Below, piece after piece: positions 1-64,000 of a stretch of DNA of 64,000 nt. The translations under genes were made by a program, and so were the position numbers. The stretch is from Silvibacterium bohemicum. GTDB lineage: Bacteria; Acidobacteriota; Terriglobia; Terriglobales; Acidobacteriaceae. The number at the start of each line of letters is the position of its first letter. Within the stretch, counting starts at the first letter, position 1. The stretch is taken from NCBI RefSeq assembly GCF_001006305.1, contig NZ_LBHJ01000004.1, positions 1-64,000 of the forward strand, in the 5' to 3' direction. The notes under the pieces were generated by a model. The model was not told the origin of the DNA and searched no databases. It worked only from the letters and a program-made list of their open reading frames with translations.

Positions 1-101
1 GGGAGCAATACAAAGTGCTCCCCCACCTCAACAGTCTCTACCTAAACTGTCGATCCTTCATAGATACAAGAATGACAGGCACTTCTGGCACCCGGTTTGT
101 A

Positions 102-824
102 TTAAGCAAGAATATCGAAGAGGGAGGGTAAGGCTTCGCCGGCCTTGGCGAGAAAGATTTCTGTGAAGAGATCGGCATTGATCGGTCTCTCCGGGCCAAC
201 GTAGAAGGTTCGAACGCCGCGACGCTGCGCCCATTGCGCGAAGCTGGCCGCGGGATGCACGGTGCCGGAAGATCCGGCGACGAGCAGCACGGTGCAGCGA
301 TCGAGTTCGTTCAAGATCAGGTCCATGGACAGCGGCATCTCGCCGAACCAGACGATGTGCGGACGGATTCGACCGCCGCATTCGCAGCGCGGGATGGCGC
401 TTGCAGTTTCATAAATGCCCTGGTCGGCGAAATCTTCGCGACCGCACTCGCGCGAACAGCGGGAGCGGAAGAGCTCACCGTGCATGTGGAGCACGCGCTT
501 CGAGCCGGCGCGCTCGTGGAGATCGTCCACGTTCTGGGTGCAGAGAAAGAGGCGATCGCCGAGTTGTTCTTCGAGATGAGCGAGCGCGATGTGGGCCGGG
601 TTAGGCTCGGATTGCAAGCCATCCTTGCGACGCATCGCGTAGAAGCGCCACACACGCTCCGCATTCTCCTGCCAGGCCTCCGGAGTCGCGACCTCTTCGA
701 CGCGATAGCCATTCCATAGCCCGCCGTTATCGCGAAAGGTGGGCAGCCCGCTCTCGGCGCTTACTCCTGCGCCGGTCAAAACAAAAATGCGGTCTTCGGG
801 GCCAATCTCGATCTTGTTTCGCAT
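102..824 (-). CDS. cobB: SIR2-family NAD-dependent protein deacylase (class III, CobB/SIRT5-like)
   Basis: Cytoplasmic sirtuin of 240 residues that removes acyl groups from protein lysines using NAD. The Rossmann NAD-binding motif GAGVSAESGLPTFR starts at residue 18, TQNVDDLH is at 96-103, and the catalytic histidine is H115 in HMHGE. A structural zinc site is formed by C123, C127, C147 and C149. Y62 and R65 (YAMR) match the Tyr/Arg pair that lets class III sirtuins accept succinyl- and malonyl-lysine, so desuccinylase activity is likely (inference). The length is normal for a bacterial CobB. It is transcribed towards the left edge, on the same strand as the multicopper oxidase upstream but about 30 bp past its stop, so it may be the last gene of that unit. 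Confidence 0.93.
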   Translation of the reverse strand: MRNKIEIGPEDRIFVLTGAGVSAESGLPTFRDNGGLWNGYRVEEVATPEAWQENAERVWRFYAMRRKDGLQSEPNPAHIALAHLEEQLGDRLFLCTQNVDDLHERAGSKRVLHMHGELFRSRCSRECGREDFADQGIYETASAIPRCECGGRIRPHIVWFGEMPLSMDLILNELDRCTVLLVAGSSGTVHPAASFAQWAQRRGVRTFYVGPERPINADLFTEIFLAKAGEALPSLFDILA

Positions 825-854
825 ACACCGAGATCATAGATCAGCGGCAACCGG

Positions 855-2207
855 TCAGGCGTAGCGGAAGAGCATCATGAAACCGAAGTCCATGTGGTTC
901 TGCTGGTGGCAGTGGAAGAGCGTGGGGCCGGGATTGGCTGCGACGAAATCAACTTCAGCGGTGGAGTTCGCGGAGACCACGATCACATCCTTGCGCAGGC
1001 CGGAGAGCGGCTTGCCATCGAGGCTGGTCACCTCGAAGGTATGGCGATGAAGATGGACAGGATGATCGTCCGAGCTTTTGTTGCGCATGGCGAGGCGATA
1101 GCGCTTCCCTTCCTGCAGCATCGGTGTGTCGGTCTTCGGATAGGACTTGCCGTTGATGGTCCAGTAATCGAAGTCGCCGTGGCCGCGAAACTTCGACTGG
1201 AAGAGCAGAGGCACACGCTGGTCGGGCTGCGCGCTGGCTGGCTCGGGGTGCGCGAAGGATCGGTAGTCCCATAGCGTCTCCTGCGGCTCGGCCCACCTGG
1301 GCTCGCCCTGCTGCCCGGCGTATTCGATGACGATGCCCATGCCCGATTTGCGAATGTCCGCGCGCGTCTCGCCCAGCACCCACACTCCGGGCTGGTTCAT
1401 CTCGACGATAACCTCGGCGCGTTCAGCCGGAGCAAGGCGAATGGCTGAGACACGAGCCTGTACCGGCACAGGATTTCCGTCGAGTGCGATCACTGTCATC
1501 GAATGACCGGCAAGCGCCAGCCAGTGCGTTATTGTCGCGCTGGCATTGACGATGCGGAAGAGAACACGCTGGTCCTGCTTCACCTGGATCGGCGCGCCCG
1601 CACCCAGCACGCGGTCGTTGATGGTCGCGTGCTCGTAGGAGGCGTCCATCGAGGCATCGGTCGCCGCACCCATGTAGGCGTTCCAGTCGTGCAGGGTGAG
1701 AAAAACTTCCTGATCGTATGCGCCGGGCTCGTTCCGTGGCTCGATATAGAAACATCCGAACTGGCCGGTGAACGAGCTTCGCTTCAGGTCGTGTCCGGCG
1801 TAGGTGTGGGTGTGATACCAGCGCAGGCCAGAAGGACGCGGCGTGAAGCTGTAACGCTGCTGTCCACCAGGCGCGATCATCGGCGAGCCCTCTTCCATCG
1901 CGCCGTCCTGATCGGAGGAAATCCACAGTCCGTGCCAGTGCACGATCTCCGGAACATCGGTGCGATTCGTCACGTCGATGGTAATGGGCTTGCCCTCCGG
2001 CCAGCGGATGAGCGGTCCCGGCACCTGTCCGTTGTAGGCAATGGTCTCGACATGCTTGCCGGGGGCGATCTCAAGCTTGAGCGGAGCAATCTCCAACCGG
2101 ACATCGGCCGGAGTTTGCGCCCAAAGCCTGCGCTGGCCTGAGGCAGCCAACAAGCCCGCGGCTGCGGAGGACTTCGCGATGAATTCACGCCGGTTCATTC
2201 TATGCAT
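855..2207 (-). CDS. Tat-exported multicopper oxidase (laccase/CueO-like)
   Basis: Periplasmic copper oxidase that couples one-electron substrate oxidation (possibly Cu(I) or phenols) to O2 reduction. The chosen start gives an immediate twin-arginine signal, NRREFIAKSSAAAG. A start 66 bases upstream would overlap the previous gene and bury the signal. All four copper motifs are visible: HWHG at about residues 90-93, HTHT at about 132-135, HPVHLHRH, and HCHQQNH at the C-terminus, supplying the T1 and trinuclear T2/T3 ligands. The T1 axial position, five residues after the last His, is Phe in MDFGFM, whereas CueO has Met. That resembles high-potential laccases. There is no Met-rich CueO insert. 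It follows the beta-barrel gene by only a few bases and is probably cotranscribed with it. Confidence 0.93.
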   Translation of the reverse strand: MHRMNRREFIAKSSAAAGLLAASGQRRLWAQTPADVRLEIAPLKLEIAPGKHVETIAYNGQVPGPLIRWPEGKPITIDVTNRTDVPEIVHWHGLWISSDQDGAMEEGSPMIAPGGQQRYSFTPRPSGLRWYHTHTYAGHDLKRSSFTGQFGCFYIEPRNEPGAYDQEVFLTLHDWNAYMGAATDASMDASYEHATINDRVLGAGAPIQVKQDQRVLFRIVNASATITHWLALAGHSMTVIALDGNPVPVQARVSAIRLAPAERAEVIVEMNQPGVWVLGETRADIRKSGMGIVIEYAGQQGEPRWAEPQETLWDYRSFAHPEPASAQPDQRVPLLFQSKFRGHGDFDYWTINGKSYPKTDTPMLQEGKRYRLAMRNKSSDDHPVHLHRHTFEVTSLDGKPLSGLRKDVIVVSANSTAEVDFVAANPGPTLFHCHQQNHMDFGFMMLFRYA

Positions 2208-2211
2208 GAGA

Positions 2212-3117
2212 CTACTGTGTGCTTTCCGAGCCGCCCGCGCGATGATGCGTCCAATCGAAGCGTCTCCCGACAATCGCTTTCACGATCAGATGATCGGTGC
2301 TCGCGGTGGGCCCGACGCCGACGCCGAAGTTGATCTCCCAGTTCGGCGAGACGTTGAGATCGACGGCGGGAAAAAACTGCTGCTGTTGATTGTGAAGTGA
2401 ATAGAAGCCGTGCAGCGATCCGTAATCGGCATAGTATTCGAGGCCGCCGGAGATGTATTTGTTGAAGTCGTAGCTGAATTTGGCGTTAGGAGAAAATCCC
2501 ACTCCTTCGCTGACGCTCTGGCCATGAAAGGAGCGCTCGAGCGCTGGATTCACAGTGAAGTACCAGCGGCCGATGCTCTTATCGATGATGGGGCGAATCT
2601 CCCAGGTCCATGTGTCGGTCGAAAAGTCGCGCCTCTGATAGCCGATCTCGGTGGACAAGCTCACGCCCACGGGCCAATGCCAGCTATCCGGAACCCTCAC
2701 GCGCGGACGGATGTGGTCACCGACCCATTGCCAGCCATCGCCGTCGCGCGCGCTGGTGAAGATATAAAAGCCCACCTCGGACCAGCTGTTGATGCCCTGC
2801 GTGATTTCCACCGTTTCATGCTCGGCGTGATCGGTGGGATAGAGCCGGTCGGCTGCAAATTTAGAACCGGGCAGCGGCTTGCTGCCGTCGGCAGTGAAGT
2901 TGCTGTGCAATTCAAGCATCGTGGTCTTGGGAGCGACGGTGTCCGAGCCGTAGACCTGAATCTCGTAGTTATCCTGGCCGTACGCGGCGCTTTCGACAGA
3001 GATGCCGAGAATAACTCCAGCAATGGCCAATAAAGAGACCACCATTGCACGACGCGCTCGCCGAGGCAATACTTGCCTCCTCCAGTTAGCGCGGAATATG
3101 ACCGGGGCTAGTTGCAT
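2212..3117 (-). CDS. Putative outer-membrane/exported protein partnered with the multicopper oxidase
   Basis: Protein of 301 residues with a long basic N-terminus followed by a hydrophobic signal segment (VVSLLAIAGVILGISVESA) and a likely cleavage site near AYGQ. The start is uncertain because an internal ATG at 3045 would give a more standard signal peptide. The mature part is rich in alternating aromatic and polar residues (for example WTWEIRPIIDKSIGRWYFTV) and ends in a strand-rich, YADYG- and FGVGVG-containing region, which suggests a small outer-membrane beta-barrel. I do not recognise a characterised family. It lies directly upstream of the multicopper oxidase, so a role in the same oxidative or metal process is inferred from context only. 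Confidence 0.75.
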   Translation of the reverse strand: MQLAPVIFRANWRRQVLPRRARRAMVVSLLAIAGVILGISVESAAYGQDNYEIQVYGSDTVAPKTTMLELHSNFTADGSKPLPGSKFAADRLYPTDHAEHETVEITQGINSWSEVGFYIFTSARDGDGWQWVGDHIRPRVRVPDSWHWPVGVSLSTEIGYQRRDFSTDTWTWEIRPIIDKSIGRWYFTVNPALERSFHGQSVSEGVGFSPNAKFSYDFNKYISGGLEYYADYGSLHGFYSLHNQQQQFFPAVDLNVSPNWEINFGVGVGPTASTDHLIVKAIVGRRFDWTHHRAGGSESTQ

Positions 3118-3434
3118 AAATCTAAATTGGAGAATTCAAAAACACTCCTCATCTCTCCACAAGGCCGTCCTTCTCAACGCAGTTGATACGCGCAGATCGC
3201 TGAGATTCCTCCTCCCTACGGTCGTCAGAATGACGGCGATCTTCAGCCGTCCACCATGATCTGGCTTCCCGACAGACCGAGTCATGAGCGAATCAAAGCT
3301 GTGCGCTGATACAAGCCATTTGTGCAATCGGTTATCAGAGGCTCTAAGCAAAAAGTAGCATGCACAAATGACGTGGTTGTCATCTTGCATGCCGCGTCTT
3401 GGGATGGTCTATTCGGCTGGTCTATTCTGTTGTT
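3118..3434. other. Intergenic region between divergent genes (no gene seen)
   Basis: About 317 bases between the divergent beta-barrel gene and the YkgJ gene. It must hold both promoters, but I cannot place them confidently. The stretch around 3200-3240 (GATTCCTCCTCCCTACGG followed by GTCGTCAGAATGACG) resembles dispersed intergenic repeats of many soil bacteria. That is an impression only. No start on either strand gives a convincing protein. Confidence 0.4.
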
Positions 3435-4034
3435 ATGTTGTTGCGTGCGGATGCCGAGCTGGTGCAGATCGTGGACGCTGCGTCGGCGGATGCGGCGCGC
3501 CGATCGGGCACGTGGTTGAAGTGCCGTCCGGGATGCACGCAGTGTTGCCATGGCGTCTTCGCCCTCAGCCAGCTTGATGCGTTGCGTCTGCGCGCGGGCT
3601 TGCGCGAGTTGGAGCAATCCGATCCAGAACGGGCGCTTGCGGTTCGCTCTCGCGCCGAGCAATCCAGACTTCGCTTATCCGCTCAATTTCCCGGCGATCC
3701 GGCCACGGGTATTCTTTACGACTCCGAAGAAGATGCGTTCGAGGACTTCGCCAACGACGAGCCTTGCCCGGTGCTCGATCCGACGACTGGAACCTGCGAT
3801 CTTTACGCGGCGCGTCCGATGACCTGCAGGGTCTTCGGACCTCCCATACGCTCGGAAGACGGCATTGGTGTCTGCGAGCTTTGTTTCGACGGCGCAAGTG
3901 AGCAGGAGATTGTGGCGGCGGAATTGAATATGGACTGGTCACCGCTCGAAGACTCGCTCAACGCTGAGGCTGAGGGCGACTCTGGCTTTCATGGCACTAC
4001 AATCGTTGCTTTTGCCCTCTTATCCCAACCGTAA
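3435..4034 (+). CDS. YkgJ-family cysteine-cluster (Zn/Fe-chelating) protein
   Basis: Protein of about 199 residues from the ATG at 3435. A start 36 bases upstream is possible but adds residues with no family resemblance. The N-terminal cluster CRPGCTQCCHG and the later PCPVLDPTTGTCDLY, ARPMTCRVFGPP and GVCELCF give the Cys spacing of the YkgJ/CxxCxxCC family, which is predicted to bind zinc or an iron-sulfur cluster. The acidic segment DSEEDAFEDFANDE sits between them. The molecular function of the family is not established. It lies directly upstream of the bufferin operon, on the same strand but about 260 bases away, so independent expression is likely. Confidence 0.85.
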   Translation: MLLRADAELVQIVDAASADAARRSGTWLKCRPGCTQCCHGVFALSQLDALRLRAGLRELEQSDPERALAVRSRAEQSRLRLSAQFPGDPATGILYDSEEDAFEDFANDEPCPVLDPTTGTCDLYAARPMTCRVFGPPIRSEDGIGVCELCFDGASEQEIVAAELNMDWSPLEDSLNAEAEGDSGFHGTTIVAFALLSQP

Positions 4035-4144
4035 CGGGTCTCGCGGCAGCAGTGCCGGCGCCAAATCTGGATAAGGCGTCCAGCATTGGACATTGTGCAA
4101 AAAAGGAATGAAAGAACGAAGCCCGCGAAAGATCGGATTTATAG

Positions 4145-4185
4145 ATTTTTGTGTTGTTTACGGGCAGAAAATCTTTCACAAAAAT
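4145..4185. repeat. 9-bp inverted repeat upstream of the bufferin promoter
   Basis: ATTTTTGTG at 4145-4153 is exactly complementary to CACAAAAAT at 4177-4185, with 23 bases between. It lies about 14 bases before the candidate -35 element of the bufferin operon and about 110 bases after the YkgJ stop. It could be an operator or a weak terminator. The A/T-rich arms make chance occurrence plausible. Confidence 0.4.
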
Positions 4186-4198
4186 ACATGTCGAATGC

Positions 4199-4226
4199 TG
4201 TAACCTTAGTCGCGCTACCGTAGTCC
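4199..4226 (+). promoter_or_regulatory. Candidate ECF-sigma promoter of the bufferin operon
   Basis: TGTAACC at 4199-4205 matches the AAC-containing -35 elements typical of ECF sigma factors. It is followed after 17 bases by AGTCC (AGTC at 4222-4225), similar to the usual CGTC-type -10. It lies about 70 bases before the precursor ATG at 4297. The operon ends with its own ECF sigma/anti-sigma pair, so autoregulation is the simplest model. This is read by eye and is not experimentally supported. Confidence 0.5.
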
Positions 4227-4296
4227 TATGCGGTAGACGGCCTTCCCACCGGCGCTTTGCGCTAGGTCTTAGGCCTCAATATGGAGGAATGACAAT

Positions 4297-4596
4297 ATGA
4301 AGCACTCAATGAAGACCCTGATGGTTGCCGCGGCGGTCTCCGGCATGCTGAGTGGCGCTGCGACTATGCAGGCAGCCACCTCGCAGACCACCACCAACCC
4401 CGTCGTCAAGGTGGGTAAAGCGTCGTTCGGAAGCTCTTCGCTCAATCAGGACACCACCAAGCACTCCTGTAAAGGCAAGAATGATTGCAAGGGCCAGGGC
4501 GGCTGCAAGAGCAGCGACAATGGCTGCAAGGGCAAGAACAGCTGCAAGGGCAAGGGCGGCTGCGCCACCGACGGCTCCAAGCACCCCTCCGCATAA
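4297..4596 (+). CDS. bufA2: Bufferin-type (BufA2/HvfA-like) Cys-repeat RiPP metallophore precursor
   Basis: Small exported precursor peptide of 99 residues. The signal peptide (MKTLMVAAAVSGMLSGAATMQA) is probably cut after residue 26, a Ser/Thr-rich spacer follows, and the C-terminal core has six cysteines at 58, 64, 70, 77, 83 and 89. The core is a tandem duplication: CKGKNDCKGQGGC, a short linker, then CKGKNSCKGKGGC. In bufferins and HvfA-type peptides such cysteines are converted by a DUF692 enzyme into thiooxazole or oxazolone/thioamide groups that bind copper. The adjacent genes are exactly that machinery. A strong Shine-Dalgarno sequence, GGAGG, precedes the ATG. The family assignment is by motif and context; the metal and the exact modification are inferred. 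Confidence 0.85.
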   Translation: MKHSMKTLMVAAAVSGMLSGAATMQAATSQTTTNPVVKVGKASFGSSSLNQDTTKHSCKGKNDCKGQGGCKSSDNGCKGKNSCKGKGGCATDGSKHPSA

Positions 4597-4620
4597 CTTC
4601 AACTCCCACGATTTTTTTCC

Positions 4621-4650
4621 AGGGCCAGATCTGTTCCGGGCTGGCCCTTT
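4621..4650 (+). terminator. Hairpin between bufferin precursor and maturase genes
   Basis: AGGGCCAG (4621-4628) pairs perfectly with CTGGCCCT (4641-4648) across a 12-base loop and is followed by TT. A T-run (4612-4618) precedes it. It sits in the 93-base gap after the precursor stop. It could be a partial terminator or an RNA-stabilising 3' hairpin that lets the precursor be made in excess over the modification enzymes. The short T tract argues against full termination. Confidence 0.5.
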
Positions 4651-4689
4651 CACCTACAGCGATCTTCTTTAACTTGTGGAGTTCTCCCC

Positions 4690-5577
4690 GTGCCCGCAAA
4701 TCGCTTCAATGGCTTCACCGAGTATGGCGTCGGAATCGGATTGCGCATTCCGCACTATCAGCACATCCTGACCAGGAAGCCTCTCGTCGACTGGTTCGAG
4801 ATTATCTCGGAGAACTACATGATCGACGGCGGACGCCCGCTCGAGGTGCTGGATAAAATTCTCGACCAGTACCAGGTGGTGCAGCACGGCGTATCCATGT
4901 ATTTCGGTTCCGCGAGCGATCCGGACCCGGAGCATCTCAAGCGGCTTAAAACTCTTGTTCGACGTACGAAAACGCCCTGGCTCAGCGATCACCTTTGCTG
5001 GGGATCGGTAGACGGCCGCTATACGCACGATCTGCTGCCCATGCCGTACACCTGGGAAGCGGTCAAGGTCACCGCGGACCGCATCCGCCATGTGCAGGAT
5101 ACCCTCGAGATCCCAGTTGTCGTCGAGAACGTTTCGAGCTATGCCGAATATCACGTCTCGGAGATGACGGAGTGGGAATTCCTGAATGAGGTCGTCGAGC
5201 GCGCCGACTGCGGGATTCTGCTCGACGTGAACAATATCTATGTCTCATCTCAGAATCACAGCTTCGATCCCTTCACGTATGTGAATGCCGTCCCGGCTGA
5301 GCGCATCGCGCAGATCCATATCGCGGGGCACTCGAAGTTCGAGAAATATATTCTGGACACGCACGATCACCCGGTGCTCGAACCGGTGTGGCAGCTGTAT
5401 GCACGGACCATCGAGCGTGCAGGACCGACGGCCACGCTGCTGGAATGGGACGACAATATCCCGACCTTCGATGAGGTCCACGCCGAGGCGCTGAAGGCGA
5501 CGCGATTCCTCGATGCTGCGAAGGCTAAATTGGACGCTCCGGCGGTTGAACCTGCTCTGGAAGGAGCGATGCGATGA
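4690..5577 (+). CDS. bufB: DUF692/MNIO multinuclear iron RiPP maturase (BufB/HvfB/MbnB family)
   Basis: TIM-barrel oxidase of 295 residues that modifies precursor cysteines using a di- or tri-iron site and O2. It starts with GTG at 4690 behind GGAG. Conserved family segments run in order: GIGLRIPHYQHIL, FEIISENYM, QHGVSMYFGS, WLSDHLCWG, VVENVSSYAEY, LLDVNNIYVSS, QIHIAGH, DTHDHPV and LLEWDDNIP. These contain the His, Glu, Asp and Asn iron ligands known from MbnB-type enzymes. The length is typical. It follows the Cys-rich precursor by 93 bases and overlaps the DUF2063 gene by four bases (ATGA), so translation is coupled. The substrate is very probably the peptide at 4297-4596. Confidence 0.95.
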   Translation: MPANRFNGFTEYGVGIGLRIPHYQHILTRKPLVDWFEIISENYMIDGGRPLEVLDKILDQYQVVQHGVSMYFGSASDPDPEHLKRLKTLVRRTKTPWLSDHLCWGSVDGRYTHDLLPMPYTWEAVKVTADRIRHVQDTLEIPVVVENVSSYAEYHVSEMTEWEFLNEVVERADCGILLDVNNIYVSSQNHSFDPFTYVNAVPAERIAQIHIAGHSKFEKYILDTHDHPVLEPVWQLYARTIERAGPTATLLEWDDNIPTFDEVHAEALKATRFLDAAKAKLDAPAVEPALEGAMR

Positions 5578-6464
5578 GCGAGCTGCTCGAGCTGCAACGG
5601 CGAGTGGCCGCGGCCATCATGCATCCGCTCACCGGCAACGAGACCATGCCGCGCAAACGCCGCGATGGGTTGTCGAATACGGCGGAAGCCGATGCCCTCA
5701 TCAAACCGAATGACCGGCTGAGTTCCTTCGAGCGACTGGAGATTTATAACCGCCAGTATTGGTTTCGTCTTTACTCTTCTTTCGAGGAAGATTTTTCGGG
5801 GCTGAAGGCGATTCTCGGCCAGAAGAAGTTCGACCGCCTGATGCGAGATTATCTGACCGAGCGGCCTTCGCAATCGTTTTCGCTGCGCAACCTTGGGTCA
5901 CAACTCGAGGCCTGGCTGACCGAGCATCCTGAATACCTGGACGCGGAAAATCGGGAGCAGCAACGCGATCTCGCAATGGATATGGTGCGCCTGGAGTGGG
6001 CGCACATCGAGGCGTTCGACTCTGCGCAGCTTCCTCTGCTCGATCCCGACGACCTGGCATCGATCGACGAGAATTCGCAGCTGCGACTGCAGCCGTATCT
6101 TCGTCTCGTGGAGCTGCGCTATCCGGTCGAAGATCTGCTCATCGAGCTGCGCAGCGAGAGCGGAAGCAGCGATGCTTCGAGCAACAACGCCAGCATCAGC
6201 CGGAAAAGCCGGCATGTGCGGCGTGTGGCCATGCTCAGGCCGGAGCAGATTTACCTGGCCGTGCATCGCCACGAAAATTCCGTTTACTACAAACGGCTCG
6301 GCCGCGAGGACTACACGCTTCTTCAGTCGCTTCTTGCGGGAGCACCCATAGGCACAGCCATCGATGCAGCCCTTGCGGACAGCGCAATTGCGGAAGACGA
6401 TCAGGGAGAATTTCTCCAGCGGGCCTTTGCGTCCTGGGCGGCGCTTGGCTGGTTCATTCAATAA
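5574..6464 (+). CDS. bufC: DUF2063 RiPP maturation partner (BufC/HvfC-like)
   Basis: Protein of 296 residues. The N-terminal part matches the DUF2063/HvfC N-domain: LLELQRRVAAAIMHPL, then the typical RLSSFERLEIYNRQYWFRL and SFEEDFSGLKAILG segments. The C-terminal half (from about residue 130) is a second domain with long acidic helices and a winged-helix-like end (YYKRLGREDYTLLQSLL). In related systems this protein binds the precursor leader and delivers it to the DUF692 enzyme. That role is known for the family, not shown here. It is translationally coupled to the maturase by an ATGA overlap and precedes the DoxX gene by 12 bases. Confidence 0.9.
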   Translation: MSELLELQRRVAAAIMHPLTGNETMPRKRRDGLSNTAEADALIKPNDRLSSFERLEIYNRQYWFRLYSSFEEDFSGLKAILGQKKFDRLMRDYLTERPSQSFSLRNLGSQLEAWLTEHPEYLDAENREQQRDLAMDMVRLEWAHIEAFDSAQLPLLDPDDLASIDENSQLRLQPYLRLVELRYPVEDLLIELRSESGSSDASSNNASISRKSRHVRRVAMLRPEQIYLAVHRHENSVYYKRLGREDYTLLQSLLAGAPIGTAIDAALADSAIAEDDQGEFLQRAFASWAALGWFIQ

Positions 6465-6476
6465 GAGAGGTTATTT

Positions 6477-6971
6477 ATGAGCAGCACTGCATTATCTTCC
6501 CGGAACAGCTCCGGAATTTCGGGCCTCTGTGGCCGTTTTGCGCACTACGCCGATTTTCTACAGTCCCCCTTTCTGCTGCTGGTGCGGCTTTACTGGGGAT
6601 GGCAGTTCGCACAGACAGGTTGGGGCAAGCTGCACAACATCGGCCGAGTGAAAGACCTTTTTGTGAGCCTCAATATCCCCGCCCCCGCGGTCATGGCGCC
6701 GGCCATTTCGATGCTTGAGTTCGTCGGAGGCATCCTGCTCATCGTGGGACTGGGTTCGCGCCTGATCAGCTTGTTGCTGGCGGGAAATATGTTCGTCGCT
6801 TATGTCACGGCCGACCGCGAGGCGCTCGGTTCGGTGTTCAGCGATCCGGGCAAGTTTTATATTGCCGATCCCTTTACTTTTCTTTTTGCCTCGTTGATCA
6901 TTCTCGTCTTCGGCGCGGGTCTATTCTCTCTGGATGCGCTGATTGCCAGGAGGAATAAGACCGCGGTATGA
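6477..6971 (+). CDS. bufD: DoxX-family membrane protein of the bufferin operon (BufD/HvfX-like)
   Basis: Membrane protein of 164 residues with four predicted helices: FLLLVRLYWGWQFAQTGWGKL, MLEFVGGILLIVGLGSRLIS, LLLAGNMFVAYVTA and FTFLFASLIILVFGAGLF. The FAQTGWGKLHN motif after the first helix is the DoxX signature. DoxX/HvfX members commonly close bufferin-type operons and are thought to support redox chemistry or metal handling at the membrane. The exact role is unclear. A GAGAGG Shine-Dalgarno sequence precedes the ATG. The stop overlaps the sigma factor start by four bases (ATGA). Confidence 0.9.
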   Translation: MSSTALSSRNSSGISGLCGRFAHYADFLQSPFLLLVRLYWGWQFAQTGWGKLHNIGRVKDLFVSLNIPAPAVMAPAISMLEFVGGILLIVGLGSRLISLLLAGNMFVAYVTADREALGSVFSDPGKFYIADPFTFLFASLIILVFGAGLFSLDALIARRNKTAV

Positions 6972-7651
6972 CCGCGACCGAAACATTGGGAGCCGACGCA
7001 CAGAACAGCTCGGAAGCAGCGCTGATCGCGGCGATCCTGGCCGGCGATCGCGAGAAGTTTCACATTCTGATTCTTCCCTATGAGTCGCAGCTCTTCCGCA
7101 CGGCCTTTGCCCTGGTGAAGAATGCGGAAGAAGCGGAAGATGTTGTCCAGGATGCGGTGCTGAAGGCTTACCGCAAGCTGGGCAGCTTTCGCGGCGACGC
7201 CAAATTCAGCACCTGGCTGATCGCGATCACGCTGAACGAAGCACGCGGCCGGCTGCGCAAAGAGAACCGCACAATTGTGGATTCTCTGGACGAGCAGCGC
7301 GAAGAGAATGCCGACTTTACACCGGCAGCGTTGACCGATTGGAATGAGATTCCCTTGGCACTGCTGGAGCGGAAGGAAATCCGCGAGCTGGTGCAGCAGG
7401 CCGTTGCGGAATTGCCCGATACGTATCGCGAAATCGTAACGCTGCGTGACGTGGAGGAGTGCAGCGTCCTCGACACGGCCCATCTACTGGGCATTTCATC
7501 GGCCCTGGTTAAAGTACGGTTGCACCGTGCCCGCATGCTGCTGCAGAAGAGGCTTGCTCCTCAGCTCAACCGCGCGATCAAAGCAAGCTCGAAATCGACT
7601 TCCGATCGTCCCCGCAAGCGATCGTTGTTCCGGAGGACGCCATGGTTCTGA
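6968..7651 (+). CDS. ECF-type RNA polymerase sigma factor
   Basis: Sigma-70 family factor of 227 residues. Region 2 covers about residues 30-100 (LFRTAFALVKNAEEAEDVVQ through KFSTWLIAITLNEARGRLRK) and recognises the -10 element. Region 4, near residues 140-195 (ELPDTYREIVTLRDVEECSV followed by ALVKVRLHRARMLLQ), binds the -35 element. It has a basic tail of about 30 residues. It is the fifth gene of the bufferin operon, overlapping DoxX by four bases and the anti-sigma gene by ten. The likely target is the TGTAACC-type promoter in front of the precursor, giving positive feedback (inference). Confidence 0.95.
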   Translation: MTATETLGADAQNSSEAALIAAILAGDREKFHILILPYESQLFRTAFALVKNAEEAEDVVQDAVLKAYRKLGSFRGDAKFSTWLIAITLNEARGRLRKENRTIVDSLDEQREENADFTPAALTDWNEIPLALLERKEIRELVQQAVAELPDTYREIVTLRDVEECSVLDTAHLLGISSALVKVRLHRARMLLQKRLAPQLNRAIKASSKSTSDRPRKRSLFRRTPWF

Positions 7652-7896
7652 AATGCCGGCACGTGTGGGACCACATCTCTGGATACATCGACGGCGCACT
7701 CGATCCTGAAGTGCGTGCCAATGTCGAACGCCATCTCGCGACCTGCGAAATCTGCTCGGCGATCCTCGACTCAACGAGGAACATCATTATCCTGATGGCC
7801 GATGATCGCGTCTTCGAGCTGCCGGTGGACTTCAGCAAGAGACTGCACGCGCGTCTCGACGATGTGCTGAAGCATGAATATCCCGAGCCGGCTTGA
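7642..7896 (+). CDS. Zinc-finger (zf-HC2/ZAS) anti-sigma factor, soluble
   Basis: Protein of 84 residues with an HxxxCxxC zinc site (HLATCEIC) preceded by CRHVWDHISGYIDGALDPEV, the hallmark of the ZAS anti-sigma domain. There is no transmembrane helix, so it should act in the cytoplasm and may respond directly to metal or thiol state through its zinc site, as other soluble ZAS proteins do. It overlaps the sigma gene by ten bases, the usual arrangement for a cognate pair. It closes the bufferin operon. Confidence 0.92.
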   Translation: MVLKCRHVWDHISGYIDGALDPEVRANVERHLATCEICSAILDSTRNIIILMADDRVFELPVDFSKRLHARLDDVLKHEYPEPA

Positions 7897-7907
7897 TGGG
7901 TGCGCGA

Positions 7908-8306
7908 TCAGCCGTGGTGCGGATGATGAAGCATGTGATGAATTTGCCACTCGGCAGCGAGAAGAATCAATGTAACCGCGGCTAGAAAGATCTGCCAGCG
8001 TTCGGAGCGTATCTCTTTCGCGGTGGGCAGCTGAACCCGCCACTGCGCGGCCGGCCGGCTGCGTAAGTTGCGCACTCTCCAGATCACATAAAGATTCACC
8101 AGAGTGCCGGCAAGCGCGAGCACCATCATCGGTATGCGGATGGCATCGCGGTGCCATCCTGCGGCGGGCGCATCAGTGCCTGCAGCAGCGGCCAGAGCTC
8201 CCAGCCCGATGAGCACACGTACACCGCTGATGGTCAATACGGCTGTACAAAGGCTTTGCAGAAGGGCAAATACAAAACTCGACCAGCTTAACCAACGGGT
8301 CTTCAT
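7908..8306 (-). CDS. Small membrane protein with histidine-rich C-terminal tail
   Basis: Protein of 132 residues from the ATG at 8306 (MKTRWLSW), which has AGGA upstream. Longer versions add a low-quality basic stretch that overlaps the repeat region. Three to four hydrophobic helices are visible: SFVFALLQSLCTAVLTISG, GVRVLIGLGALAAAAG, IPMMVLALAGTLVNLYVIW and WQIFLAAVTLILLAAEW. The protein ends IHHMLHHPHHG, a potential metal-binding tail. I do not recognise the family. It converges on the bufferin operon with an 11-base gap, so the pairing may be coincidental or may reflect shared metal biology. Confidence 0.75.
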   Translation of the reverse strand: MKTRWLSWSSFVFALLQSLCTAVLTISGVRVLIGLGALAAAAGTDAPAAGWHRDAIRIPMMVLALAGTLVNLYVIWRVRNLRSRPAAQWRVQLPTAKEIRSERWQIFLAAVTLILLAAEWQIHHMLHHPHHG

Positions 8307-8411
8307 CTGTTGCAAATTTCCTGGCGAATCATCCTGTCTATCGTAGCAGCGCAACTGGCCGTCCGGGCTGCTGCGCTTTCGCGGACTTCCGGTGCATCGC
8401 GCTGAAGGACC

Positions 8412-8470
8412 TTCACCACAGGGCACGGAGAGCACAGAGGTCTTTGATGATGCGTTCGCGTCTTTGCGGA
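8412..8470. repeat. Dispersed intergenic repeat, copy 1
   Basis: Starts TTCACCACAGGGCACGGAG and ends GCGTTCGCGTCTTTGCGGA. It matches copy 2 at 8628-8688 almost base for base apart from small deletions in the left arm. The right-hand complementary arm (around 8475-8500) is degenerate. Such ACCACAGAGGACACGGAGAG elements occur in intergenic DNA of many soil and sediment bacteria. No coding potential is seen. Confidence 0.8.
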
Positions 8471-8535
8471 AAAAGTCTCTGTGACCTCCGGGTTCTCTGT
8501 AATGCATGCTCTGCGACTTTCTTTTTGAGATGAAT

Positions 8536-8564
8536 TTCACCGCTAAGACGCTAAGTTCGCAAAG
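8536..8564. repeat. Second type of dispersed repeat (CACCGCTAAGACGCTAAG)
   Basis: The segment with CACCGCTAAGACGCTAAG followed by TTCGCAAAG is a recognisable dispersed intergenic motif and lies between the two copies of the ACCACAGAGG repeat. The CGCAAAG end is roughly complementary to the CTTTGCG end of the neighbouring repeats. Confidence 0.55.
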
Positions 8565-8627
8565 GGATGCATCGGCGGATTCAAGAGTAGGATGGCCGTC
8601 CAGCTGCGCTCTCGCGGTTAAAGCACA

Positions 8628-8724
8628 TTCACCACAGAGGACACGGAGAGCACAGAGGTTTTTGATGATGCGTTCGCGTCTTTGCGGAAGATATTAGGTG
8701 AATATCTCTGTGTCCTCTGTGGTG
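8628..8724. repeat. Dispersed intergenic repeat, copy 2, with complementary arms
   Basis: The left arm ACCACAGAGGACACGGAGA (8631-8649) is complementary, with one mismatch, to TCTCTGTGTCCTCTGTGGT (8705-8723), giving a stem with a 55-base loop. The loop holds the TTTGATGATGCGTTCGCG core shared with copy 1. The structure lies between the convergently placed 3' end of the RidA gene and the 5' side of the small membrane gene. It could act as an RNA hairpin or a REP-like mobile element. Confidence 0.8.
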
Positions 8725-8790
8725 CATGGTCTGCGGCTTTTTCATAAGCCTTCGCCCATGGCCGGGACTTTTTCTTCTCGCGGAGATGCG

Positions 8791-9290
8791 CTATTTAGAA
8801 CGCACCGCGATCACTTCAATTTCGACCAGCGCCCAGGGAGCCGCGAGCGCCGCCACCTGCATGGCTGCGCGGGTGGGCTTGTTGGGCTGATCGGCGGTTC
8901 CGAAGTATTTGAGATAGGCCTTCTGCAGCCCGGCGAAGTCCAGCTTGTTGCCCTTCTCCGGATCGCCTGCCATGAAGACGTGCATGCTCACGACATCTCC
9001 CAGCGTGAGGCCCTGTTCTTTCAGGATGTCCTGTATCTTCAGGAACTCGCTGTTGGCTTGCGCCTCGGTATCTCCGTAAACGGCTTGCGTTCCTTTGGCT
9101 GGATCGGCGGGAGTGACCGGAGACGCGATTTGGCCGCTTACGTAGAGCGTGTCTCCAGCCCATACCGCCGAGGCCAGAGGCGATCCTTCTTCTGGATATG
9201 CGTGACCTTGGTTTGTGCTTGCATCGAGAGTCCAGCTCCACACATCGCGGCGACTGCTGCCGCTTCAATTCCCTGCTTCCAAGTCATCAT
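8791..9290 (-). pseudogene. Exported RidA/YjgF-family protein with apparent frameshift at the signal peptide
   Basis: The RidA domain (ASAVWAGDTLYVSGQIASPV to the end) is intact: a trimeric imine/enamine deaminase fold of about 130 residues. In frame it can begin only with a GTG at 9243, giving MWSWTLDASTNQGHAYPEEG, which has no ribosome site. One frame over, an ATG pair at 9290/9287 with a clear AAGGA site encodes MMTWKQGIEAAAVAAMCGAG followed by LSMQAQTKVTHI, a good signal peptide and the expected mature start. Joining the frames near 9195 gives the normal exported family form (AQTKVTHI then PEEGSPLASAVW). Either a real one-base deletion or a sequence error is present. It follows the amine oxidase by about 13 bases. 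Confidence 0.8.
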
Positions 9291-9303
9291 CGTTCCTTTT
9301 TTC

Positions 9304-10917
9304 TTAAGCATCGTGTGTGGTCGTTGAGCCGGCGAGCCGTGCCATCTTTACGTGCTCGGAGATCATCCTGGTGGCGCGGTGCGATGCGAGCGCCGCACCC
9401 TCCTGCCAGCCGATGATGCGGCTGCAGTGATCTCCAGAGAAGAAAATGCGGTCGTCCGGCTGGATGAATTCTTTATAGGCGCCATCGTAGTACCCTGCGC
9501 GGCGATTGCGTACGAAGTTCGGCGCGGCGCCGACCCATGAACCGAGGTTATAGGGCATCATCCCCCAGTTCATGTACATGGGGTTTTTCAACTCATGTCC
9601 GTGTCCCGGATGCAGCTTCTCGGCTGCCGCGCGCGATGCTTCGAACTTCGCCTGGATATCGGGCAGCTTGGCGAAGTCCGATTGGTTTTCCACGCCGTAG
9701 CCCGCAATCAATACACCGTTTTCGGAAAAGATCTTGGCGCTTGGATACCAGAGCATGTTCACCGGGCCCTTTACAACGAATCCAAGGCCGCCGTAGAGGT
9801 TATAGTCCTGTTCCCAGAAGCGGCGCGACTCCCATGCGACCTTGTAGGCATGGTCGTATCCAACTTCGGCGATCGCCTGCTTGACGCGCGGCGAAAAGTC
9901 ATTCGGAATATTCTTCAGAATGGTGATGGGCAGCGCGCAGATGCAGTAATCGGCTTCGATCATCTTGACTGCGCCCGATGGGTCGGCGTAACTCACCTTT
10001 ACACCGTTTGTGGTCTTGCGAATCTCCTTGACGGGGCATCCATACTGCACGATATCGCCGAGCTTCGCGGCGAAAGCATACGGGATGCGATCCATTCCAC
10101 CTACTGGCTGGAACATCGTCGCCTGCATGTCGAATATCTCTTCATACATCATTCCCTGCCAAAAATCGGCGTCGAGGAGCGAATGCATGGCGAGCGGCGC
10201 GCGAAGTACTTCATCGTCAGGACCCGCGCCGGGCAGCTTGTCTACGCCGCTGCGCTCCGAGTCGGTATAGGAGTAATCGGGCTGCAGATCGCCATAGATT
10301 TTAAGGAATGCAAGCATTCGCTCATGATCTTCCTTGGTCATCTGCTGATCGAGAGCGTTGCTTTGAATGCATTTGGCGAGAAGCTCGGAGACGTGGCCGC
10401 GCGTATCGTTGATGGCCTGCCGCTGTTCGATCGCCTTGCCGCCGAAGGCATCGTCGTTTTGCAGGAGTGAAGAGCGCGAAGTATTTACTTCTACTTCGAG
10501 AGGCACGCCCAGCTCTTTGCAATAGCCGAGCATGGTTTTGTGGATGGAGGGAAGCCGCGCCGGACCGGCGTTGAAATAGCTGGAGTCGTCCCAGTTCGCA
10601 GTCTGTACGGTGCCGTCGGTAAATTCAATCTTGGTGCTGTTGCGTACAGTAAAGTTGCGTCCGCCCGGGCGTTTGCGCGCCTCGAGCACCGTACAGGAAT
10701 ATCCAGCCTTGCCCATCTCGTAAGCAGCGACTAAGCCGGCGATGCCGCCGCCCAGAATCACCACCTTGGTTCCACCACCCGCAGCGAGCTCAAGTCCAGT
10801 CTCGGCCAAAGCCTCCGGCATGGGCATCAGGCCCAGGTGCTGCATGGTGATGAAGGCAGCGCCGAAGCCGCCAGCCTGCCCTACTCGCATCAGAAAATCA
10901 CGCCTTGAAAAGCTCAT
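9304..10917 (-). CDS. Tat-exported flavin monoamine oxidase / L-amino acid oxidase family protein
   Basis: FAD-dependent oxidase of 537 residues that oxidises amines or amino acids to imines, producing H2O2. The start at 10917 (GGAG upstream) puts a twin-arginine signal, SRRDFLMRVGQAGGFG, at the N-terminus. The FAD dinucleotide motif is VVILGGGIAGLVAAYEM with VLEARKRPGGR after it, and the C-terminal FAD segment is FFSGDHCSRIIGWQEGA, as in the amine oxidase family. The substrate cannot be read from sequence. The RidA protein encoded 13 bases downstream would hydrolyse the imine products, a sensible partnership. A TonB-dependent receptor gene lies upstream on the same strand. Confidence 0.92.
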   Translation of the reverse strand: MSFSRRDFLMRVGQAGGFGAAFITMQHLGLMPMPEALAETGLELAAGGGTKVVILGGGIAGLVAAYEMGKAGYSCTVLEARKRPGGRNFTVRNSTKIEFTDGTVQTANWDDSSYFNAGPARLPSIHKTMLGYCKELGVPLEVEVNTSRSSLLQNDDAFGGKAIEQRQAINDTRGHVSELLAKCIQSNALDQQMTKEDHERMLAFLKIYGDLQPDYSYTDSERSGVDKLPGAGPDDEVLRAPLAMHSLLDADFWQGMMYEEIFDMQATMFQPVGGMDRIPYAFAAKLGDIVQYGCPVKEIRKTTNGVKVSYADPSGAVKMIEADYCICALPITILKNIPNDFSPRVKQAIAEVGYDHAYKVAWESRRFWEQDYNLYGGLGFVVKGPVNMLWYPSAKIFSENGVLIAGYGVENQSDFAKLPDIQAKFEASRAAAEKLHPGHGHELKNPMYMNWGMMPYNLGSWVGAAPNFVRNRRAGYYDGAYKEFIQPDDRIFFSGDHCSRIIGWQEGAALASHRATRMISEHVKMARLAGSTTTHDA

Positions 10918-10958
10918 CTCGACTCCAGCATTTCGGTAAACGATATTGAGACAGTCCA

Positions 10959-10984
10959 AAGCGCCTGTTTGTCTACAGGCGCTT
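10959..10984 (-). terminator. Hairpin after the TonB-dependent receptor gene
   Basis: AAGCGCCTG (10959-10967) and CAGGCGCTT (10976-10984) form a perfect 9-bp stem with an 8-base loop. Read on the minus strand, it lies 24 bases after the receptor stop and ends in TTT, so it is a plausible intrinsic terminator or attenuator before the amine oxidase gene. Confidence 0.65.
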
Positions 10985-11007
10985 GAACAGCGGTTGAAAG
11001 CAGCGGA

Positions 11008-14000
11008 TCAGAAGATGATCTTCAGAGCCAGCTGCGTGTTGAAAGGCTCGCCAGCACCGATGCCGGGAGCACCGTTGAAGCTGCCGATGGTGGTGAAGAG
11101 TGTGAGCGCATTGTCCTGCGTATACGAAGGGTTGAAGTTGCCATTGAGTGGCGGAGCATAGTTGGTGCGGTTGAAGAGGTTGAACATCTCGACGCGGAAC
11201 TGTGTCGTAACTCTCTCTCCGATTGGCGTGTTCTTGAACACGGAGAAATCGACGTCCCCAAAGCCTGGGCCGTAATATGCATTGCGGCTCGTTGTTCCCC
11301 AAGTACCCGCGGGCGCATCCGCAAAAGCTGCTGGATTGAGCCAGTTCACACCCACGCCTCCCTTGCGGAAGCCGGCGTAGGGATCGACGCCTGCAACAGG
11401 ATTCGCGCGCTGATTGCCGTCATCGGTTCCGGACGTATCTGCCGAGCTATAAACCGAGAAGGGCAAGCCGCCGTGGAAGGTCATCAGGCTGTTCAACTGC
11501 CAGCCTTTGGTCAATGGCTTCCAGTGCTGAGATCCGGGAACTTCGTATGTAATCAGGGTGTCGAATATATTCCGGTTATCGAAATCGCTGGGACCGTAAT
11601 CACCTTTGAAGTTCGTGCTGTCCTGCGGCAGAGCGCCGCGATAAGCGGTGACTTCGTCAAAGCTGTGCGACCAGGTATAAGCGGCCTGCAGCGTCAGTCC
11701 GTGATAGCCCGAGGCACGAATGGTCGCCTGAAGCGAGTTGTAATTTGAAGTTCCGATGCTCTCGATCTGGTTGATGAAAGTGTCGTTGGGAAACTGAGAG
11801 AAGTACGGACGGCTGCAGTTTTGCGGTGTGAAAGCTGCAGGGCAGGCGAACCCTGGCGCCGAGTAAACACTGCTTAACGCGGCCTGGTTGATGTCCAAAA
11901 TTGAAAGCAGATGACGTCCCTCGCTGCCGACGTAGCCGATCTGCGCTACAAGCTTGTTCGAGAGGCTCTGTTCCACCTGGAAGTTATAGTTCACATTCCG
12001 AGAAGGAACAAAATTCTTGGCGATGGAAAACAGGCTGTTGGATGGAGTGCCCTGGGTGAATGGGTCGACTCCGGACATCAGTGTCTGGGGTACGGCGGTT
12101 GCTGTCACGACCGGATTCGGGCCGCCCGGATTGCCTTCGACACCATTCGGAGCACCGTTGCCAGGACGATTGTCGAGGAAGGGATTCAGGTTGGGAGTGT
12201 CGAAGTACAAGCCGGCGCCAGCGCGTACAACCGTGCTCGGAGTGACCTGATAAGAGAAGCCAAAGCGCGGACTGAAGTCAGTGTAGGTTGAATCGTAAAG
12301 ACTATCGATCCCCGCGCCTTGATATACGATGCCGCCAAGATTGGGACGAAAGACCGACAGGTTTTTGTACTGATTATGCAGAGGGCCTTCGTAGTCCCAG
12401 CGAAGACCATAGTTGACGTTGAACTTTGGGCTGAGCTGCCAGGAATCCTGAGCGAAGAAATCAAGAGTATTCACGAAGACCTGGCGATCGGGATCGCCCA
12501 AAGCGATCGAACCGGTCTTCAGATTTCCCGCAAGGAAATCCGACAGCGCATCGACGCGCGGGTCTCCGCTATCCCACGCAACAGCGGGGAGGCCGGTGGC
12601 CGGATTCAACGCCTGCGGTGTCGGTCCCTGCGTGCCATCGAAGATGAAGCTACCGAGCGCATGCCGGTGATAGAACTCGTCGAGCTGCGCCTTGCGAAAC
12701 TCTCCTCCGAACTTGAACTGATGCTTGCCTACGGTCCACGAGAGATCGTCGGTGAGGTGGCCGGTTATGTCGTTGCGGCCCTCGGGAGGAGTAAGACCAA
12801 CCTGGTCGAAGCCGGAGATCTGAATATTGGGCGAGCCAGCAAGTCCGGACCCTGTGACCAGTCCGAGCGAAGCCGAATCGAAGCTGTTATTGAAATCGTT
12901 GAAGACCTGGTTGAAGTAATTCACCCCAGCCAAGACCTGGTTGGTGATCGTCGGCGTGAAGACGTGGTTGTAGACGATCGCATAATTCTGCACGTGGATG
13001 GGAGCGACTTCATAGTAATAAAAGAGAGACGAGCCGGTGACCGGCGCAACCTGATTTCCCTGGCCCACAAACCAATGCGCGGTCAGGCTGTTCTTATCGT
13101 TGATGGTGTAATCAACTTTGGCGAGCCCGTTGTAACTGTATCCATATTCGGGCTGGGTGCTGGTGTAGTTATTCGGGCTGGCAGGACCCGCGCCGACCGC
13201 ATCGGCTGGCCACAACGTACTGAGCAACTTTGCAGATAAAGGGTTGACGGGAACACCGAACTTCGCGAGCGTGGCTTCTGCTGCTGATTGGTAACCTTGC
13301 GTGGGCTCAGTCGCGTTGTTCGGAACGCCGATGGTGAAGCGCTGATGCTCAAAAGTCGTGAACCAGAAGAGCTTGTCCTTGATGAACGGGCCGCCGGCAG
13401 AAAATCCATAGTTATAGTTGCGAACTTCCTGCTTTACCGGAGCGGTGAATGGGTTCGTTGCGCCGAAGAATTCGTTGCGATTGTAGTAGTAGAGACTTCC
13501 ATGAAGCTGATTGCCTCCCGACTTCAGCGAGAGGTTGACGCTGCCGCCTGGGTTACGCCCTGACTCCGGAGAGGCCTGCGTCTGCGCCGAAAACTGATCG
13601 ACTGCGTCGATAGGCAAGACAATGCCCGCGATGCCGGAAACGCCGCCCTGATTGACCGCCGGAATGTTGTGCCATAGATCGTTGTTATCGATACCGTCGA
13701 TCTGCCAGTTGATCTGGTTGGCACGTGTACCATTCAGCGATCCAAAACCGCCGGCGCCGGAGTTGGAAAAGCCGGGCGAGAGGATAATGAGCTGCGTAAA
13801 ATCGCGGCCGTTGAGGGGAGTATCCTGCAGCGGCTTTCCGCCTACGCCGGCAGTCTGCGTTGTTGAGGTGGTGTCGAGCGTAAGTGCCGCTGCATTGACT
13901 TCAATCGTGGTTGCGGTTTGAGCCACGCCGAGCTTGATGGGCAAGGTATATACCGTTCCAGCTGTAACTGGAACTTTGTCGACCTTGATCTTCTGGAAGC

Positions 14001-14271
14001 CGCTGGCCGTTGCACTTACCGAGTAGGAACCGAGGGGCAGATCCTGAAATGAGAATTCACCACCGCTGGAAGTGATAGTCGTATGCGCAATGCCGGTGGC
14101 CACATCGGTTGCCTCCACTTGAGCGGCGGCAACGACGGCTCCGGACTGGTCAGTAACGACACCATTGATGCTTCCTCGAAAGGTCTGTGCACGCAGGGTG
14201 GGGGACATAAGAACAATGCTCACTACCAATAACAAACCGGATGGAAAGATATTCCTGCTTCGGAATGACAT
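11008..14271 (-). CDS. TonB-dependent receptor-like protein with N-terminal carboxypeptidase-regulatory domain (Oar-like)
   Basis: Outer-membrane protein of about 1087 residues from the ATG at 14271 (an ATG 15 bases upstream is also possible). The signal peptide (IFPSGLLLVVSIVLMSPTLRAQ) is followed by a CarboxypepD_reg/Cna-B-like domain (GSINGVVTDQSGAVVAAAQV), a plug-like region (NGRDFTQLIILSPGFSNSG) and a long C-terminal barrel ending in the aromatic strand LALKIIF. This architecture is strongly expanded in acidobacteria and is usually thought to take up plant- or polymer-derived compounds. I see no SusD partner. The substrate is unknown. The amine oxidase and RidA genes lie downstream. Confidence 0.9.
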   Translation of the reverse strand: MSFRSRNIFPSGLLLVVSIVLMSPTLRAQTFRGSINGVVTDQSGAVVAAAQVEATDVATGIAHTTITSSGGEFSFQDLPLGSYSVSATASGFQKIKVDKVPVTAGTVYTLPIKLGVAQTATTIEVNAAALTLDTTSTTQTAGVGGKPLQDTPLNGRDFTQLIILSPGFSNSGAGGFGSLNGTRANQINWQIDGIDNNDLWHNIPAVNQGGVSGIAGIVLPIDAVDQFSAQTQASPESGRNPGGSVNLSLKSGGNQLHGSLYYYNRNEFFGATNPFTAPVKQEVRNYNYGFSAGGPFIKDKLFWFTTFEHQRFTIGVPNNATEPTQGYQSAAEATLAKFGVPVNPLSAKLLSTLWPADAVGAGPASPNNYTSTQPEYGYSYNGLAKVDYTINDKNSLTAHWFVGQGNQVAPVTGSSLFYYYEVAPIHVQNYAIVYNHVFTPTITNQVLAGVNYFNQVFNDFNNSFDSASLGLVTGSGLAGSPNIQISGFDQVGLTPPEGRNDITGHLTDDLSWTVGKHQFKFGGEFRKAQLDEFYHRHALGSFIFDGTQGPTPQALNPATGLPAVAWDSGDPRVDALSDFLAGNLKTGSIALGDPDRQVFVNTLDFFAQDSWQLSPKFNVNYGLRWDYEGPLHNQYKNLSVFRPNLGGIVYQGAGIDSLYDSTYTDFSPRFGFSYQVTPSTVVRAGAGLYFDTPNLNPFLDNRPGNGAPNGVEGNPGGPNPVVTATAVPQTLMSGVDPFTQGTPSNSLFSIAKNFVPSRNVNYNFQVEQSLSNKLVAQIGYVGSEGRHLLSILDINQAALSSVYSAPGFACPAAFTPQNCSRPYFSQFPNDTFINQIESIGTSNYNSLQATIRASGYHGLTLQAAYTWSHSFDEVTAYRGALPQDSTNFKGDYGPSDFDNRNIFDTLITYEVPGSQHWKPLTKGWQLNSLMTFHGGLPFSVYSSADTSGTDDGNQRANPVAGVDPYAGFRKGGVGVNWLNPAAFADAPAGTWGTTSRNAYYGPGFGDVDFSVFKNTPIGERVTTQFRVEMFNLFNRTNYAPPLNGNFNPSYTQDNALTLFTTIGSFNGAPGIGAGEPFNTQLALKIIF

Positions 14272-14286
14272 AGGTAAAGCCTCCAA

Positions 14287-14705
14287 AGGGGTCTTGAGTG
14301 GGTTTTTATGTTTTCGTTGTCTTGGGCTTTTGAACGAATGGCGACAGCTAGAGAGCCGTCAGATCAACAACTCTGACAATTGCTTGAAGGTTCCTCGCAA
14401 AGTTTCGCGGGATGAAAAAGCGCAATCGCGATTGCCATGACCCAACGTAGGTCAACCCATCTACCGATACAAGGAGAAAATACACTGCTATCAGCGTTTC
14501 ATGAGGCCATTAATAAGCAGTGTTTATTGGGGAAAGTGAGGCATAGTGCAGAAGTAGTAATTTGCAACTCTCACAGATACTGATTCAGCTACCCATGCGT
14601 AGGCGCACTCGCCCCATATCATCAATCCACGAGGCGAGCTATAAGTCTTATTTATAAGGAACGCAGGCCAGCCGGTTTTTGATGGGACTACTCCGGCTGG
14701 ATCAA
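14287..14705. other. Intergenic region upstream of the TonB receptor
   Basis: About 440 bases between the ADOP array and the receptor. No convincing gene. It contains the 14-base perfect palindrome GCAATCGCGATTGC at 14422-14435 and, just after it, GACCCAACGTAGGTC (GACC/GGTC arms). Either could bind a regulator of the receptor, but a 14-base palindrome is expected a few times by chance in a window this size. Confidence 0.4.
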
Positions 14706-14728
14706 ACTGATTCACTTACATATAAGGA

Positions 14729-17206
14729 CTATTCCACTCGCAAAGTTGTTGCGGGATCGATGCGCATGATGCGCGCAGCGGGCAGGATGGTTGCGATCAG
14801 GGCAACGAAGGCCAGCAGGAGAGGAGCTCCCAGTAGCGTCACGGGATCGTAGACGCCTACGCCGTAGATCTCGCTTCGCAGAACACGCAGCGCCGCGAAG
14901 GACAGGCTCATGCCGACAACAAGTCCCAGGCCTGCAGCCAGCAGGCCGGAAAGACTGATCTGCGCCATCGCGCGTACCGCTGACGATCCCAAGGCCATGC
15001 GGATGCCGATCTCCCGCGTGCGCTGCAGAACGAGATTCGACACCAGCGAGTAAATTCCGACGGCAGAGAGGAGCAGTGCCAATCCGGCCAGCACGCTGAG
15101 AAGCAGCACTTCCACGCGCTGCATCTGCAGCTCCTGCTTCATGAGGTCATCCATGGAATAGAAGCCGGAGAAAGGCAGGTTGGGATCGGCGTCAGCCATC
15201 GCCTGCTGCATCTCACCGGCGATTCCCGCCACTTGGCTGCGAGTGCGGACGATCCAGGAGGGCTGAAACCATGTGTGCGCTGCCAGCAGTGCCTCCGTTG
15301 GAAATTGCTCCACCGGCACATAGAAGACCGGCTCGGTGCCAAGCGGCCCGACCGGACTCATGCCGGACGCCTTTGCCACATCGCCAACCACGCCTATGAT
15401 CGTGAACCGCGGATTGCCGCCCTTCGAGCCCATCAGAAGACCGATGTGGCGGCCCAAAACGTCACTGGTTCCAAAAAACTTCTTTGCGAAGGAAACATTG
15501 ACGATGATCACGGGCTCACTCGCTGCGGAATCGCTATCGAGAATATCTCGGCCGGAGAGCAGCGGGATGCGGAATGCGGAAAGATATCCGGGAGTGACGT
15601 AGACCAGGCTCGTTCCGCTCTCTGCGCCGGCATGTTTTCCGTCGAGGACGCGGATACCCCAGTTGAGTCCGCGCTCATAAGGCACGCTCAGACCTACGGC
15701 AGCTGCTTCGACACCGGGAATTTGGCGCATCACGGTGAGGCTCTTCTTCAGGAGAGCTTGAAACGCCGCAGGAGTTTTATAGCGCGCGTCATCGAGAGAG
15801 GCCTTGGCAGTCATTACATTCTGCGAATCGAAGCCTGGAGGCATGGTTTCAAGATGCGCCAACGTGCGGACAAGCAAACCTGCGGCTGCAACCAGCACCA
15901 CAGTCAAAGCCACTTCCGCGACGATGAGAGCGCGGCGAAGAGATCCGGTGCCGCCCGCAATGGAATGGCTGTTCGATGCGATGGACGAACGAAGATCCAC
16001 GCGTCGCGTCGCCAGGGCGGGCAGTGCGCCGAACAACAGCGTGGTGAGAAAGGTTGCGGCTGCAGTGAAGCACAGCACGCGTCCATCAATTGAGAGTCCT
16101 CCCATCGGGATCAGATTGGGTGGCAGGAAGTTCTGCAGCCCTTGCAGAATGATCGCGGCGAACATCAGCCCGGTGAGCGCGCCGAATACAGCGGGCAGCA
16201 GGTTTTCGATCCAAAGCTGGCGCAGCAGCGCAGCACGCGTTGCCCCCAGCGCCATGCGCGTGGCGATCTCCTGGGTGCGGCGCGAGATGCGCACCATGGC
16301 TAATCCTGCGAGATTGGCGCAGGCTATGAGCAGGATGAAGCTTACCGCCAGCATGAGCACCAGGACTTTCGGCTTGCTCTGGCTGCCCATGGATCGCTGG
16401 AGAGGCTGCGCATAGATCCACGCCTTCGCCGATTTCGATTGGTTATCGGGATGGGCCTCAATGCGTGACAGCTGCGCCGCGGCCTGCTCCCAGGTCGCGC
16501 CAGGTTTCAATCGCATGAGGATGCCGCAATCATGGCCTCCACATGCTCCTTCGCCGTCACCTGGCTGGAGCGAGGTCCACAGGTCGCTGCCCGCTTGTGG
16601 TGTGACAGTGTTGGCAGGCAGCACACCAACCACGGTGTACGGCGCGCCCTTCACCTCGATTGACTTGCCTAGGATGCCAGGGTCGCCGCGGAAGGTCGAT
16701 TGCCAGAGGTCATTGCTTAGGATGACGGCCTTTGCACCGCCAACGCGGCTTTCCTCCTCGAGAAAGTCGCGGCCTAAGAGCGGACGTATCCCCAACACTT
16801 CGAAGTAGTGTGCCGTGACGGCGGTCGCGTGAACGAAACGAACCGCGCCTCCGCTATCTACGCCGGCTTCGAGGTTCACGCCGCCTTGCGTCGCATCGAC
16901 TTGCCCCTCATAGGCAGCGGCTGTGACCGCTGGAACTTGCTCCCGCACCATGCGCCAGTCGTAGGTGCCGTGGCTATCGTCTTCGTCAATCCAGTGGCGG
17001 CCGTTGTCGGCGCCCTCAGCGTGCGTGAAGAGCGCAGCAATCCGATCAGGCTGCGGGTAAGGCAGGCGCCGCAGCAGAAAGCCATCCACCATGCTGAAGA
17101 CGGCGGTATTGACGCCGATGCCCAAGGCCAGAGTAACCACTACCGCGAGCGCAAAGCCCGGGCTCCGATGCAACTGCCGCACGCCATATCTGAAATCGTT
17201 CAGCAT
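14729..17206 (-). CDS. ADOP-family MacB/FtsX permease (array gene 4)
   Basis: Membrane protein of 825 residues. The start at 17206 (MLNDFRYGVRQL) has an ideal GGAG site and aligns with its three paralogues. Features: the first helix FALAVVVTLALGIGVNTAVFS, a periplasmic MacB core (GLSV/GRDFLEEESR to TPQAGSDLW), three FtsX helices near the middle (VLVLMLAVSFILLIACANLA), a second periplasmic core, and the C-terminal FtsX helices (RTREIGIRMALGSS). This is the duplicated-permease architecture called ADOP. It has no ATPase of its own; function is uncertain, presumably MacB-like export or envelope mechanotransmission. It is the last gene of a four-gene tandem array on the minus strand. Confidence 0.92.
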   Translation of the reverse strand: MLNDFRYGVRQLHRSPGFALAVVVTLALGIGVNTAVFSMVDGFLLRRLPYPQPDRIAALFTHAEGADNGRHWIDEDDSHGTYDWRMVREQVPAVTAAAYEGQVDATQGGVNLEAGVDSGGAVRFVHATAVTAHYFEVLGIRPLLGRDFLEEESRVGGAKAVILSNDLWQSTFRGDPGILGKSIEVKGAPYTVVGVLPANTVTPQAGSDLWTSLQPGDGEGACGGHDCGILMRLKPGATWEQAAAQLSRIEAHPDNQSKSAKAWIYAQPLQRSMGSQSKPKVLVLMLAVSFILLIACANLAGLAMVRISRRTQEIATRMALGATRAALLRQLWIENLLPAVFGALTGLMFAAIILQGLQNFLPPNLIPMGGLSIDGRVLCFTAAATFLTTLLFGALPALATRRVDLRSSIASNSHSIAGGTGSLRRALIVAEVALTVVLVAAAGLLVRTLAHLETMPPGFDSQNVMTAKASLDDARYKTPAAFQALLKKSLTVMRQIPGVEAAAVGLSVPYERGLNWGIRVLDGKHAGAESGTSLVYVTPGYLSAFRIPLLSGRDILDSDSAASEPVIIVNVSFAKKFFGTSDVLGRHIGLLMGSKGGNPRFTIIGVVGDVAKASGMSPVGPLGTEPVFYVPVEQFPTEALLAAHTWFQPSWIVRTRSQVAGIAGEMQQAMADADPNLPFSGFYSMDDLMKQELQMQRVEVLLLSVLAGLALLLSAVGIYSLVSNLVLQRTREIGIRMALGSSAVRAMAQISLSGLLAAGLGLVVGMSLSFAALRVLRSEIYGVGVYDPVTLLGAPLLLAFVALIATILPAARIMRIDPATTLRVE

Positions 17207-17262
17207 ACTCGTCTCCATCACAGTTACATCTTTAAGAAGCCTATCGCAGAGATTGTCTAGGC

Positions 17263-19767
17263 CTACTCGCTGCGCAAAGCCTTCATCGGTTCTATATTGG
17301 CAGCCCGTCGCGCCGGCAGCGATGCCGCGACGACGGCGACCACGGCAATCAGGCTCATGGCGAGCAGGAAGACCATAGGGTCAGCGTTGGACACATTGAA
17401 GAGCTGGCTCTTGAGCAGCCGTGTGGCCAGCAGCGCCAGAGGAATCGTCACCGCAATGCTGATCCCCGCCAGCTTCAATACATCGCGCAGCACAAGTTTC
17501 ACGATGCCGGCCCGATCCGCGCCCAGAGCCATGCGCACGCCGATCTCGCGGGTGCGCTGTGCGGTGGCATACGCGAGCACGCCATACAGTCCGATGCCGG
17601 CAAGCAGTGTGGCCAACGCGCCGAAGCTCACCGCGAGCAAGCCGATCATGCGGTCGTCGCTGATGTTCTCTTCGATTTTCTCGTCCATCGTGGCTAGGTT
17701 ATCCGCAACCAACTTGGTATCGATCCTGGCTAAGGTGCGGCGAACTTCGCCGATCGCCATCTCGGGAGACTGATAAGTCCGCAGGTAATAACTGGTTCCC
17801 GAAAGCGGTGTGTCCTGGGCGAAAGGCGAATACATCGTTTCTTTCACCTGATCCTTCATGCCGCGATGAATGTAGTTGCGCGCCACGCCCACAATCTGCA
17901 GATCGTACTTGACGCCGTTGCCTCCGCCCGAGCCCAGCATTCGCCCGAGTGCTTGCTGCGGAGTGCCGAAGAAGCGTTTGGCGAGCGCCTCGTTGATTAC
18001 GACTACCTTGGGGTGGGCAGCGTCGTCGGTCTCATTGAATTCACGGCCAGCCAACATCGGAACCTTCAGCGTGGCGAAGTAGCCGGGAGTGACGATGGGC
18101 ACCTCGACATGCGTGTCCTCGTCTTCGCGCGCGGTGTAGCCCTGGATGCTGATGTTCGAGCCCTCGCCGTTGTCGGCCAACTCGGGATCGTCGGTCGCGG
18201 CCACGCTTACGACTCCCGGTATGCCGGCCAGTTGTTCGCGAATATTTTTGTGCAGCGGCAACAGGGCGTTGGCGGGATATCCGGAGAGGTTGGGATTAAC
18301 CCCGAAGGTGATCAGATGATCGGTCGCGAATCCTACATCGACGTTATGAAGATTCTTGAGCGTCCGCACGAACAGGCCGGAGCAGACCAGCAGCAGCAGG
18401 CTCAATCCAATCTGCAGTCCGACGGTGATGCGCCGGAAGGTGAGGCTTCCGCCGGTGCTTGCCGCACTTTGCTGCTTCATCTGGCCGACCAGGTCCGGCT
18501 TCCACAATTGCAATGCGGGCGCGAGCGCGAACAAGAGGCTCACGCCGAGGGCGACAGCAAAGTTGAAGGCCAGCACGCGGTCGTCGACGCTGGTGGAGAA
18601 CGGCGGCTGGCCCGCACCGCTGGTCATCCTACTGACCAAGATGCGGGTGGCAATCGGGACCAAAATCAAACCGACGACGCCGCCTAACACGCCGAGCAAA
18701 AGTCCTTCGATGAGCAGTTGCCGGATAACCCTCCCGCGTGGCGCGCCCAACGAATAACGCATCGAAAATTCACGCAAGCGGCTTGCCGAGCGCACCAGCA
18801 CCAGGCTCGCCACATTGACGGCGGCCATCAACACCACCAGCACCACCATGCCCATGACGACGAGCAAGGGCGTGCGGAGGCTGTCGCGCGAATAGGAAAA
18901 TCCCCTGGAGCCGTCATTCACCAGCAAGTGGCTGTTGGTGACAAAACCATCCACGAAGCGCTTGGATGTGGAACCCATTGACAGCAGCTCTGCGGCACGC
19001 AGCGAATGCCATAGCGGGGCGATCGCGACCTGCGCCTGTTCCCGCGTCTCGCCAGACTTGAGGCGCCCCAGGATGTTCAGCCAGCGCGAGCGGTGATTGT
19101 CGAGATCGTCCCAGTTCGGGGTGACGATCGGCTTCATGGTCATGGGCACGAAGATGTCGGCGGGCGATCCCCAGATCGCGCTGTCGAAGCCGGGAGATGC
19201 GACGCCGAGAATCTGAAAAGGATGTCCGTTCACGGCAATGGTCTGCCCGATCACGCGCGAGTCTTCGCCCAGATGATTTTTCCAGTAGTCGAAGCTGAGG
19301 ACGACAACCGGATTTCCATTCTTTGACACGTCGTCGGCCTGCACGAGAAGTCGTCCCGCTGCGGGCTTCACGCCCAGGACATCGAAGTAGTTGCCGCTCA
19401 CCAGCTCGGCTTCGACCAGATCGGAGCGCTCGTGCCATACGACTCCGGCTTCTGTTTGCAACATGGCGATCAGACCGTCGAAGACCCTGTTCTGGTCGCG
19501 CAGATCTTTGTACATGGGGTAAGAGAAGTAAGCTCCCTCGTCTCCGCCATTGTTGGAGGTGCGGCCGTTCCAGGCCTTGCCGGTGTTTTCGAGCAACACC
19601 AGCTGCTGTGGCTCGCGCACGGGCAGTGCGCGCAGAAGCGCCTGATCCAGCAGAGAGAAAATCGAGGTATTCGCGCCGATGCCAAGGGCCAGAGTCAGCA
19701 CCGCGGTCAGGGTGAATCCGGGCGATTTGCGCAACTGCCTCAGAGCAAACTTCAGGTCATCCAACAT
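17263..19767 (-). CDS. ADOP-family MacB/FtsX permease (array gene 3)
   Basis: Protein of 834 residues starting at MLDDLKFALRQLRKSPGF (GGAG eight bases before). A longer reading frame would run into the neighbouring gene. It has the N-terminal helix (FTLTAVLTLALGIGANTSIF), MacB-type periplasmic core, central FtsX helices (LLVVMGMVVLVVLMAAVNVA), a second core (NISIQGYTAREDEDTHVEVP), and a C-terminal FtsX unit with ATAQRTREIGVRMALGAD. It lies 53 bases downstream of array gene 2 and 56 bases upstream of array gene 4. No ATP-binding gene lies nearby. Confidence 0.92.
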   Translation of the reverse strand: MLDDLKFALRQLRKSPGFTLTAVLTLALGIGANTSIFSLLDQALLRALPVREPQQLVLLENTGKAWNGRTSNNGGDEGAYFSYPMYKDLRDQNRVFDGLIAMLQTEAGVVWHERSDLVEAELVSGNYFDVLGVKPAAGRLLVQADDVSKNGNPVVVLSFDYWKNHLGEDSRVIGQTIAVNGHPFQILGVASPGFDSAIWGSPADIFVPMTMKPIVTPNWDDLDNHRSRWLNILGRLKSGETREQAQVAIAPLWHSLRAAELLSMGSTSKRFVDGFVTNSHLLVNDGSRGFSYSRDSLRTPLLVVMGMVVLVVLMAAVNVASLVLVRSASRLREFSMRYSLGAPRGRVIRQLLIEGLLLGVLGGVVGLILVPIATRILVSRMTSGAGQPPFSTSVDDRVLAFNFAVALGVSLLFALAPALQLWKPDLVGQMKQQSAASTGGSLTFRRITVGLQIGLSLLLLVCSGLFVRTLKNLHNVDVGFATDHLITFGVNPNLSGYPANALLPLHKNIREQLAGIPGVVSVAATDDPELADNGEGSNISIQGYTAREDEDTHVEVPIVTPGYFATLKVPMLAGREFNETDDAAHPKVVVINEALAKRFFGTPQQALGRMLGSGGGNGVKYDLQIVGVARNYIHRGMKDQVKETMYSPFAQDTPLSGTSYYLRTYQSPEMAIGEVRRTLARIDTKLVADNLATMDEKIEENISDDRMIGLLAVSFGALATLLAGIGLYGVLAYATAQRTREIGVRMALGADRAGIVKLVLRDVLKLAGISIAVTIPLALLATRLLKSQLFNVSNADPMVFLLAMSLIAVVAVVAASLPARRAANIEPMKALRSE

Positions 19768-19820
19768 ATTCGTCACTCCGAATTTCAAATGGTTTTGCAG
19801 CAGCCTGTGAGCACGAGCTG

Positions 19821-22238
19821 CTACTCGCTGCGCAATGCCTCGATGGGGTCGACCGATGCTGCTCTCCGTGCCGGAATCCATGCAGCTATGAGCGCGGACA
19901 GAGCCATCAGCAGCGGGACGGCACAAAATGTAACTGGATCGATCACATTTACTCCAAAGAGAAAGCTGCGCAGAGACTGCGCTGCGATGGCGGAGGCCGC
20001 GAGTCCGATAAGGCAGCCGCCGGATGCGAGCAGCAAGCTCTGCTTCATCACGCCGGCCATGATCTGTCTTCTCTGCGCGCCGAGCGCGAGCCGGATGCCG
20101 ATCTCACGAGTCCGCCAGCTTACGATGTATGCGATCAGGCTGTAGACGCCGATCACACCGATCAGCACGGCGAGCGCGCCGAAGCCGAGAAGCAGATAGG
20201 TTAGCGAACGCGATGCGGAGTCGGAGATCTCGACCACTTCCTCCATGCTGCGCACTCGCGTCACCGGGACCAGGGGATCGATGCTCGCCACGGCCTCGCG
20301 GAGCGAAGCCGCCGCATCCTGTACACCGGCACGCGAGCGCATCAGCACATACATGGCCGGCTGTTCGTTCGCCGGAGTGATGGGCAGATATACCTCGTCG
20401 CCCAAGTCGTCAGCCAGGCTGCCTTCGTGCGTGTTGCTCACAACTCCCACGACGATTGCGCCCATGCTGACATTCCATATTCCCGGCTGGGCCTCATCGC
20501 GCACGTTGTTGATGTGCCTGCCAAGCGGGTCTTGGTGCGGCCACAGGATCTCGGCCATGTGCTGACTGATGACGACGGCGCGGCTTGCTCCGGAGGCATC
20601 CTGATCGTCAAGCAGGCGTCCTCGCAAGAGCCGCATGCCCATGGTGGCGAAGTAGCCGGGAGAGACAGTTCGCGCCGTGGCCTGCATGGCCTCCTGGCGC
20701 GCGTCTCGGGGATGCCCTTCGGCATCGTAGACATAGTTGTCCGCGAGACCGGTGAGCGGCAGCGAATCGCTGAGAGCGACGCCCTGGTTTCCGGCAACGC
20801 CGTGCAACTGATTCAAGAGCGTATCGAAGAAAGCCTGGCAGCGGCCCTGCTGTGCGCATGCCGTCGAATCCAACGAAACTTCCGCCGTCATCAGGTTGCC
20901 GGTTTGGAAGCCCGGATCGACACGCGACAGTCGATACAAACTATGCAGCATCAGGCCCGCCGCAGTAATGACCATGACCGACAGGCCGATCTGTCCCATC
21001 ACCAGCAGCATCGCGGTGCGGAACTGCGACGCTTTTCCCGCCACGCTGCGGCTGCCCGAGCGCAGTGAATCCTGCAGATCGGGCGAAGTCATTTTCAGCG
21101 CAGGCACCAGTCCGAACAGGAGGCCAGCGAGGAGCGACGCTGCACCGGCGAATAAGAAGACATGCCAGTGCAAGCCGAGATTTGTCATCCGCGGAGTATC
21201 GGAAGGAAGGATGCGCGCCAGCAGCCTCAGGCCGCCGGTTGCGGCGAGAAGTCCCACCGCTCCGGCCAGCGCACCCAGCAGCACGCTTTCGGCGAGGAAC
21301 TGTCGCATCAGACGCCACGCCGATGCGCCGAGCGCTCCGCGAATTGCGATCTCGCGCTCGCGACCCGCAGCCCGGGCCAGCATCAGATTGGCCACGTTGG
21401 CGCACGCGATCAGCAGGATGAGCCCCACCGCGGCAAATAACAGCAGCAGGCGCGGACGCACATCGCCGACCAGCGAATCGAGCAGCGGAACTACAGTTGT
21501 CTTCGCTTCCCACTCGCTCGGCATCCGCCAGGGAAAGAGCGGCAGCAGCAGCGGATGCAACCGGTTCAGCTCGGCCTGGGCTTGCTGCGTCGTCACGCCG
21601 TCTTTCAATCGCCCCAATGCGCGTAGATCGAAGATTCGCCATGGATCGATAGTATCGCCGCCCTTGAAGGCGACGGGCGTGACAAACTGCGTTTCGGAAT
21701 ACGGGAAGTGAACCCCTTCGGGCATTACGCCGACAATTCGCCGCGAGATTCCATCGACGCGGATGGTCTGTCCTACCGCGCTCGGATCGGAGCCGAAGTG
21801 CTGCCTCCAGTATCCATTGCTGATGACGATGACCTGGTCCTGACCGGCAGCAGACTCGTCCGGCAGAAAGAATCGTCCGATGGCAGGATGGATTCCGAGC
21901 GTGTCGAATATGTTGGCTGTAACCTCCGCTCCGAAGACGCGCTCAGATGCGCCGCTGCCGGCTATATTCGACTCTGCGCTGGGGCCGTATCCGCCGATGG
22001 AAGCAATACCATTCGCGCGGCGTCCCAGCTCCCTCACCCAGCCCTTGGGGAAGATCCCCGAGATGCGCACCAGACGGTCCTGCTGCGGATAAGGCAGCGG
22101 ACGGAGCATGATGGAATCCACCAGAGAAAAGATTGCGATGTTCGCGCCGATGCCAAGCGCCAGCGTGAGCACCGCGGTGATGGCGAACGCCGGGGAGCGC
22201 TTGAGTTGTCGCAGAGCAAATTTAAAATCCAGCCACAT
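19821..22238 (-). CDS. ADOP-family MacB/FtsX permease (array gene 2)
   Basis: Protein of 805 residues beginning MWLDFKFALRQLKRSPAF with AGGAG upstream. The N-terminal helix AITAVLTLALGIGANIAIFS precedes a periplasmic core containing FFLPDESAAGQDQVIVIS. The middle FtsX segment reads LLLFAAVGLILLIACANVANL followed by AAGREREIAIRGALGAS, and the C-terminal unit ends with SWRTREIGIRLALGAQRR. This is a complete duplicated permease with no truncation. It probably belongs to the same transcript as its neighbours: 74 bases separate it from array gene 1. Confidence 0.92.
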   Translation of the reverse strand: MWLDFKFALRQLKRSPAFAITAVLTLALGIGANIAIFSLVDSIMLRPLPYPQQDRLVRISGIFPKGWVRELGRRANGIASIGGYGPSAESNIAGSGASERVFGAEVTANIFDTLGIHPAIGRFFLPDESAAGQDQVIVISNGYWRQHFGSDPSAVGQTIRVDGISRRIVGVMPEGVHFPYSETQFVTPVAFKGGDTIDPWRIFDLRALGRLKDGVTTQQAQAELNRLHPLLLPLFPWRMPSEWEAKTTVVPLLDSLVGDVRPRLLLLFAAVGLILLIACANVANLMLARAAGREREIAIRGALGASAWRLMRQFLAESVLLGALAGAVGLLAATGGLRLLARILPSDTPRMTNLGLHWHVFLFAGAASLLAGLLFGLVPALKMTSPDLQDSLRSGSRSVAGKASQFRTAMLLVMGQIGLSVMVITAAGLMLHSLYRLSRVDPGFQTGNLMTAEVSLDSTACAQQGRCQAFFDTLLNQLHGVAGNQGVALSDSLPLTGLADNYVYDAEGHPRDARQEAMQATARTVSPGYFATMGMRLLRGRLLDDQDASGASRAVVISQHMAEILWPHQDPLGRHINNVRDEAQPGIWNVSMGAIVVGVVSNTHEGSLADDLGDEVYLPITPANEQPAMYVLMRSRAGVQDAAASLREAVASIDPLVPVTRVRSMEEVVEISDSASRSLTYLLLGFGALAVLIGVIGVYSLIAYIVSWRTREIGIRLALGAQRRQIMAGVMKQSLLLASGGCLIGLAASAIAAQSLRSFLFGVNVIDPVTFCAVPLLMALSALIAAWIPARRAASVDPIEALRSE

Positions 22239-22312
22239 GGTTGCCGCTCCTGCCTCTTGGGATTCTTCGTGCCCGCACTTTTACGGCGCAGTCTTCTCGC
22301 CAGAATTGCGAC

Positions 22313-24736
22313 TTACTGATCGCGCATGGCCTGCACCGGATCGATCAAAGAGGCCACGCGCACGGGCAGCCAGCTGGCGGCCAGCGCGATTCCGAAAATT
22401 GTGACGGGAATGGTTACAAATATCGCGAGGTCGCCCGGATGCACTCCATAGAAGAGGCTGGCCGCCAGCCGGGCCAGGCCCGCGGCCATCACCACGCCGG
22501 CAGCGATGCCGATCGCCGCCAGCCTTCCAGCACGGCCGAGAAACATTCGCGATACATCGCCGCGGCGTGCTCCAAAGGTGAAGCGTATGCCGATTTCGCG
22601 CCGGCGTTCGCCTACCAGGTTGGCCATCACGCCGAAGATGCCGATCGCCGCCAGCAGCAAGGCAATCGCCGCATCGACGCCCAGCATGGAGGCAACGTAC
22701 ATGAGCCCGGTGAGGGCCTCGCGGATATAGCCGTCATAGGTCTGCATCGCATCGAGCGGCAGCGTGGCGTCGATGGCCGCCAGCGATTTACGCACCGCGG
22801 GAGCCAACGCCAGAGGATCGCCTTCGGCCACCACCACATACTTCGTTCCCGTGGGAGGAATCTGCGCGGAGTTCAGATAGATGGCAAGAGATCCGGACGG
22901 ATTCGTCCAGTCATAGCCGAGGTTCTCGGCCACACCCACAATCGTCATCCATGGCTCGTCGGAGTGGCGCGACGCGCCCATCCTGATGCGGTGCCCCAGC
23001 GCCGTGGTGCCGGGGAAATACTGTGCGGCGAAAGAGCGGCTCACAATCGCGACCGGCGCGGCAGTCAATCCATCGCTCTCCCGAAATGTGCGGCCTTCTG
23101 CCAGCGGGATGTGCAGCGCGTCGAAGTATCCGCCGCTGACGGAAAGGCGCGCGGCGCTTTGGGATTTCCCGGGGATCAGTGCCCGGTTGTCGATCCGGAA
23201 GTCGTCCTGCCAGGTGCCGTCGTTGCCTTCCGGCAGATAGGTAGCGAGCGCGGCGGTCTTCACTCCCGGCAGCGCGCGAATCCGGCTGAGACTGTCTGCG
23301 TACCATGCCGCTTGCTTGGCCGGTGTGTTGTAGCGCTCCACGGGCAATTGCCCCTGGAAGGTGAGAACCTGCTTCGGATCATGAACGTCGGCGATGTGCA
23401 GCATGGCCCACATGCCTTTAGCCATCAACGCAGCGCCGATGACCAGAGCCACGGCCAGTGCAATCTGGCACACGGCAAAGATATTCCGCAGCCGGTGCGC
23501 GCTCCCCGAGCCGGTGGAGGTGCGTCCGCCAGATTTCAACTGGTCGACCAGATTCACGCGCAGAGCTTCGAGTGCGGGTGCTACTCCGGAGACGATGCCC
23601 GCGACGACGGCCAAGACTATGGAGAGAGCTAGAGCGCGTCCATTCAAGGAGACGTGTCCCCAACCGGCGACGTAGCGAGCCACGCGCTCGGGCATGAATG
23701 CGAGGCAGATCTGGAGATCGAGCTTTGCCAGCAACAGCCCTGCAGCGGCTCCGGCCACTCCCAGCAACACGCTCTCTGCCAGCAGCTGGCGCAGCAGCCG
23801 GAGGCGCTTAGCTCCGAGAGCAGTTCGCAGCGCCATTTCGTTGCGGCGTCCCAGCCCGCGAGCGAATTGCAGATTGGCGATATTCGCGCACACGATCAGC
23901 AGCACGAAGCCGGTCGCGCCAAGAACCATCCGGAAATAAAGCGGGGTCAGCGTGCCGCTCACAGCGACCAGCAGCGGTGTGACCTTCACTCCCCACCCCA
24001 GGTTGGTCGCCGGATAGGCCTTAGCCAGGCGCACGGCGATTCCCTGCAGCTCCGCCTGGGCCTGGGCAACCGTCACACCCGAGCGCAGCCGCCCCACCAC
24101 CTGGTAGTCATGCGCGCTGCGGTTCAGCCTTTGATCGGCGGCCGGAGCGAAGGGCACGAACATATCCGCTTCGGAGGGATAGGCCAGGGTGCGCGGCATG
24201 ACGCCGACCACTGTGTATGCGCGCTCGTTGATCTGAATGCTCCGGCCCACGATGCCGGCGTCGCCGCCAAACTGGCGCTGCCAGAAGCTGAAGCTCAGCA
24301 CCGCCTCGGCGTCGCGGCCGGGTTGCGCTTCGTCGGCACGAAAGACGCGGCCCATGATGGGTGTTGCGCGCAGGACCTGAAAGAAATTGGTGGACACTTC
24401 GGCTGCATCGATATGCGTCGCGCCGCCGGCCTCGGTCAGGCTCATCGCACGATTCGCGCGTACCGCCAAGTCTTCAAAAGAGCGGCTTTGAGCACCCCAG
24501 TCCTGATAGTTCGCGAGGGTGACCCATTGGCCGTCGGCGCGATCCTGAGCCTCTTCTTCCACGGTAACGACGTGGCTCATGTCCGGCACGGCGAGCGGGT
24601 GGAGCACGAGAGCATCCATGAAGCTGAAAACGGCCGTGTTCAGGCCGATGCCGAGCGCGAGCGTGAGGATCGCGGTGATGGCAAATCCGGGCGACTTCCG
24701 CAGCTGCCGCAGTGCGAATTTCAGGTCTGCATACAT
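22313..24736 (-). CDS. ADOP-family MacB/FtsX permease (array gene 1, first in transcript)
   Basis: Protein of 807 residues beginning MYADLKFALRQLRKSPGF, GGAG nine bases upstream. The first helix is AITAILTLALGIGLNTAVFSF. The middle segment is GATGFVLLIVCANIANLQFA followed by GRRNEMALRTALGAKRLR. The C-terminal FtsX unit carries GERRREIGIRFTFGARRGD. It is the promoter-proximal gene of the four-gene array. The CTGTTCAG/CTGAACAG inverted repeat lies 136 bases upstream of its start and may control the whole array. Confidence 0.92.
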   Translation of the reverse strand: MYADLKFALRQLRKSPGFAITAILTLALGIGLNTAVFSFMDALVLHPLAVPDMSHVVTVEEEAQDRADGQWVTLANYQDWGAQSRSFEDLAVRANRAMSLTEAGGATHIDAAEVSTNFFQVLRATPIMGRVFRADEAQPGRDAEAVLSFSFWQRQFGGDAGIVGRSIQINERAYTVVGVMPRTLAYPSEADMFVPFAPAADQRLNRSAHDYQVVGRLRSGVTVAQAQAELQGIAVRLAKAYPATNLGWGVKVTPLLVAVSGTLTPLYFRMVLGATGFVLLIVCANIANLQFARGLGRRNEMALRTALGAKRLRLLRQLLAESVLLGVAGAAAGLLLAKLDLQICLAFMPERVARYVAGWGHVSLNGRALALSIVLAVVAGIVSGVAPALEALRVNLVDQLKSGGRTSTGSGSAHRLRNIFAVCQIALAVALVIGAALMAKGMWAMLHIADVHDPKQVLTFQGQLPVERYNTPAKQAAWYADSLSRIRALPGVKTAALATYLPEGNDGTWQDDFRIDNRALIPGKSQSAARLSVSGGYFDALHIPLAEGRTFRESDGLTAAPVAIVSRSFAAQYFPGTTALGHRIRMGASRHSDEPWMTIVGVAENLGYDWTNPSGSLAIYLNSAQIPPTGTKYVVVAEGDPLALAPAVRKSLAAIDATLPLDAMQTYDGYIREALTGLMYVASMLGVDAAIALLLAAIGIFGVMANLVGERRREIGIRFTFGARRGDVSRMFLGRAGRLAAIGIAAGVVMAAGLARLAASLFYGVHPGDLAIFVTIPVTIFGIALAASWLPVRVASLIDPVQAMRDQ

Positions 24737-24871
24737 ATGGCACTTCTCCGAGTGGGGACCTCAGCGGGATGGAAGCAATCCCGTGCCCAATTGGTCAGTG
24801 CGCGTAAGCACCTGAAACCGCGTGAATTAAGGCGCATTCAGAGCGGGAAGGATGTCCGCCCGCGACAAAAA

Positions 24872-24889
24872 CTGTTCAGAACTGAACAG
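24872..24889. promoter_or_regulatory. Palindromic operator candidate upstream of the ADOP array
   Basis: CTGTTCAGAACTGAACAG consists of two perfect 8-base arms around a 2-base centre. It lies between the stop of the conserved hypothetical gene and the first ADOP gene, 136 bases before the latter's ATG. The spacing is not that of a LexA box (CTGT-N8-ACAG would be needed; here it is N10). TetR-type regulators often use such sites. No regulator gene is adjacent. Confidence 0.5.
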
Positions 24890-24919
24890 CAATTGAGGCG
24901 CCGGGCTCCTGGAACTGCC

Positions 24920-25228
24920 TTATTTCGGATCGGATCGCGAAGACGCCAGCAAGGTGCTTACGATTTCATCCCACTCGCTTTCAAGCGACAGCCGGGAATG
25001 CGGTTTTCGCGCCTGGCCATACCAGTAGCCGGCGTTGCCTTCGTCGCCTTCCTTGCGGTGCAGGTAAGCATGCACCCAGGCCCCATCGGCTGAGGAAACC
25101 TCCTGCGCGATGTTGTGAGCGCGGTGCCAGTCCCCTTTGCCGTCCCACCACATCGCGGCGAGAAGCGAGACGATGCCCGCCGGCGGCTGAGCTTCGTGCA
25201 GCGAGATGCGGAAGTCTTCGAGGGTCAC
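24920..25228 (-). CDS. Conserved hypothetical protein (helical, WHRAHNIAQE family)
   Basis: About 102 residues from a GTG at 25228 (VTLEDFRISL), chosen because homologues I recall begin at this point. A longer form starting at 25303 is possible. Recognisable features are AAMWWDGKGDWHRAHNIAQE, DGAWVHAYLHRKEGDEGNA and YWYGQARKP, which look like one TPR-like helical pair. The family is widespread in bacteria but has no known function. It is a single gene on the minus strand before the ADOP array. Confidence 0.7.
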   Translation of the reverse strand: MTLEDFRISLHEAQPPAGIVSLLAAMWWDGKGDWHRAHNIAQEVSSADGAWVHAYLHRKEGDEGNAGYWYGQARKPHSRLSLESEWDEIVSTLLASSRSDPK

Positions 25229-25411
25229 GCCTGCATTGTATCTATGCGGGTATATAAGGTGCCGGACGAAGGAGTTCTGCCTACGAAGTTGAAAAAGAGA
25301 CATTTTAATTACCTGGGTGTGCGTTACCGGAGCTCAAACTACGAGCGAAGTGGTCGCCATTGCGTTATGATGAAAAAAGTTAGTGAAAACATCTGGCGAT
25401 CGCCTTGAACA

Positions 25412-25678
25412 GTGCGGCGAATCCCAGTTGGAAGAGCTTTGAGAGCATTGAGCGATTTGGAAATCGGCAGGGTAGCCATCGTGGAAACGCTGGAAATGCC
25501 GGACGAGATGGGGCATCACCTGATGCACATGGGCTTCGTGCCCGATGCGCGGGTAATCGTCATCCGCCGCGCACCGGCCGGCGATCCGACGGTTTACGCG
25601 ATCGATGGCTTTGAAATTGCCCTGCGCCGCGAGACCGCGCAATCCATTAAGGTCCGCCCGCTCGAGGAAGGCTCCTGA
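25412..25678 (+). CDS. feoA: FeoA-family ferrous iron transport accessory protein
   Basis: Protein of 88 residues with the SH3-like FeoA fold: LEIGRVAIVETLEMPDEMGH, then HLMHMGFVPDARVIVIRRAP, ending DGFEIALRRETAQSIKV. It starts with GTG at 25412; the ribosome site is weak and a TTG or later start cannot be excluded. FeoA binds FeoB and supports Fe(II) uptake. Its stop overlaps the feoB start by one base (TGATG), so the two are coupled. I see no clear Fur box in the 180 bases upstream. Confidence 0.93.
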   Translation: MRRIPVGRALRALSDLEIGRVAIVETLEMPDEMGHHLMHMGFVPDARVIVIRRAPAGDPTVYAIDGFEIALRRETAQSIKVRPLEEGS

Positions 25679-27561
25679 TGAGTGACTGCTGTGTCACCGA
25701 AACCATCGATATCCAGGTAGAGCCGCGCGTTCCGGGAAAGATCCGGACGGTCGCTCTGGTTGGTCCGCCGAATTCCGGCAAGTCCACGCTTTTCAATCGT
25801 TTGACAGGGCTGCGCCAGAAGGTTGCCAACTATCCGGGCGTGACTGTCGAGCAGCATGTGGGAAAGCTGAGCGGCATCGGCCGCAGCGATCTGCTGCTGA
25901 TCGACCTGCCTGGCATCTACAGCCTGGAGTCGTTTTCGGAAGATGCCCGCGTGGCCGTCGACGTCCTCCGCGGCCGGATGCCTGGAACCCCGGAGCCGGA
26001 CGCCGTTCTGCTGGTTCTGGATTCCCTGCACCTGCGGCGCCAGCTGATGCTGGCTGCCTCCATCCTTTCGCTCGGCCTGCCTACCCTGATCCTGCTCAAC
26101 ATGAGCGATCTGATGGAGACGCGCGGCGGCGAGGTGGATACTCTGGCGCTGGCCCAGGAGCTGGGCGCGCCGGTAGCAAAAATCAGCGCCTCACGCGGCA
26201 CCGGTCTGGACGCGATCACGCACTTTCTCGACCGCAAGAGCGAGCCCGATGTACCGCGCAATGCCGGCCGGCTTGAATTGCCGGTGATGGGAAACGCGCG
26301 CTCCTATCGCCAGTGGGCGACAGGAATCAGCACCCGCACAAAATATAAGGCTCCGCTTTCCTCCGAGTGGACGCGCAAGCTTGACCGCCTGCTCCTGCAC
26401 CGCATCGTGGGTCCGCTGCTCTTTTTGGCCGTGGTCATCACCGTCTTTCAGGTGGTCTTCTCGGTCGGACAGCCGCTCAGCGATGGCTTCGGTGACTTTC
26501 TGAACCGCGCGGGGGATAAGGTCGGAGTGTTTCTAGGCCATGGATGGCTCGAATCCCTGGTCATCGACGGCGTCTGGAAGGGTGTGGCGTCGGTGCTGGT
26601 CTTCCTGCCGCAAATCCTTCTGCTCTTCCTGTTTATTGGAGTTCTGGAGGACTCGGGCTACCTGGCGCGCGCGGCCCTGATTGCGGATCGCGTCATGCGC
26701 TCGATCGGGCTGAACGGCAAGGCTTTTATTCCTCTGCTCTCGGCCTACGCCTGCGCGGTGCCGGCGATCATGGCCACCCGCACCATCGAGAATAAGCGCG
26801 ACCGCTTCGCGACAATCCTGGTTGCGCCCTTCATGACCTGCTCGGCGCGGCTGCCCATCTATTTATTGATGATCGCGGCGTTCATTCCAAATAAGCCCAT
26901 CATTGGCGGCCTGCTTGGCATGCGCGCGGCGGTAATGCTGTCGCTCTACCTGCTGGGATTCCTGGCGGCGCTGGCGACGGCGCGGCTGCTCAAGTCATCG
27001 ATTCTGAAGACATCGTCGGCGCCGTTCATCCTGGAGCTGCCGCAGTATCGGCTGCCTACCTTGCGATCCCTTGGCCTGCGCGTCTTCGATCGCGGCAAGG
27101 TCTTTCTGAAGCAGGCAGGCACCATCATTCTGGCCGTCACGCTGGTTCTCTGGGTTCTCAGCCATGTACCGTTTCACTCCACGCTTCCGGATAGCGTGAT
27201 CGGCCGTGTGGGGCACTGGATCGAGCCGGTGATTCGTCCGCTGGGCTTCAACTGGAAGATCGGCATCGGACTGCTCAGCTCGATCGTCGCCCGCGAGGTG
27301 ATTGTCGGAACGCTGGGAACGCTTTACGGAGCCGACTCGACCGGCCTGCAAGTGGCGTTGCACCACGACCTGACCCTGGGCGGCGCGATGGCGCTGGTCG
27401 TCTTCTTCGCCTTCGCCATGCAATGCACCTCGACGCTGGCTATCGTGCGGCGGGAGACGAACAGCTGGAAGTGGCCGGCCCTGCAGTTCGCCTATATGAG
27501 CGTGCTGGCGTACGTGGCCGCGCTCGCGACGAATCTTCTGGTTACGCATCTTTTCCTGTAA
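25678..27561 (+). CDS. feoB: FeoB ferrous iron transporter
   Basis: Inner-membrane Fe(II) transporter of 627 residues. The N-terminal GTPase has G1 GPPNSGKS at 29-36, a TV switch in NYPGVTVEQH, G3 DLPG at 76-79, and NMSD as G4. The membrane domain contains two Gate motifs: LPQILLLFLFIGVLEDSGYL and SAYACAVPAIMATR in the first half, and SSIVAREVIVGTLGTLYG in the second. It is shorter than E. coli FeoB (773) but within the normal range. No FeoC follows. It forms a two-gene operon with feoA. Confidence 0.96.
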   Translation: MSDCCVTETIDIQVEPRVPGKIRTVALVGPPNSGKSTLFNRLTGLRQKVANYPGVTVEQHVGKLSGIGRSDLLLIDLPGIYSLESFSEDARVAVDVLRGRMPGTPEPDAVLLVLDSLHLRRQLMLAASILSLGLPTLILLNMSDLMETRGGEVDTLALAQELGAPVAKISASRGTGLDAITHFLDRKSEPDVPRNAGRLELPVMGNARSYRQWATGISTRTKYKAPLSSEWTRKLDRLLLHRIVGPLLFLAVVITVFQVVFSVGQPLSDGFGDFLNRAGDKVGVFLGHGWLESLVIDGVWKGVASVLVFLPQILLLFLFIGVLEDSGYLARAALIADRVMRSIGLNGKAFIPLLSAYACAVPAIMATRTIENKRDRFATILVAPFMTCSARLPIYLLMIAAFIPNKPIIGGLLGMRAAVMLSLYLLGFLAALATARLLKSSILKTSSAPFILELPQYRLPTLRSLGLRVFDRGKVFLKQAGTIILAVTLVLWVLSHVPFHSTLPDSVIGRVGHWIEPVIRPLGFNWKIGIGLLSSIVAREVIVGTLGTLYGADSTGLQVALHHDLTLGGAMALVVFFAFAMQCTSTLAIVRRETNSWKWPALQFAYMSVLAYVAALATNLLVTHLFL

Positions 27562-27632
27562 TCAAACGCGGGATAACCTCGGCCGTTACCACATGACGTT
27601 CGCTGTAAACTATGAATTCGGTTTAAGACGCT

Positions 27633-27833
27633 ATGTCTCAGAGCCAACGCAATCTCGCTGAAGAAATCGAGACCCTCAGCTCCGACGAGCGGGCAGAGGT
27701 TGAACGATTTCTTGACACCCTGATGTTCCGGAATCAAGAGCGTGTAACCGCCCGAATCGCAACATCGGTGAGTGAGCCGGCCTTCGAAAAGATCTGGAGC
27801 AATCCCGAAGACGACATCTATGACGCCCTATGA
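27633..27833 (+). CDS. Putative antitoxin of a MazF/PemK-type pair
   Basis: Acidic protein of 66 residues (LAEEIETLSSDERAEVERFLDT) with a C-terminal unstructured tail (WSNPEDDIYDAL), the usual layout of an antitoxin whose tail covers the toxin. I recognise no DNA-binding fold with certainty. It overlaps the toxin gene by 14 bases. Identification rests on size, charge and position. Confidence 0.7.
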   Translation: MSQSQRNLAEEIETLSSDERAEVERFLDTLMFRNQERVTARIATSVSEPAFEKIWSNPEDDIYDAL

Positions 27834-28158
27834 CTTCGGCGATGTAGTGCTCGTTCCATTTCCTTTCACGAATCAACAGGCCTTTAAGAAACGTCCAGCC
27901 GTAATCGTGAGCAACCGGTCCTATAACCTGGCAAAGCCGGATGTCATCATTATGGCCATCACGAGCCAGATCCGCCCCAATCCTGCGGCTGGCGATTTCC
28001 AGCTCACCCACTGGCAAAATGCTGGTTTGCTCAAGCCTTCTGCTATCAAGCCAATCTTCGCGACACTCGAACGGCAGCTCATCCTTACGAAACTAGGCGC
28101 CCTCGACCCACAAGATCAGTCGGCGCTCCGCATCACGATTTCATCCATTCTGGGATAG
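27820..28158 (+). CDS. MazF/PemK-family mRNA interferase toxin
   Basis: Protein of 112 residues starting at the ATG at 27820 inside the antitoxin gene. The N-terminal FGDVVLVPFPFTNQQAFKKR, PAVIVSNRSYN, IIMAITSQIR and KPIFATLERQLI segments are the beta-barrel signatures of the PemK/MazF family, which cleaves mRNA at specific short sites. The catalytic Arg and Thr/Ser positions (KKRPAVI and ITSQIR) look intact. Expression should be coupled to the upstream antitoxin. Confidence 0.88.
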   Translation: MTPYDFGDVVLVPFPFTNQQAFKKRPAVIVSNRSYNLAKPDVIIMAITSQIRPNPAAGDFQLTHWQNAGLLKPSAIKPIFATLERQLILTKLGALDPQDQSALRITISSILG

Positions 28159-28255
28159 GCCAAACACATCATCTATAGCGAAATCCCAGCTACAATAAGA
28201 GTGGAAGTTTTCTCCGCATTCTGCGGCTCCCTCACTTCATCGCCTTGAGAGAAAC

Positions 28256-29869
28256 ATGATTTCAGTCAGCAATGTAAGCATGCGCTACGGCGCAAAGATC
28301 CTCTTCGAGGAAGTCAGCGTAACCTTCGTCGCGGGCCGCCGCTACGGCCTCACCGGGCCCAACGGCGCCGGCAAGTCGACGTTTATGAAGGTGCTCACCG
28401 GCGAGCTCGATGCACAGAAGGGCAACGTCGTTCGCCCGAAGAAGCTGGGCGTTTTGCGGCAAGATCAGTTTGCCTTCGACGCCTACCGCGTCATCGACAC
28501 CGTCATCATGGGCAACAAGCCGCTCTGGGCAGCTTTGGAAGAGCGGGACACCATCTACTCGAAAGCCGAACTCACCGATGACGACGGCATGCGCCTCGGG
28601 GAGTTGGAAGGAATCGTCGGCGAAGAGGATGGCTACACCGCCGAGAGCGACGCCGCCATACTTCTACAGGGATTGGACATTCCCGACGAACTGCACGAGC
28701 GCAAAATGGGCGAACTGCAGGGCGGCCAGAAGGTTCGCGTGCTGCTGGCGCAGGCTCTGTTTGGAAAACCGCAAGCCCTGCTGCTCGACGAACCTACCAA
28801 CCACCTGGATCTCGACTCGATCCACTGGCTGCAGGACTTCTTGCTGAATTACGAAGGCACGCTGATCACCATCTCGCACGACCGGCACTTCCTGAACAGC
28901 GTCACCACGCACACCGCGGACATCGACTACCAGACCATCATCACCTACTCCGGCGGATACGACGATATGGTGATGGCGAAGACGCAGATCCGCTCGCGGC
29001 TGGAATCGCAGAACGAGCAGCGCGAAAAGAAGATTGCGCAATTGAACGAGTTCATCGCCCGCTTCGCCGCCGGTACCCGCTCCAGCCAGGTGACCAGCCG
29101 CAAGAAGGAAGTGGAACGCCTGCAAACCACGGATCTGGCGCGCTCGAACATCCAACGCCCCTACCTGCGTTTCGATCTGATCCGGCCGTCCGGCAAAACG
29201 GCGCTCGAGTTCGAAGGCGTGACCAAATCGTACGGCGACCTGAAGGTGATTCCCGGCTTCGGAGCCAACATACAGCGCGGAGATAAGATCGCGCTCATGG
29301 GCCGCAACGGACAGGGCAAGACCACTCTGCTCAAATCCCTGCTGACCGAGTCGCCTGAATATGCCGAGAAGGATTTCGCGCTCGATGCGGGAACCATCAA
29401 ATGGGGACACGAGGCCCAGGTGGGCTACTTTCCGCAGGATCACACCGGCGTTATCGAGCACGGCCTCACCGTCTCCGACTGGCTGCATCAGTGGGATCCG
29501 AAGGTGACGAAGGAAGAGATTCGCGGCATCCTGGGACAGATGTTGTTCCGCGGTGAAGAAGGCCTGAAGCCGACCTCCGCGCTTTCCGGCGGCGAGGCTG
29601 CGCGCCTGCTCTTCTGCAAGCTCATGCTCCAGAAGCCGAACATCCTCATCTTCGACGAACCCACCAACCACCTGGATCTCGAATCGATCAACGCGCTCAA
29701 TATTTCGCTTCAGAAATATGAGGGCACGGTTCTGCTGGTCACGCACGATCATGATCTGATCGACGAAGTGGCGACCCGCATCTGGCACTTCGAAAACGGC
29801 GCGATCGAGGACTTCAAGGGGCCTTATGAGGAGTACGTTACGGCTTCCTCAGGAGCCAAGACCTCGTAG
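28256..29869 (+). CDS. ABC-F family ATPase, YbiT-type
   Basis: Soluble protein of 537 residues with two ABC domains and no membrane part. ABF1: Walker A GPNGAGKST, signature LQGGQKVRV, Walker B LLLDEPTNHLD. Linker with the coiled region RLESQNEQREKKIAQLNEF. ABF2: Walker A GRNGQGKTT, LSGGEAARLLF, LIFDEPTNHLD. The RLGKLRQDQFAF-like segment (KLGVLRQDQFAFDAYRVIDT) points to the YbiT branch. ABC-F proteins act on the ribosome E site to relieve stalled translation; antibiotic resistance cannot be inferred here. It is followed by a convergent ABM gene and a strong hairpin. Confidence 0.93.
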   Translation: MISVSNVSMRYGAKILFEEVSVTFVAGRRYGLTGPNGAGKSTFMKVLTGELDAQKGNVVRPKKLGVLRQDQFAFDAYRVIDTVIMGNKPLWAALEERDTIYSKAELTDDDGMRLGELEGIVGEEDGYTAESDAAILLQGLDIPDELHERKMGELQGGQKVRVLLAQALFGKPQALLLDEPTNHLDLDSIHWLQDFLLNYEGTLITISHDRHFLNSVTTHTADIDYQTIITYSGGYDDMVMAKTQIRSRLESQNEQREKKIAQLNEFIARFAAGTRSSQVTSRKKEVERLQTTDLARSNIQRPYLRFDLIRPSGKTALEFEGVTKSYGDLKVIPGFGANIQRGDKIALMGRNGQGKTTLLKSLLTESPEYAEKDFALDAGTIKWGHEAQVGYFPQDHTGVIEHGLTVSDWLHQWDPKVTKEEIRGILGQMLFRGEEGLKPTSALSGGEAARLLFCKLMLQKPNILIFDEPTNHLDLESINALNISLQKYEGTVLLVTHDHDLIDEVATRIWHFENGAIEDFKGPYEEYVTASSGAKTS

Positions 29870-29881
29870 TCGATGCAACTC

Positions 29882-29920
29882 TGTTGCGCGCCCACTAGCG
29901 GTCCCGCCGGGCGCGCAACA
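29882..29920. terminator. Long perfect hairpin between convergent ABC-F and ABM genes
   Basis: TGTTGCGCGCCC (29882-29893) is perfectly complementary to GGGCGCGCAACA (29909-29920) with a 15-base loop. Placed between two convergent stops (29869 and 29944), it is a likely bidirectional terminator or RNA end-protecting stem. There is no T tract on either side. Confidence 0.7.
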
Positions 29921-29943
29921 ATGCAGTTCCGAGCTCGTTCGTG

Positions 29944-30339
29944 CTACCGGAACTGATGGTGGATGCGAGAGTCGAAGGGACTGCCGAGGAACGGCTGGAT
30001 ATCCTGACGAAATTTCACTGTATGCTCAGACCCTACATGCCGCGCAAAGGCATTTGCGTCGCGCCATGTCTCTACGATCGTGAAGTGGTTGGGAGCAGCT
30101 GTCTCTTGCAGGATGACATAGGAAACTAAGCCCGGGTCCTGCTTCGTGGCCGCGATCTCAGCGCGAAACAGTCTTGCTGAATTCTCCTCTGCCTGTGGCA
30201 GATAGGCATCGGGCTTGATGTCCACATGGCTGACAATCGTGACCGGCTCGGCTTTTTCATCGGCACGCGAGCTCGCAACGAGTAGCAAAGCACTGACGAC
30301 AGCAAACAGAACAGCAATAGATTTGGAACCGTACTTCAC
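29944..30339 (-). CDS. Secreted antibiotic-biosynthesis-monooxygenase (ABM) domain protein
   Basis: Protein of 131 residues. The signal peptide (SIAVLFAVVSALLLVASSRA) is followed by an ABM/YgiN-like dimeric alpha-beta-barrel: VTIVSHVDIKPDAYLPQAEE, DPGLVSYVILQETAAPNHFT and ETWRDANAFARHVGSEHTV. Enzymes of this fold oxidise quinols or degrade haem; others have no known activity. Export to the periplasm is unusual compared with cytoplasmic YgiN but common in acidobacteria and proteobacteria. It stands alone. Confidence 0.88.
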   Translation of the reverse strand: MKYGSKSIAVLFAVVSALLLVASSRADEKAEPVTIVSHVDIKPDAYLPQAEENSARLFRAEIAATKQDPGLVSYVILQETAAPNHFTIVETWRDANAFARHVGSEHTVKFRQDIQPFLGSPFDSRIHHQFR

Positions 30340-30915
30340 GGGAGTGCTCCTTGAATGTTGAGAGGGTTCTTATCGATGTGCCCGCTCCCGGATGCTCTGA
30401 ATGATCCGGATGAAGCTGATCGACTCGCCTTCTTGTGGCGGTTGATTTGCACTTCGCGCCGAAGTTTTACGCCGCGTCATCGACCGGACGTAGATCTATT
30501 GTGACTACTGGTCGTAGTTTACTGAATCGCAGGCACCGCAACATGAGGCGAACCATCCACTAAGTGAGAACTAAAAACCGGATAGTCTCACTCGTTCAAT
30601 CTCTAACTCGCGCGCCGCTGCTAAAGTCGGCGTCATCCCGTTCCCGGTTTATCCGCTCCATTCAATCGGATAGTTTCGAGCTTGGTCGGCGCAAATATAT
30701 TGCGAGCAAGCTCGGATCGGTGCTAGGCTCTTGCCATGACGATGCTCCACAGGACCGTGTTTTGCCCGGCGCCATCCAACACGCCGGCAAGTTCCTGTTG
30801 TTGAAGCAACGTTCTACCTTCCCTCGATAAGACTGTTCTCCGGCTCGAACGTATCGACTTCGATGCCGTTCTCCGCCATCCATCAGGAAGTCTTCCTCTG
30901 AAAGAGGTCTCGCCA
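30340..30915. other. Intergenic region (no gene seen)
   Basis: About 575 bases between divergent genes with lower GC than the surroundings. It has several short start-to-stop stretches on both strands but none with a ribosome site or family resemblance. Promoters for both neighbours must be here. A small inverted pattern, GGAAGTCTTCC (30887-30897), lies just before the thioredoxin-fold gene. Confidence 0.4.
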
Positions 30916-32214
30916 ATGATGATTCAAGGCTCAAGGTTAGTTCTTCCCATCACTGTCGCAATCGGGCTGCTTACAGGCTCCCCCATGAAAGTATTCGCCC
31001 AGAGCTCATCGAGCAGTGCTACTACAGATGCATCGCCTGCGGGTATATGGAGCGGAGCGACGCAGGTTAACTCCCATGAGGTTCCATTCCGTCTTGAGAT
31101 CGCGGGAAGTGGTGATCAAGTCCGCGCGGCGTTCATTAACGGAAAAGAGAAATCGGCTGCGTCGAGTGCCAGTTATGCGAACGGGCACCTGATCGTCAAT
31201 TTCGATTACTACGCAAATACACTCGACGCCACGCTTGAACATGGAATCCTGACCGGCACCTTCAGTGGGCGTGGCCGTAGCATTCCCGTCACGGCTGAAC
31301 TGAATGGGAAGTTGCCGGTTGCGGATGCGAATCCGCCGCACATTGGCGACCTATGGGAGGTTGCGGTAGACAACGGAGCCAAGGGTGAGCATACCTGGAA
31401 GCTTCGGGTGCGGCAGGCCGGCCCTAATGTAAATGCGGTGATCGAACGCATCGATGGAGATACTGGAAGCCTATACGGCGTCTGGCGCGGCGGCGTCTTT
31501 ACCGTCAGCCACTTCACTGCGGCTGGTCCGAGTTTTGCTATCCTGCGCCCGCAGCCCGACGGAAGTCTCCAGGTAGAAACCTCCGCGCATGGCGGCACGA
31601 TGCAGGCTTCTACGGCCCGTCGTGCATCTCCGGTGCGAACGGTTGCATTGGAGAGCAACGATGACCCTTTGCACCATACATTCTTGAAGTATCCCTACGA
31701 ACCGCTGAAGTTCCGTTTTCCTGATCTCAGCGGCAAATTGGTTTCCAGTGAGGACTTTGCGGATAAAGCTCTCATCGTATCCATCGGAGGTAGTTGGTGC
31801 CCGAACTGCCAGGATGAAGCTCCTTTTCTCGAAGCGCTCTACCGCAAATACCACAGCCGTGGATTGGAAATTGTGGAGGTCAGCTTCGAAGAAGCGGCAC
31901 AACTTCCGAATCCCGTACGTTTGCGGGCAGTTATTCAGCGCTATGGCATAACTTATCCGGTCTTACTCGCGGGCACGCCTGATCAATTGAACGAGAAGAT
32001 TCAGCACGTCGAGAACCTAGACTGCTGGCCGACAACATTCTTTGTCGGGAGAGATGGACTGGTGAAGGCGATCCACACCGGTTACGCAGGGCCCGCCACA
32101 GGCGCAGACAATCGTGAACTTGAATCTCACGTTACTGCGCAAGTTGAGCAGCTGCTCGCGGGCAAAGCATCTTCCCCTCGCGCGAAAGCAATCCAGGTCG
32201 CGCAGAAGCAGTGA
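30916..32214 (+). CDS. Exported TlpA-like thioredoxin-fold protein with extra N-terminal domain
   Basis: Protein of 432 residues. The signal peptide ends near residue 28 (VFAQ). Residues of about 40-240 form a beta-rich domain repeating as EVPFRLEIAG, YANGHLIVNFDYYANTLDAT and HTWKLRVRQAGPNVNAVIER. The C-terminal third is a TlpA/AhpC-TSA domain with the active site W294-CPNC and cis-Pro segment LDCWPTTFFVGRDG. It should reduce or exchange disulfides in the periplasm; the role of the N-terminal domain is unknown. It is a single gene followed by a strong hairpin. Confidence 0.88.
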   Translation: MMIQGSRLVLPITVAIGLLTGSPMKVFAQSSSSSATTDASPAGIWSGATQVNSHEVPFRLEIAGSGDQVRAAFINGKEKSAASSASYANGHLIVNFDYYANTLDATLEHGILTGTFSGRGRSIPVTAELNGKLPVADANPPHIGDLWEVAVDNGAKGEHTWKLRVRQAGPNVNAVIERIDGDTGSLYGVWRGGVFTVSHFTAAGPSFAILRPQPDGSLQVETSAHGGTMQASTARRASPVRTVALESNDDPLHHTFLKYPYEPLKFRFPDLSGKLVSSEDFADKALIVSIGGSWCPNCQDEAPFLEALYRKYHSRGLEIVEVSFEEAAQLPNPVRLRAVIQRYGITYPVLLAGTPDQLNEKIQHVENLDCWPTTFFVGRDGLVKAIHTGYAGPATGADNRELESHVTAQVEQLLAGKASSPRAKAIQVAQKQ

Positions 32215-32282
32215 AGAGATAGCCCGCACCAAGGCAATACTGATGACTCGAGCAGCGAAAGCCTTTGGACGTTGCGAATTAC

Positions 32283-32305
32283 CCTCTCCCGCATTTCGGG
32301 AGAGG
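32283..32305. terminator. Perfect hairpin between convergent genes
   Basis: CCTCTCCCG (32283-32291) and CGGGAGAGG (32297-32305) form a 9-bp stem with a 5-base loop between the thioredoxin-fold gene and the flavin reductase gene. It is a probable bidirectional terminator. Confidence 0.65.
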
Positions 32306-32317
32306 CGCTCATTTGGC

Positions 32318-33037
32318 TCATGCCTCCTGGGTTTGCCGCGAATCGCCCATGCGTTCGGCCGGACGGTAAAGTTCTTCCGGAATTTCGGCCAAGGTAGAAG
32401 GAATGATCTGGCCATCCGCAAGACCGTAGAAGTGAGCGAAGCTCATGATGAGCGGCTTCCACTTGTCCGAATCCACATGGTTGGCTTTGCCGTCGAGCAG
32501 AAGATTCTCTTCCACATGCACCCGGACGATTTTGAGTTCGAAGGCCGTGACGAATGCCTCTTCGAGATCAGTACCGTAGGCTCGTTGCACTTCGAATCCG
32601 CCGAAGGGGTGTCCAGCCTGAAGTACGGCTTCCATCTGCACGGGGCATTCGGTAATGCGAGGAGTGTGGATGAGCTCGGAGGGAAGAGTGGTGAGGCCGG
32701 CCGCGCCCAGCTTGTCTTTTACATAGCGATAGCCGGTGGTTTGCTTCCACGCGGGGACAGGGTTGGAGCCGGTGGTTCTTGCCAGGCTGTTCACGGCCCC
32801 GACCTGTGCAACAGACGGGAAATTGAGCACGCATTCCTGCTCGCGTAGAAGGTTCTCCGTCGTCTTCGAGCCGGAGGCAAGGCCGACCATGCAGCTCCAG
32901 CCCAAAAACCATGCGGAAGACATGGGCGCAACGTTGATCGTGCCGTCTTCGTTGCGAGTACTGATGAGAACAACCGGGGTGCCGAAGTAGAGGATCGAGG
33001 GTTCGATGGTCTTGTGCATAGAACCAATTTCGAGCAT
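32318..33037 (-). CDS. Flavin reductase-like (FMN-binding split-barrel) protein
   Basis: Protein of 239 residues. The N-terminal PSILYFGTPVVLISTRNEDG, NVAPMSSAWFLGWSCMVGLA and ENLLREQECVLNFPS segments are the FMN-binding core of the flavin reductase/DIM6-NTAB family. The C-terminal half (ITECPVQMEAVLQAGHPFGG to GLADGQIIPSTLAEIPEELY) is a common extension in this subgroup. It probably binds FMN and reduces it with NAD(P)H or uses it on a small molecule. The start could instead be at MHKTIE, six codons in. No clear partner gene. Confidence 0.9.
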   Translation of the reverse strand: MLEIGSMHKTIEPSILYFGTPVVLISTRNEDGTINVAPMSSAWFLGWSCMVGLASGSKTTENLLREQECVLNFPSVAQVGAVNSLARTTGSNPVPAWKQTTGYRYVKDKLGAAGLTTLPSELIHTPRITECPVQMEAVLQAGHPFGGFEVQRAYGTDLEEAFVTAFELKIVRVHVEENLLLDGKANHVDSDKWKPLIMSFAHFYGLADGQIIPSTLAEIPEELYRPAERMGDSRQTQEA

Positions 33038-33143
33038 CTTCAGATTTGAGACATCCCGATTGTTGCTGTCGAATTTCTAGATTTTCGCGAAGGGCCGCAC
33101 TATAACTGCGCTTCGGCGGCCACGCAAAAAGCTGCAGACCGAG

Positions 33144-33776
33144 TTATTGATTAAGTTTCGGCGCAGACCCGCTCATGCGCTTCGCTTCGAGGTTGACGAT
33201 CACCTCGACGCGATCGGCGATCTTGATGAAGGGAATGCTGCCATTGATTCCGTAGTCCTTGCGGTCAAAGGCCATGGTGCCCTTGATCTCTCCGGTGCCC
33301 GTACCATAGCCGGAAACGATCAGCTCCAGCTTCTCCGGCTTCGTGACTCCGCGTATCGTGAAGTCTCCGTCGACTTCAAAGTGGACGGGTTGGCCCGCCA
33401 CCGCTGGACTGGTTTGAACTATCTTCGTCGAGTGGAACGTGATCAACGGATTATTCTGGACGTCGAAGAAGTCTTTGCTCTTCAGCTTGCTGTTCTTCAT
33501 GCCGCTTCCGGAATCAACGCTGGCCGCCTGAATCTTGATGTCCAAAACTCCACTGCTGATATCCGCGGATGTAAATACGAGAGTGGAATCCCACTTGTCG
33601 AATTTGCCGGTTATCGAGACAGAGGACTTCACGTTGAACACAATCGAGCTGGACATCGGCGTGATTGTATAAACAGGTGCCTGCGCGTGACTGAACGATG
33701 TCAGCATGGCGGACACCACGAGAAGGAGGCCAGCAAATCGCATGTTGCGTGTGAGTCTCTTGGACATAACCCTCAT
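33144..33776 (-). CDS. YceI-family periplasmic lipocalin-like protein
   Basis: Protein of 210 residues with a signal peptide ending near SHAQA; the true start may be MSKRLTR three codons in. The mature part has the YceI barrel pattern: YTITPMSSSIVFNVKSSVSI, SSGVLDIKIQAASVDSGSGM, KSKDFFDVQNNPLITFHST and GDFTIRGVTKPEKL. Family members bind long isoprenoid chains or similar lipids in the periplasm. It is usually induced by stress or high pH in E. coli; no regulation is visible here. Confidence 0.92.
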   Translation of the reverse strand: MRVMSKRLTRNMRFAGLLLVVSAMLTSFSHAQAPVYTITPMSSSIVFNVKSSVSITGKFDKWDSTLVFTSADISSGVLDIKIQAASVDSGSGMKNSKLKSKDFFDVQNNPLITFHSTKIVQTSPAVAGQPVHFEVDGDFTIRGVTKPEKLELIVSGYGTGTGEIKGTMAFDRKDYGINGSIPFIKIADRVEVIVNLEAKRMSGSAPKLNQ

Positions 33777-33904
33777 CCGACTGGTTGCTATTCGATCGCG
33801 TATTGAAATCCCGGCAGCCCTAGCCTACTACGTCAGCCGCTCGGAGACGCTTTCAAATATCACAGCGTGCCGGACTTCGCACCGAGCAACTCAATTTTCG
33901 TTCA

Positions 33905-35653
33905 TTAGCGAAGTCCCAGCCTGAGCGGAAAGTCCTCCTCGTCTCCATCCAGATCTGCGCGGGCGATATGTTCGGCAATCGCGGCCTTATTGAATGAGTG
34001 AACGCCGAGGTGGATTGTCAGGATCATCAGCGCTGTGACAATCAGGTGAGAGTTTTGGCTTTCGATCCACGGTTCGAGGGCTACAGTGGCGAATACAATT
34101 GCCGGAAAGAAAGCCAGATATGGGATGAGGTGCAGCGTGAAGTTCGTCGTCGACGATGAGGATTTGTAGGTGAACGGGATTGTCTTTATATCGAAGAAAA
34201 ATGCATCCGTGAGCAGGATGCAAAGCCCAAATGCTACGACGACCTGGCCTATGAACGCTCGCCAATTCGGGTAAGAGTTGGGCATTACTATGGCCGCAAT
34301 TCCAAGTACGGCCAGGCTTAAGCCAGCAGCCCAACAGACGACCCACCTGCGCGCGGTAGCCAAATGCTCATGTTTTGCTTTCCCTGCAATGACTCGGAAT
34401 ACCCACGTTGCCTTCTGGTCAGCTGGGGACATGAACGTCATTCGAAAACCTGAAACAGTCCAGAAGGCAACGATGGGAAGCGCGGCCCGCAAACCATCAT
34501 GAGAGAAGGCGACGGCCAGGCGTTCGTGTTCGACATCGATTCGCAAAACAGCTGAAACAAGAAGCGCCAAACCTATACCGCCGTACATCACGAGATAAAA
34601 ACGATAACGCGCCACCCCGAGCAGCGTTTGACCAATGAAATGCCAAATCGCGCGCGCGGGCGCACTTCTAACAACGGTTGCGTGCAGTCCAATCCGTATC
34701 AACTTGCGGCGTTGCTCCTGGCGTGCCGCTATCCCTTCCATTAAGCCGCGAATCTTGCGCACGTAAGCGATCGGATAAAAGAGTACGGCCAGGAACGTTG
34801 TTGAGAGCGTGGCACACCACCCGATGTGAGCGAGCCGCACGAATGCAGGCGATGTGGCATGACCCTCGAGTATCTGCTGATAGATGCCTAGAAACCAGAG
34901 TGGCGGCAAACCGTACTCAACGCCCTGCTGAGACGTGATCAGCGCGCGGAGACTTCCAAACATCGCCGCATAAAGGAAGAGGATCGAGAGCAACGCTGCC
35001 ACCGAGGCGCCTTGCAGCCAGAGAGCGACCTTCCTGAATCCATGCTCCCCCAGCACCGCGAGAAGAATTCCTTGAAGGGAAAGAACACAGGTTGCGGCGA
35101 ATACTCCGCTGATTCCAACTGCAACGACATGAGCCAGCAGGAGCCTTCCTAAATGAGGTGGTTCTGTCGCCGCCGGAAGCACGAGCGGCGCAAGGAAATT
35201 GGAGTCCAACAAAAAGCCCGTGAGAAGAATGAGGACGGCCGCGATTCTCGCCCTGATCAGTCTTCCCTTCCGGAAAGGCAGCGTGGAGAGCACAAGGACG
35301 TCGAGCATATCTGGGAAAAAGAAATCCCACGCGAAGAAAGTAAGGATCCCAGTCGCCACGAAGGAATATAGGACGTAAAAATAATGATCTCCTACCTGTC
35401 CCCAATAGGGTCTCGTTCCGCGCGGAGGGTGGTACGGCGCATACAAATAGAGAGCCATCACAAATCCGGGAAGGCCAATGGCACAGGCCATCTGTACGAG
35501 TCGCGTTTTGGCGTCTACATCTAGACTCATCAACTCGTTATTGAAAAACCGCTCCAGAATATGGCGGACTAGCACCCAGAATTGCTGAGGCTGGTCAACT
35601 TTCGTCTGCGTGGTTCGCGCCAGCACGTCGAGCGAGAGTACAGAATTTTTCAT
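33905..35653 (-). CDS. Large ABC-2-like membrane protein (permease partner of the adjacent ATPase)
   Basis: Protein of 582 residues with about 12 hydrophobic helices and two long cytoplasmic stretches, for example HYFYVLYSFVATGILTFFAWD, LSFVF-free FGLCILLTDAFFFDIKTIPF and LFFPAIVFATVALEPWI. No periplasmic MacB core. It begins 23 bases after the ATPase gene and is surely in the same operon, so it should be the membrane subunit of an ABC exporter. I do not recognise a characterised family. It ends with an acidic tail, DLDGDEEDFPLRL. Confidence 0.75.
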   Translation of the reverse strand: MKNSVLSLDVLARTTQTKVDQPQQFWVLVRHILERFFNNELMSLDVDAKTRLVQMACAIGLPGFVMALYLYAPYHPPRGTRPYWGQVGDHYFYVLYSFVATGILTFFAWDFFFPDMLDVLVLSTLPFRKGRLIRARIAAVLILLTGFLLDSNFLAPLVLPAATEPPHLGRLLLAHVVAVGISGVFAATCVLSLQGILLAVLGEHGFRKVALWLQGASVAALLSILFLYAAMFGSLRALITSQQGVEYGLPPLWFLGIYQQILEGHATSPAFVRLAHIGWCATLSTTFLAVLFYPIAYVRKIRGLMEGIAARQEQRRKLIRIGLHATVVRSAPARAIWHFIGQTLLGVARYRFYLVMYGGIGLALLVSAVLRIDVEHERLAVAFSHDGLRAALPIVAFWTVSGFRMTFMSPADQKATWVFRVIAGKAKHEHLATARRWVVCWAAGLSLAVLGIAAIVMPNSYPNWRAFIGQVVVAFGLCILLTDAFFFDIKTIPFTYKSSSSTTNFTLHLIPYLAFFPAIVFATVALEPWIESQNSHLIVTALMILTIHLGVHSFNKAAIAEHIARADLDGDEEDFPLRLGLR

Positions 35654-35675
35654 GCGAACAACACCTCTTAGCTGT

Positions 35676-36470
35676 TCAGTGATTTGCGACCTGCATTACG
35701 GCAACCATTTCGCTGGCAATCGATTTTGTATCCTGCTGCTCGACCAGTTGCGCGAAGACACGCTCCAGACTGGATAACTGCATCACCCGCGTCAATTCCA
35801 ACGGCGGCGCATCTGCCAGAATTTTCCCTTTCGAGATCACGAGTACCCGAGTGCAAAGCTGCTCTACGATCTCGAGTACATGAGAGATGTAGAAAATGGC
35901 CTTTCCGCTTGCGGCGAGCTCCTGCAGGAGATCTTTGAATAGACGGGCAGAAAGAATGTCCAAGCCGGATAACGGCTCATCGAAAACAAGAAGCTTCGGA
36001 TCATGGAACAAGGCGGCAGCCATGAGCACCCGCTGTCTCATGCCTTTCGAGTAAAGCGACATGGGGGAGTGCCGCCACGATTCCAACCCGAGAAGCCGAA
36101 GCATACCGTTCGCCTTGATATCGATTGTCTTCTCGCTCATTCCACGCAGTCGCCCTACTAATTGCAGATACTCCATCCCCGACATGTAGGCATAGAGGTG
36201 CGCTTCTTCGGGGATATATCCGAGCGATTCCCGATAGCGAGGGAGATCATCCCTGATATTCCGACCGTTGAACAGCACGCGGCCGTCACTTGGCTGTAAA
36301 AGTCCAGTGATGATTTTGACCGTAGTCGATTTGCCGGAACCGTTTGTTCCGAGATATCCGACGATCTCGCCGGCGCGGAGACAAAAGCTCACATTCTGAA
36401 TTGCCGGAATGTTGCGATAACTTTTTGACAGGTTTTCAACCTTGAGCATGGCCACGTCAGAGATCTCCAT
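35676..36470 (-). CDS. ABC transporter ATP-binding protein
   Basis: ATPase of 264 residues from the ATG at 36470; another ATG at 36449 (MLKVENLSKSY) is equally plausible. Walker A is GTNGSGKST, the signature is the variant YSKGMRQRV, Walker B is LLVFDEPLSGLD, and the H-loop follows as FYISHVLE. It resembles the ABC-2/CcmA group that powers drug or lipid exporters. It is divergent from the PadR gene, with a shared 11-bp inverted repeat between them, which suggests PadR control. Confidence 0.93.
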   Translation of the reverse strand: MEISDVAMLKVENLSKSYRNIPAIQNVSFCLRAGEIVGYLGTNGSGKSTTVKIITGLLQPSDGRVLFNGRNIRDDLPRYRESLGYIPEEAHLYAYMSGMEYLQLVGRLRGMSEKTIDIKANGMLRLLGLESWRHSPMSLYSKGMRQRVLMAAALFHDPKLLVFDEPLSGLDILSARLFKDLLQELAASGKAIFYISHVLEIVEQLCTRVLVISKGKILADAPPLELTRVMQLSSLERVFAQLVEQQDTKSIASEMVAVMQVANH

Positions 36471-36474
36471 GCAC

Positions 36475-36523
36475 CCTATGTAGCATACTTCTATCGACCT
36501 AGGCAAGAAGCTTGCTACATAGG
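36475..36523. promoter_or_regulatory. Inverted-repeat operator candidate between ABC and PadR genes
   Basis: CCTATGTAGCA (36475-36485) and TGCTACATAGG (36513-36523) are perfect 11-base inverted copies separated by 27 bases. They contain the ATGTA/TACAT half sites typical of PadR operators and sit between the two divergent starts. This is strong evidence of a regulatory site; the identity of the binder is inferred. Confidence 0.7.
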
Positions 36524-36535
36524 TAAAATGCCGTC

Positions 36536-36853
36536 ATGCCGGTAGAGCCTAAACTCTCACACACCGCGGCCATGATTCTTCAGGCCATTCACACGGGCCG
36601 AATTTACGGATTTAGTGTGATGGAGGCGACGGGCCTTCCCAGCGGAACCGTCTATCCGGCGATGCGCAGGCTAGAACGCGACGAACTGATTGTGTCGAAG
36701 TGGGAGCAGCAGTCGATCGCGGACGCTGAACAACGGCCGCTCCGCAAATATTACAAACTCACACGCGCAGGAAAATCCGCGCTCGAAGGTCTTTACAAGC
36801 GTTACCCACTGCTTGAAAGAATGCTGCCTTCGCCTGAGGAGCAGAAGGCATGA
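36536..36853 (+). CDS. PadR-family transcriptional regulator
   Basis: Winged-helix regulator of 105 residues: LSHTAAMILQAIHTGRIYGF, SGTVYPAMRRLERDELIVS (recognition helix and wing) and KYYKLTRAGKSALEGLYKR. PadR proteins usually repress neighbouring transporter genes and release DNA on binding small ligands. The gene overlaps the next by four bases (ATGA) and is divergent from the ABC ATPase with a shared inverted repeat. Confidence 0.94.
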   Translation: MPVEPKLSHTAAMILQAIHTGRIYGFSVMEATGLPSGTVYPAMRRLERDELIVSKWEQQSIADAEQRPLRKYYKLTRAGKSALEGLYKRYPLLERMLPSPEEQKA

Positions 36854-38346
36854 CGCCATCTTCACGTCGCCTCTCGCAAGTTGCAGCATATGCGCTTCTA
36901 CGCACGGCATCTGCGCTGGTTCCCAGGCGACAGAGGGCCGAATGGCTGGCGGAATGGCGTGCAGAGCTTTGGCATGTGTGCCATGAAGATAAGAATATTT
37001 GGCCGGGAATCACTTTTTCCGCCGGCGCCTTTCAAGATGCACTTTATTTCCGCAGAACGGGTGGTAGCGGCGTGACGATGCCGACCGCTCCGCGCGGTTC
37101 GGCCGCACGATGCCTGGGCGCATTGTTCGTCGGCGCATTCGTTGGGCTTGTGATTTGCATCGCTCTCCCCAATGCGCATGAAGCGCTGCTGCAGTTCCAC
37201 TCTCGAAATTCTGACTCCGTTTGGATATCCGGAGATGGCTATCACGGAGTTGAAATCCCGACCGTCCGTATTGCCGACTATCGGCAATGGACCGTAGAGA
37301 CTCATCGGCTATTTACTGAACTCGCTTTCTATCAACCGGCGGTCAAGAGAATCCATGTCGATCATTACGACGTCGATGGGATATCCGTAGCCCGTTCCAG
37401 CCCTAACTTGATAGATTTTATGGACCTGCCCCCGACGGTAAAAGATGCGATTCGCATTCGGCCCTCGGCCTTACCGCAGCTCTTCCTCACCGAAAAAACC
37501 TGGCAGCAATCTTTCCACCGCGATCCCAATCTCATTGGACGAAGCATTGAAGTTGGTGGTCAATGGGTGACGGTCGCGGGGATACTGCCGAACGCTATCT
37601 GGCCATTCCCGTCGCAGATCGATGGGTGGCTATCCGAGAATCAGACATGGCTCGATAGTCTCGGCGCGCGTACCAAGGGATTTGTCATCGCATTCATCAA
37701 TCCAGACGGAATTGCAGCGGCATACGGCCCGCGGTGGTTCATGACTGTTCCCGGGCCTGAGAGGAGCTTCGAGCAGTTCGACTGCATCGCTCTCTCGGAG
37801 ATATTCAACCTGCCGCGCTTCATTCTCGTTTATACGCTGGTCCTGGCCATCGCAGCTCTTCCTGCAACCACGCCGGTGCCATTAGGTGAGTATCCAAGCC
37901 ATTCAAACTCCAGCTCCCAATCGGCGTCATACTTACGCTGGTTTTTTCTGGTTGCGAAACTTGCACTTGTTGTCGCGGCCGTCTGTTTCTGGTCAATTGC
38001 TATCGCTTACTTCGTGAACCCAATTGGTTCGTCCTTATCTATCTATATTTTGATCGCTCTCTCGTTTACGGGATTTCTATTATCCTTCCGCTGGGCGTGG
38101 CAAGACCAGCGCAAACGCTGCCCTGTTTGCCTCCGCCTCTTATCGAATCCAGCCCGCGTTGGTCAGGCCTCGCGCAATTTCCTCGCATGGAATGGCACTG
38201 AGTGGATCTGCGCTCAAGGACATGGTCTCCTGCATGTTCCGGAGCTTTCCACCAGCTGGCGGAGTTCGCAATGCTGGCTGTATCTTGATCCGTCATGGCG
38301 TTCTCTGTTTGCTGGCGCCTACTCGCGGCCCTCGAGCATGCGTTAG
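36850..38346 (+). CDS. Degenerate ADOP-like protein: permease-prefix domain, MacB-like core, zinc-ribbon-like tail
   Basis: Protein of 498 residues. The N-terminus (LRTASALVPRRQRAEWLAEW) matches the prefix domain found ahead of ADOP permeases. A single helix (LGALFVGAFVGLVICIALPN) leads to a periplasmic MacB-core-like part with FLTEKTWQQSFHRDPNLIGR and GGQWVTVAGILPN. Then come four helices, and a C-terminal CPVCLRLL...C motif plus WICAQGHG. FtsX helix repeats of true ADOPs are absent, so it cannot be a normal permease. It is translationally coupled to PadR. It could be a sensor, a relic, or an accessory protein; the function is unknown. Confidence 0.7.
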   Translation: MTPSSRRLSQVAAYALLRTASALVPRRQRAEWLAEWRAELWHVCHEDKNIWPGITFSAGAFQDALYFRRTGGSGVTMPTAPRGSAARCLGALFVGAFVGLVICIALPNAHEALLQFHSRNSDSVWISGDGYHGVEIPTVRIADYRQWTVETHRLFTELAFYQPAVKRIHVDHYDVDGISVARSSPNLIDFMDLPPTVKDAIRIRPSALPQLFLTEKTWQQSFHRDPNLIGRSIEVGGQWVTVAGILPNAIWPFPSQIDGWLSENQTWLDSLGARTKGFVIAFINPDGIAAAYGPRWFMTVPGPERSFEQFDCIALSEIFNLPRFILVYTLVLAIAALPATTPVPLGEYPSHSNSSSQSASYLRWFFLVAKLALVVAAVCFWSIAIAYFVNPIGSSLSIYILIALSFTGFLLSFRWAWQDQRKRCPVCLRLLSNPARVGQASRNFLAWNGTEWICAQGHGLLHVPELSTSWRSSQCWLYLDPSWRSLFAGAYSRPSSMR

Positions 38347-38361
38347 ATCACGCTCCAAGGA

Positions 38362-38397
38362 AAAGATCGCGTCCTGTTTCCGCAAGACGCGATCTTT
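38362..38397. terminator. Long perfect hairpin between convergent genes
   Basis: AAAGATCGCGTC (38362-38373) and GACGCGATCTTT (38386-38397) form a perfect 12-bp stem with a 12-base loop, between the degenerate permease gene and the S9 peptidase gene. A/T-rich stem ends give a U-tract for both directions, so it is a good bidirectional terminator. Confidence 0.8.
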
Positions 38398-38404
38398 ACA
38401 TGTG

Positions 38405-40381
38405 CTACTGAGCGGAGTCAGGTTTGAGGTACTTGTTGAGAAATGCCAGTTCACGCTCGTCAGCATCTTTGCGATGCTCCCGCTGTTGGAAGCCATGACC
38501 TTCGTGCGGATACGTAATATACGTGAAGGTCTTCCCTTCTTGCTTGAGGGCAGCGGCGAACTCCTGCGACTCCTGAGGGGGCACCTGAGGATCTTCTTCG
38601 CCATGCAGGATCAGCAACGGCGTTTTGATTCGCGCTACATCCGGAAGCACATTTGCTTTGCGATAAACCGCGGGCTTCAGCTCTGGAGGGCCGCCCATCT
38701 TCGTCTCCCAGCGAATAGCTGAGTTGCGATTGGTGTAGCGCAGAAACAATGCGCGATCGACGACTCCGAACTTCTCAATGCCCACAGCGAAGAGATCAGG
38801 ATATTTGGATACGGCATTGGCAACGACCGTGCCGCCGTGGCTGCCTCCTGAGATGCCGACGCGCTTGGGATCAGTGAGGCCGGCATCGACGAGATACTGT
38901 ACCGATGCCGCGATATCATCGATCTCCCCGCCGCCGGAGTCTTCGACATTGGCGTTGCGAAAGCGCTCGCCATAACCCGTGCTGCCGCGGAAGTTCGGCT
39001 CAAGTACGACATATCCCTGATCGGCCAGAAATGCTGACCACGGCGAAACGCTGAGGCCCACTTGGCCTTCGGGACCGCCGTGCGCCAGGATCACGGCCGG
39101 ATAGCGAGTGCCAGCATGGTAGTCAACAGGTTTGTAGAGAATGCCCGCAAGCGGCAGGCCGTCCTTTCCTTTGTAGCGCACAACTTCAGGCGTAATGCCA
39201 AGCTGTTCGAACTTCGAAGGACGGATCGCTCCCAACAGACGCGGTTGATCCTTTCCGCTCGCGGCCGCAACGTATGCCGCCGATGCTCCCAGCGTGGAGC
39301 GCCATTGAAAATGGATGCTCTCGCTGTTCGTTGTCCAGAGCGGGTCGAGCTCAAAGCCTGCCAGCTGAGTGAGACGATGCGGCTCTCCACCAGCAGCCGG
39401 AACAACCCAGATATGCCTCTCCTCGGGAAGATCGCGGTTCGACACAAATGCGATCCACTTTCCATCGGGCGAATAAACAGGCTCTTCGTCTTCGCCCGTT
39501 CCATACGTCAACTGCCTGGGCTTGCCGCCTTTGGAGGGTATCAGCCATATCTTGTCCCAGTGCGTTTCCTGCAGCACCACAGCGAGCGTGCTGCTGTCCG
39601 GTGACCATGCAGCGGTATTGATGGCCCACGCGCCTCCCGGATCGTTCTTCGCGATGTAGATATCCAGGGACGCGCCCGCTGCAGTGCCTGTCTTCTGGTC
39701 GAAGGGAAGCACCTTCAACTTACCCGAAAAGAATTCTCTCGATCGCTCGGTGTAGGAAATACGAGTTCCATCGGGAGACCATAGAGGCCGCGAATCGAAG
39801 CGGTCAGAAGATACCGCATCGCCTTTGTCCACCGCTGTATTCGCGATGATGTCCTTGCCGTGATAAATCTCGGTTGCGGCCAGCAGGTTAAGTATCTTTC
39901 CGTCCTGGCTCACGACATACAGCTCGTTGTATCCCTTGCGTCCTGACTCGTAGAGGATCCAGTTTCCGTTTGGGTTCCACTGCGGATGATGATCCGTAGC
40001 TCCACGCGGATCGCCCGGCCCGACAGGATCGTGCGTCAACTGCAGTGATTCTCCTCCCGCCAACGCAACGACCCATACCTGTCCCTGACTCACATAAGCG
40101 ATCTGCCGGCCGTCTGGAGATAACGCAAGCTCCGACTTAGGCTCCTGCGATGAGGTGAGCACCCTCTCAGCGCTTCCATCCGCCGGCTTCAAAGCAATCT
40201 GTCCGCGTTCCTGGACCACTGTGTATTTACCGTCAGGAGTTATCTCCCCCTCGGCGCTCCGTCGTCCATAGCCGGCGCCGGAGAGGCTGGGGTTCAGTAA
40301 GTCATCAATGGTAAGTTTTCCCGCCTGTCCAATAAGAAGCGCGGGATAAAGCAGCGCAAGTGCAAGCACACTCTTTCGCAT
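38405..40381 (-). CDS. S9-family prolyl oligopeptidase-like peptidase
   Basis: Exported serine peptidase of 658 residues from the ATG at 40381 (GAGG upstream); a longer frame adds a non-signal N-terminus. The signal peptide is KSVLALALLYPALLIGQ. A seven-bladed WD40-like/TolB beta-propeller (repeats such as SPDGRQIAYVSQGQVW and YSPDGKWIAFVSNRD) is followed by an alpha/beta hydrolase with nucleophile GISGGSHGG, Asp in HGEEDPQVP and His in YPHEGHGF. It should cleave short peptides, perhaps dipeptides. It is the next gene after the TonB receptor on the same strand. Confidence 0.94.
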   Translation of the reverse strand: MRKSVLALALLYPALLIGQAGKLTIDDLLNPSLSGAGYGRRSAEGEITPDGKYTVVQERGQIALKPADGSAERVLTSSQEPKSELALSPDGRQIAYVSQGQVWVVALAGGESLQLTHDPVGPGDPRGATDHHPQWNPNGNWILYESGRKGYNELYVVSQDGKILNLLAATEIYHGKDIIANTAVDKGDAVSSDRFDSRPLWSPDGTRISYTERSREFFSGKLKVLPFDQKTGTAAGASLDIYIAKNDPGGAWAINTAAWSPDSSTLAVVLQETHWDKIWLIPSKGGKPRQLTYGTGEDEEPVYSPDGKWIAFVSNRDLPEERHIWVVPAAGGEPHRLTQLAGFELDPLWTTNSESIHFQWRSTLGASAAYVAAASGKDQPRLLGAIRPSKFEQLGITPEVVRYKGKDGLPLAGILYKPVDYHAGTRYPAVILAHGGPEGQVGLSVSPWSAFLADQGYVVLEPNFRGSTGYGERFRNANVEDSGGGEIDDIAASVQYLVDAGLTDPKRVGISGGSHGGTVVANAVSKYPDLFAVGIEKFGVVDRALFLRYTNRNSAIRWETKMGGPPELKPAVYRKANVLPDVARIKTPLLILHGEEDPQVPPQESQEFAAALKQEGKTFTYITYPHEGHGFQQREHRKDADERELAFLNKYLKPDSAQ

Positions 40382-40405
40382 AGCAGCCCTCAATTCTTTC
40401 TCGAA

Positions 40406-40435
40406 GGGCCGTTCGCGCTCTGTGCGCAACGGCCC
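40406..40435 (-). terminator. Hairpin after the second TonB-dependent receptor gene
   Basis: GGGCCGTT (40406-40413) pairs with AACGGCCC (40428-40435); inside it GCGC (40415-40418) pairs with GCGC (40424-40427). The whole stem lies between the receptor stop and the S9 peptidase start. It is a terminator or attenuator without a clear T tract. Confidence 0.55.
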
Positions 40436-40449
40436 CGAATGTGGTTGGT

Positions 40450-43400
40450 TTAGAAGACGAACTTGCCGAAGACAACTAGCACGCGTCCGGAAACGATAGC
40501 TCCCTGCCCGGTGCCGTAAATACTGGTCGGCACGCTCACATCGGTCGTGACTGTGCCCAGCGTCTGCCCTTTGTTTACATCCGAGTTCGGCAATCCGAAA
40601 TTGGGATGGTTCAGCAGGTTATAGGCATCGGCGCCGAGTTCGAAACGGGTGCTCTCCGTCACTGTAATCTCTTTGGCAAGCTGGGATGAAATGGAGAAGA
40701 AGCCCGGACCATAGAAGCTGTTCGGCTTCGTATTGCCCCAGTCCGTCTGCGTTGCTGCTGTCTCGAAGTCGCTGGTGCTCAAGCAGGGCGTATGTACCGC
40801 CGAGCTGCCGCAATGGACTCCGATCACGGATGGGTTTGCCGTGTCCGCAAGTACGGTTCCGCTGAACGAACTCGAAAAGACATTCTTGGCGCTGATTCCA
40901 CTGTCCGTCACCGTGAAGGGACGTCCGCTGTAGAGGTAAATCTTGCCTCCGAATTTCCATCCGCTCAGCGTTTTTTTCAACAGAGTCCGACTCAGCGTGG
41001 GTGTCGTGTATACGAGGTCCGCCGTGAAGTTGCTCCGTGTATCGAAGGCCGTGGCGCCATAGCCATCCGTCACCTTGCCGACAGGCGTTCCTCCGTTCAA
41101 TGCATATACGGTCGGATTGTAGATGGCTCCTGACGCAGCAGTCGTGCCAGCGCCCGGTCCAAGCTGCAAGGCTTTGCTCCACGTATAACTGGCTTGGCCT
41201 TGCAGTCCGCCTGCGAAAGAGTGCCGTTCCAGAACCGTCACTCCGTTGTAGTTTGAATAGCCGTTAGCGAAAATCTGGGTCACTGTCGAGAAGCGGGGAT
41301 CGGGGATGCCGGTTGGCAATCCGCCGTATCCATTCGTAGCCCAGCCGTTGGCGCCAGTGTTCGAAAGTGGCTCATCGTATCCATGATTGCCCGCGTAAGA
41401 AATCGTCGCCACGTCGTGACGCGTTAATGGCTGCTCGACCTCGAGACTCCACTCCAGCGTTTTGATGGTGTGGTAGTTGTCCGGGTTTACATAAAGCGTA
41501 GGCGTAGAGAAGGTCACGCCAGCGGGAACAGCAGCCTTGAGTTGATTGAGTGTGTCGCCGGCTGAGAATCCTGCCTGGAACGCGGCGTTCGAAGCAGCCG
41601 CGGTCGCCTGCGATGTTCCCGCCGTGGGAGATAGACCGACAATTCCATTCGTAACTTTGGGCGCAAATTTGTTTGGCGGATTGCCGTAGACGTTCGCGGC
41701 GATATTGGCCGGGATGGTATTTGCAAAGAGCCCGACACCGCCGCGCACAACAGTCTTGCCTTCGCCGATTGGTGACCAGGCAAAGGCGAATCGAGGCTCA
41801 ACGATGACGCCTTCAAAGGACTTGAAGTCCTGCTGTACTCCTGTTTGAAGCGTTGCGTTATAAGGAATAGTGCTGCCGGCCTGGTAGCCATTGGCGAGGA
41901 ATTCCGTATTCGCCCGGGAATAGCACTTTTCTTTGCACCATGGATTGCCCTGGTATTCGAAGCGCGCTCCGTAAGTAAGATTTAAATTCTTGAGAATCTT
42001 CCACTCATCCTGACCATAAAAGCCGAGGGAGTCGACGCGCAAATGAACCGTGGGTATCAGAGGAAATGACTGGGTAAAGCTGTTGTAGTTGCTGGGGTCT
42101 GAGATGTTGCCGTGCGCAAAGTCGGAGACGCTGCCGAAGTTGTAGTCGCCAATGATTGTGCCCGTCTGATTCGCGGTGCTAGTGATGCGGTTATTCCGAT
42201 TGTTCACGCCAAACTGAAGCGTGTGACGGCCATGCTCCCACGACAAATCGTCGATGATGCCAAGTTGTTGGCCGAGTCGCCCTTCGGGTGCGGCCGGGCC
42301 GAGATTTTGAAAGCCCGCATTCCCTGCGCCGCCATCGCTGAAGCCTGTCGCGCCCGTGGTTCCATTCGTAAATGAAACTGGAAGAAGCTTCTGTGCCTCC
42401 TGAAAATTGCTGGAGCCGAAAAACACAGCGGAATAGTAGTTGCCATTCAAAATAAAGTTATTCACCAGCCGCGGTGTAATCACATAGGTGTAGTTCAACT
42501 GCGGAATTACCCAGGGCTGAGGACTTACTCCGCTGAAGAGCGGATTGATTGGGCTGGTGCCGCTTGCCTGCACGCCCGCGTCGCGGCTGATGCGAAAGTA
42601 GAGCTTCTGCTGGGTGTTGATGTTGTAGTCGATGCGCAGGCTGGTGAGGTATTCGGTGTTGACGCTCGAGGCCGTCGATACGAATGCGACGGCGCAAGGG
42701 AAGCCGCTGGCTCCGCCAAATGTTGTCCCGCCGCCACCCGGAACCGGTACGCCGGAGAGCCCGTTGTTCTTGCCGCAACCCTGATTACCTGTACCATCCT
42801 GCAGTTGCCCGGGACCGTTCGTCACAGCCACCGCACGGCTAAGGCCAGGCGCGTTGTTATAGAGACTGAACAGCTGCTGATAATACGGAAGCGACGCCGC
42901 GGGCACATTCGCCAATACATACGTCTGCAGCGCCGGGGATGGAATCGATACGACCTGGTTGGTGGGCAGCGCGTAGCGTAATCCTTCATAGTTGAAGAAG
43001 AACGACAGCTTGTCTTTGAGAATTGGACCGCCGACCGACCCGGCATACTGGTTTGCCACCGCACGGCCGCGCGGAGTATGTGTGGCATTGCTGAAATAAT
43101 CATTCGCATTCAGCACATCGCCGTTGTAGTTTTCAACCAGGTTTCCGTGAAACCGATTGGTTCCGGATTTACTGATGTAATTCACCTGCGCTCCGGCCAT
43201 CCGTCCATACTGTGCACTGTAGGCGTTGGTGATCACCGAGGCCTCGGCAACATCGTTCTGACCAAGCGTGTTGTTGCTGGAACCGGACTTATTATTGTTG
43301 CCGTAAGGCTCGACAATGTCCGCTCCGTTGTAGGTGAAGAGCACAGAGCTGAAAGGCAGGCCGTTGACGTTGAAGTTGTTATTTCCTCCGCCCACGTTCA

Positions 43401-43899
43401 CGCGCACACCGGGAGTAGAAAACGCGACGTTGGTGATATCGCCGCCATTCACGGGCGTGTTCTCAACGTAGTGCAGATTGTAGTCAGTAAGATTGTTTCC
43501 GTTTTCCGTCTGCAGAAGGCCGCTGGCCGACTCAACCTCTACCGTCTGCTGCACCGCCTGCACTCCCAGCTTCAGGTCGACTGACTGCTCCTGTCCCACG
43601 AGCAGATGGATGCGCACAGCAGGCGTAGAGAGACCCGCCGCTTCTGCGGTGATCTCATAGTCTCCCGGCTTGAGAAACGGGAAACGATATTGTCCCGTAG
43701 ACTCGCTTATCGTCGTGCTGACGGCATCTGTATCAGGCTGGCGAATTCGCACGGTAGCAGACGTCACGACCGCACCGCTCGAATCCTTGATGGTGCCGAC
43801 GACGGTGGCGCTGGTAAGTGTTTGGGCGATCAGGAAACGTACCGGCGAAATGACAAGAAGCAATGCAAAGAACAAGCTGCAAAACTTAATAGTTTTCAT
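40450..43899 (-). CDS. TonB-dependent receptor-like protein (Oar-like), second copy
   Basis: Outer-membrane protein of 1149 residues. The signal peptide is FCSLFFALLLVISPVRFLIAQ, followed by a carboxypeptidase-regulatory domain (VVGTIKDSSGAVVTSATVRI), a plug-like domain (NNFNVNGLPFSSVLFTYNGA) and a long barrel ending VLVVFGKFVF. It shares architecture but little visible identity with the receptor at 11-14 kb. Its substrate is unknown. The downstream S9 peptidase suggests peptide uptake, but that is inference. Confidence 0.9.
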   Translation of the reverse strand: MKTIKFCSLFFALLLVISPVRFLIAQTLTSATVVGTIKDSSGAVVTSATVRIRQPDTDAVSTTISESTGQYRFPFLKPGDYEITAEAAGLSTPAVRIHLLVGQEQSVDLKLGVQAVQQTVEVESASGLLQTENGNNLTDYNLHYVENTPVNGGDITNVAFSTPGVRVNVGGGNNNFNVNGLPFSSVLFTYNGADIVEPYGNNNKSGSSNNTLGQNDVAEASVITNAYSAQYGRMAGAQVNYISKSGTNRFHGNLVENYNGDVLNANDYFSNATHTPRGRAVANQYAGSVGGPILKDKLSFFFNYEGLRYALPTNQVVSIPSPALQTYVLANVPAASLPYYQQLFSLYNNAPGLSRAVAVTNGPGQLQDGTGNQGCGKNNGLSGVPVPGGGGTTFGGASGFPCAVAFVSTASSVNTEYLTSLRIDYNINTQQKLYFRISRDAGVQASGTSPINPLFSGVSPQPWVIPQLNYTYVITPRLVNNFILNGNYYSAVFFGSSNFQEAQKLLPVSFTNGTTGATGFSDGGAGNAGFQNLGPAAPEGRLGQQLGIIDDLSWEHGRHTLQFGVNNRNNRITSTANQTGTIIGDYNFGSVSDFAHGNISDPSNYNSFTQSFPLIPTVHLRVDSLGFYGQDEWKILKNLNLTYGARFEYQGNPWCKEKCYSRANTEFLANGYQAGSTIPYNATLQTGVQQDFKSFEGVIVEPRFAFAWSPIGEGKTVVRGGVGLFANTIPANIAANVYGNPPNKFAPKVTNGIVGLSPTAGTSQATAAASNAAFQAGFSAGDTLNQLKAAVPAGVTFSTPTLYVNPDNYHTIKTLEWSLEVEQPLTRHDVATISYAGNHGYDEPLSNTGANGWATNGYGGLPTGIPDPRFSTVTQIFANGYSNYNGVTVLERHSFAGGLQGQASYTWSKALQLGPGAGTTAASGAIYNPTVYALNGGTPVGKVTDGYGATAFDTRSNFTADLVYTTPTLSRTLLKKTLSGWKFGGKIYLYSGRPFTVTDSGISAKNVFSSSFSGTVLADTANPSVIGVHCGSSAVHTPCLSTSDFETAATQTDWGNTKPNSFYGPGFFSISSQLAKEITVTESTRFELGADAYNLLNHPNFGLPNSDVNKGQTLGTVTTDVSVPTSIYGTGQGAIVSGRVLVVFGKFVF

Positions 43900-44505
43900 A
43901 TTTTCTTTCAGTCGCGCTTTATGTGCGCAGGCTGTGCGCGTGAAGACACGCGGATGTTTGAATGTGTCAGCTTGCGCTCATCCAATGGCGGCGGGGAACG
44001 GCAAATATGGAGGAACGGCAATTGTCTTCATGAACTCAACCGTTCGCGGAGCAAGAGCCCGCGAACAGTGAAGTTACGACACTTGATCTAGAAAAAGATT
44101 TTTCGAAGGGATGCCGTCAACAGCTTCGACAAGGACAACAACACACGCGGCTCGCGATCAACTGGATGGACATGATGGGCGCGCGGTTCATGCACTCTAT
44201 ATATCACATATTATGACGGAGGCAACAAAAATCCTCGCCACAACTTTACCGCTTAGATCGGGAGCGGCCGCCGGGGGAGCTCCTCAATTCGCAATCTGAC
44301 CGTGCTACACTCCAACCAATGAAGCCTGTCTCGCAGAAGATCTCCCTTTGTTGTCGCGCACGTTTGTGCGGAGGGTACGCGTCTTCGGGCATGAGGCGAT
44401 CGCATCGCTAGTTAGCTGAAAATCCGAGAAGACTCTAACGACCCACCGCCAGAAGATGAACTGGCAGGTGGGTTTTGTGTTTATGAGCCGAAGGAGGTTG
44501 ACCTG
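43900..44505. other. Intergenic region with PIG-L leader
   Basis: About 600 bases between the divergent receptor and PIG-L genes. The receptor-proximal 300 bases hold no gene I can support. The second half contains GC-rich stems (for example CGCGCACGTTTGTGCG at 44357-44372) and ends in the terminator-like hairpin at 44442-44472. A long leader for the PIG-L gene seems likely. Confidence 0.45.
44442..44478 (+). terminator. Intrinsic-terminator-like hairpin in the PIG-L leader (attenuator candidate)
   Basis: CCCACCGCCAG (44442-44452) pairs with CTGGC-A-GGTGGG (44461-44472) with one bulged A and an 8-base loop, then TTTTGTGTTT follows. It is oriented towards the PIG-L gene whose start lies about 30 bases downstream. 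That position suggests regulated readthrough rather than gene-end termination. Confidence 0.7.
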
Positions 44506-45504
44506 GTGAGCGATCCTGAAAAGCCGAGGTGGAACGAAATACATTGCCGCAACGGGCTGTTCCCTTCCGAATGTTTCTACACGCGGAAGACGCCAACGGG
44601 GCTGACGTTCCGGCGCGAGATCCAACTCATAGCGATGCTTTGCTGCACGCTTCTGCTGTCCTCCTTTGCCGTTGCACAATCGCCGGGAAAGACGCTGCTG
44701 GTCGTCGCGCATCCTGACGACGAATACTACTTCGCTGCGACCGTCTATAGGATGGCGACGCAGCTACATGGGCAGGTGGATGAGCTCATCATCACGGACG
44801 GCGAAGGCGGCTTCCGGTACTCCACTCTTGCAGAGCCTTACTACAAAAAGTCTCTGACTGTGGAGGCGATCGGCCGGGAAGACCTTCCTGCGATTCGTAG
44901 AGAGGAAGCGCTGAACGCCGGCAGAATATTGGGGATCAAAGAGCATTTCTTTCTGAATCAGAAAGACGATGCTTTCACAACCGATGAAGAAGATGGTCCG
45001 AAACATGGCTGGGATGCAGCTCTCATAAGAGGCAAGATCGAAACGCTCATCAAGAAGGAACATTATCAGTACGTCTTTTCGATACTTCCTCGCACAACAA
45101 CCCACGGACATCATCAGGCCGCGACAGCCCTTGCGGCACTTGCCATTCATGATGTGCCCGAGAACATTCGGCCTGTTTTGTTCGGATTCGACACCGATGC
45201 GACAGACTTCATCCCGAGCCGGCAAGTTCAGCATCCCCAGGGATGGCGTTCAACGTATGCCTACGCGTTCGACAGAACGACCAAGTTTGGCTTTCATGAC
45301 GCACTGAGTTATCAGATCGTCGTCGATTGGATGATCGCCGAACACAAGTCCCAGGGACTTCTACAGACAATGTGCGGTAAAGACCCCAAAGAATATGTGT
45401 GGGTAGATTTTGCGAGTGCTCCCAATGCAAACGCGGCTGCAAATTCTCTCTTCGGCCTGCTCGATTTCGGCGCCATACACCAGGCCGGATTCAGTGACCA
45501 CTAA
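44506..45504 (+). CDS. PIG-L family deacetylase
   Basis: Protein of 332 residues. The GTG at 44506 has a very strong AAGGAGG site. An internal ATG at 44635 (MLCCTLLLSSFAVAQ) would give a signal peptide at the N-terminus, so the export status depends on which start is used. The zinc site is AHPDDE at 68-73 with HGHHQ at about 201-205, typical of N-acetylglucosaminyl-phosphatidylinositol or MshB-type deacetylases acting on N-acetyl sugars. Preceded by an attenuator-like hairpin. Confidence 0.9.
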   Translation: MSDPEKPRWNEIHCRNGLFPSECFYTRKTPTGLTFRREIQLIAMLCCTLLLSSFAVAQSPGKTLLVVAHPDDEYYFAATVYRMATQLHGQVDELIITDGEGGFRYSTLAEPYYKKSLTVEAIGREDLPAIRREEALNAGRILGIKEHFFLNQKDDAFTTDEEDGPKHGWDAALIRGKIETLIKKEHYQYVFSILPRTTTHGHHQAATALAALAIHDVPENIRPVLFGFDTDATDFIPSRQVQHPQGWRSTYAYAFDRTTKFGFHDALSYQIVVDWMIAEHKSQGLLQTMCGKDPKEYVWVDFASAPNANAAANSLFGLLDFGAIHQAGFSDH

Positions 45505-45533
45505 ACCCGTTATCGACTTCGCCCAACTCCAGT

Positions 45534-45833
45534 ATGAGTAATAAAGAACATCCTCGAAAGAATATGAGAGAAACACTCGTCTATACCATCTTGACCAGCG
45601 CAGATCAGGCCCGAGCACGTTTGGGCTGGGTTTCCACGTCGACCGGATTGACTTACTGCGGCATCTGCCTTCGTGCAGAGGTGACGCCTGAGGTCGGAGC
45701 CGACTGCCGGGTCTGTGGAGCTCGCGTCGCGCAGGTCTTCGAGCTTTCCTCCGGTCCCGCTTCAATACGCCGCGCCTGGAAATCTGCATGTCCGCAAACG
45801 GAGCAGTTGGAATTGAAACGCACCGGATCGTGA
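45534..45833 (+). CDS. Small hypothetical protein with zinc-ribbon-like motif
   Basis: About 99 residues, possibly starting later at MRETLVY. YCGICLRAEV and CRVCGARV give two CxxC pairs 14-15 residues apart, which would fold as a zinc ribbon. No homology recognised and the reverse strand is also open here, so the call is tentative. It is the first gene after PIG-L. Confidence 0.45.
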   Translation: MSNKEHPRKNMRETLVYTILTSADQARARLGWVSTSTGLTYCGICLRAEVTPEVGADCRVCGARVAQVFELSSGPASIRRAWKSACPQTEQLELKRTGS

Positions 45834-45957
45834 CCTACAGGCGCGTCGACTTACGCAATGCGACGCGCATTTTCGTTCACAATTATTGTTCGGCCTCCAA
45901 GAAGGTCGCGCGCGTAGCCCATTCGCTTTCTATTCTGGAACGCAGGTTGGAGAAATT

Positions 45958-47238
45958 ATGAAACAGTTATTCGGCGCTCTCCACGAGTGGGTTTGGTTTG
46001 GCGCCTTCGTCTCCTCCTTCGTAATTGCGCAACCTGCTCAGCCACAAATTCCTGCAATGAAAGTAAGTACCTACCCAACGCGCGGAAACCCAACTTCTGC
46101 GCTCGCTTCGCACGACGGCCGGTATGTTTTCGTGTCTGTCACCAACGTCGATCAACCTAACTTCAGCGGCCCTGACTCTTCTGCTGGAAGCCGCAAAGAT
46201 GCGGTGTCGGGGATTCAGGTATTTCATCGCAGCCGGTCATCTTTCGGTCAAGACAAACTTGCCCCCATCGCTTTTGTCCGCACTGGATCGACCGGAGCCA
46301 ATGGCCTCGTATTGCTTCGCGGAGAACGCACCATTGCAGTCGGGGTTGGCGACGACGGAGTTGCGTTTTTCAATGTGCACCATCTTATTCGTGGCACGGG
46401 CTCTCCCCATTTCGCGCCTCAAACCAAGGGAGCAGGCACGTTCGATGTTGTCGCAACGCCGGATGGAAAGTTTGTCTTCTCCTCAAACGAATATGGCGCG
46501 GTCGATGAACAGCGAGGCAGCGTCGGGATTATCGAGACACACATAGATCACGACGGACGAGTGGAAAACCCGCAGACGTTAGGCCAAATACCTACGGGCG
46601 ATGTTGTTCCGAGCCTGGCTCTTTCTCCCGATGGAGACCGCTTGTATGTCGCCTCTGAATTAATTCCCGCACACGATCCGCCGCCGATAGCAGGTGCGGG
46701 CAATCCATTGCTTTCAAAGAATAACTGCGTCCAGCGCCAGGGAGCTCCAGCGCGATCGAATGGATACATCTCTGTGATCGACACGCAGAAAGCGATTGCG
46801 CTCAGCAAAGAACCGGTCATTACCCGTGTCGCCTCGGGGTGCTCTCCTGTGCGGATAACAGAGCCCGCCGACAAGTCAATCCTCATTGTGTCCGCGCGCG
46901 GCGATGATGCAATTCTTGCGTTCAGTGCGCCTCTTTTGGAGCGTGATCCTGAGCATGCACTCCTTCGCTCGATTCCATCAGGCGGCACAGCGCCGGTGGG
47001 AGTGCGCCTCTTTTCGAATGACAACTTGCTCGCTGTTGCGAACTCAAACCGTTTCGCGGATTCAGACGGCACCCTCGCGATCCTCAACCTGTCTGACACT
47101 ATAAAGACTGGACAGCCGCTCTTACTACCGGCAGGCCGCTTCCCTCGCAACCTCAGTCTAACTGCGGATGGTTCCACTCTCTATCTCACCAACTACACTT
47201 CGCGCAGTCTCAGTGCGATCGCAATCAAGAAGAGATGA
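45958..47238 (+). CDS. Exported YncE/lactonase-like beta-propeller protein
   Basis: Protein of 426 residues from the ATG at 45958 (GGAG upstream); a longer frame adds a non-signal N-terminus. The signal peptide ends near AQPAQ. It contains repeated propeller blades such as SALASHDGRYVFVSVTN, VVATPDGKFVFSSNEYG, ALSPDGDRLYVASE and LSLTADGSTLYLTNYT. Two cysteines near CVQRQ and SGCSP may pair. Proteins of this type bind or carry redox or sugar substrates in the periplasm; function unknown. Confidence 0.8.
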   Translation: MKQLFGALHEWVWFGAFVSSFVIAQPAQPQIPAMKVSTYPTRGNPTSALASHDGRYVFVSVTNVDQPNFSGPDSSAGSRKDAVSGIQVFHRSRSSFGQDKLAPIAFVRTGSTGANGLVLLRGERTIAVGVGDDGVAFFNVHHLIRGTGSPHFAPQTKGAGTFDVVATPDGKFVFSSNEYGAVDEQRGSVGIIETHIDHDGRVENPQTLGQIPTGDVVPSLALSPDGDRLYVASELIPAHDPPPIAGAGNPLLSKNNCVQRQGAPARSNGYISVIDTQKAIALSKEPVITRVASGCSPVRITEPADKSILIVSARGDDAILAFSAPLLERDPEHALLRSIPSGGTAPVGVRLFSNDNLLAVANSNRFADSDGTLAILNLSDTIKTGQPLLLPAGRFPRNLSLTADGSTLYLTNYTSRSLSAIAIKKR

Positions 47239-47289
47239 GATATATACCTTCGAATAAGTCTGGCCAAAAAAAAATAGAGTAGAAACTTC

Positions 47290-47318
47290 TAGACATCCGT
47301 ATAAGCCTAAGCTATATT
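47290..47318 (+). promoter_or_regulatory. Sigma-70-like promoter of a putative small RNA or leader
   Basis: TAGACA (47290-47295) and TATATT (47313-47318) are separated by 17 bases. The predicted transcript would start near 47325 and reach the hairpin/T tract at 47433-47466, about 140 bases long. Evidence is from sequence only. Confidence 0.45.
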
Positions 47319-47432
47319 CCGCTCATGCTGCCCGCGTACATCTATCCCGCCTGTTACTCCTGTTCGATCGACGTGGGCACAGGTTTGCATACGCACTGAC
47401 CTAAGCGTAGAAGCGATACAGACCTCCGGACA

Positions 47433-47466
47433 GCCCGCGACCTCAACATCGTGGGCCGTTTTGTTT
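47433..47466 (+). terminator. Intrinsic terminator of putative small RNA or S53 leader
   Basis: GCCCGCGA (47433-47440) pairs with TCGTGGGC (47449-47456) (one G-U pair) around an 8-base loop, followed by TTTTGTTT. It lies about 195 bases after the beta-propeller stop and 320 before the peptidase start, so it is not a simple gene-end terminator. Confidence 0.7.
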
Positions 47467-47785
47467 CTGCCCTCAACCCGCTCTCCATTCCCACTCCACG
47501 GAGAAATCATATGCCCCCCAATAAGCGGATCTTGCCATTCGCCGGCTGTCGATGTCGCCGGTTGATCTGAACATAACTTACTCAGCATAAGGGCAGGATG
47601 TAACTCCTTCCTGCCTGTCTTCGAGAGCATCGCTATCTCTCTCGCGAGTGAGCGGTTCTGCGTCTGGAGAGCGTTGCACAATGCTGGTCTCGGATATGCG
47701 GCGCGCGATCCGCCGCCTCTTCGAGACGACGCCCTCCCATGCTCTCAAGCGGCTATTTCACTTAGTTAAACTTTAGGAGAAGACC

Positions 47786-49816
47786 ATGACGTTTTCAAAG
47801 AGAACCGTGAGCGTTGCTGTGCTATCAGCGCTCTTCGTGTCTGCGTCAGTTACTATGCCTTCCGCGTCGGCGCAATTGCAGAACAATGTCTCCGCCGCTA
47901 CGCATTTAGCCAGCGACCTGGGACCGGTCGATGCATCGCAGCCGATCAATATCACTGTCCATCTCAAACCACAGAATGAAGCTTTATTCCAAAAGACTGT
48001 CGACGCACTTTACGATCCCTCCTCACCCACTTATCACCAGTGGCTTAGCAATGAAGATCTGAAAAAGTTTGCCCCCCCGCAAGCACAGCTTCAGGCGGTA
48101 ACAAAGGAGCTGCAGAGCCAGGGGCTCACCATCCTTTCAACCGACGAGAACGGTTTCTCCATCCGAGCCAGCGGCGTTGCAGCTAACGTGGAGCAGGCCT
48201 TCCATACGCAGATTCACCAGTTCCAGCACAACGGAAAGGTCTTCCGCGCCAATGTACAAAATGTCCAACTTAGCGGAGCGGCTGGATCCTATGTCGCATC
48301 TGTCTCCGGCATTGAAAGCCATACTGTGCGTCCGCTCGCAACTCGGGCTATCAATCTTCAAACCAAAGAACCGCTACCATCAGTAGCGCTAACCAAAGTG
48401 CAGGCCTCAGGCGGCCTTTCTTCTATCATCACGAACCAGATTCTCTCGGCGCCCACAACCTTCACCTTCAACTCGCCCGGCGCATCGCTGCCCATCGGCA
48501 TCTACTATGGCAATGTCTACGGGGCGAATCCTAACCTCACTCCGGACTACACTCCCGCGCAGTTGCAACAGATCTACGGCCTCACCGCTGCATACAAACA
48601 AGGCCTCAACGGCACAGGACAGACGATTGTGCTGCTTGAAGCCTACGGCTATCCCACAATCGAACAGGATGCCAACGCCTTCTTCAAGTTGGCGGGCCTG
48701 CCGCTGCTTAATTCTTCTAACTTCGAGATCGTATATCCAGAAGGCCAGCCGGTGAGCTCCCAGGCCGGTATCCTCACGGGATGGAATACGGAGATCGCGA
48801 TCGATGTGCAATGGGCACACTCCATTGCACCTGGAGCGAAGATTGTCGTAGTCGCGGCTGCAGGTCAGGACAGCGAAGACTTTCAGGACGCCATCAGCTA
48901 CATCACCAATCACAATCTCGGCAATTCGGTCTCCGATAGTTGGGAAGAGGATACTGACCTCATCGCGGGTCCGCTGGAACAAACATCTTTCGATCAGGTT
49001 CTCGAGCGCGCCGCGGCGAAAGGTATCTCCTTCCAATTTTCTACCGGCGATGGTGGTGATGGCGGTCTGGGCACGCCGCTCGGAGCGCCGGGCGTCCCGT
49101 CCGATTCGCCGCATGCAACTGCGGTGGGCGGCACTGCCATCCTGAACATTGTTGGAGGCACCGGAACAGAGCCGGTCGGTTGGGGTGACACGGTCACGTA
49201 TGTGAGCGCTGGCGGCGTTCTCGATCCGCCAGAAGTTCTGGGTCTGGTCGGAGGAAGCGGTGGCGGCGAAAGCCTCTTCTTTTCCAAGCCATCGTGGCAA
49301 AAGTCTCTTCCGGGCACCGGTCGTCAGACACCGGATGTTTCGGCATTGGCCGATCCTTACACCGGCGTGCCTATTGTCATCACCTCCGGCAGCCAGCAGG
49401 TTGTTGAAGCAGGCTGGGGAGGCACCAGTCTTGCCAGTCCCATCTTCACCGCCATCTGGGCCATCGCCAACCAGAAGGCTGGCCACGCGCTGGGACAGGC
49501 CGCACCTGCAATCGCGGCTCTCAAGGAAGGCAGTGTGCAAGATGTTCTGCCACTCTCCAGCCCCACCGATGTTTCCGGAATCATTGTCGACAAGAGCGGC
49601 TCTAACTACTACTCGCCCGCGTCGCTTTTCGAAGGAGCGTTGTATAGCACCACCGGATTTACGAGTGCTATATGGAATCTGGGCAGCAGCGAATATGTCG
49701 ATTTCGGATTCGGTATCGACAGCTCACTCACTGTAACTCCTGGCTGGGATGATGTGACTGGTTTCGGCACGCCGAATGGCCTCACCTTTATCAACGCAGT
49801 CGCTGCAGAGAAGTAA
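47786..49816 (+). CDS. S53 family peptidase (sedolisin/pro-kumamolisin)
   Basis: Secreted acid peptidase of 676 residues. Signal peptide at about residues 1-30 (ASAQ cleavage). The pro-kumamolisin activation domain occupies about residues 45-190 (INITVHLKPQNEALFQKTVD, YHQWLSNEDLKKFAPP, GFSIRASGVAANVEQAFH). The catalytic Glu/Asp pair is E336 and D340 in WNTEIAIDVQW, and the Ser is S548 in GGTSLASPIF. A calcium site lies near the C-terminus (WDDVTGFGTPNGL). It should cleave proteins at low pH outside the cell after removing its pro-domain. Hairpins flank it. Confidence 0.95.
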   Translation: MTFSKRTVSVAVLSALFVSASVTMPSASAQLQNNVSAATHLASDLGPVDASQPINITVHLKPQNEALFQKTVDALYDPSSPTYHQWLSNEDLKKFAPPQAQLQAVTKELQSQGLTILSTDENGFSIRASGVAANVEQAFHTQIHQFQHNGKVFRANVQNVQLSGAAGSYVASVSGIESHTVRPLATRAINLQTKEPLPSVALTKVQASGGLSSIITNQILSAPTTFTFNSPGASLPIGIYYGNVYGANPNLTPDYTPAQLQQIYGLTAAYKQGLNGTGQTIVLLEAYGYPTIEQDANAFFKLAGLPLLNSSNFEIVYPEGQPVSSQAGILTGWNTEIAIDVQWAHSIAPGAKIVVVAAAGQDSEDFQDAISYITNHNLGNSVSDSWEEDTDLIAGPLEQTSFDQVLERAAAKGISFQFSTGDGGDGGLGTPLGAPGVPSDSPHATAVGGTAILNIVGGTGTEPVGWGDTVTYVSAGGVLDPPEVLGLVGGSGGGESLFFSKPSWQKSLPGTGRQTPDVSALADPYTGVPIVITSGSQQVVEAGWGGTSLASPIFTAIWAIANQKAGHALGQAAPAIAALKEGSVQDVLPLSSPTDVSGIIVDKSGSNYYSPASLFEGALYSTTGFTSAIWNLGSSEYVDFGFGIDSSLTVTPGWDDVTGFGTPNGLTFINAVAAEK

Positions 49817-49833
49817 TTTCCGCAACACTCTAT

Positions 49834-49870
49834 CGGGACGGAAGAGTTCTAGCCTCCAACTTCCGTCCCG
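49834..49870 (+). terminator. Terminator after the S53 peptidase gene
   Basis: CGGGACGGAAG (49834-49844) and CTTCCGTCCCG (49860-49870) form a perfect 11-bp stem with a 15-base loop 18 bases after the peptidase stop. A short pyrimidine tract follows (CATTTCTG). Confidence 0.75.
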
Positions 49871-49990
49871 CATTTCTGTATGGAGCAATGGCCTTCGCGA
49901 TTAAGGAGCCGGCTCCGAACTGACTGACGGTCTTTTCCGCACACATTATAATTAGGACATCACCGCAGCCAGCGTGGCTCGGTGATTTTC

Positions 49991-50206
49991 ATGCCGGACG
50001 CCAAATCTACAAGCTATCCACCGCAGGCCATCCTCGGATTCCATCAGGATGAGCATGACGACTGGGTTGCGGATTTAGCCTGCGGGCATACGCAGCATGT
50101 GCGGCATCGCCCTCCATGGGAGCTGCGGCCGTGGGTCATGACGCTCGAAGGCCGGCAGCAGCACATCGGCATAACTCTTCTCTGCGCGAAATGCGCAGAG
50201 TCATAA
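49991..50206 (+). CDS. DUF3565 domain protein
   Basis: Small protein of 71 residues from the ATG at 49991 (MPDAKSTSY); a GTG nine bases upstream is less likely. QAILGFHQDEHDDWVADLAC, HVRHRPPWELRPWVMT and LLCAKCAES match the DUF3565 pattern, with conserved Cys and His residues that may bind metal. No known function. Followed 37 bases later by the ABC-F gene. Confidence 0.8.
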   Translation: MPDAKSTSYPPQAILGFHQDEHDDWVADLACGHTQHVRHRPPWELRPWVMTLEGRQQHIGITLLCAKCAES

Positions 50207-50243
50207 AACAAAGCTTTCGAGCCTTCTCGAATACTGGAGCACC

Positions 50244-52043
50244 TTGGCACTTCTGCTCAATGCACAATCTGTTTCAAAGTCTTTCGGCGCGACGAATCTT
50301 TTTCGCGAAGTCTCTTTCACCGTCAATGACGGCGACCGCATCGGACTCATCGGCCCCAATGGCAGTGGCAAATCGACGCTGCTGAAAATGCTCTCCGGAG
50401 AGATCGATGCAGATTCCGGCGAAGTGACGCCGCGCAAAAATCTGCGCATGGCCTACGTCGCGCAGGAGTCGCAATTCCCTGACGGAGCCACGGTGCGCGC
50501 GGTTCTCGAAGCTGCGCTGCAACGGGCGCGGGTCCGCGAATCCGAGTGGGATCAGCGTCTGCACTCGACCTTTGGGTTGACCGGGTTTGAGAGCCTCGAG
50601 GCAGATGCTGGAACCTTCTCGGGAGGATGGCGCAAGCGGCTGGCCATCGCCGAGGCATTGGTTCAGCAGCCTGACCTGCTTCTGCTCGACGAGCCAACCA
50701 ATCACCTCGATTTCGTCGGCATCGAGTGGCTGGAAGCTCTGCTTACGTCAGGATCGTTCGCGTCGGTGGTCATCAGCCACGATCGCTATTTCCTGGAGAA
50801 CGTGGCCACGCAGATGGCCGAGCTGAATCGCGCCTATCCCAATGGGATGCTGCGCGCGAAGGGCAACTACAGCGAATTTCTCGAGGCGAAAGAGGAGTTT
50901 CTGCATGCGCAGGCTCGCCATCAGGATGCGCTGGAGAATCGAGTTCGCATTGAAAAGGAATGGCTGCGGCGCGGCCCCAAGGCGCGCGCGACCAAGGCCA
51001 AGGCGCGCATCGACAATGCGAACAAGCTCATTGCAGAACTGGCCGACTTGAGCAATCGCAGCAGGGTGACCAGCGCCAATTTCGATTTCGCGGCAACCGG
51101 ACGGCAGACCAAGCGGCTGGTCGAGCTCGAAGACCTGAGCTATGCCATCGAGACCAGAACGCTCTTCGACAAGCTGAATTTTCATCTCACCGCAGGCATG
51201 CGCGTCGGGCTGGTTGGCCCCAACGGCAGCGGCAAAACCACGCTGCTACGCCTGCTCACCGGCGAAATTGAGCCGACTGCCGGACAGATCAAGCGCGCGA
51301 ATCTGCTGCGCTTTACCTATTTCGAGCAGAACCGCACGCTCGACGGCGACCAGACGCTGCGCCGTGCGCTTGCTCCGGACAGCGATGCGATTGTCTATCA
51401 GGACCGCGTGATTCACGTCGCATCGTGGGCATCCCGCTTCCTCTTCACCGGCGAGCAGCTCAACCAGCCCGTGTCGCGGCTCTCGGGTGGTGAGCGGGCG
51501 CGCGTGTTGATCGCCCAGCTCATGCTTCAGCCTGCGGATGTGCTGCTGCTCGACGAGCCCACCAACGATCTCGACATCCCCACGCTGGAGATCCTCGAAG
51601 AGACGCTGCTCGAATATCCCGGCTCGCTGGTGCTGGTCACGCATGATCGCTACATGCTCGACCGCATCGCGAATATCGTCATCGGCCTCGACGGCGAAGG
51701 CAATGCAGGCGCCTTCGCCGACTATGCCCAGTGGGAGGCGTGGCTTGAAGAGCGCGAGCAGGCCAAGAAGCAGGCTAAGGCTCCAGAGCGCGCTGCTAAC
51801 GCCGCGCCCGCGAGTTCGAAAAAGAAGCTGTCGTATCTGGAAGAGCGCGAGTGGTCGACCATCGAAGAGCGTATCGCTCAGGCCGAAGAGGTGGTCAATC
51901 GGCATCACGCGGAGATCGAAGATCCCGCAGTAGCAACCGATGCTGGACGGCTTCAGACAGCGTTGGCAGATGCAGCGAAAGCGCAGGAAGTTGTCGACGA
52001 TCTCTATACGCGCTGGGGACAGCTCGAAGCCAAGAGGAACTAG
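50244..52043 (+). CDS. uup: ABC-F family ATPase, Uup-type
   Basis: Soluble protein of 599 residues starting with TTG at 50244, GGAG five bases upstream. ABF1: GPNGSGKST, FSGGWRKRLAI, LLLDEPTNHLD. ABF2: GPNGSGKTT, LSGGERARVLI, LLLDEPTNDLD. The ABF1-ABF2 linker has the KEWLRRGPKARATKAKARI coil. After ABF2 comes a charged linker (EQAKKQAKAPERAANAAPAS) and a C-terminal coiled coil (LSYLEEREWSTIEERIAQAE) as in Uup. Uup acts at ribosomes and affects replication and transposon excision in E. coli. Convergent with the DUF6526 gene. Confidence 0.93.
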   Translation: MALLLNAQSVSKSFGATNLFREVSFTVNDGDRIGLIGPNGSGKSTLLKMLSGEIDADSGEVTPRKNLRMAYVAQESQFPDGATVRAVLEAALQRARVRESEWDQRLHSTFGLTGFESLEADAGTFSGGWRKRLAIAEALVQQPDLLLLDEPTNHLDFVGIEWLEALLTSGSFASVVISHDRYFLENVATQMAELNRAYPNGMLRAKGNYSEFLEAKEEFLHAQARHQDALENRVRIEKEWLRRGPKARATKAKARIDNANKLIAELADLSNRSRVTSANFDFAATGRQTKRLVELEDLSYAIETRTLFDKLNFHLTAGMRVGLVGPNGSGKTTLLRLLTGEIEPTAGQIKRANLLRFTYFEQNRTLDGDQTLRRALAPDSDAIVYQDRVIHVASWASRFLFTGEQLNQPVSRLSGGERARVLIAQLMLQPADVLLLDEPTNDLDIPTLEILEETLLEYPGSLVLVTHDRYMLDRIANIVIGLDGEGNAGAFADYAQWEAWLEEREQAKKQAKAPERAANAAPASSKKKLSYLEEREWSTIEERIAQAEEVVNRHHAEIEDPAVATDAGRLQTALADAAKAQEVVDDLYTRWGQLEAKRN

Positions 52044-52046
52044 CTT

Positions 52047-52068
52047 CCTGCGGGGTTAAACCCGCAGG
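52047..52068. terminator. Perfect hairpin between convergent uup and DUF6526 genes
   Basis: CCTGCGGG (52047-52054) and CCCGCAGG (52061-52068) with a 6-base loop lie between two convergent stops (52043 and 52072). Probable bidirectional terminator. Confidence 0.65.
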
Positions 52069-52071
52069 TCG

Positions 52072-52506
52072 TCAGACACGCAGGTCATCGGCGCGCCACA
52101 AAACGATGGCTTGCTTGATCTGCTTCCGACCCAGGTTCTCGCGCAGAGTGCGCTCGACCAGCGCGGGCAGTTCGGCATCGGAGGCAAAGCGCAGAGCGAC
52201 CAGCTGATCGATGGTCAAATCGGGGATTCGGGCCTGCAGCGGCTGGGGCAATATCGCAGCGAGGCGCAATCGCTCCTCAAGACGGATGACGCGATCCTGC
52301 ACCATCATCGGATTGATGCGCGCGAGAAAAAGTAGCAGCAGGAACGCCACCGCCATCACCAGATTCCATGCCATCGGGAAGCCGGGAGAACGCACCAACC
52401 ACGTGACGCTCACGATGAAGTTCGCAAAAAATAACGGGAGCAGAATCAGATGAAAGAGCGGGTGTACGCGTCCGTGGCTGGCAAAGCTTTGCTGTTTGTC
52501 TGACAT
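52072..52506 (-). CDS. DUF6526 family membrane protein
   Basis: Protein of 144 residues from the ATG at 52506 (MSDKQQSFASHGRVHPLFH); longer frames extend into unrelated sequence. Two helices are visible: FHLILLPLFFANFIVSVTWL and PMAWNLVMAVAFLLLLFLAR. A basic cytoplasmic tail follows (QDRVIRLEERLRLAAILPQ). The DUF6526 family has no known function. Stands alone with a structured region directly upstream. Confidence 0.85.
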   Translation of the reverse strand: MSDKQQSFASHGRVHPLFHLILLPLFFANFIVSVTWLVRSPGFPMAWNLVMAVAFLLLLFLARINPMMVQDRVIRLEERLRLAAILPQPLQARIPDLTIDQLVALRFASDAELPALVERTLRENLGRKQIKQAIVLWRADDLRV

Positions 52507-52529
52507 CGGCTTCGACCTCGATTGGATTG

Positions 52530-52676
52530 TATTGCCAATCAAAAAGCTCATCCGAAAGGAGGACGGCAAAACCGATCTCCGGACCCATGACGGCGGGGAG
52601 GTATCGAAGCTAGTCTGTATCTGTCTCTAGCACATAACACCTCCTGGCCCTGGTCCAAAGCGACCAGGGTTATTTT
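52530..52676 (+). ncRNA. Putative structured RNA with terminator (riboswitch-like element of unknown class)
   Basis: Three helices are readable in order on the plus strand. A GAAA-capped stem is TCATCC-GAAA-GGAGGA (52548-52563, one mismatch). CGATCTCC (52573-52580) pairs with GGAG-GT-ATCG (52597-52606, two bulged bases). The terminator is CCCTGGTC (52648-52655) with GACCAGGG (52662-52669) followed by TTATTTTT. The GAAA loop then GGACGGCAAAACC and the GGCGGGG segment recall the order of GEMM (cyclic-dinucleotide) aptamers, but the key conserved bases do not all match. No plus-strand gene follows, so it may be an sRNA. Low confidence in class, moderate in terminator. Confidence 0.4.
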
Positions 52677-52857
52677 TAGAGCATTTTTCTATTACTGTGC
52701 CCTTTTGGAAACTCGCTAGGTGCACCTTTTCTTAACGGAAAAGCTGCGTAAAGTGCCTCTCCTCGGTCGACACCTATAGAAAAAATGCTCTGGCCCCTGC
52801 CGCTCGGGCGACAAAGGCAGAGCTCCGCGTCAAGCGGCTCTTTTCCAGGAAACATCT

Positions 52858-53772
52858 TCAGTCTTGGGGCTTCACAGGTGAAGGGGTGGTTTGAGCTCCG
52901 CTCTGCGCATCGATCTTGGCTTGCTCCCGGGCCAGTTTTTCGGCGTGCTTGCGCTTGTGGTAGCGGGCGTAATCCGGCCAGAACTCGATGACCTCCGCGC
53001 CGATGACTCCCTCGGCGGAGGTGGTCAGTCCGCGCGAGATGGTATCGGCAAAGGTATGCTCCGAAGCGGGATAGTACACGTTGGAAATAGCCGCGCCGAT
53101 CAGGTTGCCGCCGACATTGGCGTAGTTCGGCCCCCAGGTTCCGTTGTCGCGTTTGCACCAGACAGTACTGGCCGCAGCCCACCAGAAACGGCCCAACTTA
53201 CTGCCTGTGCCCTTCTGAAAATAGCGGGGATCTTCATGCAGCAGACTGGTGAGGACGGCGTTCCCGAAGAAGTTGCCGATGAAGTAGTCCGCGTAGGCTG
53301 CTCCGTACCGCTTCGCGTAGCCCTGAACGCCTTGGCCATAGGCCGGAAAACTATCATCCGCCTGGCCGATGCCGGAAATCACTCCAGACAAAAGAAAAGG
53401 CCATGGGTCGATGGCGCTCTTGAAGAAAAGACTGAATTTCTGTTTGGGAGTCAAAGGGAGAGCGTCGCGGTTATTGGTGGTGTTGAACGTCGCCATGACG
53501 CCCATCACGCGCTGGTGCTCCTGCTCTTCGAGTTGCTCCTGAGCCTTCTTGCGCTGGATGTCATCCGCGCTTTGGGCGGTGGTGCTCTGGTCGCCGGACG
53601 CTGGCGTGCCGGCGCTTCCGGCTGACGGAGCCGGGGATGTCGATTGCTGCAGGCTAACCGCCGGATCGTCCGGCAAGTTGAGCAGAGCATCTGCCGACTG
53701 CGCTTGCGCCGTATGAACCGCGAAAACGGAAAGAGCGACAAAAGCAGCCGCGAAACAACAATTTCGACCCAA
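52858..53772 (-). CDS. Exported hypothetical protein of acidobacterial type
   Basis: Protein of 304 residues starting with TTG at 53772 (GAGG eight bases before). A signal peptide (AAAFVALSVFAVHTAQAQ) is followed by a low-complexity Ser/Ala/Gln region, a charged helix (DIQRKKAQEQLEEQEHQRVM), a globular part with GVISGIGQADDSFPAYGQGV, GNFFGNAVLTSLLHEDPRYF and GGNLIGAAISNVYYPASEHT, and a basic C-terminus. I recall similar proteins only as hypotheticals in acidobacteria. Glycine-rich helices may insert into a membrane. Function unknown. Confidence 0.75.
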   Translation of the reverse strand: MGRNCCFAAAFVALSVFAVHTAQAQSADALLNLPDDPAVSLQQSTSPAPSAGSAGTPASGDQSTTAQSADDIQRKKAQEQLEEQEHQRVMGVMATFNTTNNRDALPLTPKQKFSLFFKSAIDPWPFLLSGVISGIGQADDSFPAYGQGVQGYAKRYGAAYADYFIGNFFGNAVLTSLLHEDPRYFQKGTGSKLGRFWWAAASTVWCKRDNGTWGPNYANVGGNLIGAAISNVYYPASEHTFADTISRGLTTSAEGVIGAEVIEFWPDYARYHKRKHAEKLAREQAKIDAQSGAQTTPSPVKPQD

Positions 53773-54087
53773 TCAACTAACCTCAATCCTGTGGATAGGA
53801 GTCTCTCCCGCGTACGTATATCCGGCAAGCCTGCTCAATCTGAGCTATAGACGTGACAAATGCTGAGCGGGTTGGTCCCCGTTGAAATATTGACCTAATT
53901 TACTTGCATCTGCCGGAAAGGCCCGCGTGCCTGGGCCGGTCGAGGGAAAGAACTTCTCTATTTTAATTGATTTCGCTCGAACGAGGCTAAGTCTACACTT
54001 TGGCGTCGGTTTTTGCGCCAGACTTGGCCCCGTTTGAATTGATCCTGTTGTGCTACCATCGACCAACCTTGAAGCGGAGCAGGCTAA
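53773..54087. other. Intergenic region between divergent genes
   Basis: About 315 bases separating the hypothetical exported gene and the MoxR operon. No supported gene. It must contain promoters for both sides; I could not identify good matches by eye. Confidence 0.35.
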
Positions 54088-55089
54088 ATGTCCAGCGGTA
54101 ACAGTTGGGTCGGCACCGGCTATGACAATTCGCAGCAGTCCGCTGTTCCGCGCGCGCAATTCGATTTGCGGCCGCTTTCTACGGGAGAGCTGCTCGATCG
54201 CACCTTCCAAATCTATCGGTTGCGCTTTAGCCTTTTTGCCGGGCTAGCCGTTCTTCCGGCCGCGGTCAATGTGGTCGCCCAGTCGCTTCGCCTGTGGTAC
54301 GCGGCGCACCAGAGTATTCATGCCCCTCATGGTGCGGACCTCTACCGCGGTCAGATTTTGACCGCCTCGCTGACCCTTGTTTCTGTGCTCATCTCGCTGG
54401 TTTTGTATGGAATTGTGCAGGCTGCCACTGCCTGGGCGGTTTCTGCCGTGTACCTGGGCGAAGCGGCCTCGATCAAGGCCGCCTTCGCTGTAGCCGGCAA
54501 GCACTGGTTCCGGTATACGCTGATCGTATTGCGGCAATTGTGGGCCGGCTTCTGGCTGCCCATGTCGTTGATGATCGCTGCGCTGACCGTTCAGCTCGCC
54601 AACCGGCGATCGCGCGAGGCAGCGCTGGCCGCAGGCATCCTCGTCTTTGTGACGTTCCTCTCGATGATTTATGCCGTATGGGCTTACATCCGCGTCTCGC
54701 TCGCTGTGCCCGCCGCGGTTGTGGAGTCGCTTGACGTCAGGGCCTCGATCAAGCGCAGCAAGCAGCTGCTGATCGACCGCAAGGTACGGATCCTCCTGCT
54801 CTTCCTCTTCCTCTTTGCGCTCTATCTCGTAATCGCCGCGATGCAAGCTCCCCTTGCGCTGATCGCGCTGCGCTCGCGAGGAGCGCAGGCCTTCCTGACG
54901 TACACCTTCAGCTTGGCTTTAGGCTTTGTGACCGGGACCCTGGTCGGCCCCATCGGCGCGATCGCGGTCTGCCTCTTCTATATTGACGAGCGCGTGCGCC
55001 GCGAGGGCTTCGACATCGAATGGATGATGTCGAAGATCGCCCCAGCCGCCGCGATTTCGGCTCCGCCTTCTGGGGAAATCTCTCTGTAG
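54088..55089 (+). CDS. Multi-pass membrane protein (glycerophosphoryl-diester-phosphodiesterase-membrane-domain-like)
   Basis: Protein of 333 residues. After a Gln/Ser-rich start, FDLRPLSTGELLDRTFQIYR precedes six helices: FSLFAGLAVLPAAVNVVA, LTLVSVLISLVLYGIVQAA, WAGFWLPMSLMIAALTV, AALAAGILVFVTFLSMIYAV, ILLLFLFLFALYLVIAAMQ and FSLALGFVTGTLVGPIGAI. The PLSTGELLDRTFQIYR stretch is the usual mark of these envelope proteins. It opens the DUF4129-DUF4350-MoxR-DUF58 operon, 21 bases ahead of the DUF4129 gene. It may help assemble or anchor the MoxR-dependent system. Confidence 0.8.
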   Translation: MSSGNSWVGTGYDNSQQSAVPRAQFDLRPLSTGELLDRTFQIYRLRFSLFAGLAVLPAAVNVVAQSLRLWYAAHQSIHAPHGADLYRGQILTASLTLVSVLISLVLYGIVQAATAWAVSAVYLGEAASIKAAFAVAGKHWFRYTLIVLRQLWAGFWLPMSLMIAALTVQLANRRSREAALAAGILVFVTFLSMIYAVWAYIRVSLAVPAAVVESLDVRASIKRSKQLLIDRKVRILLLFLFLFALYLVIAAMQAPLALIALRSRGAQAFLTYTFSLALGFVTGTLVGPIGAIAVCLFYIDERVRREGFDIEWMMSKIAPAAAISAPPSGEISL

Positions 55090-55110
55090 CTTCGTCCGAT
55101 CCTGCGAAAT

Positions 55111-56106
55111 GTGATGGCCCTCTTTCAGCAACGCAATCGCATCTTTTCGATTTCCATGTTGGCTCTCTGCTGTTCGGCCACGGCGCTGGCGTTGCCGCAG
55201 TCGACGCTGACTGCCTACACCGCGCATCTCGAGGCCCTGCGCAGCCTGGTGCAGAGCTGCCGCTCCAACGCCGCGGCATGCGACGCAAATACGGTCGGCA
55301 GCGACGAGCAGGTCCATCTGGCCGGATTGAATTCAGGCGCCAATGTCGATGTCTTCGAGGCCCACTACGATTGGCTGCGTGAAGTCCTTGGGCAGGCGCA
55401 CGACCCGGCGATGAAAGACCGAGCAGACAAACTGAATGCCGCTGCGAGCCGCATTCAGGACTCGCTCGACGATGCACAAGGTCATGTTTCGGACGGGAAC
55501 GCTACGGACCAGTTCCATCATGCCCGTGCTGACGCGGATGCCATCCTTCGCCACCCCGAATTTGTAACCGTCTCCGGCACATCCTTCTGGGACCGCGTGA
55601 TGGCGCATATCGCTCTCTGGATCGACAGCCTCTTCAACAACGTCGCAATGTTCGGACGCCGTTCGCCGTGGATCGGACCGGTCTTCGAGTGGGGGCTTAT
55701 CGCGCTCGCGGGCACCGGCCTATTTGTATGGGCCATGCGCGTGCTGCGGCGGCAGCGGCTGAAGGTGAGAATCGAAGCCGGGCGGCAGATCGAGCCGTGT
55801 GAAGAGGCCTCGCGCAATTGGCGCGCGCTGGCAGCGGAACAAGCAGCACGCGCGGACTGGCGGGAGGCCGTTCATTGCCTTTACTGGGCCACAATCGTGA
55901 TGCTGGAGGGGCGCAGGTTCTGGGCTCCCAACCGTTCGCGAACTCCGCGCGAATATGTGCGCCTGCTTGAGGCGGGATCGCCCGGCTGGAGCTTGCTTCG
56001 TCAACAGACGCTGGGTTTCGAACGCATCTGGTATGGCCTGCAAGCAGCCGAACCGGGCGATTATCAGCGTGCGCTCGATGCGCACGAGCAGTTGAGGACA
56101 GTGTGA
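55111..56106 (+). CDS. DUF4129 domain protein
   Basis: Protein of 331 residues with signal peptide (IFSISMLALCCSATALALP), a helical periplasmic region (AYTAHLEALRSLVQSCRSNA), one membrane helix near residue 200 (WGLIALAGTGLFVWAMRVLR), and the DUF4129 domain at the C-terminus (EQAARADWREAVHCLYWATI, then RTPREYVRLLEAG). The start may be the ATG three bases later. DUF4129 proteins usually accompany transglutaminase or MoxR/DUF58 systems. It overlaps the DUF4350 gene by four bases (GTGA). Confidence 0.9.
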   Translation: MMALFQQRNRIFSISMLALCCSATALALPQSTLTAYTAHLEALRSLVQSCRSNAAACDANTVGSDEQVHLAGLNSGANVDVFEAHYDWLREVLGQAHDPAMKDRADKLNAAASRIQDSLDDAQGHVSDGNATDQFHHARADADAILRHPEFVTVSGTSFWDRVMAHIALWIDSLFNNVAMFGRRSPWIGPVFEWGLIALAGTGLFVWAMRVLRRQRLKVRIEAGRQIEPCEEASRNWRALAAEQAARADWREAVHCLYWATIVMLEGRRFWAPNRSRTPREYVRLLEAGSPGWSLLRQQTLGFERIWYGLQAAEPGDYQRALDAHEQLRTV

Positions 56107-57305
56107 ACAAGAAGCTCGGCAAAGACGCTCGCATCCTGCTCGGAGTCACCGTTGCCGCGGTATGCGTGATTGTGATCGGGGCTTTTTTCGCGCCGGCACA
56201 GGTCGACACCGACCACACGCCGAGTACCTTCAACAGCGGATCGGCCGGAGCCAAGGCCGCGTATCTGTTATTGAACCGGCTGGGTTACCGAACCGAACGG
56301 CTTGATGAATCGGCAGCCGCGCTCGACCATGTCGATGCGCCGCACGCCACGCTGATTCTGGCTGAAGCGCCAAGCCTCGACTACCGCAAAGAGAAGCCGC
56401 CCATCGCCGACTTTCTGCGCCTCGGAGGCCATGTTCTGGCCACGGGCGAATCGAGTGCGGCGATGCTTCCCGACTCTCACATCGCGCAGCCTAACGGCCT
56501 CCACACCGCGCTCTGCTACACAACGCCGCAAGGATTGAGTCCACTGGCGCGGGCCGGCCGGGTTGCGATCGAAGTGCCGATGCGCTGGAGTTCGAACGAC
56601 GCGACCACGCGGATCGATCAGCTATGCGGCGACGATGCCGTGGTCATCCATTACGCGGTAGGAAAAGGCGAGGTGATCTGGTGGAGCTCGCCGCTGCCGC
56701 TCAGCAATCGCGGACTGCGAGAAGATCCGAGCCTGAAGCTGCTGCTCGCCAGCGTGGGGCCGCCCGGGAGTCTGGTCATCTTCGACGAATATATTCACGG
56801 CGCGCGGCCCGATCTTTGGGCGACCGCTTCTGGAACGCCGGTTGCCGCGATGGGCTGGCAGCTCGCCGGTGTGGCCATTCTGCTGGTGCTCAGCTTTGGC
56901 CGCCGCAACGGTCCGCTGCGCGCACTGGTGTCTTCACCGCGAACCTCGCCGCTGGAATTTGCCGAGTCCATGGGCGACCTCTACCGCAAGGCGGGCGCAG
57001 TCGATGTGGTTACAGGATGCGCCGAGCGACGCCTGCTGCACTTCCTCGAGACGCAGGGAGGAATTCCTCGCGAGAGGTTGCGCTCCGCGCCGGAAGCAAT
57101 CGCCGCTACAGTGGCCGAGCGCTTTCGTTATCGCGGCACAGGGCTGGCCGAGGACATCAAGGCTGCGCGGGAGGCGGAGTTTGCCAAGCTGGCTCCAAAG
57201 AGCGCGCTCGCACTGGTCAAGCGGCTCGACCATCACATCGCCAACCTCACCGGACTTATGAAACATTCAAAATCAGAAAACCCTCACGGAGAATTGCGTG
57301 ACTGA
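56103..57305 (+). CDS. DUF4350 domain protein
   Basis: Protein of 400 residues beginning with GTG at 56103. N-terminal helix [21 protein letters not shown], then the DUF4350 domain with [39 protein letters not shown] and [21 protein letters not shown] second helix ([17 protein letters not shown]) leads to a cytoplasmic helical tail. It overlaps DUF4129 by four bases and the MoxR gene by eight, so all are translated together. Confidence 0.9.
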
Positions 57306-58275
57306 AGAAAGCCAGCACCAAACGGAACCGCGTGCCGCCATCACTCTTTTCGAAAAAGGTCGCGCCGAGCTCGGCAAAGTGATCTCCGGCCAAATCGAAA
57401 TGATCGATCAGGCCCTGCTCACGCTGCTCTGCGGCGGGCACGCATTGATCGAAGGGGTTCCCGGCGTAGCCAAAACACTTGCGGTGAAAACCCTCGCACG
57501 CTTTCTCTCGCTCGACTTTCGCCGCGTACAGGGAACGCCGGACATGATGCCGGCCGACATTCTCGGCACCAGCGTTTTTTCTTTGAAGACGAGCGAGTTC
57601 AGCTTCCATCGCGGACCGGTCTTCACGCAGTTCCTGCTGGCGGACGAGATCAACCGCATGCCGCCGCGCACCCAAGCCGCGCTGCTGGAAAGCATGGAAG
57701 AGCGCCAAGTAACGATGGACGGCGAGACCAACGCGCTGGACGAATACTTCACTGTCTTCGCAACGCAAAATCCGCTGGAGTTCGAGGGCACTTATCCGCT
57801 GCCCGAGGCGCAGCTCGATCGATTCCTGCTCAAGATTCGCGTCGGCTATCCTTCGGCATTGGAAGAGAGAGCGATCCTCGAACGGCATCACGCCGCACTC
57901 GATAGCACTCATCTCGAACAAACGGCGATCGAATCGATTTCTGTCCCGGAACTCGCTGCCGCTCGCCGGGAAGTTCGTAGAGTGCGCATCGAGCCTGCGA
58001 TCTTCGATTACCTGCTGGCCATCGTGCGCCGCACCCGTGAGTGGCCGGCCATATCGCTCGGAGCGAGCCCACGCGCTGCGGCCGCGCTGCTCATCGTCGC
58101 GAAAGGCAATGCGGCGAAGGAGGGACGAGACTATCTGCTGCCCGACGACATCAAGGAAGCCGCGCCGCCTTGCCTGCGTCATCGCCTCATCCTGAAGCCG
58201 GAGGTCGAGCTGGAGGGCTTCGATCCGGATCGCGTCATTGCCGATCTGCTAGCCGCGGTGCCGCTTCCGAAATGA
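57298..58275 (+). CDS. MoxR-family AAA ATPase
   Basis: Cytoplasmic AAA+ ATPase of 325 residues. GTG start at 57298. Walker A is GVPGVAKT; Walker [21 protein letters not shown]; sensor 1 lies in [19 protein letters not shown]; the arginine-rich lid region includes [16 protein letters not shown]. MoxR proteins act as chaperones for metal-centre or stress-related complexes with DUF58 and vWA partners. It overlaps the DUF58 gene by four bases (ATGA). Confidence 0.95.
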
Positions 58276-59735
58276 TTCAGACACTCGTCCCGCTGCCGGT
58301 ACAAGCTGCGGCACGTCCGCAGGGCCGGTGGGGAAAGATCTTCGGCTACGCGCTCACGCCGCGGGCTCTCCTTCTGCTGGCCGGCGGCTGCCTGCTCGCT
58401 GTCCCCGGATTCTTCTACGCCAAGTGGATATGGACCATGTTCGCCTGGGATGCCCTGGTGCTGCTGCTCGCAGCATATGAAGCGGCAACGCTACCGGCGC
58501 CGGCGGCGATCCAGATCGAGCGCAGCTTCGATAACTCGCCGGTTCTCGGTGAGCCTCTGACGATCCGGGTCGAGGTCACACAATCTTCGAATACCATCCT
58601 CGACATACGAATCACCGATGCTTTGCATCCCGCACTCATCCCCATGCCGGCGACGAAGCGAGTCGCCGCGTATCCACGCGATCCGGCGCGCGCGACGATC
58701 GGCTGTACACCGAATACTCGCGGCGACATCGCTCTCGGCAAAGTTTTCCTCCGCTACCGCGGCCCGTTTCGGCTGATCGAGCGCTGGGCTGCGGCCGATC
58801 TCGAACAAAATGTTCGCGTCTATCCGCCGATGGAGCGGTCGCCCGAGGATACGGCACTCTATCTGTTACGAATTCGGCAGATCGCACTGCAAAAGCGCCG
58901 TCTGCGGCTGCGCGGTACGGGCCGCGAATTCGAAAGCCTGCGCGAATACCAGCGCGGCGACGAGCTGCGCAATATCGCGTGGCCTGCTACGGCCCGGCGC
59001 GGCAAAGTCATCACTCGCGAGTTCACGACGGAGCGCAGCCAGCAGGTGTGGGTCGTTCTCGATGCGGGAAGATTGTCACGGACCGCGTTCGAGTTACAGC
59101 CAAGCCCGCAACGAGTCGACGCGGGCAGTGCAACGATCCCGCAGCAGCTTTTTTCGGATACTCGTCTCACGGTCACGCAGCTGGATCAAGCTTCGGGCAC
59201 TGCATTTGCGCTGGCACAGACGGTGATGCAGGCGGGAGACAAAGCAGCGTTACTGGTTTATGGACGCGGGATCCAGCAGCAACTTCTGCCAGCATCGGGC
59301 CCAGGCCATCTCCGCCAGTTTGTCGATTCGCTCTCTCAGGTTCGAGCCGAGAGCGCGGAGGCCAACCATCTCGGTGCGGCCGCGCGTTTGAAGAATCTTC
59401 AACGGCGGCGTGGGCTGATTCTCTGGATCACTGAGCTTGCGGACAGCGCGCGACGTCCCGAAGTGGTTGACGCCGCCGTCGACCTTGCCCGCCGCCATCT
59501 TGTCCTTCTTGTGATCCTCATTCATCCGGAACTTGACCGGCTATCCAGCCGCGAGCCCGCGAACGTCGAAGAGATGTTCATCTCCACCGCCGCAACCGAG
59601 ATCTTGGAGCGGCGGCGAGAGACGGTCATGCGACTGCGCGCGCAAGGAGTTCTGGTTATCGAAACCACACCCGGAGCGATGAAGACCGATGCCATCAATC
59701 AATACCTTGAAATCAAAGCGCGCGGACAGCTATAA
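58272..59735 (+). CDS. DUF58 domain protein
   Basis: Protein of 487 residues from the ATG at 58272; a longer frame exists but overlaps MoxR. Two N-terminal helices ([20 protein letters not shown] and [19 protein letters not shown]) anchor it. A beta-rich region follows ([20 protein letters not shown]), then the DUF58 motif [20 protein letters not shown] and a vWA-like domain ([14 protein letters not shown] to [11 protein letters not shown]). Works with MoxR and DUF4129 in envelope processes not yet well defined. Last gene of the operon. Confidence 0.93.
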
Positions 59736-59752
59736 ATCCAAATTGAGACTTT

Positions 59753-60022
59753 TTACTTCCGTTCGTCTCCGAGCCCGTGTTCGCGATCGAATTCCTTGGC
59801 ACGTGCGGCCTTCAATTCTGCGTCGGCCTTGGCGACTCTGGCTCTATCGATGAGGGCTTCGCCCGCATCTTTAAGATTTCCCCACGCCTCGCGCGCGTCG
59901 CCTTTGATCTGATCTTCCTGCCCAGCGATCTTTAGTCCCTGATCGCCCACTAGCGCGCCTGCCGCCTCTTCGATTCGACCGCCAACCTTTTGCAGCACGC
60001 CCTTTATCTTGTCGTCATTCAT
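59753..60022 (-). CDS. CsbD-family stress protein
   Basis: Protein of 89 residues from the ATG at 60022 with an excellent GAAGGAG site; longer frames are not CsbD-like. MNDDKIKGVLQKVGGRIEEA, AGALVGDQGLKIAGQEDQIKG and EAWGNLKDAGEALID match the CsbD family, seen in bacterial general stress regulons. It is highly charged and likely unstructured or helical. Convergent with the DUF58 gene, which ends 17 bases away. Confidence 0.92.
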   Translation of the reverse strand: MNDDKIKGVLQKVGGRIEEAAGALVGDQGLKIAGQEDQIKGDAREAWGNLKDAGEALIDRARVAKADAELKAARAKEFDREHGLGDERK

Positions 60023-60249
60023 CGATAGCTCCTTCAACCACCCTGATAAGGTGCGGCCGAAGGCCTCAAGGTTGGCTCGCATGCGATTGCGAAGAATGTA
60101 TGCTTGCCGAAAAGCTTTCACACTGCTTCGAATGTTGTAACAGTACGTTCAACGAATCAAACGATCGTCATATGGGAGAACGATGGATACAGATGCGCAG
60201 AGAGTAAGGTTTCGCATCCTTCGCCCCACTCTTTCGCGTCTATAGTGAT

Positions 60250-61629
60250 GTGTCTTTTTCTTTTTTCATTCCAAATGGCATTCGCGCTGCGGTGCTCACG
60301 TCGCTTTTTGCGCTTCACGCTGGCGGATTTCAAGCGCGGGCAGCGGATGCTCCGGCTGGCGGCGAGCCCATTCTTGTCGGCTACTTCGGACAATGGGGTG
60401 TATACGATCACTTTTTCGTTAAGAATCTATTGACCAGCGGCGCGGCGGACCAGCTCGATCAGATCAATTACTCGCAGGGCGCGGTGCGGGGCGGGCGCTG
60501 CAGCGTAGCCGATCCCAACGCCGATCTCAATCTGACCTTTCACGCCGAGGACTCGATTGACGGCATAGCGGACAATCCGAGTAACGCATTTCGCGGCAAT
60601 TTTCATCAACTCGCCGCACTCAAGAAACGCTTTCCTCATCTCAAAATTTTGATTTCGCTCGAAGGCAGTCCCAACGATTTTGCAGCCGGTGCGCAGCCCG
60701 CCCGGCGCTCTGCGTTCGTCGCCTCCTGCATCGATACTTTTATTCGCGGCCACTTCGCGCCCGGCGCGGAGGATGCGAACCTCTTCGACGGCATCGATGT
60801 CGACTGGGAGTATCCCAAAACCGAGGACGCTGCCAACTACATCGAGTTTTTAACCCAGCTGCGCGAAGCCATGAATATGGTTCGGCCGGGCTTGCTACTC
60901 TCTGTCGCGGTAGGAGCTTCGCCGCGCATGTATCCCGGCGTCGATATGAGAGTCGTGAGCTACATCGCCGACCAGATCGGCATGATGAACTACGACTACA
61001 CGGGGCCGTGGAATCCCAAGACAGGCTTTCTTGCGCCGCTCTATTCCAATTCCGGTGGCAGCGTCGAGCGCAGCCTTCTCGCCTATCGCGAGGCGGGTGT
61101 GCCATCGAACCAATTGCTCATGGGCATGCCGTTCTACGGCTATGGATGGCAGCAGGTGGGAAGCGATGGCCACGGATTGTTTCAGCAGGGCCACGCCATT
61201 CACGAAGATCGCCCCTATAGTTTTCTTGAAACCCTTACCACGTCTGCGCCTGCACTTGATCCAGATGCTGATGATGACGACGATCCCCCACCCGCAACGC
61301 CGCCGGTCTCGCCTGCGCATGCCGGGGAGAAACGTCCTACAACAGCGGCGCAGCCATTTGCCATTTACCGTGATCCGCGGTCGCAGGCGCCCTGGCTTTA
61401 CGACGGAAATACATTCTGGACCTTCGACGATCCCACCTCCATCCGCTTCAAGGTGCAATTTGCAATCGAGCAACACCTGGGAGGCGTGATGGCATGGGAG
61501 TTGAGCGAAGACACGGCGAGGGCAACGCTGCTGCGCGCAGCGCGGTCGAGTCTGCAGCGGCATTCAGCAGCAAATCGACCGGACGTAGGCATCCCTGCCA
61601 TCTCCGCCGACAAGACTCTGGCTCCGTAG
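60250..61629 (+). CDS. Glycoside hydrolase family 18 chitinase-like protein with an acidic/proline insert
   Basis: Secreted GH18 enzyme of 459 residues; GTG start. The signal peptide is IRAAVLTSLFALHAGGFQARA. The TIM barrel has SLEGSPNDF (second strand), the catalytic DGIDVDWEYP with D180, D183, D185 and E187 all present, MNYDYTGPW, and the exit segment GVMAWELSED. It should cut chitin or related beta-1,4-N-acetylglucosamine polymers. An unusual insertion at about 333-370 reads DPDADDDDDPPPATPPVSP then AHAGEKRPTTAAQP, inside the catalytic domain. Stands alone before the ABC transporter. Confidence 0.93.
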   Translation: MSFSFFIPNGIRAAVLTSLFALHAGGFQARAADAPAGGEPILVGYFGQWGVYDHFFVKNLLTSGAADQLDQINYSQGAVRGGRCSVADPNADLNLTFHAEDSIDGIADNPSNAFRGNFHQLAALKKRFPHLKILISLEGSPNDFAAGAQPARRSAFVASCIDTFIRGHFAPGAEDANLFDGIDVDWEYPKTEDAANYIEFLTQLREAMNMVRPGLLLSVAVGASPRMYPGVDMRVVSYIADQIGMMNYDYTGPWNPKTGFLAPLYSNSGGSVERSLLAYREAGVPSNQLLMGMPFYGYGWQQVGSDGHGLFQQGHAIHEDRPYSFLETLTTSAPALDPDADDDDDPPPATPPVSPAHAGEKRPTTAAQPFAIYRDPRSQAPWLYDGNTFWTFDDPTSIRFKVQFAIEQHLGGVMAWELSEDTARATLLRAARSSLQRHSAANRPDVGIPAISADKTLAP

Positions 61630-61792
61630 CACCCGCCATTCCCCGCACGAACAGCTCCTCGAATCGCCGGATAGTGCGACTCAACATTCCGATGGATTAC
61701 TTCACCTTTCCGGAGCGTGCTATTGTCGGTTACCGGGAGGGGGAAGTCATGGCCGCGCCGACCATAGATGGAATCCAAAGAGGTGAAGCACG

Positions 61793-62551
61793 TTGAAGCT
61801 GAGTCTCCGGTTACGCCCGATTGCGTTTATCGGCGTCCTGCTGCTGGCCTGGCAGATTGCCGTGAGCCTTCATCCGGGTCACTTGCTGCCCACACCGCTT
61901 GAGGTTTTGCGCGGCATCGGCGATCTTCTACAGCATGGCCTTCTGCTGAAGTACATCGTCGCTTCGCTCTTTCGCGTCACCTGGGGATTCGCGCTGGCCG
62001 CATTGTTGGCCATCCCGCTCGGATTATTGATCGGCTGGTACAGCCGCGCCGAGATGGCCTTCAATCCGCTCCTCCAGATCCTTCGTCCGATATCGCCGCT
62101 GGCCTGGATTCCAATCGCGATCTTGTGGTTTGGCGTCGGCGATCTCGCTGCCGTCTTTCTGATCTTTCTTTGCTGCTTCTTTCCGCTGCTCCTGACTTCG
62201 ATTCAGGCGGTGCGCAGTGTTCCTGCGGTGTATATCCACGCCGGACGCAATTTTGGATTGAGTCCTGCAGCCATGATCGGTCGCGTGCTGTATCCCGCGG
62301 TGATGCCGCAGCTCATCATCGGATTGAGAATTACATTGGGCATCGCGTGGCTGGTGGTGGTTGCGGCAGAGATGATCGCGGTCAACTCCGGGCTGGGCTT
62401 TCTCATCGTCGATGCGCGCAACGCCGGCAGCCGTTATGACCTGGTGGTGGCGGGCATGATCATGATCGGCGTGATTGGATGGCTGCTCGATCTGGGTATG
62501 CGCTCTCTGGAACGTGTCAGATCGCTGCGCTGGGGCTATGCGGAGGATTAA
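61793..62551 (+). CDS. ABC transporter permease (NitT/SsuC/TauC type), first copy
   Basis: Membrane protein of 252 residues starting with TTG at 61793 (AGGTG upstream). Six helices; the motif GLSPAAMIGRVLYPAVMPQL followed by GLRITLGIAWLVVVAAEMI is the cytoplasmic coupling loop of the nitrate/sulfonate/taurine family. The substrate-binding protein gene is not in this window. A TTG start and short gap link it to the ATPase gene. See the second copy at 63342. Confidence 0.92.
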   Translation: MKLSLRLRPIAFIGVLLLAWQIAVSLHPGHLLPTPLEVLRGIGDLLQHGLLLKYIVASLFRVTWGFALAALLAIPLGLLIGWYSRAEMAFNPLLQILRPISPLAWIPIAILWFGVGDLAAVFLIFLCCFFPLLLTSIQAVRSVPAVYIHAGRNFGLSPAAMIGRVLYPAVMPQLIIGLRITLGIAWLVVVAAEMIAVNSGLGFLIVDARNAGSRYDLVVAGMIMIGVIGWLLDLGMRSLERVRSLRWGYAED

Positions 62552-62553
62552 TC

Positions 62554-63345
62554 TTGTCGTCATCGATTAAGGAGGGCGCTATTTCGCCGTCACCAGAGAC
62601 AAAGTTAGTCGTCGAGCACGTGAGTATGATCTTCGCGCGCGATGGCAAGAGCGTGCCGGTGCTCGCGGATATCGATCTCGATGTTCGCCGCGGGGAGTTT
62701 CTCTGCATCGTGGGTCCTTCGGGCTGCGGCAAATCGACGCTGCTGAATCTGATGGGAGGTTTTCTTCCGCCGACCAGCGGTGCGATTCGTATCGACGGCG
62801 AAATCGTGCGCGGCCCCGATCCGCGCCGCATCTTCGTCTTCCAGGAGCGGGGAGTTTTTCCCTGGCTCACGGTCGAAGGCAACATCGGCTTTGGTCTCTT
62901 CAAGCTGTCGCGCGAAGAGCGTGAGCGGCGCATCGCGCACTATATCCAGATGGTCGGATTGAAGGGCTTCGAGCAGGCTTATCCAAGCGAGCTTTCGGGC
63001 GGCATGAAGCAGCGGCTGGAAGTGGCACGGGCGCTGGCCGTCGACCCCGATGTGCTCTTTCTCGACGAGCCATTCGGCGCACTGGATTCGATCACACGCC
63101 TGACCATGCGCGGCGAGCTGCTTCGCATCTGGGAGACGGAGGGCAACACCATCATCTTCGTCACTCACGATATCGATGAGGCGGTGCAGCTTGCGGACCG
63201 CGTAGCCGTCATGAGCAGCCGCCCAGGCAGGATTCAGCAGATCGTCGACATCGACATTCCCCATCCACGCGACATCAGCTCGCCGCGATATCTCGAGCTG
63301 CGAGCCGGCATTTACGACCAGATTGGGCTGGCCCACAGAATATGA
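62554..63345 (+). CDS. ABC transporter ATP-binding protein (NitT/SsuB/TauB type)
   Basis: ATPase of 263 residues. TTG start at 62554, chosen for GGAGG seven bases upstream; a longer frame would extend into the previous gene. Walker A GPSGCGKST, Q-loop FQERGVFPWLTVEGNIGFGL, signature LSGGMKQRLEVARAL, Walker B LFLDEPFGALD, H-loop FVTHDIDEAVQLADR. Belongs to the nitrate/taurine/sulfonate importer family. It overlaps the next permease gene by four bases (ATGA). Confidence 0.94.
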   Translation: MSSSIKEGAISPSPETKLVVEHVSMIFARDGKSVPVLADIDLDVRRGEFLCIVGPSGCGKSTLLNLMGGFLPPTSGAIRIDGEIVRGPDPRRIFVFQERGVFPWLTVEGNIGFGLFKLSREERERRIAHYIQMVGLKGFEQAYPSELSGGMKQRLEVARALAVDPDVLFLDEPFGALDSITRLTMRGELLRIWETEGNTIIFVTHDIDEAVQLADRVAVMSSRPGRIQQIVDIDIPHPRDISSPRYLELRAGIYDQIGLAHRI

Positions 63346-64000
63346 ACTCGCTGCAACAGCCGCGCAAATGGGAGAGCTTCTTCTGGCCGCTGCTCACCGT
63401 CGCGGCATTCCTCGCGCTGTGGCACTTCGCTGTCGTGTGGACGGCGACGAAGATTTTTCCATCGCCCCTCGATGTCGAGCGAGGCATTGTTACGCTGGCA
63501 CACAAAAATGTTCTCTGGCTCGATATACGCGACTCGCTGCGCCGCGTTGCGATCGGATATGGTGCGGCGGTCGTTCTCGGCATTCCGATCGGCCTGATTC
63601 TCGGCTGGTATCCAGCGATCAACCAGGTGGTGAATCCGGCTATGCAGATTCTGCGGCCGATCAGTCCGATCGCGTGGATCCCCGTCGCCATCATTTTCTT
63701 CGGAATCGGCGACGATTCTGCTGTCTTCCTGATTTTTCTGAGCGCTTTTTTTCCTATCGTTGTCGCGTGCATCGACGGAGTGTCCAATGTGCCGTCGATG
63801 TTTCGCCGCGCGGGTCGTAACTTCGGGCTTTCTCCTCTGCAGTTGCTGGCAAAGGTGGTCTTTCCGGCGGCGCTTCCACGCATCCTGATTGGATTACGCA
63901 TCTCGCTGGGCATCGCATGGCTGGTGGTGGTCGCAGCGGAGATGATTGCCGTCGACTCCGGGCTCGGCTACCTCATCATCGACTCGCGGAATTCCGGAAA
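63342..64000 (+). CDS. ABC transporter permease (NitT type), second copy, truncated by window end
   Basis: First 219 codons of a permease that continues past the window. It starts at the ATG overlapping the ATPase stop. It is similar in layout to the first permease: MQILRPISPIAWIPVAIIFF, NFGLSPLQLLAKVVFPAALP and GLRISLGIAWLVVVAAEMIA. Two different permeases around one ATPase suggest a heterodimeric membrane part. The 3' end is not visible. Confidence 0.92.
   Translation, partial: MNSLQQPRKWESFFWPLLTVAAFLALWHFAVVWTATKIFPSPLDVERGIVTLAHKNVLWLDIRDSLRRVAIGYGAAVVLGIPIGLILGWYPAINQVVNPAMQILRPISPIAWIPVAIIFFGIGDDSAVFLIFLSAFFPIVVACIDGVSNVPSMFRRAGRNFGLSPLQLLAKVVFPAALPRILIGLRISLGIAWLVVVAAEMIAVDSGLGYLIIDSRNSG

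What the first reader, a model, noticed from the sequence alone, without database searches (positions are those of the whole stretch)
4199..7896. Complete bufferin-type RiPP operon with its own ECF sigma and anti-sigma pair
The sequence shows six tightly packed genes: Cys-repeat precursor, DUF692 iron maturase, DUF2063 partner, DoxX protein, ECF sigma factor and zinc-finger anti-sigma factor. The last four are joined by overlaps of 4-12 bases or gaps. Established knowledge: DUF692 plus DUF2063 plus DoxX modify bufferin/HvfA precursors to make copper-binding thiooxazole or oxazolone/thioamide peptides. The unusual points are the phylum and the regulatory pair fused to the operon end, which implies a self-controlled metal response. 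This looks like the most important system in the window.
Basis: partly seen in the sequence, partly recalled or inferred. Interest (0 to 1): 0.8.

Follow-up and report, generated by a model that had tools for sequence, protein, structure and literature searches.

The report
Acidobacterial copper-peptide operon with sigma control
A soil Acidobacterium carries a gene set that probably makes a modified copper-binding peptide and runs its own stress switch (a sigma factor and its zinc-finger inhibitor), a layout already known from Neisseria but here paired with a different peptide class and, by prediction, wired to copper export and protein-repair genes.

Summary
In detail: six tightly packed genes at 4297-7896 encode a six-Cys precursor, an MNIO maturase (above the curated BufB cut-off), a DUF2063 protein, DoxX, an ECF sigma factor and a zinc-finger (ZAS) anti-sigma factor, with an ECF-like promoter at 4199-4225. 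ECF+ZAS occur in 40 of 82 loci compared, in three layouts. TGTWACY-N15-18-TC precedes the precursor in 36 of 40 linked loci, against about 1 of 40 random windows; its -35 half precedes 15 of 15 separate DoxX-ECF-ZAS units. In the window's genome the motif also precedes a CusA-type efflux/MsrP-like operon, a second bufferin (DUF2282) operon and a redoxin/MsrB operon. This predicts a self-regulated periplasmic copper/redox regulon. Closest known: the neisserial sigmaE-MseR operon (same gene content, ZAS spacing, msrAB target). A survey states that sigma/NrsF genes occur in Buf1 but not Buf2 clusters, so this is a new variant of a known kind. An uncharacterised membrane protein (7908-8306, minus strand) accompanies ECF-ZAS in 31 of 40 linked loci. 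Inducing signal and peptide chemistry are untested.

The parts
4199..4225 (+). Predicted ECF promoter TGTAACC-N18-TC, 98 bases before the precursor start codon
   Evidence: TGTWACY-N15-18-TC precedes the precursor in 36 of 40 ECF-linked loci
4297..4596 (+). Buf2-like precursor: signal-peptide-like N-terminus, then a six-Cys Lys/Gly core
   Evidence: (NF050166, 33.3 bits, cut-off 60); signal peptide judged by eye
4621..4648 (+). Hairpin between precursor and maturase genes (8-bp arms AGGGCCAG/CTGGCCCT, 12-base loop); possible attenuator or mRNA end
   Evidence: a stem of 7 or more in 62 of 75 loci, about 7 of 75 in dinucleotide shuffles
4690..5577 (+). MNIO (DUF692) maturase, BufB type
   Evidence: PF05114 361.3 bits; NF050167 352.9, cut-off 310; solved-structure relatives 3bww, 8hci, 7dz9
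5574..6464 (+). DUF2063 partner protein
   Evidence: PF09836 52.7 bits, cut-off 27.2; NF050145 HvfC 38.8, cut-off 142 not met
6477..6971 (+). DoxX membrane protein
   Evidence: PF07681 65.9 bits; NF050144 55, cut-off 80 not met
6968..7651 (+). ECF sigma factor
   Evidence: Sigma70_r2 58.4 and r4_2 54 bits
7642..7896 (+). Soluble 84-aa zinc-finger anti-sigma factor, Cys5-His31-x3-Cys35-x2-Cys38
   Evidence: zf-HC2 51.1 bits; the four ligands invariant in 40 of 40 aligned; solubility judged by eye
7908..8306 (-). Convergent 132-aa membrane protein of unknown family that accompanies ECF-ZAS
   Evidence: 31 of 40 ECF-linked loci (window counted), 26 of them convergent next to ZAS; 0 of 42 loci without ECF+ZAS

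Best explanation
It is a bufferin-type (MNIO plus DUF2063) RiPP operon under the control of its own ECF sigma factor and a soluble zinc-binding anti-sigma factor. Model: at rest the ZAS protein holds the sigma factor. A stress signal (most likely excess copper and/or the thiol oxidation it causes) disturbs the Cys-His-Cys-Cys zinc site and frees the sigma factor. The sigma factor then starts transcription at TGTAACC-N(about 17)-TC(T/A)AA promoters, including that of its own operon. The precursor is made in excess (hairpin after its gene), is oxidatively modified at Cys by the MNIO-DUF2063 pair before export, and binds copper in the periplasm. The same sigma factor raises copper efflux and periplasmic methionine-sulfoxide repair. 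Shown here by sequence comparison: gene content, conservation of the zinc ligands, promoter sharing, co-occurrence. Inferred: the signal, the modification, copper binding, the use of the promoter, and the roles of hairpin, DoxX and membrane protein.
For: Families. Eighty loci, 77 of them titled as Acidobacteriota and 3 as Verrucomicrobiota. ECF+ZAS in 40 of 82 loci: 15 downstream, 19 upstream on the opposite strand, 6 upstream on the same strand. Promoter motif before the precursor: 36 of 40 linked and 10 of 36 unlinked loci; random 300-base windows of the linked loci average 1.0 of 40, maximum 4 in 500 draws; 0 of 40 before the MNIO gene (N15-17 form). TGTAAC(C/T) before 15 of 15 separate DoxX-ECF-ZAS units. 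Seven genomes where ECF-ZAS is not beside the bufferin operon: motif before 7 of 7 ECF units and 4 of 7 precursors; six genomes with a bufferin but no ZAS match above 100 bits: 0 of 6 (4 of these 20 stretches were seen before, see Tried and rejected). Co-occurrence in 120 genomes: 50 both, 6 and 6 one only, 58 neither (tallied in 60). Own-genome motif sites before CusA-type RND-YtkA-OEP-CusB-cyt b561-MsrP-like genes, before DUF2282 precursor-MNIO-DUF2063, and before redoxin-MsrB. Relatives: one site each before MsrA, MsrB and a cyt b561 protein.
Against: The pattern TGTAACY-N16-17-TCTAA is hardly enriched genome-wide: 26 hits against 22 for the reversed pattern in 12 relatives, 3 of which had none; 2 of the 6 own-genome sites look like chance (L083, L087). 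The window's own copy has a spacer of 18 and TCCTA as -10. Units led by the ECF gene alone carry TGTAAC(C/T) in only 3 of 10. Among the unlinked genomes new to the analysis only 2 of 5 precursors have the motif. Precursor, DUF2063 and DoxX proteins fall below the NCBIfam equivalog cut-offs; the MsrP-like protein scores 87 against 207. Six genomes have ZAS but no close MNIO, 5 of 6 with the motif before ECF, so the regulator also serves other genes. The phylogeny-aware pair test was uninformative. No expression or chemical data.
Confidence: 0.75

Rival explanations
1. The regulator is mainly a redox/hypochlorite-type stress switch for methionine-sulfoxide repair, and the bufferin is a downstream stress peptide; copper is not the direct signal.
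For: The ZAS layout equals that printed for meningococcal MseR (Cys4, His30-x3-Cys34-x2-Cys37), with the same spacing in 40 of 40 here. Haemophilus RpoE2 answers HOCl and controls msrAB and a DoxX/MNIO/DUF2063 cluster (PMC7907618 passages). Motif before MsrA, MsrB and MsrP-like genes.
Against: In the window's genome the two sites with the strictest motif lie in an island with a CusA/CzcA-type pump and a second bufferin operon. Meningococcal sigmaE expression was not altered by the oxidants tried (PMC2893595 abstract).
Confidence: 0.35
2. ECF-ZAS is only a neighbour and the bufferin operon is driven by another promoter; shared motifs reflect common descent of the region.
For: Half of the loci lack ECF+ZAS nearby; a group without it (for example L013-L018) lacks the motif but keeps the operon. 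Pair test inconclusive.
Against: Where ECF-ZAS has moved away the motif is still found before 4 of 7 precursors and 7 of 7 ECF units, and it is found in 0 of 6 genomes without a close ZAS match; at least 15 layout changes on a weakly supported MNIO tree.
Confidence: 0.12
3. The peptide handles another soft metal (zinc, gold, cadmium, mercury) rather than copper.
For: Caulobacter sigmaF answers chromium and cadmium (PMC3511200 abstract); MerC-bufferin fusions are reported (PMC12452194 section 14).
Against: A CusA/CzcA-family pump, a Met-rich membrane-fusion protein and cytochrome-linked repair genes lie behind one predicted promoter, though that pump family also exports other metals; related peptides bind Cu (PMC12668002 section 10).
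Confidence: 0.15

Closest known systems
Neisserial sigmaE-MseR operon (NMB2140-NMB2145 / NGO1948-NGO1943)
   Same: DoxX, periplasmic precursor, MNIO, DUF2063, ECF sigma and ZAS anti-sigma in one autoregulated operon; Cys-His-Cys-Cys spacing 26-4-3; msrAB in the regulon; -10 TCTAA (PMC2893595 passages; PMC2954202 passages)
   Different: The gonococcal product (gonophorin) is of EGKCG type (PMC12668002); here the precursor is a six-Cys, Cys-Lys type; gene order differs (precursor first, DoxX fourth); -35 GTAAGGTT there, TGTAACC here; additional predicted targets (Cus pump, second bufferin); extra membrane protein
Caulobacter sigmaF-NrsF
   Same: ECF control of a small heavy-metal regulon; promoter GTAACC-N16-CGAA shares the -35 (PMC3511200 passages). 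That this regulon includes a Buf1 operon is recalled; the survey places sigma/NrsF genes in Buf1 clusters
   Different: NrsF is another anti-sigma family: PF06532 has 0 matches in this genome and is found in 2 of 41 genomes searched; -10 CGAA there, TC(T/A)AA here; precursor class
Buf2 (six/twelve-Cys) bufferins
   Same: Six-Cys secreted precursor, BufB-type MNIO, DUF2063, DoxX
   Different: Precursor below the curated BufA2 cut-off; sigma and anti-sigma genes, which the survey reports for Buf1 but not Buf2 clusters; 24 of 77 precursors here have four or five Cys
Haemophilus RpoE2-HrsE
   Same: Cytoplasmic small anti-sigma factor; controls a DoxX/MNIO/DUF2063 cluster and Met-sulfoxide repair (PMC7907618 passages)
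   Different: Sigma gene is not in the RiPP operon; the precursor (HvfA, oxazolin) is of EGKCG type (that HvfA is from Haemophilus is recalled)

Membership tests
MNIO bufferin maturase (BufB, NF050167) | Curated whole-protein score of at least 310 | tested here: met
   352.9 bits
BufA2 / Buf2 precursor | Curated NF050166 score of at least 60 | tested here: not met
   33.3 bits, E 4.2e-8; so described as Buf2-like, not filed as BufA2
BufA2 / Buf2 precursor | Six conserved Cys in the core | tested here: met
   six Cys in the window protein; of 77 precursors 52 have six, 1 seven, 24 four or five, signal peptide included in the count
BufA2 / Buf2 precursor | Sec signal peptide | tested here: inconclusive
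   N-terminus looks right by eye; no signal-peptide program was available
Buf1 precursor (DUF2282) | PF10048 match | tested here: not met
   no PF10048 in the window precursor; the second cluster in the same genome has it, 82.7 bits
Zn-finger (ZAS) anti-sigma, RsrA/MseR type | zf-HC2 domain; Cys + His-x3-Cys-x2-Cys; no membrane segment | tested here: met
   51.1 bits; ligands 40 of 40; 75-92 aa; absence of a membrane segment judged by eye
NrsF-type control | NrsF (PF06532) anti-sigma factor | tested here: not met
   0 matches in own genome
Neisserial sigmaE-type self-regulated MNIO operon | Same promoter before the operon and its other targets | tested here: met
   by sequence only, activity not tested
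Copper-binding bufferin/captophorin | Modified Cys (5-thiooxazole) and Cu binding | not testable with these tools
   needs mass spectrometry and metal titration

The most novel reading that the evidence does not exclude
Acidobacteria use a three-part switch (ECF sigma, cytosolic zinc anti-sigma and a previously unnoticed membrane protein with invariant Cys20, His52 and His123) to relay periplasmic copper or oxidant stress, and it coordinates two bufferin classes, Cus-type efflux and periplasmic methionine-sulfoxide repair as one regulon.
Probability: 0.25. Interest if true: 0.7.

Novelty: new variant of a known kind. Interest (0 to 1): 0.5.

Why it matters
It extends sigma/ZAS control of MNIO peptides from Neisseria and Haemophilus to a soil phylum and to the Buf2-like precursor class, for which a recent survey reported no sigma genes. 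It suggests that the neisserial arrangement is one case of a wider periplasmic copper/redox defence regulon, gives a promoter motif with which its targets can be tested, and points to an uncharacterised membrane protein that follows the regulator.

Tried and rejected
Considered and rejected: methanobactin-type (MbnB model 43.7 against 325); NrsF control; chance ORFs (homologous loci). A first, tighter motif form (N15-17) missed the window itself and five other linked loci whose spacer is 18; the form with N15-18 was chosen after seeing these, so its 36 of 40 is not a blind count. The strict pattern showed hardly any excess over its reverse in 12 relatives (26 against 22). The tree-based pair tests had too few pairs to decide; four of the 94 rows carried internal stops, read as gaps, and only 13 of 87 inner branches were well supported. 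Discriminating sigma residues for the CTGTTACC variant group come from one group of six and prove nothing. PDB fold search for the membrane protein gave no match at E 0.001 or better. Solved-structure search with the DUF2063 protein gave none at E 0.1. Paper one search ('bufferin' alone) returned only papers on buffering.

Dropped rows: L002, L025, L042 have no precursor hit, and L021 and L082 gave a wrong short frame, leaving 77; loci with under 300 bases upstream were dropped for (76 left). Without these the figures are 2 of 5 precursors, 6 of 6 ECF units and 0 of 5 without ZAS. Seven of the 10 DoxX-ECF-ZAS hits are the same places as. The 100-bit (ZAS) and 500-bit (MNIO) limits were set after seeing the lists; the ZAS list was cut below about 38 bits. 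The 42 loci without ECF+ZAS include short contigs and L002, so the absence of the membrane protein from them is a weak count.
Full report
WHAT IS THERE. Family scans: MNIO maturase PF05114 361.3 bits and NCBIfam BufB 352.9 (cut-off 310); DUF2063; DoxX; ECF sigma regions 2 and 4; zf-HC2 anti-sigma. The precursor is a 99-aa protein with six Cys, nearest to NCBIfam BufA2 but below its cut-off (33.3 of 60). Start coordinate 4199 is the first base of an ECF-like promoter.

RELATIVES. A scan of named genome contigs with the MNIO protein kept the best 80 of 532 relatives; 77 are titled as Acidobacteriota and 3 as Verrucomicrobiota, with 76-92 % identity. In these 80, tblastn finds the precursor in 78, DUF2063 in 77, DoxX in 73, ECF+ZAS in 39, all six in 37, and the window's own order in 12. 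Seventy-seven usable precursors share a core of Lys/Gly-spaced Cys: 52 have six, one has seven, 24 have four or five. The four-Cys forms lack the central pair. Counting the window and L002, ECF and ZAS are present in 40 of 82 loci: 15 downstream in line, 19 upstream on the opposite strand, 6 upstream on the same strand. The pair thus stays with the operon through rearrangements. A quick, weakly supported MNIO tree needs at least 15 layout changes; the independent-pairs tests could not decide.

PROMOTER. TGTAAC occurs before 30 of 40 linked and 10 of 37 unlinked precursor genes, against about 3 of 77 (maximum 7) in Markov resamples. Aligned sites give CTGTAACC-N(about 17)-TC(T/A)AA. The form TGTWACY-N15-18-TC is found before 36 of 40 linked and 10 of 36 unlinked precursors; random windows of the linked loci average 1.0 of 40. 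Where DoxX-ECF-ZAS forms a separate unit, TGTAAC(C/T) precedes 15 of 15; where ECF alone leads, 3 of 10. In seven genomes whose ECF-ZAS lies elsewhere, the bipartite motif precedes 7 of 7 ECF units and 4 of 7 precursors; in six with a bufferin but no close ZAS, 0 of 6; in six with ZAS but no close MNIO, 5 of 6 ECF genes (overlaps with earlier loci are told under Tried and rejected). Among 120 genomes of the order, 50 have both a close ZAS and a close MNIO, 6 and 6 only one, 58 neither (Fisher p 4e-20, not corrected for kinship).

PREDICTED REGULON. In the window's genome (6.46 Mb) two motif scans gave six distinct sites, none for the reversed control. Four lie before relevant genes: the operon itself; C13:198229, before a small Cys/Met-rich ORF and a CusA/CzcA-family RND pump (TIGR00914, 1114.5 bits), YtkA, outer-membrane and CusB-like proteins, cytochrome b561 and an MsrP-like molybdoenzyme (Pfam Oxidored_molyb 92.4 bits; NCBIfam MsrP 87 of 207); C13:205494, before a 458-aa protein without family, a DUF2282 (Buf1) precursor, a second MNIO (BufB 355.6 bits) and DUF2063; and C16:659190, before a redoxin and an MsrB. 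The other two look like chance. In 12 relatives the strict pattern gave 26 hits against 22 reversed, so it is hardly enriched as such, but 10 lie before DoxX-ECF-ZAS units (7 of them already seen) and one each before MsrB, MsrA and a cytochrome b561 protein. Strain ZG23-2, whose bufferin operon has the motif but no neighbouring ECF, carries DoxX-ECF-ZAS about 0.95 Mb away under the same motif.

ANTI-SIGMA. The 40 ZAS proteins are 75-92 aa long, and Cys5, His31, Cys35, Cys38 are invariant in 40 of 40. The spacing equals that printed for meningococcal MseR. NrsF, the anti-sigma family that the survey reports with Buf1 clusters, has no match in this genome.

NEW COMPANION. A convergent 132-aa membrane protein right after ZAS has homologues in 31 of 40 linked loci (window included), 26 of them convergent next to ZAS, and in none of 42 loci without ECF+ZAS; a copy lies beside the Cus island. 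The absence count is weakened by short contigs. Invariant in the 29-row alignment: Cys20, His52, His123 among 14 positions. No Pfam, PHROG or NCBIfam family for the window protein; two of 29 members match CopD weakly, best E 7e-4. Model pLDDT 81.3, pTM 0.55, three long helices, no PDB fold match at E 0.001.

LITERATURE. [quoted passage not shown] the word Acidobacteria does not occur in its main text. The neisserial operon NMB2140-2145 is the closest precedent (PMC2893595, passages; PMC2954202, passages); Haemophilus RpoE2 controls a like cluster (PMC7907618, passages). Paper searches joining DUF692, bufferin or ECF terms with sigma/anti-sigma or Acidobacteria listed no paper that I recognised as reporting this arrangement in that phylum (listings, open-access library only). 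The Antarctic soil study describes six-Cys DUF692 clusters in Gammaproteobacteria (PMC8692599, passages). Recalled without a call: RsrA ligand numbering and the identity of MNIO metal ligands.

VERDICT. A real, conserved bufferin-type operon with strong sequence signs of self-regulation; a new variant of a known kind. What is new is the Buf2-like pairing, the predicted breadth of the regulon and the membrane companion; signal and chemistry remain to be measured.

Noticed in passing
window 7908-8306 (-): Uncharacterised 132-aa membrane protein that accompanies ECF-ZAS in 31 of 40 linked loci, with invariant Cys and His; no family.
   Followed up: partly
L096 (G000:C13:190000-209900): Copper island in the same genome: CusA-type pump operon with MsrP-like gene, a DUF2282 bufferin operon, and two small Cys/Met-rich secreted-looking ORFs.
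   Followed up: partly
window 4621-4648 and homologous gaps: Hairpin between precursor and maturase genes in 62 of 75 loci (about 7 in shuffles); may set precursor excess.
   Followed up: partly
L012, L020, L037, L047, L053, L058: These six have -35 CTGTTACC instead of CTGTAACC, with sigma region-4 differences (for example V183 to M); Edaphobacter aggregans has loci of both types (L037, L057).
   Followed up: partly
L022, L023, L026, L031 and others: Four-Cys precursors (18 of 77) that lack the central Cys pair, against six or twelve Cys reported for Buf2.
   Followed up: no
window 21918, 22394, 27743, 55563: Four further TGTAACC-N15-18-TC matches in the window (5 in all against 0.5 expected in shuffles); not checked for genes.
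   Followed up: no
window 855-4034: Multicopper oxidase, an outer-membrane-like protein and a CxxCxxCC protein upstream of the operon; among 80 loci all three are kept beside it in L005 and L011 only, the last also in L003.
   Followed up: partly
G007 contig C11:112705-127363 (L109, L115, L119-L121): Five strict promoter matches within 15 kb in Edaphobacter aggregans, only one of them before DoxX-ECF-ZAS.
   Followed up: no
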